DNA from: Candidatus Omnitrophota bacterium
GTDB lineage: Bacteria; Omnitrophota; Gorgyraeia; Aquiviventales; Aquiviventaceae
Assembly: GCA_023247275.1 (NCBI GenBank)
Contig: JAHFGT010000018.1
Span: 1-38,003, forward strand
Direction of reading: 5' to 3'
DNA: 38,003 nucleotides
Shown here: positions 1 to 38,003 of the stretch, in pieces
Position numbering within the stretch: the stretch's first letter is position 1
How the letters are laid out: each line of letters opens with the position of its first letter
Notes under the pieces: generated by a model
Told to the model about the DNA's origin: nothing
Seen by the model: the letters and a program-made list of their open reading frames with translations, nothing else
Databases searched by the model: none
Position numbers and translations under genes: made by a program

Positions 1-781
1 CCACTTGCGCCGCTAACACCGCCGCTGGATAGGCCGCCCCGCTGTTGCTGAGGTCAACCTGCACATACCCCGCCCGCTCGCGGCTCATGCTCACCGACAG
101 CCGGATCACGCGCACGCGATGGTCCATCACCGCCTCCAGCGCATTGTTGAAGAGCGGCACAAAGCACTGCTCGAGCAGTAATGGGTGCATGTCCACCACC
201 ACCGGTTCGAGGCGCTCCTCTAGGTGGATGCCGGCCTTATGGATCTGGGGGCGCACTTTATCGGTCAGAAATTCATCAAGCCACGGGCCAAACGGGACGG
301 TCTGTCGGAGATTGACGGTTTCTTTGAGCGAGCTCCAGCGACGGAGTTGGTTCGTGACGGCTTGCAAGCGAAGGACGTTGCGCTGAACGATCGACGACTC
401 CTCTGGCGGGAGGCGCTGCTGCCACTCTTCGAGCACAGCCATAAGGTTGTGCAAGGGGTTGCGGATTTCATGGAGCACGTGCGAGCCGAGCAGATGGGTG
501 AGCATCTCACCCTGCAGGTTGGCGTTCTGTGTCGACAACAGATGGGCCGTTCGTTCCTGACGTCGGAGATAATTAAACACCATCCCGGCCAGCGTTCCCA
601 AGATGCAGGGCAGCAGAACGGTCAGGAGGCTGTCGAGCACAAAAAAGACCCGTGGCGCTTTCAGCTCCTCCAGGTCAATGGCGGAAGTTATCGCACCATA
701 CGCCAGCCCGATCCCAAGCCCGATCAGGGGGGCTCGCCACGCCCGAAGCTGCACCGTGACGCGTTGCGCTGACGGGTTCAT
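1..781 (-). CDS. Sensor histidine kinase, 3'-truncated by the window edge
   Basis: Reading the minus strand from an ATG at 781 gives an open frame of 260 codons that leaves the window at base 1 without a stop. It starts MNPSAQRVTV and has two hydrophobic segments (about residues 16-34 and 47-70). The phospho-acceptor motif HEIRNPLHNL follows, with His at about residue 104, then an N-box FNNALEAV near 210 and a G1-like DLSNSG near the cut. This is a HisKA plus HATPase_c kinase with a very short membrane sensor region and no visible periplasmic or PAS domain. It is divergent from the aminotransferase operon, with about 155 bp between the starts. A GAGGGAG sequence lies directly against the ATG, which is closer than usual for a ribosome binding site, so the exact start is uncertain. 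The input signal and partner regulator are not in view. Confidence 0.85.
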   Translation of the reverse strand, partial: MNPSAQRVTVQLRAWRAPLIGLGIGLAYGAITSAIDLEELKAPRVFFVLDSLLTVLLPCILGTLAGMVFNYLRRQERTAHLLSTQNANLQGEMLTHLLGSHVLHEIRNPLHNLMAVLEEWQQRLPPEESSIVQRNVLRLQAVTNQLRRWSSLKETVNLRQTVPFGPWLDEFLTDKVRPQIHKAGIHLEERLEPVVVDMHPLLLEQCFVPLFNNALEAVMDHRVRVIRLSVSMSRERAGYVQVDLSNSGAAYPAAVLAAQV

Positions 782-936
782 CTCCCTCAGTTTACCGCAT
801 TCATGCGCAGAAGCAGAGTCAGACCAAAGTCGGATGGTACGTAAGTTTCAGTCAGTCTATGATAGCCGTCGGCAAGCTCTTCTGGGGATTCCCCAATCTT
901 ACCACAGGGATAGCAAATCGTGTGCGGAGGATGGTG

Positions 937-2322
937 ATGCCGTCGTTGTTGAGCGCGGAGGAGACATTGCTCGCTCTGGAGCACGAAGTCTGTTCGTACG
1001 GGGATACGGTCCATTATGCGGCCAATCCGAAACTGTTCAGCCGCTGCGAGGGGAGCTTTCTCTATGACAGCCACGACCACGCCTATCTCGATCTGCAGAT
1101 GTGGTATTCCGCCGTCAGCCTCGGCTATCGCCATCCCCGCGTGAACCAGGCGGTGAAAGCGCAGCTGGATCGATTACCACAATTGGCCTGCCAATATCTG
1201 CATCGTGAGAAGATCGAGCTAGCGGACCGTATCGCCAAGAGCGTCGAGCAGCGCTATGGGTTGAAGGGCCGCGTACAGTTCAACGTTGGAGGATCGCAGG
1301 CGGTGGAGGACGCGCTCAAACTCGTGAGGAAATTCACCGGCCGACAGCGCATGTTGGCATTTCAAGGCGGGTATCACGGGCGTACGCTCGGTGCTTCCGC
1401 CATCACCTCGTCCTACCGTTACCGGGAGGCTTTCGGGACGTTTGCCGATCGAGCGGAGTTCATCCCCTTTCCCTATCGGTTTCGCTGTCCGACCGGCCAG
1501 ACGGCAGAGGCCTGTACGGCCTATGCGTTGGAGCCGCTGGAGCGCATGTTCCAGCACGAATATACCGGGGTCTGGAACCCCAAGACCGGCAAGACGGAAT
1601 TTGGGGCGTGTGTGATCGAAGCGGTGCAAGGCACCGGCGGGTACATCATTCCGCCCAAACAGTATTTGATCCGGCTTGAGGAGCTCTGCCGCGCCCACGG
1701 CATCCTGATCGTAGATGACGAGATTCAGATGGGGTTCTACCGCACCGGGACCCTGTGGGCGATCGAGCATTTCGATATCCGTCCAGACATTATCATCTTC
1801 GGTAAGGCGCTGACCAACGGCCTGAATCCGCTCTCCGGAATCTGGGCGCGCGAAGAGCTCATCAGCCCGGAACAGTTCGGCCCAGGGTCCACGCACTCCA
1901 CCTTCTCCGCCAACCCGCTTGGGACGGCGGCAGGCCTCGAGGTGATGAAGATCTTCGAGGAAGGCGATTACGGCACGACGGTCCAGCAGAAAGGCAGCTA
2001 TTTCCTGAATCTGCTGAAAGATCTCAAGCGGCGGTATCCCGAGATCGGCGACGTCGACGGTTTGGGGCTGGCTCTCCGGATGGAAATGTGCGCCGCCGAT
2101 GGCCTAACGCCCAATCGCGCCTTGACCGACCGCATGTTCCAACGGGGGTTGGAGGGGCAGCTCCAGACGAGCCAGGGGCCGATGGGCCTGATTCTCGACA
2201 TTGGCGGCTACTACAAGAATACCATCACGTTCGCCCCATCGCTGGAGATCAGTTATGCCGAAATGAACCTGGCGCATGAGTTGTTGGACGTGCTCTTGCG
2301 CGACTGTACCGGACGCCGATGA
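937..2322 (+). CDS. Class III PLP-dependent aminotransferase
   Basis: 462 residues, usual for fold-type I class III aminotransferases (acetylornithine, diaminobutyrate, lysine and omega-amino transaminases). The PLP-phosphate loop and GYHGRTLGA segment are present. Asp261 in VDDEIQMGF should contact the pyridine nitrogen and Lys290 in FGKALTNG should form the Schiff base; the HSTFSANPLG segment follows. The start at 937 is chosen because GGAGG (926-930) lies 6 nt upstream; a second ATG at 931 abuts that site and the upstream frame looks non-coding. A possible -10 TATGAT (858-863) has only a weak -35. It is the first of seven overlapping genes, and its stop overlaps the next start (ATGA). The amino donor and acceptor cannot be read from sequence. 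The cluster suggests it makes an amine that is then acylated or exported, which is inference. Confidence 0.9.
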   Translation: MPSLLSAEETLLALEHEVCSYGDTVHYAANPKLFSRCEGSFLYDSHDHAYLDLQMWYSAVSLGYRHPRVNQAVKAQLDRLPQLACQYLHREKIELADRIAKSVEQRYGLKGRVQFNVGGSQAVEDALKLVRKFTGRQRMLAFQGGYHGRTLGASAITSSYRYREAFGTFADRAEFIPFPYRFRCPTGQTAEACTAYALEPLERMFQHEYTGVWNPKTGKTEFGACVIEAVQGTGGYIIPPKQYLIRLEELCRAHGILIVDDEIQMGFYRTGTLWAIEHFDIRPDIIIFGKALTNGLNPLSGIWAREELISPEQFGPGSTHSTFSANPLGTAAGLEVMKIFEEGDYGTTVQQKGSYFLNLLKDLKRRYPEIGDVDGLGLALRMEMCAADGLTPNRALTDRMFQRGLEGQLQTSQGPMGLILDIGGYYKNTITFAPSLEISYAEMNLAHELLDVLLRDCTGRR

Positions 2323-3017
2323 GCGCCTCGATCTCGGTGTACTGCGACTTCGACGGCACGGTGACGCAAGCCGATGTGACGGATCTGCTGCTGATCGAGC
2401 TGGCCGATCCGAGCTGGCGGCGCGTCGAAGCCAAATGGGAGCGGGGGATGATCGGCAGCCGCGAGTGCCTGGCCAGGCAGATTCCGCTGATCCGCGGCGG
2501 CTGGCCTGCCATCATCCGACAGCTACGTGACGTCCGGCTCGAGCCCACCTTTCGATCGTTCGCCGCGTGGTGCCGGGCCAGCGGGATACGCATCCAGATC
2601 GTTAGCGATGGCCTTGACCGCGTCATTCAAACACTCCTCGATCGCGAGGGGGTCGTCGTCGATGGGGTGTGGGCGAATCATCTCGAGGAGTCTCCCGCCG
2701 GACAGCTCGGGATCGGGTTCCCCTATCCCCCGACCCGCGTCCGGTGCCGCGCAGGCCTGTGCAAATGTCAGCTCATCGAGCGCGGGTCGGCCCGCACGCT
2801 GAGCGTTGTCATCGGGGATGGCCGCAGTGATTTTTGCTGGGCCGCGCAGGCAGACTGGCTGTTTGCGAAAAGCAACTTGCTGGCCCATTGCCGGGAGCAA
2901 GGGATTCCCTGCACGCCTTTTCATGATTTCGACGCGATCCGTGAGGCTCTGAACTGCGTGTGCCGCGATAGGGGAGCGCCGGTAGTGCGGACACCGGCGG
3001 CGGCGACCCATGCGTGA
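2319..3017 (+). CDS. MtnX-like HAD-IB family phosphatase
   Basis: 232 residues with the HAD signature DFDGTVTQAD (nucleophile Asp10, acid/base Asp12), a SDG motif II region near residues 107-109, and the acidic GDGRSD motif IV at about residues 167-172. The overall pattern is that of phosphoserine-phosphatase/MtnX-like HAD-IB enzymes, which hydrolyse small phosphomonoesters. A GLCKC stretch precedes motif IV. No methionine-salvage genes are nearby, so a true MtnX role is unlikely; a phosphorylated intermediate made with the neighbouring aminotransferase is a better guess. The start overlaps the aminotransferase stop by 4 nt, implying translational coupling, and the stop overlaps the next gene by 8 nt. 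Confidence 0.85.
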   Translation: MSASISVYCDFDGTVTQADVTDLLLIELADPSWRRVEAKWERGMIGSRECLARQIPLIRGGWPAIIRQLRDVRLEPTFRSFAAWCRASGIRIQIVSDGLDRVIQTLLDREGVVVDGVWANHLEESPAGQLGIGFPYPPTRVRCRAGLCKCQLIERGSARTLSVVIGDGRSDFCWAAQADWLFAKSNLLAHCREQGIPCTPFHDFDAIREALNCVCRDRGAPVVRTPAAATHA

Positions 3018-3894
3018 ACAGAGACTGCTAGGATGGCCACCACCGCGGCCGAAGGCGCCAGTGGAGGAAGAAGGTGCGGGTATTGTTCTGGTCCACGGGA
3101 TTACAGGGACACCCACCGAGATGCGGCCGCTGGCGCGACACCTGCAGCAACTGGGTTACCGGGTGGACAGGCCGCTCCTGGCCGGGCACGGCGAGGGCTA
3201 CCAGGAGATCCTGGCGTCGACATGGCGCGACTGGCTGGCCAGTGTGCGCAGCTCGGTCGAGCGCATGGCGGCCGCCACATCACAGGTCGTGGTCATCGGC
3301 TTGTCCGCGGGAGGCTTACTGGGCGTCCTCTTGGCGGAGGAGCAGCCCTGTGTCAGCGGACTGGCTCTGCTGTCCGTCCATTTCGGCATCCCAGGGCCGC
3401 GGATTTCTTCGACGGATCGCCTCCTCTCGCGTCTGCTCTCCTGCCTGCCGATTTTGAGGCGCCACTGGTCCTTCGTGGAGCGCCCGCCCTATGGCCTCAA
3501 GGATACGCGACTGCAGCAGCGAATCACGGCGGCGATCCGCGATTCGAAACGGGGGGAAACCGCCAAGTACGGGCTCTTCCGCACGTACGCGGAAACCCTA
3601 CACCAGGTCTATCAGTTGGAAGCGGCGGCGCGCCGGGTGATGTCGCGCGTCCGCTGCCCGACGCTCATGATCCACAGTCTCGCAGACACCATGCTCAGTG
3701 CCCACAATGCCACCGCAGTCTACCGGCTTCTTGGCTCGCCAAAGAAATCGGTGATCCTTCTGACCGACTGCGACCACGTAATGACCGTAGATCTTCAAAA
3801 GCACCTCGTGGCGAAGCAAGTCAGCGCTTTCGTGCGCCAGTTCGCCACCACGCCGCGCGGTTACGGGAATAGGAACGGCACCAATGGCCACTGA
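3010..3894 (+). CDS. Alpha/beta hydrolase, carboxylesterase/monoacylglycerol-lipase type
   Basis: 294 residues with an oxyanion segment VHGITGTPTEM, the nucleophile elbow GLSAGG (Ser99), an acid in HSLADTML (Asp226) and the catalytic histidine in DCDHVMT (His256). The order and the HGITGTP start resemble Est30-like carboxylesterases and bacterial monoacylglycerol lipases. No signal peptide or membrane segment is evident, so it is probably cytoplasmic. It overlaps the genes on both sides (8 and 11 nt). In this operon it might release or transfer an acyl group as an editing or thioesterase-like enzyme. That role is inferred from context only. Confidence 0.85.
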   Translation: MREQRLLGWPPPRPKAPVEEEGAGIVLVHGITGTPTEMRPLARHLQQLGYRVDRPLLAGHGEGYQEILASTWRDWLASVRSSVERMAAATSQVVVIGLSAGGLLGVLLAEEQPCVSGLALLSVHFGIPGPRISSTDRLLSRLLSCLPILRRHWSFVERPPYGLKDTRLQQRITAAIRDSKRGETAKYGLFRTYAETLHQVYQLEAAARRVMSRVRCPTLMIHSLADTMLSAHNATAVYRLLGSPKKSVILLTDCDHVMTVDLQKHLVAKQVSAFVRQFATTPRGYGNRNGTNGH

Positions 3895-5128
3895 GCTGGT
3901 GTGCGAGATCCATCCGCGTCTCGATGCGGTGAGTGCTGAGGAATGGCGCCGGCTTTTCCCGGACCTGCCAGACTCACTGGAGATGATCCGGCTGCTGCAG
4001 CGCTGCGGGATTGAGGGGTTTGTATTCCACAGCATCGTGGTGCGGTGGCGTGACCGGCCACTTTTGCTCCTGCCGCTCTTCGAAACCGACTACCACCTCT
4101 CAGGGCTCGTCGATGTCAGAGCCAAGCGTGCGGTGGACCTGGTGATGCGCGGTTTCCCATGTCTGCGTAGTGTGCGCCTGCTTGGTGTTGGATTCGTGGA
4201 AAGCGAATGGGGCCAAGTCGGCGTGGACCGCCAGGTGAGCCGACCGATGTTGGGCATGGCCTGGGACCTCGCTCTCCGGGCGCTGGACGCGCTGGGGCAT
4301 GGGCTGGGCGCTGATGTGACCGCTTTTATCAACTTCACCACCCAGAGCGGCCGCATGCTCCCCATGGCGCAGTTGGAGCGATTCAGCCAGATGGCCGGTC
4401 TGCCGTTTGCGCAGCTGTCCGTGCGATACACGCAGCCGGCACAGTACATCGCTAGCCTGTCGGCGAACATGCGCAGCAGTCTACGCCGCAAACTGCGCAA
4501 GGCGCAGGGGGTGCGAGTGGTCCGCACGCGCGAGCCAGGACCCTGGCTTGACGCGATCTACGAGTTCTATCTCGAGACATTCCGGCGCAGTGACATCACC
4601 TTCAGCCAGCAGCCCCGGGAGTTCTTTCAATCCGTCTGCCAGTGGCTGGAGGACGCCGTCTATGCCTTGTACTTCGTTGGCGACCGGCTGGCAGGGTTCC
4701 GGCTGCAGATCGTCCGCCCGGATTGCCTCCTCGATAAATATTTCGGGATGGATCGTGTGCTCGGCCGCGAGCACAACCTGTACTTCGTCTCATGGTTCAA
4801 AGACGTCGAGTACTGCATCGCGCAGGGAATCCGGTTCTACCATGCCGGCCTGACAGAAGAGGAGACCAAGGCGCGGCTCGGTGCGCAGCTGATCCCGAGC
4901 CGTATTCTGTTCCGGCATCGCCAGTCGGTGGTCCACCGCATCCTGACAATGCTGGCGAGGTATTTCGCCTACCGGCCAGCCATGGCGCTCCCGGCTGTCC
5001 ATCTCGGGTCGGACTGGGAGCAACCCCCTGTGGGGTTTAGCGCAAGCGAGGCACCGGTACCTGTCTCGGCAGCTATCCGAATGGCTGAAGCCAGGCCTGA
5101 GCCGACCATGGGCGTGAGGGAGAATTGA
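3884..5128 (+). CDS. GNAT/BioF2-like acyltransferase
   Basis: 414 residues. The middle and C-terminal part (about 180-340) carries a BioF2-like/FemAB-type GNAT pattern: a basic stretch MRSSLRRKLRKAQ, then EFYLETFRRS, then LDKYFGMDR with NLYFVSWFKDVEYCI and YHAGLTEEETKARLGA. Such proteins acylate amino groups using acyl-CoA, acyl-ACP or aminoacyl-tRNA. The N-terminal 170 residues are poorly recognisable and the last 60 are a low-complexity tail. It overlaps the hydrolase by 11 nt, and its TGA shares one base with the next ATG (TGATG). Next to an aminotransferase it is a reasonable candidate to acylate the amine product. The substrate is unknown. Confidence 0.75.
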   Translation: MATELVCEIHPRLDAVSAEEWRRLFPDLPDSLEMIRLLQRCGIEGFVFHSIVVRWRDRPLLLLPLFETDYHLSGLVDVRAKRAVDLVMRGFPCLRSVRLLGVGFVESEWGQVGVDRQVSRPMLGMAWDLALRALDALGHGLGADVTAFINFTTQSGRMLPMAQLERFSQMAGLPFAQLSVRYTQPAQYIASLSANMRSSLRRKLRKAQGVRVVRTREPGPWLDAIYEFYLETFRRSDITFSQQPREFFQSVCQWLEDAVYALYFVGDRLAGFRLQIVRPDCLLDKYFGMDRVLGREHNLYFVSWFKDVEYCIAQGIRFYHAGLTEEETKARLGAQLIPSRILFRHRQSVVHRILTMLARYFAYRPAMALPAVHLGSDWEQPPVGFSASEAPVPVSAAIRMAEARPEPTMGVREN

Positions 5129-5451
5129 TGCTCGCGCAAGCCGCACTCCCGCTTGCCCTGTGCATCGGGGTCGAGACGGCAGAGCATCTGGCGTTTAGCC
5201 AGGCAGGTACCCAGGCGGTCCATCGTCTGGGATGGACCAGCCTCGGAATCGGCTTGCATCTGGCATTGCTGGCCGTGTGGTGTTGGCTGCTGGCCTTGCT
5301 CCCATTGGGGATTGTCACTCCGCTGACTGGGGCGAGCTATCTGACGATCACCCTTGCCAGCTCTTGCTGGCTTGGGGAACGGACCAACGCTCGAGGCTGG
5401 GTAGGGGTGTGCAGTATCGTCGCCGGATTCGCGCTGATCGCCGGCCAATGA
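5128..5451 (+). CDS. Half-size EamA/SMR-like membrane protein (first of a pair)
   Basis: 107 residues, almost entirely hydrophobic, with four predicted membrane helices and the C-terminal EamA pattern GVCSIVAGFALIAG. Its size matches SMR proteins and the ArnE/ArnF subunits, which work as dimers, rather than ten-helix DMT exporters. The ATG at 5128 overlaps the previous stop and is preceded by GAGGGAG at good distance. The gene ends in an ATGA overlap with a second half-size EamA gene. Paired small EamA genes usually encode a heterodimer in the inner membrane. ArnE/ArnF flip undecaprenyl-phosphate-aminoarabinose, so movement of a lipid-linked product is possible here but unproven. Confidence 0.8.
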   Translation: MLAQAALPLALCIGVETAEHLAFSQAGTQAVHRLGWTSLGIGLHLALLAVWCWLLALLPLGIVTPLTGASYLTITLASSCWLGERTNARGWVGVCSIVAGFALIAGQ

Positions 5452-5867
5452 CGCGTCTCATGCGTCGACAAGTCCCCAGCGGACTCTTTCTTTTCTTGAT
5501 CAGCTTGGATGTAGCGCTGCGCTTGCTGGAAAAGACGGCGGTGGCCGGCTCGCTGGTCGATGCACACGCCACCCTGGCTGTTGGAATCCTCAAGCAACCG
5601 TGGTGGTGGCTCGCCCTCGCCCTGGGCCCGCTCCAGTTGTGGACGTGGATGCGTATCCTCGCCCGCACCGAGCTGAGCCTCGCGTATCCGCTCTCAAGCC
5701 TCAGCTATCCGCTGACCATGGTGGCGGCCTGGCGCATCTTCGGCGAGCAGTTGAGCTGGCAGGTATGGCTGGGCGCACTCTTCATCACCGTCGGGGTGGC
5801 GATGGTTGGCAGCACCACCGCCACAGCATCCACGCCATTTCCAGGAGTCGTCCCATGCCAACAGTAA
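5448..5867 (+). CDS. Half-size EamA/ArnE-ArnF-like membrane protein (second of a pair)
   Basis: 139 residues with about four membrane helices. The segment TELSLAYPLSSLSYPLTMV, followed by FGEQLSWQVWLGALFITVGVAMVG, closely follows the EamA C-terminal half and the 'LPLSxAYP' pattern seen in ArnE-type subunits. The ATG at 5448 overlaps the preceding stop (ATGA). The in-frame sequence upstream of it lies inside the preceding gene and looks non-coding, so the longer start was rejected. The last 13 nt overlap the desaturase start. It probably forms a heterodimer with the preceding protein. Confidence 0.85.
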   Translation: MTRLMRRQVPSGLFLFLISLDVALRLLEKTAVAGSLVDAHATLAVGILKQPWWWLALALGPLQLWTWMRILARTELSLAYPLSSLSYPLTMVAAWRIFGEQLSWQVWLGALFITVGVAMVGSTTATASTPFPGVVPCQQ

Positions 5868-6901
5868 CCCAGCACGACCGCATCGAAAACCTCAGAGAGA
5901 CCCCTGGCGCGTCAGGGCCTACCCACGCGCAAGTCATGCAGGACATGGAGCCATTTGTCGAGAGCCAATTGATCCTGCTCAAGCCTGTTGAGGACTGCTG
6001 GCAGCCGAGCGATGTCCTGCCATGCCTCACGGGTGAGGCCTGGGTGAAAGAAGTGGAGCAATTGCGGGGCCATACCAAAGGGCTCTCAGACGAACTCCTC
6101 GTCGTGCTGGTGGGTGACATGGTCACAGAAGAGGCGCTGCCCGCCTACCAGACCATGTTCAACCGGCATGAGGGGGTGGCCGATAAGACCGGGATGGATC
6201 AGAGCCCTTGGGCGCGGTGGAGTCGTGGGTGGACAGCCGAGGAGGCCCGGCACGGCGAGCTGCTGAACAAGTACCTCTACCTCTCCGGGCGCGTGGACAT
6301 GCGGGCCGTTGACACCACGATCCAGCACCTGATCCGCGACGGCTTTAATCCGCTCACCGGCAACGATCCCTACCTCGGGTTGATCTATACCGCGTTCCAA
6401 GAGCGGGCCACGAAGATTTCGCACAGCAACACTGCACGCCTCGCCCTGAAAAGCGGAGACCGCATCCTCGCGCGCATGTGCAACATGATCGCCGGAGACG
6501 AAGCCCGCCACGAAGAGGTGTACAAGCGCTTTGTGGGGCAGATCATGGCGGCAGACCCTTCGGGCGGCACGCGGGCGATTGCCCGGATGATGAAGGCAAC
6601 CATCGTCATGCCTGGAAGGTGCATGGCGGATGAGGTTGGCATGGATCTGTCCGAGCGGTTCTCCTCGGTCGCCCAACGGATCGGTGTCTACACGGTGCGC
6701 GACTACGCGCAGATTATCGAGCACCTCATCAAGTACTGGCGCATCCCGCAGCTCACAGGCTTAACAGGAGAAGCGGCAGAGGCCCAAGAGTATCTAGGCA
6801 ATTTGGCGAACCGCTACTGGAAGCTCACGGAGCAATTGGAGCGGCGTGTTGCCGTGAAGGTACGGTTGTCTTTTGGTTGGCTCTTCGGTCGTGAAATCTA
6901 G
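5855..6901 (+). CDS. Stearoyl-ACP-desaturase-like di-iron acyl-ACP desaturase, copy 1
   Basis: 348 residues of the soluble acyl-ACP desaturase family (FA_desaturase_2), which places a double bond in ACP-bound acyl chains using O2 and reduced ferredoxin. All expected di-iron ligand regions are visible: TEEALPAYQ (from residue 91), EEARHG (129-134, His133), the FQERAT segment, and DEARHE (215-220, His219). YLYLSGRVDM between them matches, from memory, the plant enzymes almost word for word. The start at 5855 has GGAG about 9 nt upstream; longer upstream frames run through the EamA gene and were rejected. It is the last gene of the overlapping operon. A second copy lies at 11723. A desaturase at the end of an amine/acyltransferase operon suggests tailoring of an acyl chain. 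Confidence 0.9.
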   Translation: MPTVTQHDRIENLRETPGASGPTHAQVMQDMEPFVESQLILLKPVEDCWQPSDVLPCLTGEAWVKEVEQLRGHTKGLSDELLVVLVGDMVTEEALPAYQTMFNRHEGVADKTGMDQSPWARWSRGWTAEEARHGELLNKYLYLSGRVDMRAVDTTIQHLIRDGFNPLTGNDPYLGLIYTAFQERATKISHSNTARLALKSGDRILARMCNMIAGDEARHEEVYKRFVGQIMAADPSGGTRAIARMMKATIVMPGRCMADEVGMDLSERFSSVAQRIGVYTVRDYAQIIEHLIKYWRIPQLTGLTGEAAEAQEYLGNLANRYWKLTEQLERRVAVKVRLSFGWLFGREI

Positions 6902-7208
6902 CCCCGCACCACGCCACGAACTCCCCATCGACCAGTCACCACACTGCAAAATGCATTCGTTCATGATGGACAATTCCTGGGACCGGTTAGCGCATTTCTC
7001 TATGGCTTTCTCCTGCCCCCAGGAATTCCCTTCACAACTTGATACCTGGCTTCATTCTTTAACGAGAGGTAGTAATGTGGAAAAAGAAGAGGAACCACCC
7101 ATACTATTGTTGAACCAGCTCCCCCCTCAGCCGTCGAATTGAACAGACCACTGGCAAGCGCAGATGGCAGGGACTTTAGGGCAGGCATTTTGCGCCGAGC
7201 GGCTGGGC
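6902..7208. other. Convergent spacer without a recognised gene
   Basis: This 307-bp gap lies between the ends of two convergent genes and is visibly less GC-rich than its surroundings. A perfect 10-bp inverted repeat, AATTCCTGGG (about 6970-6979) and CCCAGGAATT (about 7017-7026), is separated by roughly 37 bp. No T-run follows it, so it is not a standard terminator. A short plus-strand frame here has no ribosome binding site or coding-like composition, and I see no credible gene. Confidence 0.6.
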
Positions 7209-10200
7209 TTATGGCGTAGCGACGGCCTGGAGCTGTTCGATCAGGCTGGCGAGTTTGGCGCGCGCGCTTAGCACGACTTGGGGATCCTGGGTATACAGCT
7301 TCAGCGATTCGACGATGGTCGGGTCGATCGCCAAGGCTTGGTCAGCGTCGGTGACAAGGCGCTGGACATTTGGATCCGCCATCGCGGTCGCATTAGCCCT
7401 GACGCGTGCCACTTGCTGACTCAGCAAGCTCAAGTAGTCATAGTCCTCCATCCCGTCTCGCAACACCTCTAACCGGATCGACGGCACCGGGCCATCCGGC
7501 CCAGGATACAACAGCGACCCATTGCCATTCTGATTCCACAGCGTGTTGTTTGGATTCTGGTACGGGTTGGTCTTCCAATAATCGGTACACCAGTAGAGCA
7601 GCCCGTTGATTTTGTACTTCCAGCACATCCACGGAAGAATCCGCGGGGCCATCCCTGGATAGTCGATCACCAGCGTCGGGTAGGGTGGCTCAGGGCTGGA
7701 CACATAGAGCCACACTGATTTGCCGAGCTGGCGCAGTTTGTCGGCCTGGGGGTGGTTGAAAATGACGTTGCGGATCGCGACAATATCGAAGGGGACAAAC
7801 CACGACCCTAGGGTATCGACGTCGAAGGAATTGCCCAGGGTAACCAGGTTCTTCAGTCCAGGGTCTGCCCCGTGCAGCATCTGCGCAGCCTCATTGGCGT
7901 TGGCCAAGCCTGGGCTGGGCTCATCGTACATATAAATGTAGTGGCGTTCGAACCATCCGGGATGGCTGCGCAGGATGGCTGCCAGTTGGGTATAGGTCGG
8001 CTGCAGCGCTTGAAGCTCCTGCGATGTGGTGGGCCAGTTGTTGCCAAGGCTCCCACTGTGTCCGCCGATCCCAAACGCTGACAAGCCGCGGTCCAGCATG
8101 CCTTGCATCCCTGGCGCAGCCAGCGGGAGCGAGGCCGGGGTGGTCGCCAACTCGAGATAGTTCACCCGCTCGGGCGCGTCCAGATCGACATTAAGGATCG
8201 GGGCCAGCCGATGGTCGATGAGGCTGTTGTAATACCGCTGGAGCAGCTCAGGCTGATTCGACTGCCAGTTCGCCCACCACTGCGGGAAAAAGTTCCCGTA
8301 GCCGGTTTGGATCCGGTTGACATACAGATCGAAGGCACTGGGCAGCGATGGGACGGTCGGCAAGGTGAAGTTCCAGACGATGACGCGCAACGGGATCTGC
8401 TGCTCTGGTGCGTTGGTGGGACGAATGGCGATGGTTCCTGCGTACTCGCCTGGCGGCGTTGTGGCGTCAGCGCGGACCGTAATCCAGACCGACTGCAGCC
8501 AGCCCTGCGGCACATCGAAGGGCGAGGCGGCAGGCAGGTAATCAGGCCACCAGCCCACATAGGAGACAGCATACGCAGGCTGCTGTGTCTTCACCGAACC
8601 CACCGCAGACCAGGTGATGGTTTGGGCCGGGATCACCCCAGGGCCAGTGGTCTGCTGAAGGTCTGTGATCGTCACCCCGACTTGCTGTAGAGGAGCCACC
8701 CACCCGGTCCGTAAGATCAATTGAATCGCTTCACTCTCATTGCGCGCCAAACTCAGCGTCGCCGAGCCACGAGCAGCCCCGGTGGGCAGGCTCAGTTGCG
8801 GCAGGACCTTGGTGGCCGATGGCACGACGAACACGTCGTAAGGGCTGGCGATCGTCTCGAAGATCTGATCGCTGGACTGCGAGACATTCCCGGCAGCGTC
8901 GAGCGAACGCACGCGGAAGTGATGCGTGGCTCCGGCGACAAGTCCTGTGAGTGTCATCTGATGGTTGGTGATCAGGGCCTGATCTTGTGTGGTCTGGCCA
9001 TAGCCCGATGTGGATCCATAGTCCATTTCTGAGGTGGCGGGTTCATTCGTGGTCCAGCCGATCGTCGCGCTGACATCGGTGATGTTAGTCACACCGATCG
9101 CCGTGATGTTGGGCGGTGTGACATCGGTGTTCTGCGGAGCGAAGCTCACCTGCTGCACGCGGATATTGGCATCGTACAGGCCTGCGCTGTACGCATCGTT
9201 GGTCCAGGTGAATCGCACCGTGTGCACGCCGGATGGCATCGTCAGTTGCAACGTGCCGGTCTGATACATCGTCGTCGAGCCGGGAACTTGGAGGGTTCCC
9301 TTGAAGACACCATCAACAGCTACCGCCAGGCTAAATGCATACCCGATTGGCAGCTTTGGAGCGGCAGAGCTATTTTTGTTGGTCGCCGTGACGCCAAGGG
9401 TCCATGTGCCCCCTGGGCCGCCGTCCACCCGATACTCCAACCAGACACCACTATTCCAATAGTAGACGTCGGTCCCTGCCACGACCCAACTGCTGCTGCG
9501 CGCCGAGGTGTTGGCCGCAGGGACGATGCCAGCCTTCGGTGGCGTCGTGATGATAAAGTCCGCGCTCGCGACGGCGCTGTCCGCCATCCCGGCTTTCACG
9601 GCTTTGGCCTTCACGGTCGCGCTCGACGTCAAGGTGACTGGAGCGGCATACAGCAGCGAGCTAAGGGCGGGTGTGGTGCCATCCAGCGTGTAACGGATCT
9701 CCGCGCCTGTTGTGCCCGTGGCCAGCGTTACCTGCACCGAGTCGACGAATATGCCGCCGGCAGGGGTCAGGGTTGGTGTGGCGACCGACTGAGTGGGCGG
9801 AGCGGGTGGGGTGAAGGTGAGGTCTTTCATGCGAAGGTTGGCATCGTAGACATTGACCTGGTACACATCGTTGGTCCATGTCAGGCGCACGGTGTGCACT
9901 CCTCCGGGTGCAGAGACTGCCAGCGTCCCGGTCTGGTACGTTGTGGTAGAGCCGGAAACTTGCAGCGTCCCTTTTGAGCTACCGTCGACCGCGACGGTGA
10001 GCTTGAAGGCATACCCGGCAGGGAGTCCTGGAGCCGTGGTGCTATTCTGGTTCGTGGCGGTCATCGCCAGAATCCAGTTGCCGCCCGCCCCAAAGTCCAC
10101 CCGGTATTCCACCCACTGATTGCCGTTCCAGGTGTACAGTTCGGTTCCGGCGGTTTTCCAACTGGTGCTGCGCGCCGAGGTGTTGGCTGCGGGAATGGTG

Positions 10201-10295
10201 GTGGCGGCTTGCAGTGGCGAGGCGGCTTCGCAGGTAATCAGCAAAAAGCTACCGAAGGCAATCAGCCGACCAATGAGCCGATGCCAAGGCATCAT
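7209..10295 (-). CDS. Secreted multidomain DUF4091 (glycoside-hydrolase-like) protein
   Basis: 1028 residues. The N-terminus has a signal peptide (hydrophobic run 10-22, AxA-like site near 28-31). Domains in order: a beta-sandwich, carbohydrate-binding-like module at about 34-160; a chitobiase/hexosaminidase C-terminal-like (CHB_HEX_C_1) module at about 173-250 with IRYTLDGTTP; a second copy of the first module at about 258-388; a fibronectin type III domain at about 395-485; and a C-terminal DUF4091 region at about 490-1020. DUF4091 hallmarks are YMYDEPSPG and SIRLEVLRDGMEDYDYLSLL. Members are predicted (alpha/beta)8 glycosidases, with the Glu of DEP as a candidate acid. It is probably exported or surface-bound and acts on an unknown polysaccharide. 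It is monocistronic and converges on the desaturase operon. A possible promoter lies upstream but is weak. Confidence 0.85.
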   Translation of the reverse strand: MMPWHRLIGRLIAFGSFLLITCEAASPLQAATTIPAANTSARSTSWKTAGTELYTWNGNQWVEYRVDFGAGGNWILAMTATNQNSTTAPGLPAGYAFKLTVAVDGSSKGTLQVSGSTTTYQTGTLAVSAPGGVHTVRLTWTNDVYQVNVYDANLRMKDLTFTPPAPPTQSVATPTLTPAGGIFVDSVQVTLATGTTGAEIRYTLDGTTPALSSLLYAAPVTLTSSATVKAKAVKAGMADSAVASADFIITTPPKAGIVPAANTSARSSSWVVAGTDVYYWNSGVWLEYRVDGGPGGTWTLGVTATNKNSSAAPKLPIGYAFSLAVAVDGVFKGTLQVPGSTTMYQTGTLQLTMPSGVHTVRFTWTNDAYSAGLYDANIRVQQVSFAPQNTDVTPPNITAIGVTNITDVSATIGWTTNEPATSEMDYGSTSGYGQTTQDQALITNHQMTLTGLVAGATHHFRVRSLDAAGNVSQSSDQIFETIASPYDVFVVPSATKVLPQLSLPTGAARGSATLSLARNESEAIQLILRTGWVAPLQQVGVTITDLQQTTGPGVIPAQTITWSAVGSVKTQQPAYAVSYVGWWPDYLPAASPFDVPQGWLQSVWITVRADATTPPGEYAGTIAIRPTNAPEQQIPLRVIVWNFTLPTVPSLPSAFDLYVNRIQTGYGNFFPQWWANWQSNQPELLQRYYNSLIDHRLAPILNVDLDAPERVNYLELATTPASLPLAAPGMQGMLDRGLSAFGIGGHSGSLGNNWPTTSQELQALQPTYTQLAAILRSHPGWFERHYIYMYDEPSPGLANANEAAQMLHGADPGLKNLVTLGNSFDVDTLGSWFVPFDIVAIRNVIFNHPQADKLRQLGKSVWLYVSSPEPPYPTLVIDYPGMAPRILPWMCWKYKINGLLYWCTDYWKTNPYQNPNNTLWNQNGNGSLLYPGPDGPVPSIRLEVLRDGMEDYDYLSLLSQQVARVRANATAMADPNVQRLVTDADQALAIDPTIVESLKLYTQDPQVVLSARAKLASLIEQLQAVATP
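9134..10196 (-). repeat. Two diverged copies of an approximately 130-codon module inside the DUF4091 gene
   Basis: Copy A covers about 9812-10196 and copy B about 9134-9524. Both start with the same phrase (PAANTSARS, then SW and a V/KTAGT-like step) and end with VHTVR-TWTND and YDAN-R. At DNA level they share long identical stretches such as gctgcgcgccgaggtgttgg. They are separated by the CHB_HEX-like module, so the duplication was of a domain rather than a tandem slip. Confidence 0.8.
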
Positions 10296-10516
10296 GGTCC
10301 TCTTCGCGCCAGACCGTTACAGGATGTTCCCACTGCAGAGGTGCTCAGAGATTACCTGACCTTCTGTAGGAAAAGTAAGGGACAGTACAAGCCTACGCTG
10401 GCAATGACCACGCCGTCAAGCTGATCGTGAACTTCTGGTGGATTCACGTAAGCTTCTATGGGACCATATTACACAGGGACGATACATGGCATGGCTCAGG
10501 TAACAGGGAGGTCTAC

Positions 10517-10726
10517 ATGGGCAAGGTGTTGGCATGTAAGGACGTTGGAGTGAACTGCGATACGGTGATTCGTGGCAAAGACGAGGCGGATGTGTTGCGT
10601 CAGGCAGCCGAACACGCAAAGGGGTGTCACAGCGGCGTACAGATGACCCCGGCGGTTCAGGCGAAAATCCTGGCTGCGATTAAAGAGGAAGGCAGCAGTT
10701 CCTGCTGCGGAGGATCCTGCCACTAA
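10517..10726 (+). CDS. DUF1059-family small protein
   Basis: 69 residues starting MGKVLACKDVGVNCD, with the DUF1059 pattern of a C-x(5,6)-C pair near the N-terminus, a central HAKGCHSG and a conserved basic/hydrophobic C-terminal half. The tail is Cys-rich (SSSCCGGSCH), which is unusual and could bind metal. GGGAGG lies 6-7 nt before the ATG at 10517; the longer upstream frame was rejected for that reason. The function of the family is unknown. It stands alone, divergent from the DUF4091 gene. Confidence 0.8.
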   Translation: MGKVLACKDVGVNCDTVIRGKDEADVLRQAAEHAKGCHSGVQMTPAVQAKILAAIKEEGSSSCCGGSCH

Positions 10727-10748
10727 GTCAGCGTGGCGAAAATTCCGA

Positions 10749-10777
10749 TTGACTTGACGCACATGCTATGGTACAGT
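10749..10777 (+). promoter_or_regulatory. Sigma70-type promoter of the cold-shock gene
   Basis: TTGACT (10749-10754) and TACAGT (10772-10777) are separated by exactly 17 bp. Predicted transcription start is near 10784, giving a leader of about 83 nt. Confidence 0.75.
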
Positions 10778-10783
10778 GCAACG

Positions 10784-10866
10784 GTGTTTTTCAGCCTCAT
10801 TGGGTGGCACGCCGTGGAGCTGTAAGCGCTCTGCGGCTTTTTTTGTTGGAAGGAGGTGGTACGGTA
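10784..10866 (+). promoter_or_regulatory. Cold-shock mRNA leader with conserved box and terminator-like hairpin
   Basis: The leader begins with the box TTCAGCCTCATTG (10790-10802), also found as TTCAGTCTCACTG in the infA leader. A 10-bp stem follows (GCCGTGGAGC at 10811-10820 with GCTCTGCGGC at 10828-10837, two G-U pairs, 7-nt loop), then seven T residues (10838-10844), then AAGGAGG before the start. The structure is positioned to act as an attenuator or to change ribosome access with temperature. The regulatory role is inferred; the structure is read directly. Confidence 0.7.
10811..10844 (+). terminator. Terminator-like hairpin inside the cold-shock leader
   Basis: A 10-bp stem, 7-nt loop and uninterrupted T7 tract meet the usual rule for an intrinsic terminator, yet it lies downstream of the gene's own promoter and about 22 nt before its start codon. 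Confidence 0.7.
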
Positions 10867-11070
10867 ATGGCAAAAGGTACGGTGAAATGGTTCAGCGACC
10901 AGAAGGGGTATGGGTTTGTGACCCCGGAGGACGGATCCAAGGACGTGTTCGTTCATCACTCTGCGATCCAAGGCGACGGCTTCAAATCGCTCTCTGAAGG
11001 CCAGACGGTCGAGTTCGAGATCACGCAAGGCCCGAAAGGTCCCCAAGCGACCAACGTCGTAAAGCTGTAA
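10867..11070 (+). CDS. csp: Cold-shock domain protein (CspA family)
   Basis: 67 residues, the standard bacterial CSD length. It carries RNP1 (KGYGFV) and RNP2 (VFVHHSAI) in an OB-fold that binds single-stranded RNA or DNA and melts secondary structure. The start MAKGTVKWF is typical, and AAGGAGG lies about 10 nt upstream. The gene is monocistronic with its own promoter, a structured leader and a downstream hairpin terminator. Leader-based control is common in this family and is plausible here. Confidence 0.95.
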
Positions 11071-11073
11071 GTA

Positions 11074-11144
11074 TTGCTCCCACGACCGGTGGGAAGCAAA
11101 CCAGGCCAAGGGCGTCCATCTCAAGTGGACGCCCGTTTGGCTTT
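11074..11144 (+). terminator. Hairpin pair downstream of the cold-shock gene
   Basis: A first hairpin covers about 11074-11100 (TTGCTCCCAC against GTGGGAAGCAA, one bulge). The second has a perfect 9-bp stem (GGGCGTCCA 11110-11118 with TGGACGCCC 11126-11134), which can be lengthened through GCCAA/TTGGC with a 2-nt bulge, followed by a short T-run. The second is the likely transcription terminator. Confidence 0.6.
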
Positions 11145-11241
11145 CCGGGATCGCAATTTTTCCTATCTTTCCGTCGGGATTCGGCAGAGAATGTTCGAGA
11201 GAGGACCAGCCAAACGTCCCGCCCGTGCGTGGCACCCCAGC

Positions 11242-11745
11242 ATGCCAGACGACGAGTACACCGATGACCAGCTCACACAGGAAGTCACAGAACTCCGAAC
11301 ACGCGTGAAAGCGTTGGAGGATTTTCGTGTTGAGTACGAGCAGAGGCAATGGAGTCTGCAGCGGCTCGCAACAGTCCTGCACGATTCAAGCGATGCCATC
11401 AGCGTCCTGGATGTTGATGGACAGATTTTAGAATGGAATCCCGCGGCCGAACGGATCGATGGCGACACCAAGACCGAGGCCCGAGGGATGAACGTGCGGC
11501 AGCTGATCCCGGCGGCGAGTTATCCTAAAGAACAAGAGCGAATGATGGCTGTCAGTCGGGGAATGACGCTCGCTCCCTATGAAACACAGCGTGTGACCAA
11601 ACGTGGGCTCTTGCTGGATAGCTTACGCACGATGACGAAGATGGCCGCACAGGCCGGGCGCGCCGACAGCATTTCATCGACCGAGCGCAACCTGACTGGA
11701 TGGAAGCGGCCGGCGAACACGGATGGGGTCAATGGCCACTCCTGA
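11242..11745 (+). CDS. Stand-alone PAS-domain protein
   Basis: 167 residues from the ATG at 11242 (MPDDEYTDDQLTQEV). Residues 1-45 form a likely coiled coil, followed by a PAS domain with LHDSSDAISVLDVDGQILEWNPAAERI. The later part of the PAS fold appears short, and the C-terminus (after about residue 120) matches no kinase, GGDEF or other output domain. It may be a small PAS sensor subunit or the remnant of a larger sensor kinase. The start is uncertain: no strong ribosome binding site is visible and an in-frame ATG at 11191 is possible. Its last 23 nt overlap the following desaturase, suggesting co-translation. Confidence 0.6.
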   Translation: MPDDEYTDDQLTQEVTELRTRVKALEDFRVEYEQRQWSLQRLATVLHDSSDAISVLDVDGQILEWNPAAERIDGDTKTEARGMNVRQLIPAASYPKEQERMMAVSRGMTLAPYETQRVTKRGLLLDSLRTMTKMAAQAGRADSISSTERNLTGWKRPANTDGVNGHS

Positions 11746-12826
11746 ATCCCCCGACCTGCAACTGATCAAAGGCATGGCCGCGTTGCAGCGGCGCATCGAG
11801 GAATTGGAGCACGCCTTCTTCGATCATCGCCAAGAGAGGCTCGATGCGCACCGAGACGTCATTGCGCAGATGACAGGATTTGTCGGACAGCAACTCGGAT
11901 GGCTCAACCCCATCCAGGATGCCTGGCAGCCGAGCGACATCCTGCCCGATCTGACCACGAACCATTGGCACGACGCGGTCCAACAGCTCCGCGAGGATGC
12001 ACAAGGCCTCTCGGATGAAGTGCTGGTCGTGCTCGTCGGTGATACGATCACCGAGGAGGCTCTCCCCGCGTATCAAACCATGACCAATCGCCACGCAGGC
12101 ATTACGGATTCCACCGGTGCCAGCGAAGACGCATGGGCGCGATGGACGCGCGGCTGGACCGCCGAAGAGAATCGTCACGGGGAGCTGCTCAGCAAATATC
12201 TGTACCTGTCCGGGCGGGTTGATATGCGCGCGGTCGAGCGCACGACGCAGCATCTGATCAGCAACGGATTCAACCCCAATACGCTCAACGATCCGTACCG
12301 AGGATTGATTTATACGTCATTTCAGGAACGAGCAACCCGTGTCTCCCATGGCAACGTGGCCCGACTGGCGAACAAGAGCGGTGACGCGGTGCTGGGCCGG
12401 ATGTGTAATCTGGTGGCCGGCGACGAGGCGCGGCACGAAGAAGTGTATAAGCGCTTTGTGGGGAAACTGTTCGAGATGGATCCGTCAGGAGCCGTCATCG
12501 CGTGCGCAGAAATGATGCGCACAACCATCGTCATGCCGGCCAGGCTCATGTCGGATGGCGGGCCGCAGGATTTGTTTGGCCAATTTGCTGCCGTGGCACA
12601 GCGGATTGGCGCCTATACCGCGCGCGACTATGCCGAAATCCTGGAACATCTGGTCGGGTATTGGAAGATCCCGGATCTGACCGGATTGCGGGATGGAGCG
12701 GTGACCTGCCAAGAGTATCTGTGTCGACTGGCGCACCGCTATCGCGCCCTTGCCGATAAAATCGAATTGCGACTGGCCGCTCAGCCCAAGGCCGCCTTTA
12801 GCTGGATTTTCGGCCGATCCGCCTAA
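11723..12826 (+). CDS. Stearoyl-ACP-desaturase-like di-iron acyl-ACP desaturase, copy 2
   Basis: 367 residues (364 if translation starts at the ATG at 11732). It is clearly paralogous to the enzyme at 5855 over the whole length. The di-iron ligand regions are intact: TEEALPAYQ, EENRHG, FQERAT and DEARHE. Remembered plant stearoyl-ACP desaturases share TAEENRHG, KYLYLSGRVDMR and a C-terminal FSWIFxR, which is present here as FSWIFGRSA. Copy 2 keeps the plant-like EENRHG where copy 1 has EEARHG, and has an N-terminal extension of about 30 residues with a short coiled-coil look. The enzyme should act in the cytoplasm on acyl-ACP and need ferredoxin. It overlaps the PAS gene by 23 nt. Confidence 0.9.
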   Translation: MGSMATPESPDLQLIKGMAALQRRIEELEHAFFDHRQERLDAHRDVIAQMTGFVGQQLGWLNPIQDAWQPSDILPDLTTNHWHDAVQQLREDAQGLSDEVLVVLVGDTITEEALPAYQTMTNRHAGITDSTGASEDAWARWTRGWTAEENRHGELLSKYLYLSGRVDMRAVERTTQHLISNGFNPNTLNDPYRGLIYTSFQERATRVSHGNVARLANKSGDAVLGRMCNLVAGDEARHEEVYKRFVGKLFEMDPSGAVIACAEMMRTTIVMPARLMSDGGPQDLFGQFAAVAQRIGAYTARDYAEILEHLVGYWKIPDLTGLRDGAVTCQEYLCRLAHRYRALADKIELRLAAQPKAAFSWIFGRSA

Positions 12827-12883
12827 CCGCCCACGTCCTGATCTCCCCATCCTGTCCCACGTAGAGTCGGGGATACTTTTTCC

Positions 12884-12911
12884 TTGCGCCCCGCCATCGA
12901 AACGCTATCAT
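12884..12911 (+). promoter_or_regulatory. Candidate promoter reaching the start codon of the barrel gene
   Basis: TTGCGC (12884-12889) and TATCAT (12906-12911) are 16 bp apart. The expected transcription start falls at or next to the ATG at 12918, so the mRNA would be leaderless or nearly so. No ribosome binding site is visible before that ATG. Confidence 0.4.
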
Positions 12912-12917
12912 AAAACA

Positions 12918-13808
12918 ATGGGTCGGCTATGGCGGTCGTGGCGGGACGTGACAGCGGCAGGCCTGGCCGTCATGCTCTTCGTCCCACTCCTGGCCGCTGA
13001 ACCATCCGCGCATTCGGATTCCATCCCTGACTATATGCAGCACTGGGAATTCGGGGCGGATATCAATGAGCACCAAGGCCCCAGATATTCCTCCGATCTC
13101 ATCGTCCCTCTGTACCGTCATCCGAGCGGTGAACAGATCATCTTCCTTGAGCCGCGGCTGACCTATCGCGACAGGACCTGGTTAACCAATCTCGGATCCG
13201 GGTATCGACACCTGGTGCTGAATCGCGCCTGGCTACTGGGTGGCAATATGTTCTACGACTACAGCAGCTCGCACTCGCACTATCGGATTGGCTGGGGGCT
13301 GGAAGCCCTGAGCTCTTATGCCGAGTTGCGCGCGAATAGCTATCTGGGAATTTCAGCGGAGCGACTGGTCGAAAAAACCAGCGCCGGTGATACCTATGAA
13401 CGAGCGGTCAACGGATTCGATTTCGAGGCCGGCACGCCGGTCCCGTATTATTCGCGCGTGAAGATGTTCGGGGGATTCAACTGGTATCAGTATCGGTATT
13501 TCAAGAATCGCGCCGGATGGACGTTCCGGACTGAATACAAACCGGTTCCCTTTATTGTCATCGACGGATTGGTTCAGGACAGCACCAAAAGCAACGTCGA
13601 TTGGGGCATGACCGTCGCGTTTCGGATTCCCTTTGGCCGCGGCCCCCAGGAGCCGATTCGCTCGCCGCTGCGGTTTGACGCGACCGCCTTCCCGACCAGC
13701 GACGCAAGCCCATTCCTGTGGAGCCTGGTGGAACGGCATCACGAGATTGTCCTGGAGCGCCGTCGGCGAACTGGCACCATGAACGTCGAAGTCGGGCGGA
13801 GAAACTAA
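12918..13808 (+). CDS. Inverse autotransporter (intimin/invasin-type) beta-barrel protein without passenger
   Basis: 296 residues. A signal peptide (hydrophobic 13-25, cut near LLAAEPSA) is followed by an inverse-autotransporter-type beta-barrel domain: WEFGADINE, a YRDRTWLTNLGSGYRHL strand pair, LLGGNMFYDYS, then repeating aromatic strands to the end. Intimin and invasin family proteins carry this barrel at the N-terminus with Ig-like passenger domains after it; here the protein ends shortly after the barrel, at about residue 296. It should sit in the outer membrane. A secreted protein starts 4 nt after its stop and could be a separately encoded partner (inference). Confidence 0.75.
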   Translation: MGRLWRSWRDVTAAGLAVMLFVPLLAAEPSAHSDSIPDYMQHWEFGADINEHQGPRYSSDLIVPLYRHPSGEQIIFLEPRLTYRDRTWLTNLGSGYRHLVLNRAWLLGGNMFYDYSSSHSHYRIGWGLEALSSYAELRANSYLGISAERLVEKTSAGDTYERAVNGFDFEAGTPVPYYSRVKMFGGFNWYQYRYFKNRAGWTFRTEYKPVPFIVIDGLVQDSTKSNVDWGMTVAFRIPFGRGPQEPIRSPLRFDATAFPTSDASPFLWSLVERHHEIVLERRRRTGTMNVEVGRRN

Positions 13809-13812
13809 CACG

Positions 13813-14409
13813 ATGAATCGGGTCGGAGGGTTTTTCCTCTGTCTCGTCGGCGTGATTCTGTATGGCTGGCTGTCCGGCGCGGTCCTGGCGGAGGCGGCCT
13901 CGGGAGACGCTGACGGCACCTACACCGTGACGATTACCAAGCTGGAGACCTCGAAGGATTCCGGCGTGACCTACACGACGCTGTTTGAGGGGAGTCAGGC
14001 CGTCAATATCGCCTCGGTCAGCGCTGGGTCGATCGCGGCAGGGTTGGTCAACGGGGTGAATCTGGACGTGGGCACCTATGACAGGGTGCGGGCGACGATC
14101 GGCGCAACCCTGCTGCTCAAAGGCTACGTGAATAACGGCGCGACGACCATCTACACCAATGGCGGGACCGACGGGAACGGGTTCTCGACGAATGGTGGGG
14201 CCGCGAACACGCCAGGAAGCGATTACGGCACATCAACGTTTACCATTCCTGCCGGGAGTCGGACGAGCACGACCAGCGGCTTGTCGATTCAGATCCAACC
14301 CGGAATCGCCCCGACGGTCACTGTGCAGTTTGATACGACAGGGGTCATGACGCAAAGCGGGGGGATCCCCAGCGTCGGCGCTCCATCGGTGACGATTACC
14401 TCGCAGTAG
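13813..14409 (+). CDS. Exported protein of unknown function, partner of the barrel gene
   Basis: 198 residues with a signal peptide (hydrophobic 7-24, AxA near 25-29). The mature part is Gly/Ser/Thr-rich and beta-strand-like, starting with GTYTVTITKLETSKDSG and including NLDVGTYDRVRATIG. This resembles DUF4382-type carbohydrate- or surface-associated domains, though I cannot assign it firmly. It has no membrane anchor or lipobox. It lies 4 nt after the inverse-autotransporter gene and is surely co-transcribed. It may be a passenger-like surface protein. Confidence 0.7.
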   Translation: MNRVGGFFLCLVGVILYGWLSGAVLAEAASGDADGTYTVTITKLETSKDSGVTYTTLFEGSQAVNIASVSAGSIAAGLVNGVNLDVGTYDRVRATIGATLLLKGYVNNGATTIYTNGGTDGNGFSTNGGAANTPGSDYGTSTFTIPAGSRTSTTSGLSIQIQPGIAPTVTVQFDTTGVMTQSGGIPSVGAPSVTITSQ

Positions 14410-14418
14410 AGCGGTTGC

Positions 14419-14447
14419 TTGACACGACCGGTTGTTTCGGCTAGGTT
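14419..14447 (+). promoter_or_regulatory. Promoter of the KimA-like transporter gene
   Basis: A consensus -35 TTGACA (14419-14424) is followed after 17 bp by TAGGTT (14442-14447). The predicted start near 14454 gives a leader of about 66 nt. Confidence 0.6.
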
Positions 14448-14478
14448 GTGACGCCAGAGACAATTAGTAAGCTCCAAC

Positions 14479-14504
14479 AATCGCCGTCCAACGGCGATTT
14501 TTTC
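14479..14504 (+). terminator. Intrinsic-terminator hairpin in the KimA-like leader
   Basis: A perfect 9-bp stem (AATCGCCGT 14479-14487 and ACGGCGATT 14491-14499) with a 3-nt CCA loop runs into a T-rich tail (14498-14503). It lies between the promoter and the ribosome binding site of the transporter, so it could attenuate that gene. It may also end transcription of the preceding exported-protein gene. Confidence 0.75.
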
Positions 14505-14519
14505 TTCGCGAGGTCATCC

Positions 14520-16613
14520 ATGGGGAAACGACTGACGCGGTTGTTGCTTGGTGCGCCGCGCAATATCTTTGATCCGAGCACGTACCATAAAATCTCGCTG
14601 GTGGCGCTGCTGGCCTGGGTCGGGCTGGGAGCCGATGGCCTCTCCTCGTCGGCGTATGGGCCGGACGAGGCGTTCCGCGCGCTGGGACAACACACCTACC
14701 TCGCGGTCCCGTTTACCCTGGCCATCGCGCTGACCGTGTTTATCATCTCGTTTGCCTACAGTCGGATCATCGAGCATTTTCCGTATGGCGGCGGAGGCTA
14801 TGTCGTGGCGAGTCGGCTGCTCGGGCCGCGGTTCGGTGTGATTTCCGGTTCAGCGCTGCTGGTCGACTATGTGCTGACCATCTCGGTATCGATTGCCGGC
14901 GGCGCGGATCAAGTGTTTAGTGTGCTCCCACCTGCAGCCGCGCACTGGAAACTGCTCGTGGAAGCGGTGGTCATCGGGTTCATGGTGATGCTCAACTTGC
15001 GCGGCGTCAAAGAATCGGTCGCCGTCCTGACCCCCATCTTCGCCTTGTTTATTCTGACGCACGCGATCTTGATCTTCGGCGGGATCGGCTCGCACCTTGT
15101 TGCCGTGCCGCAAGTGGCCAGCCACGTGCAGCACAGTTTCCGCAGCGGCCTGACGACGCTGGGGATTGGCGGCATGCTCGCCCTATTCATGCGCGCCTAC
15201 GCGATGGGCGGCGGCACGTATACCGGAATCGAAGCCGTCTCGAACGGCCTGCAGATCATGCGGGAGCCGAAGGTCGAGACCGGCAAAAAGACCATGCTCT
15301 ACATGGCCATCTCACTGGCCGTGACCGCCGGGGGGATCATGCTGTGCTACCTCTTATTCCAGGCGGCTCCTGAGCCAGGCAAGACGATGAACGCGGTGTT
15401 GCTGGAGCGATTTGCTGGCGGCTGGAGGCCGTTCGGGTTGCCAGCTGGCCATGGATTTGTGGTGCTGGCACTGGCGATGGAGGCCGGGCTATTGTTCGTC
15501 GCCGCGCAGGCCGGGTTTATCGATGGGCCGCGCGTCATGTCCAACATGGCGCGAGACTCGTGGCTCCCGCACCGGTTTGCGCAGTTGTCCGATCGGCTGA
15601 CCACACAAAATGGCGTGCTGCTGATTGGTGGAGCGGCCTTGGCCACGCTGTTCTATACCCGCGGGGACATCACGGCGCTGGTGACCATGTACTCGATCAA
15701 CGTGTTTCTGACGTTTTCGCTGACCGAGTTAGGGATGTCCAGATTTTGGATCCGTAAGCGCAAGCATTTGCCGGAATGGAAACGCTCATTGCCGATCCAC
15801 CTGATCGGGCTGGTGCTGTGTGCATCAATTTTGACCGTGGTCGTCATGGAGAAATTCCGGCAAGGCGCCTGGATGACGCTGGTGATCACCTCGGTGCTGA
15901 TCGCGCTGTGTTTTTGGATCAAACGGCACTACGATCACGTCAAGTGTAGTTTGCGACGGCTGGAGGAAACGATCCACGAGGCGGTGCCGAGCTCCCCCGA
16001 GCAACCGGCGCCGATGCGGCCGCACTTGCCGACAGCGGTGCTGTTGGTCAATCGGTATGATGGGTTGGGCATTCACGGGCTGCTGACCATCCAGCAGCTG
16101 TTTCCCGGCCACTACAAGAATGTGGTGTTTGTGTCAGTCGGCGCAATCGACGCGGCCGCGATGAAGGGATTTGAAGAAGTTGAACACATTCGGGAGCGGA
16201 CCGCGCAGGCGTTGCAGCGGTACGTCCAGCTCGCGCACGGCCTGGGGTTAGCGGCTGAATCCCGCATGAGCCTCGGCGTCGACGTGTTGGAGCAAGCCGA
16301 GCAGTTGTGTACAGACGTCGCTCGTCGATTTCCCAAGGCGATGTTCTTTGCGAACAAGTTGATCTTTCAAGAGGAGCGGTGGTATCAGCGGCTGCTCCAT
16401 AACGAAACCGCCTACCAACTGCAACGCCGGTTGCAGTTTGCCGGGCTGCACAGCATGGTGCTCCCGGGCCGCGTTTTTGCCCAGCACCGCCGGACGATGG
16501 CCGGAACCGGGCAGACCCTGAGACACCAGTTACTGCGCGGGGTTGATGCGGTGCGCCAGTTCTTCTGGCCGCCGCTGACGCGCAGCGCGCTCACCGATCT
16601 GTTTCCCTCGTAG
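14520..16613 (+). CDS. KimA-like (APC superfamily) K+ transporter
   Basis: 697 residues. About twelve membrane helices fill residues 25-470, and a 220-residue soluble C-terminal domain follows. Motifs match KimA (former YdaO) from memory: GADGLSSSAYG, FPYGGGGYVVAS, and LLVDYVLTISVSIAGGAD. KimA is a high-affinity K+/H+ symporter whose C-terminal domain binds c-di-AMP in Firmicutes. Start 14520 (MGKRLTRLL) is chosen because GAGG lies 7 nt before it and because the longer frame would run through the leader hairpin. The preceding promoter and hairpin suggest control by attenuation. K+ specificity is inferred; an amino acid permease is the alternative. Confidence 0.8.
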   Translation: MGKRLTRLLLGAPRNIFDPSTYHKISLVALLAWVGLGADGLSSSAYGPDEAFRALGQHTYLAVPFTLAIALTVFIISFAYSRIIEHFPYGGGGYVVASRLLGPRFGVISGSALLVDYVLTISVSIAGGADQVFSVLPPAAAHWKLLVEAVVIGFMVMLNLRGVKESVAVLTPIFALFILTHAILIFGGIGSHLVAVPQVASHVQHSFRSGLTTLGIGGMLALFMRAYAMGGGTYTGIEAVSNGLQIMREPKVETGKKTMLYMAISLAVTAGGIMLCYLLFQAAPEPGKTMNAVLLERFAGGWRPFGLPAGHGFVVLALAMEAGLLFVAAQAGFIDGPRVMSNMARDSWLPHRFAQLSDRLTTQNGVLLIGGAALATLFYTRGDITALVTMYSINVFLTFSLTELGMSRFWIRKRKHLPEWKRSLPIHLIGLVLCASILTVVVMEKFRQGAWMTLVITSVLIALCFWIKRHYDHVKCSLRRLEETIHEAVPSSPEQPAPMRPHLPTAVLLVNRYDGLGIHGLLTIQQLFPGHYKNVVFVSVGAIDAAAMKGFEEVEHIRERTAQALQRYVQLAHGLGLAAESRMSLGVDVLEQAEQLCTDVARRFPKAMFFANKLIFQEERWYQRLLHNETAYQLQRRLQFAGLHSMVLPGRVFAQHRRTMAGTGQTLRHQLLRGVDAVRQFFWPPLTRSALTDLFPS

Positions 16614-16689
16614 TTCCTCGGCATTGACTTTCGACGTCTTGCCGGATGACAATAGGAAAGAATCTCGTCACGAACCACGAGGAGGGGTC

Positions 16690-17313
16690 ATGCAAAAAAT
16701 GGTTGTTGAAGGGATTGGGACATTCTTTCTTGTGCTCGTCATCGGCCTGACCGTGGTCACTCCAGGAGCAGGGGCAATGGCGCCGCTGGCGATCGGCGCG
16801 ATGTTGATGACGATGATCTATGCGGGCGGGCATATTTCAGGAGGCCATTACAATCCGGCAGTGACGCTGGCGGTGTGGCTACGCGGCAAATGTCCGACGC
16901 AAGACGTGCCCTCCTATATGGGCGCGCAAGTAGTGGGCGCGGTGCTGGCCGCGCTGTTGGTCGGTGTGTGTAAACATGGCGGGCTGGTCACTGCTGCGCA
17001 TCCCCCCGTCGTCGCCGCGCTGCTCGTTGAAGCGGTGTTCACCTTCGCGCTGGCATTTGTCGTGCTCAATGTCGCCACCGCCAAAGAGACCGCAGGCAAT
17101 TCGTATTTCGGGTTAGCGATTGGGATGACCGTGATGGTCGGCGCGTATGCGGCCGGCAACATTTCCGGCGGCGTGTTGAATCCGGCGGTGGCGATTGGGA
17201 TCACGCTGATGGGACTCAGCACGGTCGGCAACCTGTGGATCTTCTTGGTGGCGAATCTCGCCGGCGGAGCCCTGGCCGCGCTCGCGTTCCGCGCCCTCCA
17301 TCCTGACGAATAA
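16690..17313 (+). CDS. MIP-family aquaporin-like channel with atypical selectivity motif
   Basis: 207 residues with six membrane helices and the two half-helix motifs of the MIP family: GGHYNPAVT (Asn55-Ala57) and GGVLNPAVA (Asn164-Ala166). In AqpZ and GlpF the second motif is NPAR, and that Arg forms the selectivity filter; here it is Val. The channel may therefore pass small solutes other than, or in addition to, water. GGAGGGG lies just upstream of the ATG. A moderate promoter (TTGACT near 16624, GACAAT 18 bp later) may serve it. It follows the K+ transporter, which makes osmotic or turgor balance a plausible shared theme. Confidence 0.85.
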   Translation: MQKMVVEGIGTFFLVLVIGLTVVTPGAGAMAPLAIGAMLMTMIYAGGHISGGHYNPAVTLAVWLRGKCPTQDVPSYMGAQVVGAVLAALLVGVCKHGGLVTAAHPPVVAALLVEAVFTFALAFVVLNVATAKETAGNSYFGLAIGMTVMVGAYAAGNISGGVLNPAVAIGITLMGLSTVGNLWIFLVANLAGGALAALAFRALHPDE

Positions 17314-17408
17314 GCCGTAAGGGCTTCCCGTGCGTTCGTCCCATCTCAATGGGATCCTGGAAGTGACCTGACCGAAATGGCAAGCAGCTCAACCCAAACA
17401 GATTCCAA

Positions 17409-17437
17409 TTGTCTTCATTCTGTCAACCTGCTATAGT
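17409..17437 (+). promoter_or_regulatory. Sigma70-type promoter of infA
   Basis: TTGTCT (17409-17414), 17 bp, TATAGT (17432-17437). The predicted start near 17444 gives a leader of about 83 nt, the same as for the cold-shock gene. Confidence 0.7.
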
Positions 17438-17443
17438 ACTTCA

Positions 17444-17526
17444 GTAGCTTCAGTCTCACTGCGCCGCGGGGCTGCGAACGGATGGCCCGGCGGCGTTTTG
17501 TCTTCCTGGAGGCCGGTGGACACCTG
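17444..17526 (+). promoter_or_regulatory. infA leader with conserved box and terminator-like hairpin
   Basis: The box TTCAGTCTCACTG (17449-17461) differs at two pyrimidine positions from the one in the cold-shock leader and lies at almost the same distance from its -10 element. It abuts a GC-rich hairpin: CGCCGC (17462-17467) pairs with GCGGCG (17490-17495), one mismatch follows, then GGGCT (17469-17473) pairs with GGCCC (17484-17488) with a G-U closing pair. TTTT and TCTT follow, then GGAGG (17508-17512). The architecture matches the cold-shock leader. Confidence 0.65.
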
Positions 17527-17745
17527 ATGGCGAAAGAGGATGGCGTTGAAGTCGAGGGCAAAGTGATTGAGCGGCTACGCAACTCCCGCTATCGCATTGA
17601 ACTGGTTGGCGGACACCGAGTGCTGGCCTATGTGTCCGGCAAGATGCGGCGCTACTCCATTCGGATTTTGGAAGGGGACACGGTTCGCCTGATGCTGTCC
17701 CCGTATGATTTGACGCAGGGCCGAATCGTCTTTCGGGTGCCGTAA
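17527..17745 (+). CDS. infA: Translation initiation factor IF-1
   Basis: 72 residues, the normal IF-1 length. An S1-type OB-fold carries the family landmarks [29 protein letters not shown] and [11 protein letters not shown]-1 binds the 30S A site and helps IF-2 and IF-3 at initiation. The start [11 protein letters not shown] is typical, and the longer upstream frame contains the leader hairpin, so it was rejected. It is separated from the ribosomal-protein genes where infA is often found. The shared leader with the cold-shock gene suggests cold or growth-arrest control. Confidence 0.95.
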
Positions 17746-17756
17746 GCGGACGCCGG

Positions 17757-18116
17757 ATGCAACTGGCGCGAATCGCCCGGACGGCCTGGATCGAAGGCGT
17801 GGTCGATCGACGGGCGGAGCATGTCAGCATTTCGTACGGGGAAGCTCACCGAGCCGTCGCGTTGATCGCGCCACGTGCGAAGAAGGGGTTCACCGTCCAG
17901 TTTTTGCTGAAACCCCGTCGCAGCAATCCGCACGCAAGCCGGATTTTAGCCGAAGTGCGCCGCGAGCTGACCTTTTATCTCTTGGATGTGGTCGGGCCAG
18001 ACTCCTGGCCGTTCGTGCAATATCACTGCGATAGCCCTGCCAACCAGCGTTCCCTGGTCCACTGGCGGTGGAATCCCCGCGCGTCAAAACCCCTCAGTCA
18101 TGCTCCCCTAGAGTAA
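17757..18116 (+). CDS. Hypothetical protein downstream of infA
   Basis: 119 residues, 11 nt after infA, with codon usage and GC3 like its neighbours. No signal peptide, membrane segment or recognised motif is seen. It is rich in Arg, with short alternating hydrophobic stretches (VVDRRAEHVSISYGE, RRELTFYLLDVVG). No strong ribosome binding site precedes the ATG. Its stop overlaps the left end of a REP palindrome. It may be co-transcribed with infA. Function unknown. Confidence 0.5.
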   Translation: MQLARIARTAWIEGVVDRRAEHVSISYGEAHRAVALIAPRAKKGFTVQFLLKPRRSNPHASRILAEVRRELTFYLLDVVGPDSWPFVQYHCDSPANQRSLVHWRWNPRASKPLSHAPLE

Positions 18117-18177
18117 TCGGGGACAGCCACTCATTTCCTAGGACGAACACGTGGGAAATCAGTGGCTGTCCCCGATT
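18115..18177. repeat. REP-like long palindrome, copy 1
   Basis: The left arm (18115-18138) and right arm (18153-18177) share GGGGACAGCCACT and its complement, with one internal mismatch (CTCATTT against CTGATTT). The loop contains ACGAAC. The family recurs at 31419-31480 and 37475-37535. Confidence 0.85.
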
Positions 18178-18185
18178 GCGCAGGG

Positions 18186-18215
18186 TTGCTAATCCTCACC
18201 AGCCTGGTATATAGT
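18186..18215 (+). promoter_or_regulatory. Promoter of the Pit transporter gene
   Basis: TTGCTA (18186-18191) is followed by TATATA (18208-18213, 16 bp) or TATAGT (18210-18215, 18 bp). Either gives a start near 18220 and a leader of about 40 nt with AGGAGGTGAT before the gene. Confidence 0.6.
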
Positions 18216-18258
18216 GGGACGATTCGTCGTCTCACGCACCCCTTTGCCAGGAGGTGAT

Positions 18259-19371
18259 ATGTTGGTGTGGCTGCTGCTCGTTGGGTTATTGCTCGCGTAC
18301 ACCAATGGAGCCAACGACAATTTCAAAGGGGTCGCGACGCTGTATGGGAGCGGGACGATGAGCTACCGACGCGCGCTGGGGTGGGCCACCTGGACCACCT
18401 TCGCCGGTTCGTGCGCAGCGGTGCTGTTGTCCGGCGGCCTGGTGAAGGCGTTTAGCGGCAAAGGCTTGGTGCCGGACTCCGTCACGCAGCACTCTGCGTT
18501 TCTGCTGGTCGTCGGTCTTGGCGCTGCCTTGACGGTCTTGCTGGCCACCAGCAGCGGGCTGCCAATTTCCACGACGCATGCGTTGACCGGAGCGCTGGTC
18601 GGCGCAGGTCTTGTGGCGGCTGGCTCGGTGAATTTCGGAAAACTTGGGCAACTGTTTTTTCTTCCGCTTGCCGTCAGTCCTGTGTGCAGTTTTCTGCTCG
18701 CCAGCATCTTGTATCCTGCCTTTCGAACCCTCCGGACCAGCCTGGGAATCGAGCGGGCGATGTGCCTGTGCGTCGACAGGGGCAGGGTCGAGCTGGTAGA
18801 TGTGCGGCCAGACGGTACCGGGGTGTTGCGCACGACCGGCATGGCGCTCACGATTGGGCAGATGCAGACCTGCGTGCAGCGCTACTCCGGACGCGTCTTC
18901 GGGATTGATAGCCAGCGGCTGTTGGATCAATTGCATGTGGTATCGGCTGGCGCTGTCAGCATGGCCCGAGGGATGAATGACACCCCGAAGATCGCCGCCT
19001 TGCTGGTGGCGGCGAAGGGGCTGGGGCTGTCGCTCTCTGGCGCGATGGTCGCGGTCGCCATCGCGATGGGGATCGGCGGGTTGCTCAACGCGCGACGTGT
19101 GGCCATGACGATGAGTTACCGCATTACCTCGATGAACCATGGACAAGGCTTGACCGCCAATGTGGTGACAGCGCTGTTGGTGGTGCTGGCATCGCGGTTC
19201 GCGTTGCCGGTGTCCACCACCCACGTGTCATGCGGCAGCCTGTTTGGAATTGGCACCGCATCCGCCGGCGCGCGGTGGCCGATGATCCGGAACATCGTCC
19301 TGTCCTGGGTCATCACGCTGCCGTTGGCCGGCTTGTTGGCCGCCGGGTTCGCTTGGCTACTACGCGTGTAA
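18259..19371 (+). CDS. Pit-family inorganic phosphate transporter
   Basis: 370 residues with about ten membrane helices in two homologous halves. The family signatures appear as NGANDNFKGVATLYGSG at about residue 17 and ARGMNDTPKIAALL in the second half, each followed by STTH (PISTTHALTG and PVSTTHVSCG). Pit proteins import phosphate with a cation (H+ or Na+) through the inner membrane. A full AGGAGGTGAT ribosome binding site lies just before the ATG at 18259. It has its own promoter and no PhoU-like (DUF47) partner nearby, which is often found beside such genes. Sulfate or another anion is possible. Confidence 0.85.
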   Translation: MLVWLLLVGLLLAYTNGANDNFKGVATLYGSGTMSYRRALGWATWTTFAGSCAAVLLSGGLVKAFSGKGLVPDSVTQHSAFLLVVGLGAALTVLLATSSGLPISTTHALTGALVGAGLVAAGSVNFGKLGQLFFLPLAVSPVCSFLLASILYPAFRTLRTSLGIERAMCLCVDRGRVELVDVRPDGTGVLRTTGMALTIGQMQTCVQRYSGRVFGIDSQRLLDQLHVVSAGAVSMARGMNDTPKIAALLVAAKGLGLSLSGAMVAVAIAMGIGGLLNARRVAMTMSYRITSMNHGQGLTANVVTALLVVLASRFALPVSTTHVSCGSLFGIGTASAGARWPMIRNIVLSWVITLPLAGLLAAGFAWLLRV

Positions 19372-19408
19372 TGGCAGGCAAACGAGTTTAATGACGAAGG
19401 AGGGGAGG

Positions 19409-20380
19409 ATGGGACGTGCAGGGTGGTGGCTGGTGGGCGGGGCGCTGATGGTTGGGGTCGGGCTGGCAGGGGGTGGGCTGGTGATTGCCGAGGACACCGC
19501 AACGATAGAGGGGAGTTCGAAGCGCGTGGAGCAGTTGGACCTGGATGGATCGCTCACACCAGCGCAAGCCGAGCAGGTGGCGCAGCATCCGAAGATAGAC
19601 CACTACCTGGAGCAGCATCCGCATCTAGCCGAAGAGTTGGCGAATCATCCCAACGCTGCGCGATTTCTGGCCGAGCATCCCAACGCGGCGACCTACCTGG
19701 CGAGCCATCCAGAGGCTCGCGAGCGACTGCATCAGGCCGCGGAACGATGGAAGAACGCGACCCCGGAGCAACGCGCCCAGTGGGCGGCTGAGCATCCGCG
19801 GGCGGCAGAGGCTGTGCGCGACGCGCATGAGCTGCGGCACGATCAGCACGAGATCCATCAGGATAAACGAGAGATTGCCAACGACCAGCGAGAGATTCAC
19901 CACGACAAGCAGGAGATTCGCCAGAACGTGCAGGCTGGGGATCGGCAAGCGTTCCGGCAAGATGTCCACGAGCTGCGGCACGATCAGCGCGAGCAACATG
20001 AAGACGTGCAGGGCCTGCGGCAGGATCGGCATGACCGAAATGCGGATGCGCGCAACCTGCCTCACGAGGCAGGCGGCTCAGCGGCCGGCAGGCCAGGGTT
20101 GGAGCATCGCGGCGAGCGACTGGAGCAACAGGGCGCGCATCGCGAGAATCGTGGCGAGCGGCTCGAACGCCAAGGCGATCGTCTGGAGCGGGCTGGCGAA
20201 CATCTTGAGGCTCATGGCCACGAACGAGCCGGCGAGCATCTCGAGCAGCGCGGAGAACATCGCGAGAATCGCGGCCAGCGAGTGGAACGGCAAGGCCAGC
20301 GCGCGCAGAATCGTGGCGAACAGGTGCAGCGTCGTGCCGTCGGTGGGCGACCCGGCGGCGGTGGCGGACATCATCGGTAA
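19409..20380 (+). CDS. Exported repeat protein with three kinds of short repeats
   Basis: 323 residues. A signal peptide or membrane anchor lies at 5-27. Residues 59-108 hold five tandem 10-residue units with a fixed HP pair and a late [hydrophobic]L (QHPKIDHYLE, QHPHLAEELA, NHPNAARFLA and so on). Residues 142-208 hold heptads such as IHQDKRE, IANDQRE and IHHDKQE, rich in His, Asp and Gln. Residues 232-308 hold heptads of the form [RQN]xGxxxE (NRGERLE, RQGDRLE, RAGEHLE). The tail is Gly/His-rich. The extended charged helices suggest a periplasmic fibrous or metal-binding role, not proven. AAGGAGGGG before 19409 sets the start. Confidence 0.7.
   Translation: MGRAGWWLVGGALMVGVGLAGGGLVIAEDTATIEGSSKRVEQLDLDGSLTPAQAEQVAQHPKIDHYLEQHPHLAEELANHPNAARFLAEHPNAATYLASHPEARERLHQAAERWKNATPEQRAQWAAEHPRAAEAVRDAHELRHDQHEIHQDKREIANDQREIHHDKQEIRQNVQAGDRQAFRQDVHELRHDQREQHEDVQGLRQDRHDRNADARNLPHEAGGSAAGRPGLEHRGERLEQQGAHRENRGERLERQGDRLERAGEHLEAHGHERAGEHLEQRGEHRENRGQRVERQGQRAQNRGEQVQRRAVGGRPGGGGGHHR
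19583..19732 (+). repeat. Five tandem 30-bp coding repeats
   Basis: Each 30-bp unit begins with a codon followed by CATCC(G/C/A), the HP pair, and encodes a 10-residue step. Units three and four are the most alike (CATCCCAACGC). Confidence 0.7.
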
Positions 20381-20488
20381 CCCCTCACACAGGAGCAGGG
20401 GACGAACGACGCCCCAGCATTTTGCTGGCCTGGCGGCGTGATTTTCGGTAGAATACAATGTTCTTTTCCGAGCACTAACCCCCACAGG

Positions 20489-20857
20489 ATGATCGTTGAG
20501 ATCGAACCGAACCCAAACTGTCCGGCTGTTGACACCCGCGTCTTCCACGACCTAGAGCCGCCACGCCGCGTGGCCTGCGTGCGATTGGAACGCGAGGCAG
20601 GGACGACGGCCTGGTATGAGGTCACCGGGTGGACACAGACCGGCGCGCCCTGTCCGGCGTGGTTGCGCAAAGTGGACGATTCTGGTGAAGGGGTGGCATG
20701 GTTGCTGACTGGTGGCGACGCCGGACTGCGGTTGCGCCCGGCCTCGCATCCTTGCGTGTGGCAATTGGACGATCCCAGTCAATGGGGAGAGCCGTTGTTG
20801 ATCATCGGGGATCTGGCGGATGTCTCATGCGAGCCGGTGTCTGACCAGGAGACCTGA
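20489..20857 (+). CDS. Hypothetical protein upstream of the nitrite/sulfite reductase
   Basis: 122 residues from an ATG at 20489, with no signal peptide or membrane helix and no family I recognise. It is acidic, with several Trp and Cys (ASHPCVWQLDDPSQWGEPLLIIGDLADVSCE). A -10-like TAGAATACAAT cluster lies at 20449-20459 without a good -35. The gene ends in TGATG shared with the reductase start, so the two are translationally coupled. An accessory or regulatory role for the reductase is possible. Confidence 0.6.
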   Translation: MIVEIEPNPNCPAVDTRVFHDLEPPRRVACVRLEREAGTTAWYEVTGWTQTGAPCPAWLRKVDDSGEGVAWLLTGGDAGLRLRPASHPCVWQLDDPSQWGEPLLIIGDLADVSCEPVSDQET

Positions 20858-22626
20858 TGGCGGACAATCTCGCTGAGAAGCGGTTCGAAGAATTTCTGCG
20901 CGCCACGCCACACGCCAGCCAGGAAGAGATCCAGGCGTTCCGCCAACTGGTCGAGCGCTACTTCCTCGGCGAATTGACTCCGGACGAATTCAAGGCCAGA
21001 CGACTCCATCTGGGGACGTACGGGATCCGCGGCACCAAAGACATCCACATGATGCGGATCAAGATTCCGATGGGCCAATTGACCGCGGATCAGCTGGAGT
21101 GCTTGGCTGACCTTGCCGAGCGATATTCCAAGAGCATCGGCCACATCACCACGCGGCAAGACATGCAGCTGTACTGGATCCCAACGCGTGAGGCGCCGAT
21201 GGCGATGGCGCAAGCGGCTGCGGTCGGCTTGACGACACGCGAGGCCTGCGGGAATAGCGTGCGCAATGTCACCGCGTGTCATGTGGCCGGGGTCAGCCCG
21301 ACCGAGCTGTTCGATGTCACCAAGCACGCCGCGGCGGTCACCCGGCATTTTCTGCGCAACCCGGCTAGCCAAAAGCTGCCGCGCAAATTCAAAATCGCGT
21401 TCGAAGGCTGTCCGACCGACCATGCCAAAACCGCGATCCACGATATCGGGGCGGTGGCGGCGATCCAAGAATCCGGCGGCCGGCGTCTGCTCGGGTTCCG
21501 CCTGTACGTGGGCGGCGGACTGGGGGCTGCGCCGATGCAGGCGATCTTGTTGGAGCCGTTTACGTCGACGCAAGAGCTGTTGCGCACCTGCGAAGCGATT
21601 GTCCGCGTGCACGATCGGCTGGGCGATCGGAAGAATAAGGCGACCGCGCGGATTAAGTTTGTCGTCAAGCGGCTCGGGCCTGACGCGTTTCGAAAGGAAG
21701 TGTTTGTCCAACGCGAGCAATTGCCGCTCTACAGCTATCCGGACATGGAGGCGACCGAGACCGATGAGCAGCCGCCGACACGCCCTGACCTGCCACCAGC
21801 TCCGCACGTCAACGGCGCCTTCAGTCGGTGGAGTGTCACCAATGTCCTTGGGCAGAAACAGCCTGGGTATGCCGCGGTGACGATTCGGTTGCGGCTCGGG
21901 GACATTTCCTCGTCACAAATGCGCGGGTTGGCGACCATCGTTCAGCGGTATTGCGGCGGACGGCTGCGCGCGACCATTGATCAAAATTTGCTGCTGTGTT
22001 GGATCCGCACCGAGCACTTGGCCGCGGTGTTTCACGAGCTTGAGCCGCTTGGATTGGCGGAGACCGAGGCCGGCAAACTGTACGATGTGACCTCCTGCCC
22101 AGGAGCCGAGACCTGCCAGCTCGGAATCTCAGCGTCGCGCGGACTGGCCCGCGCGCTGGAATCTCGATTGAAAGAGGCCCAGCTCTCCGGCCCGGATATC
22201 GAGAACGTTCGCATCAAAGTCAGCGGCTGCCCCAATTCCTGCGGCCAGCACCATATCGCCGATATCGGATTTTTCGGCGGGGCGAGAAAAGTCAACGAGC
22301 GGCTGACCCCGCACTTTCAGCTCATGCTGGGTGGGTTCACCGATGAGGGGAAAGCGCAATTCGGCAAACCGGTGCTGAAGTTGCCGGCGCGTCGGATTCC
22401 CGATGCGGTGATCCGCATGTTGGGGCTGTTTCGACAGGACCGCCAGTCGATGTCCGAATCGTTCGGCACGTTTGCCGCGCGCGTTGGCCTGCCGTACTGG
22501 CAGCAAGCGCTGCAACCGTTCACCACGCTGCCGCCCTTCCAAGACGCCCCTGAAGCCTACCGCGATTGGGGCGCTGAGACCGAGTTTTCCCTGGGCGATA
22601 TGGGCCCAGGGGAATGCGCCGCCTAA
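20857..22626 (+). CDS. Ferredoxin-type nitrite/sulfite reductase (siroheme, 4Fe-4S)
   Basis: 589 residues with two ferredoxin-like half-domains and two siroheme-binding halves, as in NirA/Sir. The cluster and siroheme ligands are clear: CPGAETC (Cys414, Cys420) and CPNSC (Cys458, Cys462), followed by GQHHIADIGFFG. RQDMQLYWI in the N-terminal half and NLLLCWI in the C-terminal half match the parasite-domain repeats. The family reduces nitrite to ammonia or sulfite to sulfide with six electrons from ferredoxin. Sequence alone does not settle which. If the host is Nitrospira-like, assimilatory nitrite reduction (NirA) is likely. It overlaps the preceding hypothetical gene by 1 nt. Confidence 0.85.
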   Translation: MADNLAEKRFEEFLRATPHASQEEIQAFRQLVERYFLGELTPDEFKARRLHLGTYGIRGTKDIHMMRIKIPMGQLTADQLECLADLAERYSKSIGHITTRQDMQLYWIPTREAPMAMAQAAAVGLTTREACGNSVRNVTACHVAGVSPTELFDVTKHAAAVTRHFLRNPASQKLPRKFKIAFEGCPTDHAKTAIHDIGAVAAIQESGGRRLLGFRLYVGGGLGAAPMQAILLEPFTSTQELLRTCEAIVRVHDRLGDRKNKATARIKFVVKRLGPDAFRKEVFVQREQLPLYSYPDMEATETDEQPPTRPDLPPAPHVNGAFSRWSVTNVLGQKQPGYAAVTIRLRLGDISSSQMRGLATIVQRYCGGRLRATIDQNLLLCWIRTEHLAAVFHELEPLGLAETEAGKLYDVTSCPGAETCQLGISASRGLARALESRLKEAQLSGPDIENVRIKVSGCPNSCGQHHIADIGFFGGARKVNERLTPHFQLMLGGFTDEGKAQFGKPVLKLPARRIPDAVIRMLGLFRQDRQSMSESFGTFAARVGLPYWQQALQPFTTLPPFQDAPEAYRDWGAETEFSLGDMGPGECAA

Positions 22627-22646
22627 GGAATTATTTCCTCGCCGGG

Positions 22647-22676
22647 TTGTCCGTCGTCTCCGAAATATGGTATGGT
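22647..22676 (+). promoter_or_regulatory. Promoter of the riboswitch-controlled gene
   Basis: TTGTCC (22647-22652), 18 bp, TATGGT (22671-22676). Transcription would start near 22683 and run about 140 nt before the ATG, covering the riboswitch. Confidence 0.55.
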
Positions 22677-22715
22677 CTACATGGTAGGAAAGTAATCACC
22701 AGCGTTGTTGTACCG

Positions 22716-22819
22716 CTATCGGTATGAGGGCAAACCACCCGCAAGGGTGGGGCGCAAAACTATAGGGTCCCACGGCTCGCCACGCGTGGCGAGATCGCGG
22801 GATAGCCAGCTGCCGGAGA
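22716..22819 (+). promoter_or_regulatory. Cyclic-di-GMP class I (GEMM-I) riboswitch
   Basis: The conserved GEMM-I core is read in order: GAGGGCAAACC, a stem ACCC/GGGT closed by a GCAA tetraloop, GGGGCGCAAAACTATAGGGTC, a variable stem (CTCGCCACG/CGTGGCGAG, 22775-22792) and the 3' core GGGATAGCCAGCTGCCG. The P1 helix can form from CGGTA (22720-22724) and TGCCG (22811-22815). GGAG, the likely ribosome binding site, begins in the last base of P1. A translational OFF switch fits this arrangement, but ON cannot be excluded. Confidence 0.85.
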
Positions 22820-22821
22820 AG

Positions 22822-23934
22822 ATGGCGCACACAGACGTTGTGGTGACCAAGAGGCCGCGAGTTGGTGCGAAGGCACCGGCGCGCGGCTCAATTGTTGTGT
22901 GGGCCCTGGCCGTCGCGATGGCCAGTTCTGGCATTGGTCCGGTCGTGTTCGCTGGCGACGGCGCCTCTGAAGCGCTGGAACTGCGTTTGTACGCTGAGCG
23001 AGCGATTGAGCACGAGCGGGCGGCCGGGCGAGCGCCCATGGCGGACGTGATGACCGACCTGCTCCCTGGGTTGCTCGTGGAATATTTGTCGAGCCGAGAT
23101 GAAAGCATCGCGATGGATGTTGTCGATTCAGCGTTTGTCGCGCAGCAAGTCCAGGTCGCCCAACTGATGGAGCAACCCGGTTTGGCCTGGGCGTTGGATG
23201 TGTTTGCCGGCCCTGGCACCGGCTACGAAAACAATCTGCGCACATCCATCTCGAACCTGGCCGAGTTCCATCACGAGCCGACCGATCGGCAAGAGGCCCG
23301 CATGGAGCGGGCCAGTGACGCAGCGGTGGATGCGTACGAGCGACAACTGGATCGACACGTGGATCGCCTGGACAAGGCGCAAGAGACGCTGGAGAAGGTC
23401 CAAGATCGGCAGATGGAGGCCGAGAACGACCGGATTGAGCGCACCGTCGACCAGAAGAAGGCGTTCGAAAAAGCGTTCGACCGCGCAGAACCTACCGCGC
23501 AGCGGGGCAGTCAGGATATCGAAAAATCCACAACCCGACTTGTGCAAGCCGAAGATAAGGCGGCCCGCGTCGCAGAGAAGGCGCAGCAGAGCGTCGACAA
23601 GGTCGCCGCCAAGGCTGAAGAAAAGGCCGAAGAGAAAACTGAGAAAGCCGTGGAGAAAGTCGAGCAGAAAGCCGAAGAGAAGGTTGAGAAAGTTGTAGAG
23701 AAAGTCGAGCAGGTCGCCGAAAAGGTAGAGCAGAAAGCCGTGGAGAAAGTCGAACAGGCTGCAGAGAAAGCCGAGCAGAAAGCGGAAGACCAGGCGGACA
23801 AGGCGGCTGACAAGTCCCAAGAGAAATCAGAGCAAGCTGCCGATACAGGAGCTGACAAGTCAGCCGAGAAATCGTCAGACAAGAGCGATTCCGGAAAGTC
23901 CGACAAGGCTGACAAGGGTAAGAGCAAAAAATAA
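22822..23934 (+). CDS. Exported coiled-coil protein under c-di-GMP riboswitch control
   Basis: 370 residues from the ATG at 22822. A signal peptide or anchor lies at 23-45 (VVWALAVAMASSGIGPVVFAG). A small, unrecognised globular region at 50-140 follows. From about 150 to the end is a very long charged coiled coil dominated by Lys, Glu and Ala, with repeats such as EKVEQKAEEKVEKVVEKVEQ, and a Ser/Lys/Asp tail. The coding strand is highly purine-rich between 23560 and 23930. The longer upstream frame is the riboswitch, so it was rejected. Control by c-di-GMP suggests a role in biofilm, adhesion or envelope structure. It converges with the outer-membrane barrel gene 62 bp away. Confidence 0.8.
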   Translation: MAHTDVVVTKRPRVGAKAPARGSIVVWALAVAMASSGIGPVVFAGDGASEALELRLYAERAIEHERAAGRAPMADVMTDLLPGLLVEYLSSRDESIAMDVVDSAFVAQQVQVAQLMEQPGLAWALDVFAGPGTGYENNLRTSISNLAEFHHEPTDRQEARMERASDAAVDAYERQLDRHVDRLDKAQETLEKVQDRQMEAENDRIERTVDQKKAFEKAFDRAEPTAQRGSQDIEKSTTRLVQAEDKAARVAEKAQQSVDKVAAKAEEKAEEKTEKAVEKVEQKAEEKVEKVVEKVEQVAEKVEQKAVEKVEQAAEKAEQKAEDQADKAADKSQEKSEQAADTGADKSAEKSSDKSDSGKSDKADKGKSKK

Positions 23935-23996
23935 CCCCACACCCTTGACCCCGCTCCTCACGAGCTCACTCCATGACCCTGGCGCGTTCCTATCTG

Positions 23997-25103
23997 TCAG
24001 AAGGTGATCGAGCACCGCATCTGATTGACCCAGTCGGTGAAATCCAGACGAGGATCGTTCGAATCCTGAAATCGGTATGTCAGCGAGTAGGTCACTTGGG
24101 CCGCTGGCGTGATCAGGTAGCTGAGCGATCCGGCCAGCGTTTCCAGGTTGTCCCGCTCGGCGATGGCGATGGCGGGCACGCTGCGCGCTTGATAGTTGCG
24201 CCGCTCATGGCCAACGACGAGCGTACTGACCCACGAGCGTCCAACGACGCGACTAGCGACCCCGCGCACCTGCAGATCGTCCCAGTCGTAGAAATCTTCA
24301 AACGCGTCGTTCGACGTGTTGCGGTACGCTTGGCCGACCAGCTTCAACGAGGTGCGAGGCAGCCGCAGAGACAACGTCTGTGTCACGGTGTGCCGTTGGT
24401 CGACGCGCGTGCTCTCATCCAAATCGTTGCCGCCGCCATCGCGCGCTTTGCGCGTATCGTACTCCCGCGATTGGTAGGCCAGCCCGGTCTTCCAACTCAG
24501 TCGACGGGTCAGGGCCAGTTGGGTGTCCAGGATCAGCCGATGATCCAGAAAGCTGCTACTGGTGTCGAACGGAAAATTCAGAATCGCGAATTCATAGCGG
24601 ATCCCCCCTTGCGCGCGGGGGGACGGTTGCCATTTCGCCGCGGCCGTGAGCGTATTCGACCACGAGTTGGCGTCGCGCAGTTCACCGTAATGGGTGTTCG
24701 ACAGCTCGTAGCTGAGATCACCGGTGAGCTGTGGCGTGAACTCAGGGGTGACGGACAGTGCCACCGATTCCTCGGTGAAGAAATCGCCGCGCTTATCGCC
24801 ATCGAGAAACACGTTGCTCTCATAGCCTTGCGCGATGTCGGCCGAGCCGCTGATCAGCGGTCGACGCGGGGCCGGGGTCGGAGCCGGCACCTGGGGATGG
24901 GTTTCCAACGCGCGTTCCGCGCGCCGGCGCAGCAAGGCCAAGAACAGTTCAATGCGCTGCTCAACCCCTGGATCTGAAGCCATCGTGCGTTCACGTTCGG
25001 CCGATTCAGCGCGACCGGCGGCGAGAATCGACACGAAGACCAGCATGAGGGTGCACCGGCCTACGCCTCGTAGGTTACTTCGAGGGCAGTCGTTGAGACA
25101 CAT
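23997..25103 (-). CDS. Outer-membrane beta-barrel protein of unknown function
   Basis: Up to 368 residues. A hydrophobic stretch (LMLVFVSILAAGRAESA) gives a signal peptide if translation starts at the ATG at 25046; the longer start at 25103 overlaps the upstream gene by 29 nt. After a short helix (IELFLALLRRRAERAL) and a Pro-rich linker, residues 83-368 show alternating aromatic/polar strands (YESNVFLDGDKR, LSYELSNTHYGEL, GIRYEFAIL, WKTGLAYQSREYD), and the protein ends in Phe, as outer-membrane barrels do. It resembles SLAM/DUF560-like or generic 'outer membrane beta-barrel' proteins. It is transcribed with the small coiled-coil gene before it. Confidence 0.7.
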   Translation of the reverse strand: MCLNDCPRSNLRGVGRCTLMLVFVSILAAGRAESAERERTMASDPGVEQRIELFLALLRRRAERALETHPQVPAPTPAPRRPLISGSADIAQGYESNVFLDGDKRGDFFTEESVALSVTPEFTPQLTGDLSYELSNTHYGELRDANSWSNTLTAAAKWQPSPRAQGGIRYEFAILNFPFDTSSSFLDHRLILDTQLALTRRLSWKTGLAYQSREYDTRKARDGGGNDLDESTRVDQRHTVTQTLSLRLPRTSLKLVGQAYRNTSNDAFEDFYDWDDLQVRGVASRVVGRSWVSTLVVGHERRNYQARSVPAIAIAERDNLETLAGSLSYLITPAAQVTYSLTYRFQDSNDPRLDFTDWVNQMRCSITF

Positions 25104-25482
25104 CGCGTTCGAGGAGCGCGTCGTCCGTCTGCTGTTTGGTGTCCAGTTGCTGCTCGAGCGCGGCGGGAGCTTCAGGGGTCTGGGATGGCACAGCGACAGC
25201 AGGAGGGGGCGGGGCGCCGATCAGCTGACGGATCTCTTGCAACAAACGAGCCTGGGATGTTTCCAGTTCGCGGATCTGGCGATCCAACGCGCGACGCTGG
25301 GACCACTGCGTGGCCACCGCGCGTTGCTGTGTGGCCGTGGCCAGTTGCTGGTCAACCTGGTCCAGCTCGTCGAGTCGCTGGGCCAGCGGTGCAGTCGACG
25401 GGGCTGCCGTCTGTTCCGCGGCGACCGGCCCTGTCAGGCACCACAACGCGAGCACAATCCAACGGAGACGTCGCACGTTCAC
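25075..25482 (-). CDS. Periplasmic coiled-coil protein, partner of the barrel gene
   Basis: 135 residues from a GTG at 25482. A signal peptide (WIVLALWCLTGPVAAEQ) is cut after about residue 22. Residues 30-85 form a coiled coil (LAQRLDELDQVDQQLATATQQ, RRALDRQIRELETSQARLLQEIRQLIG), then a Pro/Ala linker and a second short helix with DTKQQTDDALLERD. The 3' end overlaps the start of the barrel gene, so the two are coupled. It may act as a periplasmic linker for the barrel. Function unknown. Confidence 0.65.
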   Translation of the reverse strand: MNVRRLRWIVLALWCLTGPVAAEQTAAPSTAPLAQRLDELDQVDQQLATATQQRAVATQWSQRRALDRQIRELETSQARLLQEIRQLIGAPPPPAVAVPSQTPEAPAALEQQLDTKQQTDDALLERDVSQRLPSK

Positions 25483-25641
25483 CCCGTACTACCACATCCT
25501 GCCTAGGGCGGGATAGAAACGGTGCAGGACCCCGCAGGGTTGTTGAACGATGCCACGGTTATGAATCGGTGGGACGGGGTTCACGGGCTGAGTCTAACAT
25601 GGTGATGTCAAACGAATCAAGCGTCGTGGATTGAGTGAAAC

Positions 25642-27732
25642 ATGCGGATCGGTCTTCGAGCCAAGCTGCTGGGGGTCACGGTCATCTTGCTTGGGGCGGT
25701 GACCCTGGGTGCGCTGCGCGAGGTCTATTTCTACATCGGGCAGCAGGTGCGCGAGCAGTCGGCGCGTCGACTCCATGTCGGCGGCCATGTCCTCACCTCG
25801 ATTCTCGATCGCACCAAAGAGCAACTGCGCGGACGCGGCACCCTCTTGGTCGAGTTGCCCAGCCTACGGGCCGGGCTGACCGTGAACCACAACGAGCTTG
25901 AACCGCTCCTGCAACAGATTAAGGCGATCCGCGCGGCGAATCTGTTGTGGGCGACCGACGCCCAGGGACGGGTGTTGGCGAGTACCGGAGAGTATCCGGC
26001 GCTCGACTCGGCCTTGACGAACGATCCGCTGGTGACCAAAGCGTTGCATGGGCGCAATGCGCTGGGATTTGATGAGTTCCTCGGCGAGTGGTGGCTGGTG
26101 TTGTGTCTGCCGGTGCACGCGGCTGATTCGGCTCAACAGATCGGGACCGTGACGCTGGCGCTGCTGATCGGAGAGGCCTATCTGGATCGGTTGACCCAAT
26201 TGACCGGAACGGATGTGGGGTTTTTGTGGCGCGAGCGGCCGTTTTGGTCAAAAAATTGGCCAGACACCTCACGTCAGAACATCGCGCTCCAGTCCGTTGC
26301 GGTCGACCCTGGAGTTGAACAGGAACTGGCCGTCGGAGATTCGGGTCGCTATGTGTGGGTGATGCGTCCGCTGCGGATTGGCCTGGATCCGGATGATGAG
26401 CTCGTCCGGGTGGTGCTCGGCACGACGCTGGATGAGTCGGTCATCCGCCAGACGGCGAAGGCGATCGGGCGGATCGGCGTGTTGGTGATGCTCATTGGCG
26501 GGGTGGTGTTGGCCGCGGCGATCCGGTCAATTACGCGTCCATTGAAGAGCCTGGTGGTTGACGCGCGGCGCGTGGGCAGCGGCGACTTGACGCATCGAGC
26601 CCGCATCCGCGGCGCGGATGAAGTGACCGAACTGGCCGTGGCGTTCAATCAGATGGTCGGGAATCTCTCCCAGTCGCAGGAGGCGTTACTCCGCGAGAAA
26701 CAGTTCATTGATCGGGTCATCCGGCGCATGATGAACAGCGTGGTGGTCGCGGATTTTGACGGACGCATTACGCTCATCAATCCGTCGACGCTCGAGCTGC
26801 TCGGCTACCGCGAGTCCGAGTTACTGGGCTGTCCGCTGACCGAGCTGTTTCACCAGACGCAGTCCCCGTTTGCCAGCGTGTCCTGGGACGCCTTCCTCCG
26901 CCAAGGGGTGTTGCGCAACGCCGAGGCCGCGTACCGGTCCAAATCTGGGAAGACGATCCCGGTCTTGTTCTCCGGTGTGGTCCTGCGTGACAGTGAGGCG
27001 GCGCAAGCCATTGTCTGTGTGGCGCAGGATATTACCGACCGCAAGTATCTCGAGCAATTGAAAGACAATTTCATCACGACGGTCTCGCATGAACTACGCA
27101 CCCCGCTGGCGATCATCAACGAGGGATTATCGCTGCTGCTCGAGGGAGAATTTGGCGCGCTGAACCCGGAGCAGCAGGATTTTCTGCAGATGACCGGCCG
27201 CCAAATGACCCGGCTCCAGCGGCTCATTGGGATGTTGCTGGATTTGACCGCGATTGAGAGCGGGAAGCTGACGTTGTATCAACAGCCGCTGGATCTGGCG
27301 CAGCTCATCGACCATGCCTGGCGCGCACAACAGTCTCGGGCCGCGCAGCGCACCCTCATCCGTCAGATGGCGCCCGTGCCGCCGATCCAAGGCGACCCGC
27401 AGCGCATTGCCCAGGTGCTCGACCATTTGCTGAGTAATGCCGTCCAGTTTACTCGGGAGGATGGCACCGTGACGGTGTCGGTTGCTCAGCGGGATGGGAT
27501 GGTGGCGGTCTGCATCAGCGACGATGGGGTGGGGATGGCCACAGAAGAGTGCGGGAAACTGTTTCAGAAATTCGTCCAACTGGGCCGGGCAGAAGACGAG
27601 CGGTCTGGTGGGACCGGGTTAGGGTTGTATCTGTCCCGCAAGCTGATCGAAGCGCATCGAGGGACCATCCAGGTGGAATCGGATCTCGGCCGCGGCGCCG
27701 CGTTTACCTTCTTTCTGCCGTGCAGCTCTTGA
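25642..27732 (+). CDS. Membrane sensor histidine kinase (extracytoplasmic sensor, HAMP, PAS)
   Basis: 696 residues. Membrane helix 1 lies at about 7-29, a 245-residue periplasmic sensor (probably a Cache-like or other double-fold domain) follows, helix 2 at about 277-298, then HAMP (about 296-348), PAS (about 360-470), HisKA with HELRTPL (His483), and a HATPase_c domain with its N-box near Asn599, DDGVGM, and GGTGLGLYLS at about 656. It has no fused receiver, and no response regulator lies in the window, so it is an orphan kinase here. It autophosphorylates on His483 and passes the phosphate to an unknown regulator. A clear promoter was not found in the 159-bp divergent gap. Confidence 0.9.
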   Translation: MRIGLRAKLLGVTVILLGAVTLGALREVYFYIGQQVREQSARRLHVGGHVLTSILDRTKEQLRGRGTLLVELPSLRAGLTVNHNELEPLLQQIKAIRAANLLWATDAQGRVLASTGEYPALDSALTNDPLVTKALHGRNALGFDEFLGEWWLVLCLPVHAADSAQQIGTVTLALLIGEAYLDRLTQLTGTDVGFLWRERPFWSKNWPDTSRQNIALQSVAVDPGVEQELAVGDSGRYVWVMRPLRIGLDPDDELVRVVLGTTLDESVIRQTAKAIGRIGVLVMLIGGVVLAAAIRSITRPLKSLVVDARRVGSGDLTHRARIRGADEVTELAVAFNQMVGNLSQSQEALLREKQFIDRVIRRMMNSVVVADFDGRITLINPSTLELLGYRESELLGCPLTELFHQTQSPFASVSWDAFLRQGVLRNAEAAYRSKSGKTIPVLFSGVVLRDSEAAQAIVCVAQDITDRKYLEQLKDNFITTVSHELRTPLAIINEGLSLLLEGEFGALNPEQQDFLQMTGRQMTRLQRLIGMLLDLTAIESGKLTLYQQPLDLAQLIDHAWRAQQSRAAQRTLIRQMAPVPPIQGDPQRIAQVLDHLLSNAVQFTREDGTVTVSVAQRDGMVAVCISDDGVGMATEECGKLFQKFVQLGRAEDERSGGTGLGLYLSRKLIEAHRGTIQVESDLGRGAAFTFFLPCSS

Positions 27733-27784
27733 CCTGTTCCCTCGGCGGCAGTACAATCCGGTCAGGGATCGCTATACGTCGCTG

Positions 27785-28600
27785 ATGAATCACTCGCCGG
27801 TCAATTCCTCCCATTCCGGGAGCACGCCACTCGCCTGCTTGACGTCGCTGGTGCCTGCTTGGTGTGAAGAGCTGCGTTCTGGCACGCTCGCGTTGACGCC
27901 TCGCGCCGCCGGCTGGTTCCCGTATACCGTGCGGGTGAGTCGGCGAGTCCGGGGAGCGCGACTGTCGATTGGCCCGGCAACCGGGTTGGTGATTACCGTG
28001 CCGCCAGGCGCAGGCCCTGACGACGTTGACCGGGTCATTCGGCGCCATCAGGGATGGATCGCTCGACAATTCGAGCGGCTCGCGCAGGTGGCGCGCCAGG
28101 TACCGCGCCGGTGGCCGTATGGCGCCACCCTGCCGTATCTTGGGCAGGAGTATCGCGTCATGGTGCAACCGGCAGGGGCGCAGACCGGTGTCCAGCTGCA
28201 ACCGAGCGAACAGTTGCTGCTGGTGAGCGTCCCACGCCTGACGGTGGGCTGTGCTCGACGAGCGCTCACACAGTGGTACGGCCAGCAGGCGCTGCACTGG
28301 GGCACGCAACAGGCGACCCACTGGGCTCAGGTGCTCGGCGTCACGTATCAACGACTCAGCATCCGAGATCAGCGGTCCCGCTGGGGCAGTTGCTCAGCCA
28401 GCGGCGCGGTCAGTCTGAATTATCGCCTGGTGATGGCGCCGCTGTCGGTGCTCAATTACGTGGTGATCCACGAATTGGCGCACGTGCGACAACTCAATCA
28501 TTCAAGGCGGTTCTGGGATCTGGTGGCGAGGCACTGTCCGACGTACCGCGATGCCATCGCGTGGCTGAAAGCCTACGGCCCAACCTTGACGCTCGCATAA
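27785..28600 (+). CDS. YgjP-like (M48/SprT-like) metallopeptidase
   Basis: 271 residues with the pattern of the YgjP/DUF45 family: an N-terminal beta region (VRVSRRVRGARLSI, GLVITVPPG), a central segment with QRSRWGSCSASGAVSLNYRL, and the zinc-site motif IHELAHVRQLNHSRRFW (His229, Glu230, His233 as HExxH, and His239). RWGSCS and the HELxH motif are the family hallmarks. The protein looks cytosolic. The role of the family is poorly defined. Its first 30 residues are not conserved in appearance, so the true start might be slightly downstream. Confidence 0.85.
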   Translation: MNHSPVNSSHSGSTPLACLTSLVPAWCEELRSGTLALTPRAAGWFPYTVRVSRRVRGARLSIGPATGLVITVPPGAGPDDVDRVIRRHQGWIARQFERLAQVARQVPRRWPYGATLPYLGQEYRVMVQPAGAQTGVQLQPSEQLLLVSVPRLTVGCARRALTQWYGQQALHWGTQQATHWAQVLGVTYQRLSIRDQRSRWGSCSASGAVSLNYRLVMAPLSVLNYVVIHELAHVRQLNHSRRFWDLVARHCPTYRDAIAWLKAYGPTLTLA

Positions 28601-28624
28601 CAACAGCTCTCGAGCTCTTGAAGA

Positions 28625-29425
28625 ATGGCTGAATGGCCGCCGTTAACATGCCAGGTCATGGGTCAAGGCCTGCCGCTGGTGTGGCTCCATGCCTTTCCAC
28701 TCTCCTCGTTGATGTGGGAGGCGCAACGCCGACGGTTGGGCGAATCGTATCAGATGATCACGCCGGATCTGCCCGGGTTCGGGGGCTCGCCCCGGTTGGC
28801 CAAGCCGTCCATCGCCGGCATGGCATCCTCGGTGCTCGCCTTGTTGGATCGACTGACCGTGCGGGTGCCGGTCGTGTTGATGGGGTTGTCGATGGGCGGC
28901 TATGTGGTCTTTGAGCTGCTCCGGCAGGCGCCGGAGCGGATTGCGGCTGTTGGGTTGATCTCCACCCGCGCGGTCGCAGATACGGCTAAGCAGCGGACCG
29001 CGCGCGGCAAGCTCATCGAACGCATTCACGCCGAAGGGTGGCCAACGGTGGCGCCGACCCTGTTGCCCCGACTGTTGGGACAGACGACGCGAACCCAGCG
29101 GCCAAAGATCGTCGCCCAGGTCACTGAACAGCTACTGGCGAATGAGCCTGCTGGAATCATCGATGCCGTGCAGGCGATGGCGGCTCGGGTTGATTCAACC
29201 GCGCAGGTTTCCTCGATTCAATGTCCGACCCTGATCGTGGCTGGTGACGAAGATGCGTTGATCCCCGCCGCCGACACCGAGGCCATGTGTCGGGCGATCC
29301 CGAACGCCCAGCTCACCAGGATCCCGCGCGCCGGCCATTTGGTGAATCTGGAGCAGCCAGCGCGGTTTTCCGGCGTTGTCCAGCGATTTGTGCGCGAGGT
29401 GTCGGCCAGCGCGAGCCGGACGTAA
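28625..29425 (+). CDS. Alpha/beta hydrolase
   Basis: 266 residues with the classic layout: LHAFPLSSLMWEAQ, the PDLPGFGGS loop, nucleophile elbow GLSMGG (Ser89), an acid in GDEDALIP (Asp208 or Asp210), and GHLVNLEQP (His238). The GDxDxxxP and GHxxxxEQP segments match the 3-oxoadipate enol-lactonase/haloperoxidase-like group of hydrolases, but the substrate cannot be told. It starts 24 nt after the YgjP-like gene and is likely co-transcribed with it. A strong palindrome follows its stop. Confidence 0.85.
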   Translation: MAEWPPLTCQVMGQGLPLVWLHAFPLSSLMWEAQRRRLGESYQMITPDLPGFGGSPRLAKPSIAGMASSVLALLDRLTVRVPVVLMGLSMGGYVVFELLRQAPERIAAVGLISTRAVADTAKQRTARGKLIERIHAEGWPTVAPTLLPRLLGQTTRTQRPKIVAQVTEQLLANEPAGIIDAVQAMAARVDSTAQVSSIQCPTLIVAGDEDALIPAADTEAMCRAIPNAQLTRIPRAGHLVNLEQPARFSGVVQRFVREVSASASRT

Positions 29426-29438
29426 GGGCCCCAGCGGC

Positions 29439-29456
29439 TTGCCCCCGCGGGGGCAA
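29439..29456. terminator. Perfect 18-bp palindrome after the hydrolase gene
   Basis: TTGCCCCCGCGGGGGCAA is identical to its own reverse complement. As RNA it could form a 7-bp stem with a 4-nt loop. There is no T-run after it, so it is a possible terminator or a protein-binding site. Confidence 0.4.
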
Positions 29457-29470
29457 TGGGGTAGACTTGA

Positions 29471-29481
29471 TTGTAATACAA
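29471..29481. promoter_or_regulatory. Candidate operator of the toxin-antitoxin operon
   Basis: TTGTAATACAA is an inverted repeat with 5-bp arms around one base, 22 nt before the antitoxin start. RHH antitoxins usually bind such short palindromes at their own promoter. Confidence 0.35.
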
Positions 29482-29502
29482 AGTAACAACGAGGATTGAG
29501 TC

Positions 29503-29742
29503 ATGCGCAAGAGCACGGTCGTGACCATTTCGCTGTCCCCCAAACTCGTTGCACGGATCATGAAAACGGCCCGAGCCAAAGGGATGACACGTTCAGAGCT
29601 GGTCCGTGAGGCCTGGCGGCGCTATGAGGTAGAAGAGCAGGAATGGCAAGCCCTGTTCGACTACGGAAGACGCAAAGCTCAGAGAGCCGGAATCCGAACC
29701 GAACAGGACGTCGAGCGTCTCATTGATGCCTCCCGGAGGTGA
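29503..29742 (+). CDS. Ribbon-helix-helix (CopG-like) antitoxin
   Basis: 79 residues. The N-terminal 45 show the RHH pattern: a beta strand (STVVTISLSPKLV), then two helices (ARIMKTARAKGM and TRSELVREAWRRYEVEE). The C-terminal half is charged and helical and probably binds the toxin. A GAGGAT-like site lies just upstream. The gene overlaps the PIN toxin gene by 17 nt. It would bind the operator and neutralise the toxin in the cytoplasm. Confidence 0.85.
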   Translation: MRKSTVVTISLSPKLVARIMKTARAKGMTRSELVREAWRRYEVEEQEWQALFDYGRRKAQRAGIRTEQDVERLIDASRR

Positions 29743-30178
29743 GCTCCTTCGGGTTGTCGTCGATACCAACGTCCTGTTCTCCGCGCTCGCGTTCCCTGCC
29801 GACAGTCCCCCAGCGAAGGTGTTTCGGTTGATCGTGGATGGCAAGGTGCTGGCGTTCAGTTCGCCATTTATCATGGAGGAGCTCGAGAACAACCTGCAGG
29901 CGAAAACGGGATGGGACGACGGACAGCTCCAAGTCCTCCGCCGGCGGCTGAAGCTGGTCATGAAGCTGGTCGTCCCCACATCGCACCTCTCAGTGATCAA
30001 ACGGATTGAAGCTGATAACCGGATTCTGGAATGTGCGGTCGACACGCAGGCCAACGTGCTGATCACCGGTAACCTGAAAGACATTCGAGCGCTCGGCGCA
30101 TTCCGCGGGATAAGCATTCTGACCCCTTGCGAGTTCCTTGACCGGCATTTTCCAAAAGGTGCAATTTCCCCAGGTTGA
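29726..30178 (+). CDS. PIN-domain toxin (VapC/COG1569-like ribonuclease)
   Basis: 150 residues with an early PIN motif VVVDTNVLFSAL, a central acid (SPFIMEELENN), and a late acidic pair in ECAVDTQANVLITGNLKDI. The Asp/Glu residues should form a metal site that cuts RNA. It matches the 'putative toxin component, PIN family' (COG1569) length. The ATG at 29726 is used; a TTG three bases upstream is an alternative. It is translated from within the antitoxin end. The pair forms a compact type II module. Confidence 0.85.
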   Translation: MPPGGELLRVVVDTNVLFSALAFPADSPPAKVFRLIVDGKVLAFSSPFIMEELENNLQAKTGWDDGQLQVLRRRLKLVMKLVVPTSHLSVIKRIEADNRILECAVDTQANVLITGNLKDIRALGAFRGISILTPCEFLDRHFPKGAISPG

Positions 30179-30334
30179 GTGTTCGCAAGCCGAACCTGCC
30201 GCGGCCACGGTCCATGCCGCGGGGTGTCGAACGTGAGGGGCAGCGTCAGGGGGCTGAACATGTATGCTACAATACGGATATTTGTCGACCGCAGTGCACA
30301 CCGCTCCGTCACCCCATGACGGTAGGAGTCGTAC

Positions 30335-31411
30335 ATGGAAAAGACCCTTCAAGTCATTGCTGAGCATCTCAACGGACGGGTCATCGGCGACGGCACCATC
30401 CTGATCCATGGCGTGAACAATTCAGAGATGGCGCACGCCGGCGAACTGACCTTTGCGATGGATACGCAGCGTCTGGCTGAAGCCATCGCCAGCCAAGCCT
30501 CTGCCGTCATCGTGTCATCGGATGTCCAGGAGCTGTCTGGCCGGTCTGGAATCAGCGTCGAGAATCCCAAGCTGGCATTCGCCCAGGCGCTGGAGCTGTT
30601 CCACCCGACCCCAACGGCTCGCGCCACGATTCACCCGACGGCGGTGCTCGGCCAGTCGGTGGAGTGTCATGGGGCTGAGCTGCGAGCACATGCGGTGGTC
30701 GGGGATCACGTCCGAATCGGGCAGGGCACCATTGTGGAACCTGGCGCGTATATCGGTGACCACGTGACGATGGGACAGGACTGCCTGATCGGTCCAAACG
30801 TGGTCATCTATCACCAGACACAGATTGGTGATCGCGTTCGAATCCACGGCGGATCGGTTGTTGGCGGCGATGGATTCGGCTACGTGTTCCATCAAGGACG
30901 GTACGTAAAGGTTCCGCAGGTCGGCAATGTCGTGATTCAAGATGACGTCGAGATCGGCTGCAACGTGTGTGTGGACCGGGCGACCGTCGGCTCGACGATC
31001 ATTCAGCAGGGGACGAAAATCGACAACCAGGTCCAAATCGCGCACAACGATCGGATTGGCCGCCACGTCGTGTTGGCCGGGCACGTTGGCCTCTCGGGCA
31101 GCGTGGTCATCGGCGACTATACGGTCCTGGGCGGCAAAGCTGGGGTGGTCGATCATGTCACGATCGGTCCACAGGTCAAAGTCGGGGCAGCAAGTGTGGT
31201 GACCAAATCGATTCCTGCGAACACGTCGGTCTGGGGGTATCCGGCTCGTCCGATCGATCAGACAAAGGAACAGATGGCCTCGCTCAGTCGACTCCCAGGC
31301 CTGTTCGGGACCATCCGACAACTGCTGGCCCGGATCACTCGCCTTGAAGAACAGCTGGCCACCGGTTACCCCCGCAGTCGATCAATCCGGCCCCGCACCC
31401 ACGCCAAATAG
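30335..31411 (+). CDS. lpxD: UDP-3-O-(3-hydroxyacyl)glucosamine N-acyltransferase
   Basis: 358 residues. An N-terminal uridine-binding domain (1-100) is followed by a left-handed parallel beta-helix of hexapeptide repeats (110-320), and the catalytic base is His237 in IAHNDRIG. DGFGY and CVDRATVG are further LpxD landmarks. The enzyme adds the N-linked hydroxyacyl chain from ACP in lipid A synthesis. The usual lpxD-fabZ-lpxA neighbours are absent, so this may be a second or relocated copy. A -10-like TACAAT (30268-30273) has a poor -35. The gene ends 8 nt before a REP palindrome. Confidence 0.92.
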   Translation: MEKTLQVIAEHLNGRVIGDGTILIHGVNNSEMAHAGELTFAMDTQRLAEAIASQASAVIVSSDVQELSGRSGISVENPKLAFAQALELFHPTPTARATIHPTAVLGQSVECHGAELRAHAVVGDHVRIGQGTIVEPGAYIGDHVTMGQDCLIGPNVVIYHQTQIGDRVRIHGGSVVGGDGFGYVFHQGRYVKVPQVGNVVIQDDVEIGCNVCVDRATVGSTIIQQGTKIDNQVQIAHNDRIGRHVVLAGHVGLSGSVVIGDYTVLGGKAGVVDHVTIGPQVKVGAASVVTKSIPANTSVWGYPARPIDQTKEQMASLSRLPGLFGTIRQLLARITRLEEQLATGYPRSRSIRPRTHAK

Positions 31412-31418
31412 TCGGGGA

Positions 31419-31480
31419 GATCGGGGACAGCCACTGATTTCCCTGTGAGGAACATGGGAAATCAGTGGCTGTCCCCGATC
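31419..31480. repeat. REP-like long palindrome, copy 2
   Basis: A perfect 25-bp inverted repeat (31419-31443 and 31456-31480) around a 12-nt loop. It ends only 7 nt before the start codon of the hemD-hemE gene. Confidence 0.9.
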
Positions 31481-31487
31481 TCACGCA

Positions 31488-33449
31488 ATGGAGGCCGTGA
31501 TCGCCACAACAGGATTTGCCGGCGCCAGCGTCGCGGTGTTTGAGCGCCGCATGGCCGACGCGCTGGCCAAAAGCGTCCAGTCTCATGGCGGTGTCGCGGT
31601 CAGCGCTCCGGCGATGCGCGAAGTGCCGCTGTCGTCTAACCGCGAGGCGCTCGCGTTTGGAGAACAACTCCTAGCCGGCCGAATCGACGTCGTCATCTGC
31701 ATGACGGGCGTCGGGACCCGCATGCTGCTGGAACTATTGGGGCAGACCCATGAGCCTGAACACTTCCTCGAGGCGTTGCGGCATACCACGATCGTCGCGC
31801 GCGGACCCAAACCCTTGCGCGTCCTCGGAGAGTTCAAGATCCCGGTGACTATCAGCGTCCCTGAGCCTAACACGTGGCAGGAGATCGTGCAGGCACTCGA
31901 TCTGAGTCATCGCAGCGTGGAATTAGCCGGTAAGACGGTGGCCATTCAGGAATATGGGATGTCAAGCCCCTCCCTGGTTCAAGCCTTGCGGCAGCGTGGC
32001 GCGACGATGGTCAGCGTGCCGGTGTATCGCTGGGCGCTGCCTGAGGATCTTGGTCCGCTGACACACGCCATCGACCGGCTGATCGCAGGGACCATCCAGT
32101 TTGCGCTGTTCACCAATACGGCCCAAGTGCGTCATCTGCTGCAGGTGGCGGAATCGCGCGGGGTTGAACCTGCCTTGCGCGCCGCACTAGCCCGAGTGGT
32201 GCTCGCCTCCATTGGTCCGACGACGACCGACACGATGCTCGAGTGCGGGCTGCCGGTGGATTTCGAGCCGAGCCGGCCGAAAATGGGGCCGCTCATCGAC
32301 GAGTTGGCCACGCAGGCCTCGGCCCTCCTCGCCGCCAAGATGGACGGAGCAGGTCGTCGCTGGGCGCAGCGGAGCCAGCAGTCCTATCCGCCCGCAGCCG
32401 CGGAGCGACGGCGTCACCGTCCGTTTCTGGCCGCGTGTCATCGGGAACCGACCAAGGTGACCCCGGTGTGGTTGATGCGCCAGGCGGGTCGGTATCTCAG
32501 CGAATACCGGGCGATTCGGAATAAGGTCCCCTTTCTACAGTTGTGCAAAGATAAGGAGTTGGCCGCTGAGATCACCGTGATGGCGGTTGAGAAGCTCGGG
32601 GTGGATGCGGCGATTATTTTTTCGGATATCTTGCTGGTGGCTGAACCGTTCGGTTTGGGGCTGGAGTATACGCCAGGCGATGGGCCGGTCATTTCCGGAG
32701 CGGTGACGACCGGCGCGGACATCGACCGGCTGCCGGAATTGGAGCCGGCCGAATCGCTGGCGTTTGTGTTTGACGCGATCCGCCTGGCCCGCGCGGTGCT
32801 ACATCCGACGATCCCGTTGATTGGGTTTTCCGGCGCGCCGTTTACGCTCGCCGCGTATCTGGTGGAAGGTGGCAGTTCCAAATCGTTCTTGGCGACAAAG
32901 GCGCTGATGTACCAGGATCCAGGCGCCTGGCATGCGCTGCTCGAGAAAATCAGCCGCGGCCTGATCAAATATCTCAACGGACAGATCGCCGCTGGCGCTG
33001 ACGCGGTGCAACTGTTCGATACATGGGTCGGGTGTTTAGCGCCTGAGGATTATCGAACATTTGTGCTGCCGCATACCCGAGACGTGATCCAAGCCCTCAC
33101 ACCCACTGTTCCGGTCATCCACTTCGGCACCGGCTGCGCGTCGCTGTTGACGGATCAGCGAGCCGCTGGCGGGTCGGTGCTCAGCGTTGATTTTCGCGTG
33201 GAGTTGGACCAGGCGTGGCAGACCATCGGGGCAGAGGTCGCCATTCAAGGCAATTTGGATCCGGCGGTGTTGCTGGCGCCGCCGGCGGTTATTCGTCGCC
33301 ATGTGCAGCGAATCCTGCGCCAGGCTGGTGGCCGGCCAGGGCACATTTTCAATTTAGGCCATGGGGTGTTGCCCGCAACACCGGTGGATCATGTGGTCGC
33401 ACTGGTGGAGATGGTGCACGAGCTGAGCCAGCATCCACAGTCGTCATGA
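31488..33449 (+). CDS. hemDE: Uroporphyrinogen-III synthase / uroporphyrinogen decarboxylase fusion
   Basis: 653 residues in one frame. Residues 1-285 form a HemD-like domain (VPVYRWALP, SIGPTTTDTMLECGL). Residues 310-653 form HemE with PVWLMRQAGRYL, FSDILLVAEPFGLGL, GFSGAPFTLAAYLVEGG, HFGTG and FNLGHGVLPATP. A Gln/Pro/Arg linker of about 25 residues (286-310) joins them. The protein would close hydroxymethylbilane to uroporphyrinogen III and decarboxylate it to coproporphyrinogen III. Both active-site sets look intact. A REP hairpin ends 7 nt before the start and no ribosome binding site is seen. It overlaps hemY (ATGA). Confidence 0.92.
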   Translation: MEAVIATTGFAGASVAVFERRMADALAKSVQSHGGVAVSAPAMREVPLSSNREALAFGEQLLAGRIDVVICMTGVGTRMLLELLGQTHEPEHFLEALRHTTIVARGPKPLRVLGEFKIPVTISVPEPNTWQEIVQALDLSHRSVELAGKTVAIQEYGMSSPSLVQALRQRGATMVSVPVYRWALPEDLGPLTHAIDRLIAGTIQFALFTNTAQVRHLLQVAESRGVEPALRAALARVVLASIGPTTTDTMLECGLPVDFEPSRPKMGPLIDELATQASALLAAKMDGAGRRWAQRSQQSYPPAAAERRRHRPFLAACHREPTKVTPVWLMRQAGRYLSEYRAIRNKVPFLQLCKDKELAAEITVMAVEKLGVDAAIIFSDILLVAEPFGLGLEYTPGDGPVISGAVTTGADIDRLPELEPAESLAFVFDAIRLARAVLHPTIPLIGFSGAPFTLAAYLVEGGSSKSFLATKALMYQDPGAWHALLEKISRGLIKYLNGQIAAGADAVQLFDTWVGCLAPEDYRTFVLPHTRDVIQALTPTVPVIHFGTGCASLLTDQRAAGGSVLSVDFRVELDQAWQTIGAEVAIQGNLDPAVLLAPPAVIRRHVQRILRQAGGRPGHIFNLGHGVLPATPVDHVVALVEMVHELSQHPQSS

Positions 33450-34873
33450 GCCGTCCGCATCGTGTCGTCATTATTGGAGGGGGAATCTCCGGATTGGCGA
33501 CCGCGTATCGACTGACCGAGTTGAGTCAGGAGCGCCAGGTCCCAGTGGAGGTCCAGGTACTCGAGGCTCAGCCGCGGTTTGGGGGCGTGATTAGCACTGA
33601 GCAGCGCGATGCGTTTTTGCTCGAGGCTGGGCCGGATGCGTTTCTGACGGAGAAACCCTGGGCGACCGCGTTGTGCCAGCGTCTTGGATTGGCTGAGCAG
33701 TTGATACCGACCAATCCTGTCGCCCGGCGCAGTTGGGTGGTGCGAGGTGGCCGATTGGTCCCAGTGCCGGCCGGCTGGTACTTGATGGCGCCCCACCGGT
33801 TGGGACTACTGTGGTCCTCGCCGCTGTTGAGCCTGCGGGGCAAGTGCCGTATGGCGCTCGAACCATGGGTTCCGGCGCGACGCGATGTATCGGATGAGAG
33901 CCTGGCCAGTTTTGTCCGTCGACGATTCGGCAGCGAAGCGCTGGCGCGCATTGGCCAGCCGATGGTCAGTGGGATCTACACCGCCGACCCGGATCATCTG
34001 AGCCTGCAGGCCGCCTTGCCGCAGTTCGATCAGATGGAGCGCCAACATGGGAGTGTCTTGCGCGCGATGCGGCACCGACCATCGCAAGACGCGGCGATTC
34101 CAGCAGCCAGCGGCGCGCGGTACAGTTTGTTCATGACGCTGCGCCATGGCCTGAGCTCGCTGATCGACGCGCTAGTGGCCGCGATGCCTTCGGTTCACCT
34201 GGTGACCGATACGCCAATCGCTGCAGTGACGCGCGACGCCGTGTGGAGCGTGGACACGGTTGATGGACGGCGGCTGGAAGCGGACAGCGTGTGCGTCGCC
34301 GTTCCAGCTCCGCAGGCTGCGGCATTGGTGCGCGGGTTTGCGCCGGCGCTGGCCAACGCGCTCTCGGCGATCCGATATGAATCGGTGGCGACGATGAATG
34401 TCGCGTACGAGCGATATCAGCTGCCGCGGGCGATGGAAGGGGTCGGGTTTATCGCGCCGGCCGTCGAGCATTGCGGCGTGATCGGGTGCACCTTCTCCAG
34501 TCTGAAATTTCCAGGCCGCGCGCCGGCGTCCGGCATGTTGCTGCGGGCGTTCGTCGGTGGTGCGCTGCAGCCCAGGCTCAAGACGCTCTCCGATTCTGCG
34601 CTCACCTCGATGGTGCTGGACGAACTGGAGCGCCTCCTCCGGATTACCCGGCAGCCGCGTTGGGTCGTGATCCGCCGGTTTCCGGCCGCCATGCCGCAAT
34701 ACGATGTTGGTCATCTCACCCAGGTCGCGGCGATTGAATCGCACGTGGCGCAACAGAGCGGGTTCGCCATTGCCGGCAATGGATATCACGGGATCGGTCT
34801 TCCGGATTGTATTCATCAAGCGGACCAGGCCGCGCAGCGACTGATGGAACAGATCCCCACGCATGGACGTTGA
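33446..34873 (+). CDS. hemY: Protoporphyrinogen/coproporphyrinogen oxidase (FAD-dependent)
   Basis: 475 residues of the oxygen-dependent HemY/CgoX type. The dinucleotide-binding start is VVIIGGGISGLATAYRL, with the PPO segments LEAGPDAFLT, FVRRRFGSEALARIGQPMVSGIY and YALxD-like regions, and the final FAD contact IAGNGYHGIGLPDCI. It oxidises either protoporphyrinogen or coproporphyrinogen. The actinobacterial-like ferrochelatase downstream makes coproporphyrinogen oxidation (CgoX) plausible. It overlaps hemE by 4 nt and the ferrochelatase by 11 nt, so the three heme genes are translated together. Confidence 0.88.
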   Translation: MSRPHRVVIIGGGISGLATAYRLTELSQERQVPVEVQVLEAQPRFGGVISTEQRDAFLLEAGPDAFLTEKPWATALCQRLGLAEQLIPTNPVARRSWVVRGGRLVPVPAGWYLMAPHRLGLLWSSPLLSLRGKCRMALEPWVPARRDVSDESLASFVRRRFGSEALARIGQPMVSGIYTADPDHLSLQAALPQFDQMERQHGSVLRAMRHRPSQDAAIPAASGARYSLFMTLRHGLSSLIDALVAAMPSVHLVTDTPIAAVTRDAVWSVDTVDGRRLEADSVCVAVPAPQAAALVRGFAPALANALSAIRYESVATMNVAYERYQLPRAMEGVGFIAPAVEHCGVIGCTFSSLKFPGRAPASGMLLRAFVGGALQPRLKTLSDSALTSMVLDELERLLRITRQPRWVVIRRFPAAMPQYDVGHLTQVAAIESHVAQQSGFAIAGNGYHGIGLPDCIHQADQAAQRLMEQIPTHGR

Positions 34874-35810
34874 CCACGTGCTCTTGGTCGGGTTTGGTGG
34901 TCCGACCCACCCGGACGAGATTCAGCCATTTCTCGAGCAGGTGACCCGAGGACATCGCCTCCCAGCCGCCCGGCTCGAGGACGTGGCGCACCACTATCAT
35001 CGTGTCGGCGGCCGATCCCGGTATAACGAATACACCCTGGCCCTCGCCCAGCAGCTGGCGCAATGCCTGCAGCAGGCTGAAATCCACCGACCGGTGTTTG
35101 TCGGCCTGCGCAACTGGCATCCGTTTCTTGAGGATACGCTGCGGCACATCCACGCGCAGGGTCTCAGACGCGGCCTCGGCGTGATCTTGGCCCCACACCG
35201 ATGCGATTCCAGTTATGAACGCTACCTGCGCGACGTTGACCAGGCCCGACAACGCGCCGGGGCTCAAGCGATCACGTACCGCTATCTTGCCTCGTGGCAC
35301 GACCATCCCTTGTTCATCCGCGCGCAGGCCGATGCGGTGGCCGACACGCTGGACCGGGTGCCGGCTCGCGCACAGGCACACCTGCTGTTTACCGCCCATG
35401 CGATTCCGACCGACATGGCGGGCGCGGCAGTCTATGTCGAACAGGTCGCCGACTCGAGTCAGGCAGTGGCTCGCCGGTTGGGCTGGTCCTCGTGGAGTGT
35501 GGCCTACCAGTCACGGAGCGGGGATCCGCGCCAGCCCTGGCTGGAGCCAGAGGTATCCGCAGCGATCCAGACACTTGCGCAGCGCCAGTGCCCGCAGGTG
35601 GTGATCGTGCCGATCGGATTTTTCTGCGATAATGTCGAAGTGGTCTACGATTTGGATGTGGAGGCGCAGGCCGCGGCGGCGGCGGCTGGGGTTGGTTATT
35701 CTCGGGCGCCGACGGTGGCCGGACAAGCGGCGTTCACGCAGATGTTTGCGCAGATGATTGGGGAAACGTTGAGTGGAGTCTTGCGTCGGTGTTCTAGACG
35801 TGTATCATAA
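34863..35810 (+). CDS. hemH: Ferrochelatase (possibly coproporphyrin ferrochelatase)
   Basis: 315 residues with the ferrochelatase metal-site residues His179 (FTAHAIP) and Glu259 (DNVEVVYDLD) plus PIGFFCD. The N-terminus LLVGFGGPTHPDEIQPFLEQV with VAxHYxxxGGxS resembles actinobacterial CpfC enzymes more than the LLVNLGTP-type of proteobacteria. The last step may therefore be iron insertion into coproporphyrin III, later decarboxylated by a ChdC (HemQ) that is not in view. This is inference; classical protoporphyrin use is also possible. The start overlaps hemY by 11 nt. Confidence 0.85.
   Translation: MDVDHVLLVGFGGPTHPDEIQPFLEQVTRGHRLPAARLEDVAHHYHRVGGRSRYNEYTLALAQQLAQCLQQAEIHRPVFVGLRNWHPFLEDTLRHIHAQGLRRGLGVILAPHRCDSSYERYLRDVDQARQRAGAQAITYRYLASWHDHPLFIRAQADAVADTLDRVPARAQAHLLFTAHAIPTDMAGAAVYVEQVADSSQAVARRLGWSSWSVAYQSRSGDPRQPWLEPEVSAAIQTLAQRQCPQVVIVPIGFFCDNVEVVYDLDVEAQAAAAAAGVGYSRAPTVAGQAAFTQMFAQMIGETLSGVLRRCSRRVS
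35781..35808 (+). promoter_or_regulatory. Internal promoter at the end of hemH
   Basis: TTGCGT (35781-35786), 16 bp, TATCAT (35803-35808) with an upstream TG (extended -10). It lies inside the hemH tail and would start transcription a few bases before the next gene's ribosome binding site. Confidence 0.45.
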
Positions 35811-35826
35811 GAGAAACGGTGGGGGG

Positions 35827-36585
35827 ATGATGAGCAAACTGCTCAATACAGAGTTTACGATCGAACAGCTACGGCGACAGATTGCCGAGCTGAAGCAACA
35901 GCAGCACACCGAGCGCTTGAGCATTGAAGAGGCCGAGGCGTTGTTGCATATCAAGTTGTTGGATGAAACCAATGCGAAGCTGGACGGGTTCGCCGCGGCG
36001 GTTGGTCAGGTACAGCAGGAGCTCTCGAATCTGCGCGCAGGCCTGACGCATATGGAGCGGGCAAACCATGCGTTGCGGGAATCGCTCGGATCGGCTGAGA
36101 TCGAGGTACGGGCTGGCCATCGGCACGCGGCGACACTGGCCGTCCTGAGTGTGGTGATGGCACTGGCCACCGGCGGCGTCCTCTACGGCGGATGGGCAAC
36201 ACTTCGACTGTCGCGCCAACTTCAGGCCCAGCTGGCCAATCGCACGCCGGCCTCAAGCGAACTCAAGATGGAGTTCTCAGCTGCCGCAGCTGCGACCGTG
36301 CCAGCGCAACCGCCTCTGGCGGACGACGCTGCGACACCCGGACCCGTGACCGACACCCAGCCGCGCCAGGCCGATTCGGCCATTTCCGCAAGCTCCACCG
36401 TGCTCCCTGAGGCGCAGCCGTCGCTCCGAGTGCCGTTCACACTACGCTTGCCGACGGAGCTCTCAACCGATCCGAACAACCGTGCCCCTGATATGGATCT
36501 CTCGTTTGAGAGCCAGCCAGCAGGCACTGAGAGTTCTCGCGCGACTGCGTGGCCGCTGGGTCGCCAGGATTATGTTGGGCCATAA
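35827..36585 (+). CDS. Single-pass membrane protein with N-terminal coiled coil
   Basis: 252 residues. Residues 1-105 are helical and coiled-coil-like (FTIEQLRRQIAELKQQQ, GFAAAVGQVQQELSNLRAGL). One membrane helix follows (about 100-125, LAVLSVVMALATGGVLYGGW). The last 120 residues are Pro/Ala/Ser/Thr-rich and disordered, probably periplasmic. A GGTGGGGGG site precedes two ATGs (35827, 35830); either may be used. There is no domain match. It follows the heme genes with its own likely promoter. Confidence 0.6.
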   Translation: MMSKLLNTEFTIEQLRRQIAELKQQQHTERLSIEEAEALLHIKLLDETNAKLDGFAAAVGQVQQELSNLRAGLTHMERANHALRESLGSAEIEVRAGHRHAATLAVLSVVMALATGGVLYGGWATLRLSRQLQAQLANRTPASSELKMEFSAAAAATVPAQPPLADDAATPGPVTDTQPRQADSAISASSTVLPEAQPSLRVPFTLRLPTELSTDPNNRAPDMDLSFESQPAGTESSRATAWPLGRQDYVGP

Positions 36586-36614
36586 GAGCAGGCACACCAG
36601 AGAGAGGAGCGCTC

Positions 36615-36932
36615 ATGAGGACACGACAGATTCGAGTGGCGACGGCATGTTGGATGATGACGGTGCTCGCGTATCTACCGGCGCAGCCGATCGCGACCGC
36701 GGCCCCGCCGGTGACCACGACCCCGGCGAGAGCAGATTCCCTGGCTGATCGGATCGGCGATTGGTTTGCGACGATGGGCAAGTCAGAGACTGATCGGGAA
36801 GCGATCTTGGTCGAGCGACGGACGAAGCGGGCTGCCCAACAGGCAGGGGAAGCCATCGAGCGTGGCGTTGAGCGCACCGGCCACGCCATCGATCAGACCG
36901 GTGATCGGGTCCAGCAGAATCTGACTCACTGA
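36615..36932 (+). CDS. Small exported protein of unknown function
   Basis: 105 residues with a signal peptide (VATACWMMTVLAYLPAQPIATAA, cut near 30). The mature part has a short helix (SLADRIGDWFATMGKS) and an amphipathic C-terminal helix rich in Arg, Glu and Gln (AGEAIERGVERTGHAIDQTGDRVQQ), a style seen in many small envelope stress or lipid-binding peptides. GAGAGAGGAG lies just upstream of the ATG. It may be co-transcribed with the preceding coiled-coil gene. Function unknown. Confidence 0.65.
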   Translation: MRTRQIRVATACWMMTVLAYLPAQPIATAAPPVTTTPARADSLADRIGDWFATMGKSETDREAILVERRTKRAAQQAGEAIERGVERTGHAIDQTGDRVQQNLTH

Positions 36933-36953
36933 TCGAGCGGCCGCGGGAGGCAC

Positions 36954-37466
36954 ATGACCAACGTTGCGGGCGTGGTGGCGTGTTTGTTGTGTTGTGCGAG
37001 CGCTGTCGCGGCTGATGGGTCAGCCGACCAACGAATTCCCATTGTGGATTCTGCCACTGGCCAGGTGACATTGATGGAACGCGTGCAGAAAACCGATGCG
37101 GAGTGGCGCCGCATCTTGACGCCAGAGCAGTACCGCGTGACCCGGCAGCAGGGCACCGAGCCGCCATTTACCGGTGCGTACCATCAGCATCACGAGCCAG
37201 GCGTCTACCGTTGCGTGGGCTGCGGGACTGATCTGTACAGTTCTCAGACGAAGTTTGAGTCGGGAACCGGCTGGCCCAGTTTTTGGGCGCCGGTGGCCGA
37301 GCAGAACATCGAGCGGCGACCTGACAAGAGTTTGTTCATGCGTCGCATCGAGCTCCGGTGCGCCCGATGCGGGGCCCATCTCGGCCATGTGTTCGACGAC
37401 GGCCCTGCGCCGACACACCAGCGGCACTGCATTAACTCCGCCGCGCTGAACTTCGTTCCCCGTTAG
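36954..37466 (+). CDS. msrB: Exported peptide-methionine (R)-S-oxide reductase
   Basis: 170 residues. A signal peptide lies at 1-20 (VAGVVACLLCCASAVAA). The MsrB fold has both zinc pairs (CVGC, Cys87/Cys90; CARC, Cys136/Cys139), the FESGTGWPSFW motif and the catalytic Cys159 in RHCINSAAL. It repairs methionine-R-sulfoxide. The leader peptide puts it in the periplasm, or as a lipoprotein if a Cys in the leader is lipidated. No MsrA domain is fused or nearby, so its electron donor is unknown. It follows the small exported gene by 21 nt. Confidence 0.92.
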   Translation: MTNVAGVVACLLCCASAVAADGSADQRIPIVDSATGQVTLMERVQKTDAEWRRILTPEQYRVTRQQGTEPPFTGAYHQHHEPGVYRCVGCGTDLYSSQTKFESGTGWPSFWAPVAEQNIERRPDKSLFMRRIELRCARCGAHLGHVFDDGPAPTHQRHCINSAALNFVPR

Positions 37467-37474
37467 CTCTCGTC

Positions 37475-37535
37475 ATCCGGGGACAGCCACTCATTTCCTG
37501 GCACGAACCTAGGGGACATGAGTGGCTGTCCCCGA
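37475..37535. repeat. REP-like long palindrome, copy 3
   Basis: The left arm begins near 37475 and contains GGGGACAGCCACTCATTTCC; the right arm, ending at 37535, is its complement with one mismatch. The loop again has CACGAAC. The right end is 4 nt before the next start codon. Confidence 0.85.
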
Positions 37536-37539
37536 TCCC

Positions 37540-38003
37540 ATGATCGCACACGGTATTGAACTGGCGTCTGTCGCGCTGTTCCTCTGGAGCTGGCTCACGA
37601 TCGGTCAGCCTGGAGGGCGGATCGAGCTGTTCATCGCTGCGGTGTACGGGTGGCTGCTCGAGATGATGGATCTGCGACTGTTTGGCACCTATCACTATGA
37701 GGCGGCCACGTGGTGGGGGATTGGCGAGGTACCGCTCTATATCCCGTTGTTATGGGCGCTGATTCTGCACGGGGCCATGGCGGTGTCGGATCGAAGCCGG
37801 TTGCCGCACTGGAGCCGACCGTTTCTTGATGGGCTGCTCGCGGTCTTAGTCGATGTGGCCGTGGATGCGATCGCGATTCGAATCGGCCTGTGGCGCTGGA
37901 ACATCGGGCTGCATGAGGGCTGGTTCGGTGTTCCAGCCGGCAATCTGTGCGCCTGGATGTGGGTGGCCGCGTGTTATGGTGGGATGATCCGGTGGGTTCG
38001 TCG
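37540..38003 (+). CDS. CruF-like (DUF422) carotenoid biosynthesis membrane protein, 3'-truncated
   Basis: The frame opens at the ATG at 37540 and leaves the window with 154 codons read and no stop. It is hydrophobic throughout, with about five predicted membrane helices, and contains DVAVDAIAIRIGLWRWNIG and WFGVPAGNLCAW, close to the DUF422/CruF signature (WRW...GVPxxN). The family includes bacterial and haloarchaeal carotenoid hydratases that act on the C-1 position of psi ends. No other carotenoid gene is visible. An in-frame GTG at 37522, inside the REP arm, is a possible alternative start. Confidence 0.7.
   Translation, partial: MIAHGIELASVALFLWSWLTIGQPGGRIELFIAAVYGWLLEMMDLRLFGTYHYEAATWWGIGEVPLYIPLLWALILHGAMAVSDRSRLPHWSRPFLDGLLAVLVDVAVDAIAIRIGLWRWNIGLHEGWFGVPAGNLCAWMWVAACYGGMIRWVR

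Follow-up and report, generated by a model that had tools for sequence, protein, structure and literature searches.

The 38,003-nt stretch of Omnitrophota DNA analyzed here (the window; contig JAHFGT010000018.1) contains a c-di-GMP-I riboswitch ahead of a gene for a predicted exported protein. A gene for an outer-membrane barrel converges on that gene. We hold with moderate confidence that the riboswitch controls translation initiation of this one partner of an envelope module, probably as an OFF switch, and that the partner acts with the barrel. The riboswitch-linked exported-protein/barrel module appears to be an undescribed surface system. The riboswitch class is already known, and what appears new is the module under its control. 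The window contains the following features.

22647 to 22676, +: putative sigma-70-like promoter TTGTCC-18-TATGGT (direct reading)
22710 to 22725, +: 5' leader hairpin GUACCG-CUAU-CGGUAU, which competes with the P1 strand (ViennaRNA)
22714 to 22720, +: P1 5' strand CGCUAUC, which pairs with GAUGGCG (22821 to 22827) around the start codon (duplex energy and shuffles)
22719 to 22817, +: c-di-GMP-I riboswitch aptamer (RF01051; covariation in relatives)
22735 to 22750, +: P2 hairpin with GCAA loop (covariance match and alignment of relatives)
22815 to 22827, +: Shine-Dalgarno GGAG and start codon ATG, the masked translation start (sequence; CCGGAGAAGATG conserved in G005)
22822 to 23934, +: predicted exported 370-aa protein with a leader, a domain of ~105 aa, and a K/E/A-rich helical tail (no Pfam match; orthologues in G005 and G154; composition)
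23997 to 25103, -: converging outer-membrane beta-barrel, BBP2_2 superfamily (PF10082, 29.5 bits, cut-off 23.7)
25075 to 25482, -: predicted small exported helical protein, whose gene overlaps the barrel gene (ORF overlap; no Pfam match)
25642 to 27732, +: sensor histidine kinase dCache_3-HAMP-PAS-HisKA-HATPase, which adjoins the barrel operon (Pfam; sensor part conserved at the G154 locus)

A cmscan search of the whole window returned a single match at the gathering threshold, RF01051 c-di-GMP-I at 22719 to 22817 on the forward strand. The score was 52.2 bits (cut-off 35; E = 1.5e-07), and the match covered model positions 1 to 87, the full length. The ligand-site G at model column 11 is G22729, which we take to be G20 of Vc2. 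The aptamer also contains the GCAAA junction within 22754 to 22759 and the terminal conserved CC at C22813-C22814. A sequence-only reading of the window had called a c-di-GMP-I riboswitch with all core GEMM-I elements, and the search bears out the class. The ligand is predicted to be c-di-GMP. Vc2 of Vibrio cholerae is the translational example of RF01051, the model that the window aptamer matches over its full length. The window riboswitch differs from this known system in its 5' leader hairpin competing with P1, in its target, which is an undescribed exported protein, and in having an extended P3 but no 11-nt tetraloop receptor of the usual kind (CUAAG/UAUGG). The GCAA loop for GNRA docking is there; for the receptor, a common but not universal feature, the alignment shows deletions, and a tandem C-G helix might take its place. 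The c-di-GMP-I-GGC model (RF03167, same clan) scored highest for the module aptamers of genomes G021, G020, and G061, whereas the window aptamer was reported under RF01051.

The riboswitch region as first delimited started at 22647, which is the start of the -35-like TTGTCC, 18 nt before TATGGT. The G005 orthologue is preceded by a similar TTGTTA-18-TATCTT, read by eye. The gene start was taken as the ATG at 22822, and the mechanical ORF begins at TTG 22705. GGAG at 22815 to 22818 overlaps the last aptamer bases. The P1/AUG duplex with its extension has an energy of -26 kcal/mol, and 3 of 1,000 shuffles were as good. The equivalent helix in G005 is moderate, at -21 kcal/mol (49 of 1,000 shuffles as good). 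Masking of the start by P1 was not evident when the duplex test was applied to the G154 leader. In the window, P1 pairing covers the start region and the aptamer ends on GGAG, in agreement with the earlier claim of a leader helix, P1, that ends at the ribosome-binding site. Because the aptamer abuts the start codon, a terminator has no room in the window and G005. With the aptamer helices held, the leader hairpin is favored over P1 by 1.4 to 5.8 kcal/mol, by transcript length.

From this sequence logic, it is reasonably likely that c-di-GMP turns the window gene OFF. Ligand binding would fold the aptamer and close P1, whose 3' strand contains the start codon, and ribosomes would be blocked from loading. 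With no ligand, the 5' leader would form its own hairpin and the start would be open. Binding of the ligand could offset the energy advantage of the hairpin, which would favor P1 and block translation. At low c-di-GMP, the exported protein and the barrel would probably work together on the cell surface. Masking of the ribosome-binding site has precedent in a translationally repressing c-di-GMP riboswitch, as described where Inuzuka 2018 is cited in PMC11218506, and the masked translation start is common to both.

Fourteen module leaders are of the terminator type and carry an intrinsic terminator, those of G109 and G340 being placed by hand. In these leaders, the 5' arm of the terminator has its complement within the aptamer. 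The part matched is the P2 3' arm and core in most of them and the P3 3' arm in G392, G218, and G037. Terminator arms paired better with their own aptamers than with others (mean of -19.5 versus -16.1 kcal/mol), and 0 of 50,000 permutations were as good; this test and the binomial test below treat related loci as independent. Folding of the aptamer around its ligand would release the terminator, and these relatives are predicted to be OFF switches.

An ON switch with the same riboswitch and target is unlikely. Without ligand, UCGGUA (22719 to 22724) would pair with UGCCGG (22811 to 22816) and hide both the C that binds the ligand and the Shine-Dalgarno sequence. Binding of c-di-GMP would break this pairing and expose the start. 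The pairing is in direct competition with the ligand site. It is seen in folds of the window leader, and a homologous pairing is present in the G005 fold. Several other riboswitches of the same genome also have terminators that overlap the aptamer 3' end, which is an ON layout. However, P1 masks the AUG more strongly and can do so while the aptamer is folded, and the terminator-type relatives of the same locus indicate OFF, the sign that we prefer. The UCGGUA/UGCCGG helix was also considered as the ligand-bound P1. It was rejected in that role, since the C that should contact the ligand would then be base-paired.

The last 215 aa of the 370-aa protein contain 16% K, 16% E, and 17% A, and proline is absent. 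Export is predicted from a hydrophobic stretch starting at residue 24 and a VFA/GDG site recognized by eye. A Pfam search of the protein gave no match. Its earlier description as an exported Lys/Glu-rich protein with no named family thus stands. A single-sequence structure model was all helical, with low confidence. One homologue was present among the 59 genomes of the first search, in G005, which belongs to another genus (49% identity). No homology to the riboswitch-controlled proteins of other lineages was detected with hhalign or hmmsearch. The Bc2-cap riboswitch of Bacillus thuringiensis (PMC4933901) is also of the c-di-GMP-I class and also precedes a surface protein gene. Unlike in that adhesin control, the window has a protein of a different kind, a Gram-negative-type envelope with a barrel partner, and a translational platform. 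The sequence-only reading had suggested an envelope or biofilm protein; a simple matrix role for the exported protein would fit poorly with the predicted OFF sign.

The barrel matches PF10082 (putative beta-barrel porin 2) above its cut-off, and the outer-membrane barrel that had been read as converging on the riboswitch gene is thus recovered. Its score against the surface lipoprotein assembly modifier family PF04575 (Slam/SlipAM) was 21.8 bits, just below the cut-off of 22. In contrast to PF10082 and PF04575 (Slam), its N terminus is predicted to be short and helical and not a TPR domain. Its neighbor gene encodes a riboswitch-controlled exported helical protein and not a known lipoprotein client. 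The barrel was modeled with ~14 strands at low confidence. Foldseek returned generic barrels (OmpG, CymA, and a polysaccharide secretin) from this weak model, and no function is claimed by fold.

The gene for the small protein probably forms one operon with the barrel gene. Similarly placed small proteins are present in G020, G013, and G016, and no homology was detected between them and the window protein. Residues 1 to 361 of the kinase are 49% identical to a kinase beside the G154 barrel. The nirA-like gene upstream of the riboswitch is up to 80% identical to genes of Candidatus Omnitrophota MAGs, which would place the organism in that phylum. In nirA neighborhoods elsewhere, the exported-protein gene is not adjacent to nirA. 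The window also encodes a 1,028-aa GH123-type glycoside hydrolase with CBM6 (7212 to 10295), a fused uroporphyrinogen-III synthase and decarboxylase (31488 to 33446), and, further on, a ferrochelatase (34863 to 35807).

The arrangement is conserved beyond the window. In G005, an aptamer of 63.7 bits precedes the orthologous gene, the leader has the same CCGGAGAAGATG end, and a converging barrel is 54% identical to that of the window. The gene upstream of the riboswitch differs between the two, so the pair of riboswitch gene and barrel was kept through changed surroundings. G154, a member of another family, was found in a phylum sample of 384 Omnitrophota genomes. It has an aptamer of 61 bits, the orthologous protein, a converging barrel with 50% identity, and the sensor kinase. 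Since the 384-genome search added G154 and did not list G005, the protein type of the window is known in three genomes. In five members of the home family (G020, G013, G021, G026, and G016), a homologous barrel faces a c-di-GMP-I-type riboswitch that drives other exported low-complexity proteins.

The barrel profile matched in 69 of the 384 genomes. We rescanned 32 further barrel neighborhoods, each reaching ~4 kb to either side unless the contig ended sooner. An aptamer was present at all eight best-scoring barrels outside the home family and G154 (G109, G061, G392, G218, G037, G398, G368, and G340). With the home family and G154 included, an aptamer lies within ~4.4 kb of 13 of the 14 top barrels; among 23 weaker barrels, one is linked in this way (G275). 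The largest gap among linked best barrels is 4.4 kb, in G020. A strong barrel, G154:C31, had no aptamer within ~4 kb. With the background set generously at 6% per locus, a binomial test gives ~2e-15 for 13 in 14, a figure that is too optimistic because the loci are related. Near a weaker barrel homologue in G373, an nhaA-I RNA motif was found (L178:1556-1610; 51 bits).

At the eight loci and at G275, the riboswitch precedes a gene whose product has a signal-like leader and helical or low-complexity sequence. This gene and the barrel gene converge, except in G392, G218, and G037, where they diverge. In a profile search, the controlled proteins of different lineages were mostly unrelated to each other. 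Any function shared among them would thus rest on position. The barrel may be a bystander, held by slow rearrangement beside a real, controlling riboswitch; we regard this as improbable. The barrel and the riboswitch are in separate transcripts and the controlled proteins differ from lineage to lineage, as a bystander would allow. However, the pair persists in G005 despite its different upstream neighbor, and the linkage recurs across several families, in converging and diverging layouts, and is limited to the barrel subfamily that scores best. We propose that the barrel and its exported partner cooperate at the cell surface. The sequence-only reading had suggested a related function for the barrel, which gains independent support from the neighborhood kept in G005 and G154 and from the 13-of-14 linkage.

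The aptamers of 14 module loci were aligned with one more aptamer of the window's genome (n = 15). Standard pairs filled 98.9% of the pair cells, and two-sided changes were found at 8 of 12 pairs. Pairing fell to 28 to 43% when the partner was shifted by one column. The P2 and P3 helices are kept by compensatory change. P3 of the window has one A-C mismatch, and one P3 pair is likewise broken in G005. Aptamers of the cGAMP type reportedly carry an A at the discriminating position. It is very improbable that the window aptamer senses another dinucleotide (e.g., 3',3'-cGAMP) or is a decayed, nonbinding GEMM relic: the missing receptor, the moderate score, and the broken P3 pairs would fit, but the discriminating position is a G in 15 of 15 related aptamers and the compensatory changes show that the helices are under selection. 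The riboswitch is a well-supported addition to RF01051 and a compact translational platform.

The genome of the window (G000), an Omnitrophota MAG, is 1.89 Mb and 86% complete. It contains 16 c-di-GMP-I matches, 11 of them above the cut-off, and 14 control genomes contain 0. It also contains 17 GGDEF matches. Seven of these lie within ~9 kb on one strand (G000:C65:400-9539), a tandem cluster of predicted diguanylate cyclases. Other riboswitch targets in this genome include a subtilase with Ig domains, an Ig/fn3 protein, a beta-helix protein, a PilT-like ATPase, and pilin-like proteins that were Pfam negative and recognized by eye only. Four of the riboswitches (L101, L105, L109, and L110, on C5, C7, C6, and C8) have terminators that overlap the aptamer 3' end and are predicted to be ON switches. 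They precede the subtilase, the Ig/fn3 protein, and pilin-like or fimbria-like proteins. Their predicted sign is opposite to that of the barrel module, and natural riboswitches of the same class seem to have opposite outputs within one genome.

A second riboswitch-controlled exported protein of this genome (L103:5409-5999, on C46) is weakly related (13.5 bits) to B1-type partners in other members of the family, and no barrel is beside it in the fetched stretch. The top-scoring aptamer of the genome (L100:1087-2697, on C4) is followed by a strong terminator and then by a transposase-like ORF, recognized by eye, so this aptamer may be cut off from its own gene. In G020, a riboswitch-controlled protein (L126:5839-7764) has many DxDGDGxxN repeats that resemble calcium-binding thrombospondin type 3 repeats. 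Aptamers of the c-di-GMP-I class lie close together or in tandem at G020:C34:1783-2127, at G002:C12:35411-35710, and at G000:C73:8545 and 10615.

Across the phylum sample, 338 of the 384 genomes contain c-di-GMP-I riboswitches. All 27 examined members of the window's family contain them, with up to 25 matches in one genome. Omnitrophota are mostly ultra-small and uncultured and are proposed to be predators or parasites (PMC10066038). That paper is the main survey of the phylum and has no mention of riboswitches or c-di-GMP. A literature search, with subscription papers and preprints outside its scope, found no paper joining Omnitrophota with riboswitch, c-di-GMP, or diguanylate. We tentatively propose a phylum-wide c-di-GMP-I regulon, in which the module of barrel and fast-evolving partner is held OFF and other surface genes are ON, the messenger toggling between two cell-surface states. 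If true, these might be, for example, a free-living state and an attached or predatory one. The prevalence of the riboswitches, together with the adjacent barrel module, would allow a sequence-based listing of the Omnitrophota surface regulon. Such a listing would give a way to test when these cells attach or attack.
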